6,847 nt of DNA, from the NCBI GenBank assembly GCA_001796415.1, contig MGML01000170.1, forward strand, positions 6,677 through 13,523, in the 5' to 3' direction. A model generated the notes under the pieces. That model made no database searches. It worked only from the letters and a program-made list of their open reading frames with translations, and was not told the DNA's origin. The first letter of the stretch is position 1, and each line of letters opens with the position of its first letter. This document shows, one piece after another, positions 1 through 6,847 of this stretch. This DNA is from Chloroflexi bacterium RBG_13_46_14. Lineage in GTDB: Bacteria; Chloroflexota; Dehalococcoidia; Dehalococcoidales; UBA2162. Made by a program: the position numbers and the translations under genes.

Positions 1-99
1 TATTCCAATCGCCGTGATGACCGCTTCCCTCTCGGAATCGGTTAGATTGCCCTTTTTCACCAGTTCCTGAAGGATATTCATCGCTTCTTTGTGTTCCAT
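1..99 (-). CDS. Partial hypothetical protein, N-terminal 33 residues only
   Basis: This minus-strand reading frame opens with ATG at 99-97 and stays open to the window edge. It gives 33 residues that look like amphipathic helix: a stretch around MNILQELVKKGN, then LTDSEREAVITAI. Small phage-like or accessory proteins often have such N-termini, but I do not recognise a family. A second ATG at codon 7 (81-79) is an alternative start. Neither start has a convincing Shine-Dalgarno sequence, so the start is uncertain. The gene is divergent from the hic locus, and the two starts are separated by about 80 bp that contain the hic promoter. It could also be a chance ORF, since only a fragment is visible. 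Confidence 0.5.
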   Translation of the reverse strand, partial: MEHKEAMNILQELVKKGNLTDSEREAVITAIGI

Positions 100-137
100 A
101 GTATAAGTATATCTGATTAATTATCGTACATACAGTA

Positions 138-166
138 TTGACATATGATACCATATATGATACCAT
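138..166 (+). promoter_or_regulatory. Candidate promoter of the hicAB locus
   Basis: A perfect -35 box, TTGACA (138-143), is followed after 17 nt by TACCAT (161-166), which matches four of six bases of the -10 consensus. The expected transcription start is near 173, only a few bases before the best candidate hicA start, so the leader would be very short. The spacer and -10 box are built from a tandem repeat listed separately, which suggests repressor binding directly over the promoter. Confidence 0.55.
143..166 (+). repeat. Tandem 12-bp repeat in the hic promoter, candidate HicB operator
   Basis: ATATGATACCAT occurs twice back to back (143-154 and 155-166) without a mismatch. Its core ATGATACCAT is itself nearly palindromic: the reverse complement is ATGGTATCAT, identical at eight of ten positions. 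The repeat occupies the spacer and -10 box. HicB proteins with a ribbon-helix-helix domain are known to autorepress their operons by binding repeats or palindromes at the promoter. The assignment of this repeat as that operator is inference. Confidence 0.5.
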
Positions 167-178
167 TCCTTTTCAGGA

Positions 179-397
179 ATAAGCAAGAAGTCAAAAAGAG
201 AAGAACGAATCAGGACAAACAGGGCGAACGTTTCACTCAAGGACTTTGAAGCATTAATTATCCAGTATGGCTTTATCAAAGAAGGAAGCAAACATCCCCA
301 GGCTATCATTGGCAATAGAGTAATGACATATAAAAGAGAAAATCCGGTCAAGCCAGTCTATGTAAATGGAATACTCAAAATGATAGATAATTTGTAG
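179..397 (+). CDS. hicA: HicA-type mRNA interferase toxin, start codon missing or non-canonical
   Basis: The frame ending at TAG 395-397 encodes a body that reads as HicA: a KDFEALI helix, a glycine, then GSKHP with the presumed catalytic histidine (codon 293-295), then a basic strand with KRENPVK and a C-terminal YVNGILKMIDNL helix. HicA toxins are small double-stranded-RNA-binding-fold ribonucleases that cleave mRNA and are neutralised by HicB. The frame is open from 161 but has no ATG, GTG or TTG before the conserved region. The best candidate is ATA at 179, giving 72 residues beginning ISKKSK, with AGGA immediately upstream but no spacing. This could be a decayed ATG, a rare start, or a sequencing error. 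hicB begins 14 nt downstream of the stop. Family call good; start and functionality uncertain, and it may be a pseudogene. Confidence 0.6.
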   Translation: MSKKSKREERIRTNRANVSLKDFEALIIQYGFIKEGSKHPQAIIGNRVMTYKRENPVKPVYVNGILKMIDNL

Positions 398-411
398 GAG
401 TGCGGGAGAAG

Positions 412-834
412 ATGGTAAAGGGCGATATAAAAACTCAAGCAGAATATTACGCACAGCTTCCCTACACTATTGTAGTTGAACGTGTAGATGACCAGGGTGT
501 GTACTACGTAGCCCGGATACTGGAACTCGATGGTTTAATAATGACCGGAGACACTCCAGAAGAAGCTGTCTCCGAGCTTGAAACGGTAAAAAGGGAATGG
601 ATTGAGTCCTCTCTGGAGCTGGGAAATAAAATGCCCAAACCTCTGAAATCGCGTAAATACTCCGGACAGTACCGGATTCGTATGGTACCATCATTGCACG
701 AGACACTTGCTCTACTGGCTGAACTTGAAGGTGTGAGTCTTAACCAGTTTATGGTCACCAGATTAGCGCAGGTTGCCGGTGAGAATATGTCCTCGGGGAT
801 CAACAAGGTCAAAACGGAATCCGTGATTAAATAA
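412..834 (+). CDS. hicB: HicB-type antitoxin with ribbon-helix-helix DNA-binding domain
   Basis: This 140-residue protein has the usual HicB order. Residues about 18-75 form the degenerate RNase H-like toxin-binding domain: YTIVVERVDDQGVYYVARI, then a GDTPEEAV helix and a long helix ending ELGNKMPKP. Residues about 84-122 form a ribbon-helix-helix domain: a basic strand (SGQYRIRM), a helix with LHETLALLAELEG, the turn SLNQF, and a second helix. HicB binds and inhibits HicA and represses its own promoter. I chose ATG 412, which has AGGAG (396-400) and GGGAG (404-408) upstream. A GTG at 400 in the same frame would add four residues but overlaps the Shine-Dalgarno site. The residues after about 123 are polar and probably disordered. 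A strong hairpin terminator follows. Confidence 0.85.
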   Translation: MVKGDIKTQAEYYAQLPYTIVVERVDDQGVYYVARILELDGLIMTGDTPEEAVSELETVKREWIESSLELGNKMPKPLKSRKYSGQYRIRMVPSLHETLALLAELEGVSLNQFMVTRLAQVAGENMSSGINKVKTESVIK

Positions 835-852
835 ATTTAAAAAGTACCAATA

Positions 853-876
853 AAAAGGGGGCTTTCGCCCCCTTTT
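853..876. terminator. Bidirectional intrinsic terminator between hicB and etfA
   Basis: AAAAGGGGGC (853-862) and GCCCCCTTTT (867-876) pair perfectly over 10 bp around a TTTC loop. The stem carries A-tracts and T-tracts on both sides, so it can end plus-strand transcription of hicAB and minus-strand transcription of acd-etfBA. It lies 18 nt after the hicB stop and 16 nt beyond the etfA stop. Confidence 0.9.
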
Positions 877-892
877 AATCACCATTCAATAA

Positions 893-1894
893 TTAGGCTT
901 TTAGTTTCTTGAATTCCTCGATAAGTGCCGGTACAACCTCTCTGTAATCGGCTACTATCGCGTAGTCGGCCGCTTTCATAATCGGGGCATCTTTGTCGCG
1001 GTTAATCGCTACTATTTTTTTAGAGTCCTGGATTCCAATCAGGTGATGGATAACGCCAGATATCCCAACACCGATATACAGATTCGGGTGAACAGTCTTA
1101 CCGCTCTGTCCTATCATCTGCTCGTCCTGGACAGCCCAGCCTTCATCACAGGCCGGACGGGTGGCGCCGACGCTGCCGCCGAGTGACGCCGCGAGATCTT
1201 CCACCATCTTCCAGTTTTCTTTGCTGCCGATACCGTAACCACCGGCGACCACTACTTCAGCCGATTCAAGAGGTTTAACCTTTGATTCTTCAGTCTTAAC
1301 TTCCAGCACCCTGGTGCGGAGGTCTTGCTCAAGAATCTTTACCTCGACGTTCACGATCTCGGCCTTTCGCCCTTCCTGCTTTTCGGGTTTCTTCAGGAAT
1401 CCGGGGGGAATTGTGGCCATTTGAGGGCGGTGAACGGCGCAGGTGATCGAAGCCATGATACTGCCGCCGAACGAGGGCACGAAAGCTTTCATGCACCCGT
1501 TATCGTCTACATCGAGACCCACCGCGTGAGCGGCAAGACCAGTATTTACCTTTGCCGCGACCCTTGGTGCAAGGTCCATTCCTATAGTGCTTCCGCCTAT
1601 GACGAAAACCTCCGGCTTGTATTGCTTGATCATGCCCTCGAGTACCGGAGCATAGGCTTCGCATAGATAATTTTCAAGTACCGGAGAATCGGCAATATAG
1701 ACCTTATCAGCCCCGTATGCTGCCAGTTCTTCGGCAAGACCGGCGACTTTGCTTCCCAGTACTACTGCGGCCAGTTCCTGTCCGCGTTTATCAGCTATCT
1801 TACGGGCTTCACCCAGCAGTTCCGGTCCTGAATCAAGTAATTTACCGTTCCTCTGCTCTGCGTATACCCAAATTCCACTATATGTATCAGTCAT
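893..1894 (-). CDS. etfA: Electron transfer flavoprotein, alpha subunit
   Basis: This 333-residue protein has normal EtfA length. Residues about 7-165 form the N-terminal alpha/beta domain. The C-terminal FAD-binding domain carries the family signatures in order: GATRPACDEGW (243-253), GQSGKTVHP (262-270), GISGVIHHLIGIQDS (277-291) and IVAINRDKDAPI (294-305). EtfA binds FAD and, with EtfB, exchanges electrons with acyl-CoA dehydrogenases in the cytoplasm. It is the last gene of the acd-etfBA operon, 17 nt after etfB, with GGAGG five bases before the ATG. The common GAIQH segment reads GVIHH here, so the Gln before the conserved His is replaced by His. Whether the complex bifurcates electrons to ferredoxin cannot be decided by eye. 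Confidence 0.95.
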   Translation of the reverse strand: MTDTYSGIWVYAEQRNGKLLDSGPELLGEARKIADKRGQELAAVVLGSKVAGLAEELAAYGADKVYIADSPVLENYLCEAYAPVLEGMIKQYKPEVFVIGGSTIGMDLAPRVAAKVNTGLAAHAVGLDVDDNGCMKAFVPSFGGSIMASITCAVHRPQMATIPPGFLKKPEKQEGRKAEIVNVEVKILEQDLRTRVLEVKTEESKVKPLESAEVVVAGGYGIGSKENWKMVEDLAASLGGSVGATRPACDEGWAVQDEQMIGQSGKTVHPNLYIGVGISGVIHHLIGIQDSKKIVAINRDKDAPIMKAADYAIVADYREVVPALIEEFKKLKA

Positions 1895-1911
1895 AATATC
1901 CTCCAGATATT

Positions 1912-2724
1912 TTATGCCTCGGGAAGCACTCCGTCGGCTTTGAGTTTTTCTACCAGCTGCCGTGCTATGTCGGCAGGATCGCCGCTGATCACCTCACCCT
2001 TGCGCTGTGTGTCGATATTCGAAACCTCGGGAACGTATGAAGGCGAACCGGCAAGACCGATTTTCTCCTCGTCGACATCCATGTCTTTTGCCGTGTATTT
2101 AGTACTTTGTTTCTCAGTAGCCCAGAGAGCGCCATGAACCGGAGGGATCCTGGGATCGTTTATCTCACTGTTTACAGCCAGTGTGACCGGAAACTTTGCC
2201 TCCACGACCATATGTCCACCTTCGATCTTACACCTGGCATGGACGGTATCATCATGGACAAATTTGATTTCTTCTACATTTGTTAAATGAGGTATTCCAA
2301 GGAATTCGGCGACCTGCGGACCAACCTGGGCAGTACTTCCGTCCAGACTCTCATTACCGAGGATGACCATGTCGACATCGCCGGTTTTCTTGATACCGGT
2401 AGCTATTACGTAAGCTGTGGCCAGGGTATCGGCGCCAGCGAAAGCCCTGTCCGAAAGGAGAACCGCGTCATCGACTCCCATCGCATAAGCCCAGGCAAGG
2501 ACGTCGAAGGTACTGTCCGGCCCCATACTTATTACCGTAACCTTGCCGCCACGCTCTTCTTTTATTTTCAATGCCTCTTCGATGGCATTTTTATCCAGGG
2601 GATTCATGATGATAGGTATACCTTCGCGCCGGAGCAGCTTTGTTTTCGGATCCAGGCTGAGTCTGTCCCAGTATCTCGAATCGGGAACAGGCTTAACACA
2701 CACAACTATATTTAATGGCTTCAT
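1912..2724 (-). CDS. etfB: Electron transfer flavoprotein, beta subunit
   Basis: This 270-residue EtfB has the expected motifs: IVVCVKPVPD at the N-terminus (6-15), MNPLDKNAIEEALKIKE (40-56), VTVISMGP (62-69), SDRAFAGADTLATA (91-104), GNESLDGSTAQVGPQVAEF (123-141) and NSEINDPRIPP (185-195). The AGADT and DGSTAQVGP segments are the nucleotide- or flavin-binding loops. Their form is closer to bacterial anaerobic ETFs, a group that includes bifurcating ones, than to the AMP-binding mitochondrial type. That comparison is from memory and is not proof. It forms a heterodimer with EtfA. The start lies 28 nt after the acd stop, preceded by GAGGAG. Order and spacing indicate co-transcription with the dehydrogenase, so this ETF is probably its dedicated electron partner. 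Confidence 0.95.
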   Translation of the reverse strand: MKPLNIVVCVKPVPDSRYWDRLSLDPKTKLLRREGIPIIMNPLDKNAIEEALKIKEERGGKVTVISMGPDSTFDVLAWAYAMGVDDAVLLSDRAFAGADTLATAYVIATGIKKTGDVDMVILGNESLDGSTAQVGPQVAEFLGIPHLTNVEEIKFVHDDTVHARCKIEGGHMVVEAKFPVTLAVNSEINDPRIPPVHGALWATEKQSTKYTAKDMDVDEEKIGLAGSPSYVPEVSNIDTQRKGEVISGDPADIARQLVEKLKADGVLPEA

Positions 2725-2752
2725 GCTATTTCTCCTCGCCTATTATTCATTC

Positions 2753-3979
2753 TTACCATTCCAGGCGCCCCCACCAGCCGGCTGTTTCCATTGAGTTGTG
2801 GCTGAGATCAGGATTCGCTTCGTTACGAAATGCTGCATTGGCTATCATTATACCCAGGGACTCTTCCGTGCCACCGGCACCGAATCTCATCGGTACGTGC
2901 CTGTAATAGTGATGCGGCATATAATCTTCCAGGACACCGTAGCCACCATGTATTTTCACGCAGTGTTCGGCAATCCTTATTGCTGCCTGCTCGGCAAAAT
3001 TTTTCGCCGTCGCCTGCTCGGCATCTGCCCTGATTCCTTTTGTCCGAAGCCAGGCAGCACGATAGGTAAGAGCTCTTGTAGCTTCAAGGTCAACCACCAT
3101 CTTAGCTATGCGTGCCTGGATCATCTGTAACTCGGAGATCGGCCGTCCGTAAAGGTGTCTTTCCTTGGCGTACATCATTGCCGTCCGGTAAGAACCGGCA
3201 GAAATACCGTTCAGCATGCCGCAAATGGTAAGACGTCCGATATCGCCGACAGCGCTGAACACAGGGGCTATTCCTCTTCCTACTCCTTTTTCTCCACCGA
3301 CAACGAAATTGTCGGGAACAAATACGTTATCGAAGATAAATTCAGTCAGATCACTCTTCCTGCCCAGGGTGTTTTCAAGCCTGCCGACCCTGAATCCGTC
3401 GAATTCTTTATCGACGATGAAAGCGGTCAATGACCGGGAGCCGGGGGTCTTCGGATCGTTAGGATCACCCGTCTTGAAAAGTGTCATTACAAAATCGCAA
3501 TAGTGCCCTTCACTCTGGAATACCTTTCTACCGTTTAGTACCCAACCGCCGTCAACTTTCTTGGCTTGAGCCTGGAGACCAAGCATATCCGAACCGCCGC
3601 TGGGTTCCGTAATAGCCGGTGTTGCCAGGATATCTCCCTTTAAAATACCGGGCATGTATTTATCATATACATCTCCACCGGTAGCCTTGGCAAAGTAATA
3701 AGCAAATTCACCGTAAATAGCAAAAGCAAGATCTGGCCAGGCGGCGCATAATTCTTCAATGGTGATACAGCTTGCCACATACCCTATTCCGGTACCACCT
3801 TCTTCACGAGGTACGATATGAAGGTGAAGGCCTGCCCTGGTCTGGCGGTGGGCTTCTTCGTCCCACATATCCTGGTCGTTTGTCATCAGTTCTTTGCGGC
3901 GGGGAATTATATATTTCTCACAATATTCACGGGCAATTTTCCGTGCCATTTCCTCCGCCGGAGATAATTCAAAAGGCAT
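2753..3979 (-). CDS. Acyl-CoA dehydrogenase family protein with no canonical catalytic Glu
   Basis: This 408-residue protein spans the usual acyl-CoA dehydrogenase length: an N-terminal helical domain (about 5-115), a middle beta domain with AITEPSGGSD (122-131) and GWVLNGRKVF (145-154) for FAD and substrate binding, and a C-terminal helical domain with RHLYGRPISELQMIQ (274-288) and IHGGYGVLEDY (343-353). Family members oxidise acyl-CoA at C2-C3, or reduce enoyl-CoA, with FAD and pass electrons to ETF. The classic catalytic Glu in the YEGT motif is replaced: the segment reads FGAGGTEES (366-374), with Gly369 at that place. The alternative Glu used by isovaleryl- and long-chain enzymes also appears to be Gly248 in GDIGRL. 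AAGGAGG lies seven bases before the ATG. It is the first gene of the operon with etfB and etfA. The family is certain; the substrate is unknown. Confidence 0.93.
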   Translation of the reverse strand: MPFELSPAEEMARKIAREYCEKYIIPRRKELMTNDQDMWDEEAHRQTRAGLHLHIVPREEGGTGIGYVASCITIEELCAAWPDLAFAIYGEFAYYFAKATGGDVYDKYMPGILKGDILATPAITEPSGGSDMLGLQAQAKKVDGGWVLNGRKVFQSEGHYCDFVMTLFKTGDPNDPKTPGSRSLTAFIVDKEFDGFRVGRLENTLGRKSDLTEFIFDNVFVPDNFVVGGEKGVGRGIAPVFSAVGDIGRLTICGMLNGISAGSYRTAMMYAKERHLYGRPISELQMIQARIAKMVVDLEATRALTYRAAWLRTKGIRADAEQATAKNFAEQAAIRIAEHCVKIHGGYGVLEDYMPHHYYRHVPMRFGAGGTEESLGIMIANAAFRNEANPDLSHNSMETAGWWGRLEW

Positions 3980-4033
3980 AGTATAACCTCCTTAGTTCTG
4001 TATGTTCTTTACAATCGTTACCCCGGTATATAT

Positions 4034-4054
4034 TCATTCGAGGGGTTCGAATGA
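4034..4054. repeat. Perfect 21-bp dyad in the acd leader, candidate operator
   Basis: TCATTCGA (4034-4041) and TCGAATGA (4047-4054) are perfect inverted copies around GGGGT. The dyad lies 55-75 nt upstream of the acd start and downstream of the best acd promoter. Symmetric sites of about 20 bp are typical for TetR- or GntR-type repressors of acyl-CoA genes, but no specific regulator is indicated. In RNA it could also fold as a small hairpin. Confidence 0.5.
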
Positions 4055-4083
4055 TGCGGGAGTAAAATGCAGATATAATACAC

Positions 4084-4101
4084 GATAACCTTGCGGTTAT
4101 C
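4084..4101. repeat. 7-bp perfect hairpin with TTGC loop
   Basis: GATAACC (4084-4090) and GGTTATC (4095-4101) pair perfectly around TTGC. There is no T-tract, so it is unlikely to be a terminator. It falls near the expected 5' end of the acd-etfBA transcript and may be an operator or a 5'-end stabilising hairpin. Confidence 0.4.
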
Positions 4102-4110
4102 AGCCGATTT

Positions 4111-4139
4111 ATTTTGACACAGAGCCATTTCTCTGTCAA
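4111..4139 (-). promoter_or_regulatory. Candidate promoter of acd-etfBA
   Basis: On the minus strand, TTGACA (4139-4134) is followed after 17 nt by CAAAAT (4116-4111), preceded by TGT as an extended -10. This would give a leader of about 125 nt before acd. A weaker alternative further down uses CTGATA and TATTAT (about 4079-4074). The same stretch is also an inverted repeat: TTGAC/AGAG (4114-4124) against CTCTGTCAA (4131-4139) with a 2-nt bulge. A factor binding there would cover the promoter. Confidence 0.5.
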
Positions 4140-4195
4140 CTTTAACTATCCATATCATTCATACATCCGACACACTCGTTGAAAAGGCATCATCA

Positions 4196-4224
4196 TTGAC
4201 ATTAAAATACTCAGACAATATACT
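4196..4224 (+). promoter_or_regulatory. Strong candidate promoter of the amidohydrolase operon
   Basis: TTGACA (4196-4201), a 17-nt spacer and TATACT (4219-4224) give a near-consensus sigma-70-type promoter. The expected start is near 4231, leaving a leader of about 80 nt before the ATG at 4313. Confidence 0.75.
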
Positions 4225-4244
4225 ATAATCACTACTTTATAGTA
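4221..4244. repeat. Dyad over the -10 box and start site of the amidohydrolase promoter
   Basis: TACTATA (4221-4227) and TATAGTA (4238-4244) are perfect inverted copies separated by 10 bp. A second, looser pair, ACTACT (4231-4236) and AGTAGT (4255-4260), follows. Position over the -10 box and transcription start suggests a repressor site. The AT-rich arms make chance occurrence possible. Confidence 0.4.
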
Positions 4245-4312
4245 ATTGTCACAGAGTAGTAAACCATATCTGCTATTTTGTTGAAATTTCAGTACAGGGA
4301 AGGAGTATTACA

Positions 4313-5227
4313 ATGATTATTGATGCGCACCGTCACCTCGTCGGCAATGGCTGGACGAGAGGCTCGTACGTCAAGTCAATCGGTACCATGTATCTGGGCC
4401 TCTGGAACAGGGTCCACAATAAGAACCTTAGCTTCGATGAATACCTAGAGACTGTGATGAGGACGTTTATTGATCCCGAAGGTGACCGCATGGTCGAAGA
4501 GATGGACAAGGCGGGCGTCGACAAGACGGTTATTTTTGCGGTAGACTGGGGACTGGCAACCGGCGAGCCTAGAGTGGGTATCCGCGAGCAGAACAAGGCC
4601 CACGCCGATGCTGCGAAGAAGCACCCGGGCCGTTTCATTCCTCTGGCCGGAATCGATCCACGGAGGGGCGACCATTTGAGGCAGGCGCAGGAGTGCATCG
4701 AGGAGTGGGGAATGAGAGGGTTCAAGCTTATGCCATCTGCAGGCTTCTTTCCCGATGATCCCATTTGCTGGCCGCTATACGCTTATATAGAGAAGCAGGG
4801 CGTTCCGATCATGTTCCATGCCGGCGGCATTGAGGTGCACTGGCAGCACGCCCAGCCGATGTACATCGCTTCGGCAGCCGAGAAGTTCCCCGGCATTGAC
4901 ATGATTCTAGCCCACGCCGCTTGTGAAGCATGGGAAGCAGCAATATGGGCTTGCCGTTCTCTTCATAATGTATATATGGATATTTCCCTGCGCCAGTTCG
5001 AGTGTGCCATGTGGCCTGATCGTTTCTATCAGTGGCTGCGCCGTATCGTTGATGAGGCTACCCCGTGGAAGGTCATGTGGGCTAGCGACGGTCCGTATCC
5101 TAATGAACTGATCCGTTTACCGGAATGGGTAAAGTCAATTAGCGATGCTCCCAAGGGCCTCTTCACGGAAGAAGAGAAGGCTATCATGCTGGGCAAGGCA
5201 GCCACCAAGGTGTTCGATATTTCCTAA
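4313..5227 (+). CDS. Amidohydrolase_2 (COG2159) family metal-dependent hydrolase or decarboxylase
   Basis: This 304-residue protein is a TIM-barrel amidohydrolase of the ACMSD-like group. Presumed metal ligands are visible in order: IIDAHRH (His6, His8), FHAGG (His169), LAHAAC (His201) and ASDGPYP (Asp259). GFKLMP (136-141) is a typical strand-4 segment. Family members decarboxylate aromatic or muconate-type acids (for example ACMSD and gamma-resorcylate decarboxylase) or hydrolyse cyclic compounds, usually with Zn or Mn in the cytoplasm. The substrate cannot be read from the sequence. AAGGAG lies seven bases before the ATG. It is the first gene of an operon divergent from acd-etfBA, 36 nt upstream of the nitroreductase gene. 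All 16 lysines are coded AAG, unlike the mixed AAA/AAG use of the two genes that follow. Confidence 0.88.
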   Translation: MIIDAHRHLVGNGWTRGSYVKSIGTMYLGLWNRVHNKNLSFDEYLETVMRTFIDPEGDRMVEEMDKAGVDKTVIFAVDWGLATGEPRVGIREQNKAHADAAKKHPGRFIPLAGIDPRRGDHLRQAQECIEEWGMRGFKLMPSAGFFPDDPICWPLYAYIEKQGVPIMFHAGGIEVHWQHAQPMYIASAAEKFPGIDMILAHAACEAWEAAIWACRSLHNVYMDISLRQFECAMWPDRFYQWLRRIVDEATPWKVMWASDGPYPNELIRLPEWVKSISDAPKGLFTEEEKAIMLGKAATKVFDIS

Positions 5228-5263
5228 TCATCAATTAGAAAAATAAAAAATCGGAGAAATATT

Positions 5264-5920
5264 ATGGCTGATATTCTGGATGTCATAAGCAGCCGGCAGA
5301 GTATACGCAAGTATACCGATGAGCCGATATCGGACGAAATGATCGACAAAATCGTGGAAGCCGCCCGGTGGGCACCGAGTGGTGAGAACGAACAACCCTG
5401 GCACTTTATCATGGTAAAAGACCCGGAAACTCGAAAGAAAATCGGCGATCTGTGCAAGGTCGGGACCGGCCAGCGCGGCACTGCCGAACACTGCCTTGGT
5501 GAAGACCACAGATTCGATGTATACGAAGACCCGGCTGAAAGAGCCAGGGTAGCCGAATTCTATTACAGCGGAATGGTCTCATACTTCCCAGCCAATGCGC
5601 CGCTGGTTATGGTCGTCATAGGAGAACTTAAAGGAATGATGGATACTCCTTACGACCTCTCGGCAGCAATAGAGAACGCCATTCTCGAAGCGCATTCACT
5701 CGGGCTGGGCGCCTGCTGGGTCCACGGACCTGCCGTATATCCCCGTATAGTCAAGAAGATAAAAGAGCTTCTCGGTATTCCCACCGGTTTGGCTGATTAC
5801 AAGATGCTGGCTATCGTCTCGATAGGCTGGCCTTCCGGACGCCGCAGTCACCCCCAGGGCAGGAAAGATGCGTCAGAGTTCGTGCACTGGGAAAAATTCG
5901 GGAACAAGAAGAGGAGCTAA
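5264..5920 (+). CDS. Nitroreductase-family FMN oxidoreductase
   Basis: This 218-residue protein starts with the FMN phosphate-binding pattern SRQSIRKY (10-17, Arg11, Ser13, Arg15), then EAARWAPSGENEQPWHFIMV (32-51), a hallmark of the family. A later GLGACWVHG segment (147-155) and the AIVSIGWPSG strand (183-192) complete the fold. Members bind FMN, usually as dimers, and reduce nitro groups, quinones, enones or other electrophiles with NAD(P)H; some act in dehalogenation or ring chemistry. An insert at about 65-100 carrying two cysteines (Cys64, Cys77) and many charged residues lengthens the middle. GGAG lies seven bases before the ATG. Its stop codon is directly followed by the start of the next gene, so the two products are probably made together. 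Natural substrate unknown. Confidence 0.9.
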   Translation: MADILDVISSRQSIRKYTDEPISDEMIDKIVEAARWAPSGENEQPWHFIMVKDPETRKKIGDLCKVGTGQRGTAEHCLGEDHRFDVYEDPAERARVAEFYYSGMVSYFPANAPLVMVVIGELKGMMDTPYDLSAAIENAILEAHSLGLGACWVHGPAVYPRIVKKIKELLGIPTGLADYKMLAIVSIGWPSGRRSHPQGRKDASEFVHWEKFGNKKRS

Positions 5921-6406
5921 ATGGATACAATAGCATACACCAACGATTTGTTATACAGATTCGAAGAAATCTTTTTCCACGAGCTTTCCCAAATCAATGC
6001 CCGGTGCAAGGTGGAACTCGTCGGCTCGGATTATCTCAATGACAGGAATATCCAGGGCAACACTATTGAAGAACTGGTCGAAAACTGCGTCCAGGAAATC
6101 AAGATGGACGGTCTTGTCCAGGAAATGACCGGAAAGGTAGGCGGAAAAGGCATCCTGCTTAAGCTGAATATGAAAGGCTGTATCCACCTGCCCAAGGAAG
6201 TCAAACTCAAGGAAAGCGGGATCGATCCATATATGTGCCCGTTAGCCAATATGATCTCCGAGCAGATTATCACTAAACTGAATTACATGACCACGTACTC
6301 GGCCGGCCTTGAGGTGAATGAAAAAACCGGCGAATGCCTGATATACTGCGCTGTATATAAAGATATGGACTCGATAGGAGTCGTATCCGACTGGAGTAAA
6401 GAATAA
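5921..6406 (+). CDS. Unrecognised 161-residue Cys-containing protein coupled to the nitroreductase
   Basis: I do not recognise a family. The protein is 161 residues, soluble, with no signal peptide or membrane segment. An N-terminal helical part (about 1-70) contains the predicted helices RFEEIFFHELSQI and TIEELVENCVQEI. The C-terminal half looks alpha/beta, with the strand GILLKLNMKGC, then KESGIDPYMCPLANMI, and the strands SAGLEVN and ECLIYCAVY. Six cysteines occur (29, 56, 87, 106, 139, 143). The GC87IHLPKE, PYMC106P and C139LIYC143 segments look like a small-ligand, metal or cofactor pocket, reminiscent of small-molecule sensor domains, but that is inference. The ATG follows the nitroreductase stop codon with no gap, and GAGGAG lies four bases upstream, so translation is likely coupled. 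It may be a partner or activator of the upstream enzymes. Confidence 0.8.
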   Translation: MDTIAYTNDLLYRFEEIFFHELSQINARCKVELVGSDYLNDRNIQGNTIEELVENCVQEIKMDGLVQEMTGKVGGKGILLKLNMKGCIHLPKEVKLKESGIDPYMCPLANMISEQIITKLNYMTTYSAGLEVNEKTGECLIYCAVYKDMDSIGVVSDWSKE

Positions 6407-6415
6407 ATAGTATCC

Positions 6416-6454
6416 ATTCTACGTATTGACAAACAATATACAGTCAAGTAGAAT
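6416..6454. repeat. Bulged inverted repeat enclosing the T-box promoter
   Basis: ATTCTAC (6416-6422) pairs with GTAGAAT (6448-6454), and inside it TTGAC (6426-6430) pairs with GTCAA (6443-6447). This gives 12 paired bases with only a 3-nt bulge. The arms contain the -35 and -10 boxes. It may be an operator; it has no T-tract and does not look like a terminator for the upstream operon. Confidence 0.4.
6426..6454 (+). promoter_or_regulatory. Promoter of the T-box-controlled transcript
   Basis: TTGACA (6426-6431), a 17-nt spacer and TAGAAT (6449-6454) form a near-consensus sigma-70-type promoter. The expected start near 6461 lies about 18 nt before the first paired bases of T-box stem I, as is normal for these leaders. 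Confidence 0.8.
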
Positions 6455-6460
6455 CAATGA

Positions 6461-6805
6461 CAATCAAATAACGTCAGAGGCTGTGAACAAGACTAGTAAC
6501 CTTCAAAGCGGGTCACAGAGAGTCGGGAAGCAGTATTCATCGAAATGAATACTCGAGGTGTGAACCGATGTCAGCGCAGCAGGTGAATGGGCTTGGGAGC
6601 CGCAAACCGAAAGCCCGGTTTATCCGGTTTTAGTAGGCTTTGCCGCAAGGGAAGCGTTATCAAGTCCCAGGGTATCGAGTTACTAACCCTAGGCCATTAT
6701 CTCCGTACCTGTAAAAGATAGTCAATTCATTTATAGAATTGTCTAAGAAGGGTGGCACCGCGGAAATTAAATCCCCGCCCCTTTAAGGGCGGGGATTCTT
6801 ATTTT
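6461..6805 (+). promoter_or_regulatory. T-box riboswitch leader, predicted tRNA-Trp specific
   Basis: The leader has the conserved T-box landmarks in order. Stem I base is GGCT (6479-6482) with AGCC (6598-6601). The S-turn AGTA is at 6495-6498, AGAGAG at 6517-6522, a GGTG (GNUG-type) motif at 6557-6560, and GTGAA-TGG-G at 6584-6591, where TGG (6588-6590) sits in the specifier position. A stem II/III region follows (AGTAGGC...GCGTTA), then the T-box AAGGGTGGCACCGCGG (6748-6763). The antiterminator can form exactly: AAGGG (6748-6752) with CCCTT (6779-6783), a 7-nt bulge TGGCACC, and GCGG (6760-6763) with CCGC (6775-6778). Uncharged tRNA would pair with specifier and bulge and allow read-through. 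TGGC in the bulge reads a tRNA with discriminator G73, which bacterial tRNA-Trp has. The controlled gene, presumably trpS or a Trp synthesis or uptake gene, lies beyond the window. Confidence 0.93.
6770..6805 (+). terminator. Regulated intrinsic terminator of the T-box leader
   Basis: AATCCCCGCCC (6770-6780) and GGGCGGGGATT (6787-6797) pair perfectly over 11 bp around CTTTAA, followed by the T-rich run TTCTTATTTT (6796-6805). Its left arm overlaps the right strand of the antiterminator (6775-6783), so the two structures exclude each other. Confidence 0.92.
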
Positions 6806-6847
6806 AAGGTATGGTAAATATTCTGATACCAGCCTTAGAACTTATAA

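Follow-up and report, generated by a model that had tools for sequence, protein, structure and literature searches.

The window, as we call the whole 6,847-nucleotide stretch that was analysed, carries on its minus strand an operon in which an acyl-CoA dehydrogenase gene comes first and is followed by etfB and etfA. The features discussed below are:

2753..3979, minus strand: acyl-CoA dehydrogenase without either canonical catalytic glutamate (408 aa ORF)
3680..3721, minus strand: helix E, residues 87-100, including Glu91 with codon 3707-3709 (DSSP of the model)
3236..3238, minus strand: codon of Gly248, at the isovaleryl-/long-chain-type Glu site on helix G (spacing against 4o5m)
2867..2878, minus strand: codons of A368-G369-G370-T371, the site of Y-E-G-T in most relatives (phmmer alignments)
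1912..2724, minus strand: etfB, electron transfer flavoprotein beta subunit (Pfam ETF)
893..1894, minus strand: etfA, electron transfer flavoprotein alpha subunit (Pfam ETF and ETF_alpha)
1478..1480, minus strand: codon of EtfA Val139, at the bifurcating-flavin site of CarE Arg203 and C. difficile EtfA Arg136 (alignments)

A glutamate is the catalytic base in nearly all studied acyl-CoA dehydrogenases. The 408-residue protein matches Pfam PF02771, PF02770 and PF00441, the N-terminal, middle and C-terminal domains of this enzyme class, and its frame, strand and length are those given in an earlier sequence-only reading. That reading had also reported both canonical glutamates missing, and the alignments bear this out. 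First, phmmer alignments with three PDB chains (5lnx, 4n5f and 1ws9) place Gly369, in the motif AGGT, on the J-K-loop glutamate of YEGT/GEGT that marks canonical enzymes. Secondly, Gly248 falls on the helix-G glutamate (D-x-E-R) of isovaleryl-CoA dehydrogenase (IVD) and long-chain (LCAD) enzymes, the DIGR of the window protein and the LDYER of the IVD-type chain 4o5m being equally spaced to Arg. An extra helix-G residue lies just before the GR region and Gly248 in the aligned rows that lack both glutamates (hereafter Glu-less). A search listed 78 proteins at E <=1e-60. Identities to the query are 48-100% in the 63 that make up the family (query counted) and 35-38% in the remaining 15. In the alignment of these 78 rows (A1), 62 family members have a letter at each of the two positions, and 61 of them carry Gly; the sole exception at either, P0061, has a C-terminus that reads jumbled. 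A 95% identical homologue in a Dehalococcoidia MAG (locus L001) shares 389 of the 408 residues, and the dN/dS of 0.03 for this pair indicates that the gene is maintained.

All three operon genes are retained in L001, with 85.7% DNA identity over 3295 columns and dN/dS values against the window of 0.030, 0.065 and 0.041. By its sequence, the operon encodes an ETF-coupled acyl-CoA dehydrogenase. Comparison of genome loci revealed that etfB follows 14 of 18 Glu-less dehydrogenase genes (it is absent after those of L068, L074, L075 and L077) and none of 22 acid-bearing ones, as scored in flanks that as a rule measured 1.3-kb to 1.5-kb (Fisher p 1.3e-7, a value that ignores kinship between loci).

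The best PDB match of EtfA is CarE, at 313 bits where the highest-scoring human EtfA chain reaches 149, and those of EtfB are CarD (190 bits), C. difficile EtfB, LctB and A. fermentans EtfB. Bifurcation had been considered settled by these nearest matches, a conclusion that was withdrawn once an Arg-to-Val change appeared in EtfA. The arginine concerned, R136 in C. difficile EtfA and R203 in CarE, lies at the bifurcating flavin (beta-FAD N5) and is described as conserved and crucial in sections of PMC5691135 and PMC5861303. The window EtfA has Val139 at this site and so departs from bifurcating EtfABs. Valine was found in 14 of the 14 distinct EtfAs that are linked to Glu-less genes and cover the site, the window included; in L063 and L067 the residues around the site align raggedly, and the L064 sequence stops short of the Arg site. 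Other departures from Arg include Lys in an unlinked EtfA of L061 and His in E. coli FixB and YdiR. A second mark of bifurcating ETFs, Gly123 in A. fermentans EtfB according to part of PMC12630350, is present in the window EtfB as Gly129, and relatives carry Ser, Val or Gly there. The partner ETF is, judged from these alignments, a member of the bifurcating lineage in which the key flavin-contact Arg has been replaced by Val.

Phylogenetic analysis gave three trees (93, 67 and 59 rows), each with a single branch of SH-aLRT 100 that splits Glu-less from acid-bearing rows; these are quick IQ-TREE runs with SH-aLRT as their one support measure, and the Glu-less rows come from three groups. In the 67-row tree the branch separates 46 Glu-less rows from 21 acid-bearing ones, among which L045 has Asp. 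Rows on the acid-bearing side have a loop acid, or a helix-G acid in the case of CaiA, YdiO and an IVD. The 93-row tree and the residue comparison (79 Glu-less and 60 canonical rows) omit seven family rows that are fragmentary or jumbled, and four more distant acyl-CoA dehydrogenases of MAG G001 (two in L004, one each in L006 and L009) were aligned but omitted from the trees. The window protein is thereby placed in a larger clade of Glu-less acyl-CoA dehydrogenases, of which we found no earlier report in the literature searched, where few subscription journals were covered. Two distant G001 paralogues, with SYGS (L004) and FLGE (L009), also lack both glutamates, which means that losses have occurred outside the clade as well.

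Gly128 and Arg151 are common to the 79 Glu-less rows, and Tyr277 is found in 75 of them, at a position where all 60 canonical rows have Phe. Arg151 is a weak clade mark, as CarC also carries Arg. A search with P0001 returned one of 294 class genomes at E 1e-90. With alignment A1 as query, 25 of 156 order genomes were found at E 1e-100, only G001 reaching family level (708 bits, against 336-380 for the rest), and one of 400 phylum genomes at E 1e-118.

The sequence-only reading had drawn attention to a glutamate at residue 91, in the segment AIYGEFAYY; the residue is as it stated, and arithmetic confirms its codon at 3709-3707. In a confident AlphaFold2 model (mean pLDDT 93.3), residue 91 lies inside the helix formed by residues 87-100. 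Among the 60 family members with a letter at this position of A1, Glu occurs in 53, Asp in 3, Gln in 2, Gly in 1 and Asn in 1. An acid is thus present in 56 and absent from four, and residues 85-88 just ahead vary.

The exact register of this residue was derived from its distance to the Gly that caps helix E. Alignments by phmmer and MAFFT, as well as the helix ends, put Glu91 ten residues before the cap Gly, and some other alignments put it nine before. L-INS-i alignments shift the family row by one residue in either direction, and a profile-profile alignment gives ten by default and nine without realignment. With P0082 as the canonical model, the end of helix E gives ten, while helix F fits nine. 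The register is therefore uncertain by one residue, ten-before appearing the likelier. In the portion of PMC12369846 that treats the IVD pocket, its residues are L127, A131 and L135, which by our own count on the letters stand 17, 13 and 9 before the cap Gly. Since nine-before is an IVD pocket position and ten-before, on an ideal helix, is turned by about 20 degrees relative to 17-before, residue 91 would be located at the acyl pocket in either register.

To read this position across the superfamily, both registers were considered. Counted ten before the cap, Glu is also present in 7 of the 60 enzymes in the comparison that retain the J-K-loop Glu; these seven are canonical YEGT enzymes (L029, L030, L031, L033, L037, L040 and L044). 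The 23 Glu-less rows outside the family have His (18), Gln (4) or Gly (1) there, and the 16 Glu-less loci found in 15 of 393 class genomes have Asn (6), Gln (3), Gly (2), His (2), Pro (1), Ser (1) or Asp (1). Counted nine before, Glu-less relatives have mostly Met, Ile, Leu or Thr, and canonical enzymes mostly Leu. In either register, the alignments thus make the acid a trait of the window protein's family and not of Glu-less dehydrogenases generally; an acid at the helix-E site appears neither specific to the clade nor necessary in it. As most Glu-less relatives have no acid at this site, Glu-less enzymes do not owe their function to one, and the idea that Glu91 stands in for the lost base in such enzymes generally was rejected on the same ground. 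The earlier proposal that Glu91 acts as the base of the window enzyme fared unevenly. The disappearance of both glutamates, the location on helix E and the conservation of an acid within the family speak for it, whereas the Glu of canonical enzymes (ten-before) and the mostly non-acidic residues of the Glu-less relatives leave it only partly supported.

That proposal had drawn on cyclohex-1-ene-1-carboxyl-CoA dehydrogenase, which reportedly lacks the usual Glu and uses Asp91 as base for a 1,4-elimination. In the structure 7p98 we take Asp91 to be this catalytic residue, its place in the alignment being inferred. This enzyme has 26% identity to the window protein, and its bit scores are 315 against a YEGT enzyme, 210 against the Glu-less relative L022 and 120 against the window protein. 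An ordinary Bcd reaches 263 bits with L022, above 7p98, and many ordinary acyl-CoA dehydrogenases outscore 7p98 against both L022 and the window protein. A special kinship with the cyclohexene enzyme is unsupported by these scores.

For the window protein's family, we tentatively favour as a possible mechanism that Glu91 would reach into the pocket from helix E and move a proton at a carbon other than C-alpha. The proton step would belong to a vinylogous or 1,4-type oxidation, or to the reverse reduction, with FAD N5 receiving or giving up the hydride and EtfAB carrying the electrons. We prefer this chemistry on the ground that an acid is kept at residue 91 while its neighbours vary. The substrate would be an alpha-branched, cyclic or otherwise bulky acyl-CoA. 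The loop is widened by Ala-Gly in place of Tyr-Glu, and A368-G369 occupies the positions of IVD G406-A407, which, in the part of PMC12369846 concerned, are said to give room for branches at the Tyr-Glu positions; A368-G369 would provide room in the same way. IVD (GAG), E. coli CaiA (SGG, as given in part of PMC8360864) and YdiO (GGG) resemble the window protein in having a J-K loop without Glu. However, all three carry the helix-G Glu (HER in CaiA, MER in YdiO) where the window protein has Gly248, and CaiA was ruled out as a base-free relative by its HER and its position outside the clade.

A serious rival to the Glu91 reading, although we hold it rather unlikely, is a base-free oxidation of the kind proposed for the benzylmalonyl-CoA dehydrogenase IaaF. 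A 2-carboxyacyl-CoA would lose CO2 from C2 while FAD takes the hydride from C3, and Glu91, at a position that need not be an acid, would do no more than shape or bind the substrate. The sections of PMC8360864 on IaaF give GGG for YEG, propose decarboxylation instead of deprotonation, and describe an ETF paralogue, termed non-bifurcating, in the iaa operons predicted for several strict anaerobes. The absence of the YEG Glu, a loop of small residues and an ETF gene nearby in some anaerobes are thus common to both proteins, and the family's AGGT becomes GGGT in some members such as P0053. According to the same sections, however, the IaaF subclass always has GGG and lies in iaa operons, and A. aromaticum IaaF itself does not accept ETF, whereas the window protein has AGG in an ACAD-etfB-etfA operon. 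Going by general gene annotation, the window genes and five L001 neighbours do not resemble an iaa set. The trees contained no IaaF sequence. A conserved acid at residue 91 would also be an odd neighbour for a substrate carboxylate. The AGG motif itself is shared with 3-sulfinopropanoyl-CoA desulfinase (part of PMC8360864), whose profile NF042439 gives 144.3 bits, below its cut-off of 600.

The gene surroundings bear on the same rival. Beside the homologous operon of L001 lies a convergent cluster (L001 4538-8921) with genes for a mutase large subunit of the methylmalonyl-CoA type, a B12 subunit encoded separately, a thiolase, a DUF35 protein and a methylmalonyl-CoA epimerase scoring above its profile cut-off. 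The best PDB matches of the large subunit, which has an extra Gly-rich stretch, are 2-hydroxyisobutyryl-CoA and methylmalonyl-CoA mutases, and the DUF35 protein and thiolase show a weak BbsA/BbsB likeness. Window positions 1-101, beyond etfA, match L001 4245-4345 (blastn), so the window may enter this region, and the cluster would suit a route of the IaaF type; against this, the cluster is convergent and lies outside both operon and window.

It is also possible, but unlikely, that the enzyme works in vivo as an enoyl-CoA reductase, like caffeyl- or acryloyl-CoA reductase. Electrons from EtfAB would deliver hydride to C-beta and solvent a proton to C-alpha, making the base dispensable. Among NCBIfam profiles, AcrC (acryloyl-CoA reductase, NF042972) scores best for the dehydrogenase and AcrA for EtfA, and the solved structures nearest to EtfA and EtfB are those of CarE and CarD, respectively. 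The loss of the EtfA Arg would suit the C. propionicum acrylyl-CoA reductase-EtfAB, which appears non-bifurcating in part of PMC5861303. Nevertheless, all AcrCBA profiles stay below their curated cut-offs (205.3 bits against 640 for AcrC, 172 against 475 for AcrB and 337 against 600 for AcrA). CarC, a known reductase of this kind, and Bcd (in CarCDE and butyryl-CoA dehydrogenase-EtfAB, respectively) keep YEGT where the window protein has AGGT, and CarE Arg203 and C. difficile EtfA Arg136 contrast with the Val of the window EtfA. CaiA and YdiO, for their part, keep the helix-G Glu and fall outside the clade.

Another residue might serve as base, leaving Glu91 to determine specificity for a substrate with a polar group, which we consider improbable. 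The family-invariant His52 is one candidate, since all 56 full-length members carry it and it is not the usual residue in relatives, and the Glu found ten before the cap in canonical enzymes points to substrate recognition. Two other acids named in the sequence-only reading, Asp246 and Glu372, are poor candidates. Parts of PMC12369846 and PMC13027082 describe a contact of IVD Asp284 with the CoA adenosine and FAD contacts of IVD E411 and SCAD E396. By our own count of positions, Asp246 matches Asp284 and Glu372 adjoins the E411/E396 site, which makes both unlikely as bases. That the protein is a degenerate enzyme without dehydrogenase activity, as the absence of both glutamates could suggest, is highly improbable given the dN/dS of 0.03, the family-wide conservation and the ETF genes kept beside most Glu-less relatives.

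Returning to the clade as a whole, we regard as distinctly doubtful a broader scheme in which the Glu-less dehydrogenases and their dedicated Val-type EtfAB would form a separate redox module. An alpha-carbanion would arise without an enzymic alpha-base through loss of CO2 or another group, the helix-E residue would be retuned for each substrate, and the ETF would run a flavin cycle unlike that of either canonical ETFs or the bifurcating ones known so far. In the lineage of the window, a neighbouring B12 mutase would supply a substituted malonyl-CoA. In a group found in uncultured anaerobes, the loss of Glu at both known places, together with an altered electron carrier of its own, points to a reaction of anaerobic acid or aromatic metabolism that has yet to be assigned. 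The Val fixed in place of the flavin-contact Arg offers a testable case of bifurcation control.

Other features of the surroundings were recorded. Window positions 102-851, with a HicB-like gene (400-834, plus strand), have no blastn match in L001, while the flanks 1-101 and 852-4142 do; by this comparison, the segment is a local insertion or replacement downstream of etfA. A divergent cluster at window positions 4313-6406 encodes an Amidohydro_2 protein, whose one PDB sequence match at E up to 1e-6 is weak (3irs, 8e-8), a BluB-like nitroreductase and an ORF of 161 residues that matches no Pfam family. A nitroreductase-like gene also follows etfA in L059 and L061, an association too weak to serve as evidence. 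MAG G001 has nine HGD-D matches. A benzoyl-CoA reductase was sought there among eight scanned proteins in three clusters, all of which scored below the benzoyl-CoA-reductase cut-offs. One of the G001 contigs (contig 40, L052 170-4071) holds a four-gene HGD-D/activase cluster that resembles class I benzoyl-CoA reductase at scores below the cut-offs, and acyl-CoA dehydrogenase genes lie a few kb upstream of it.
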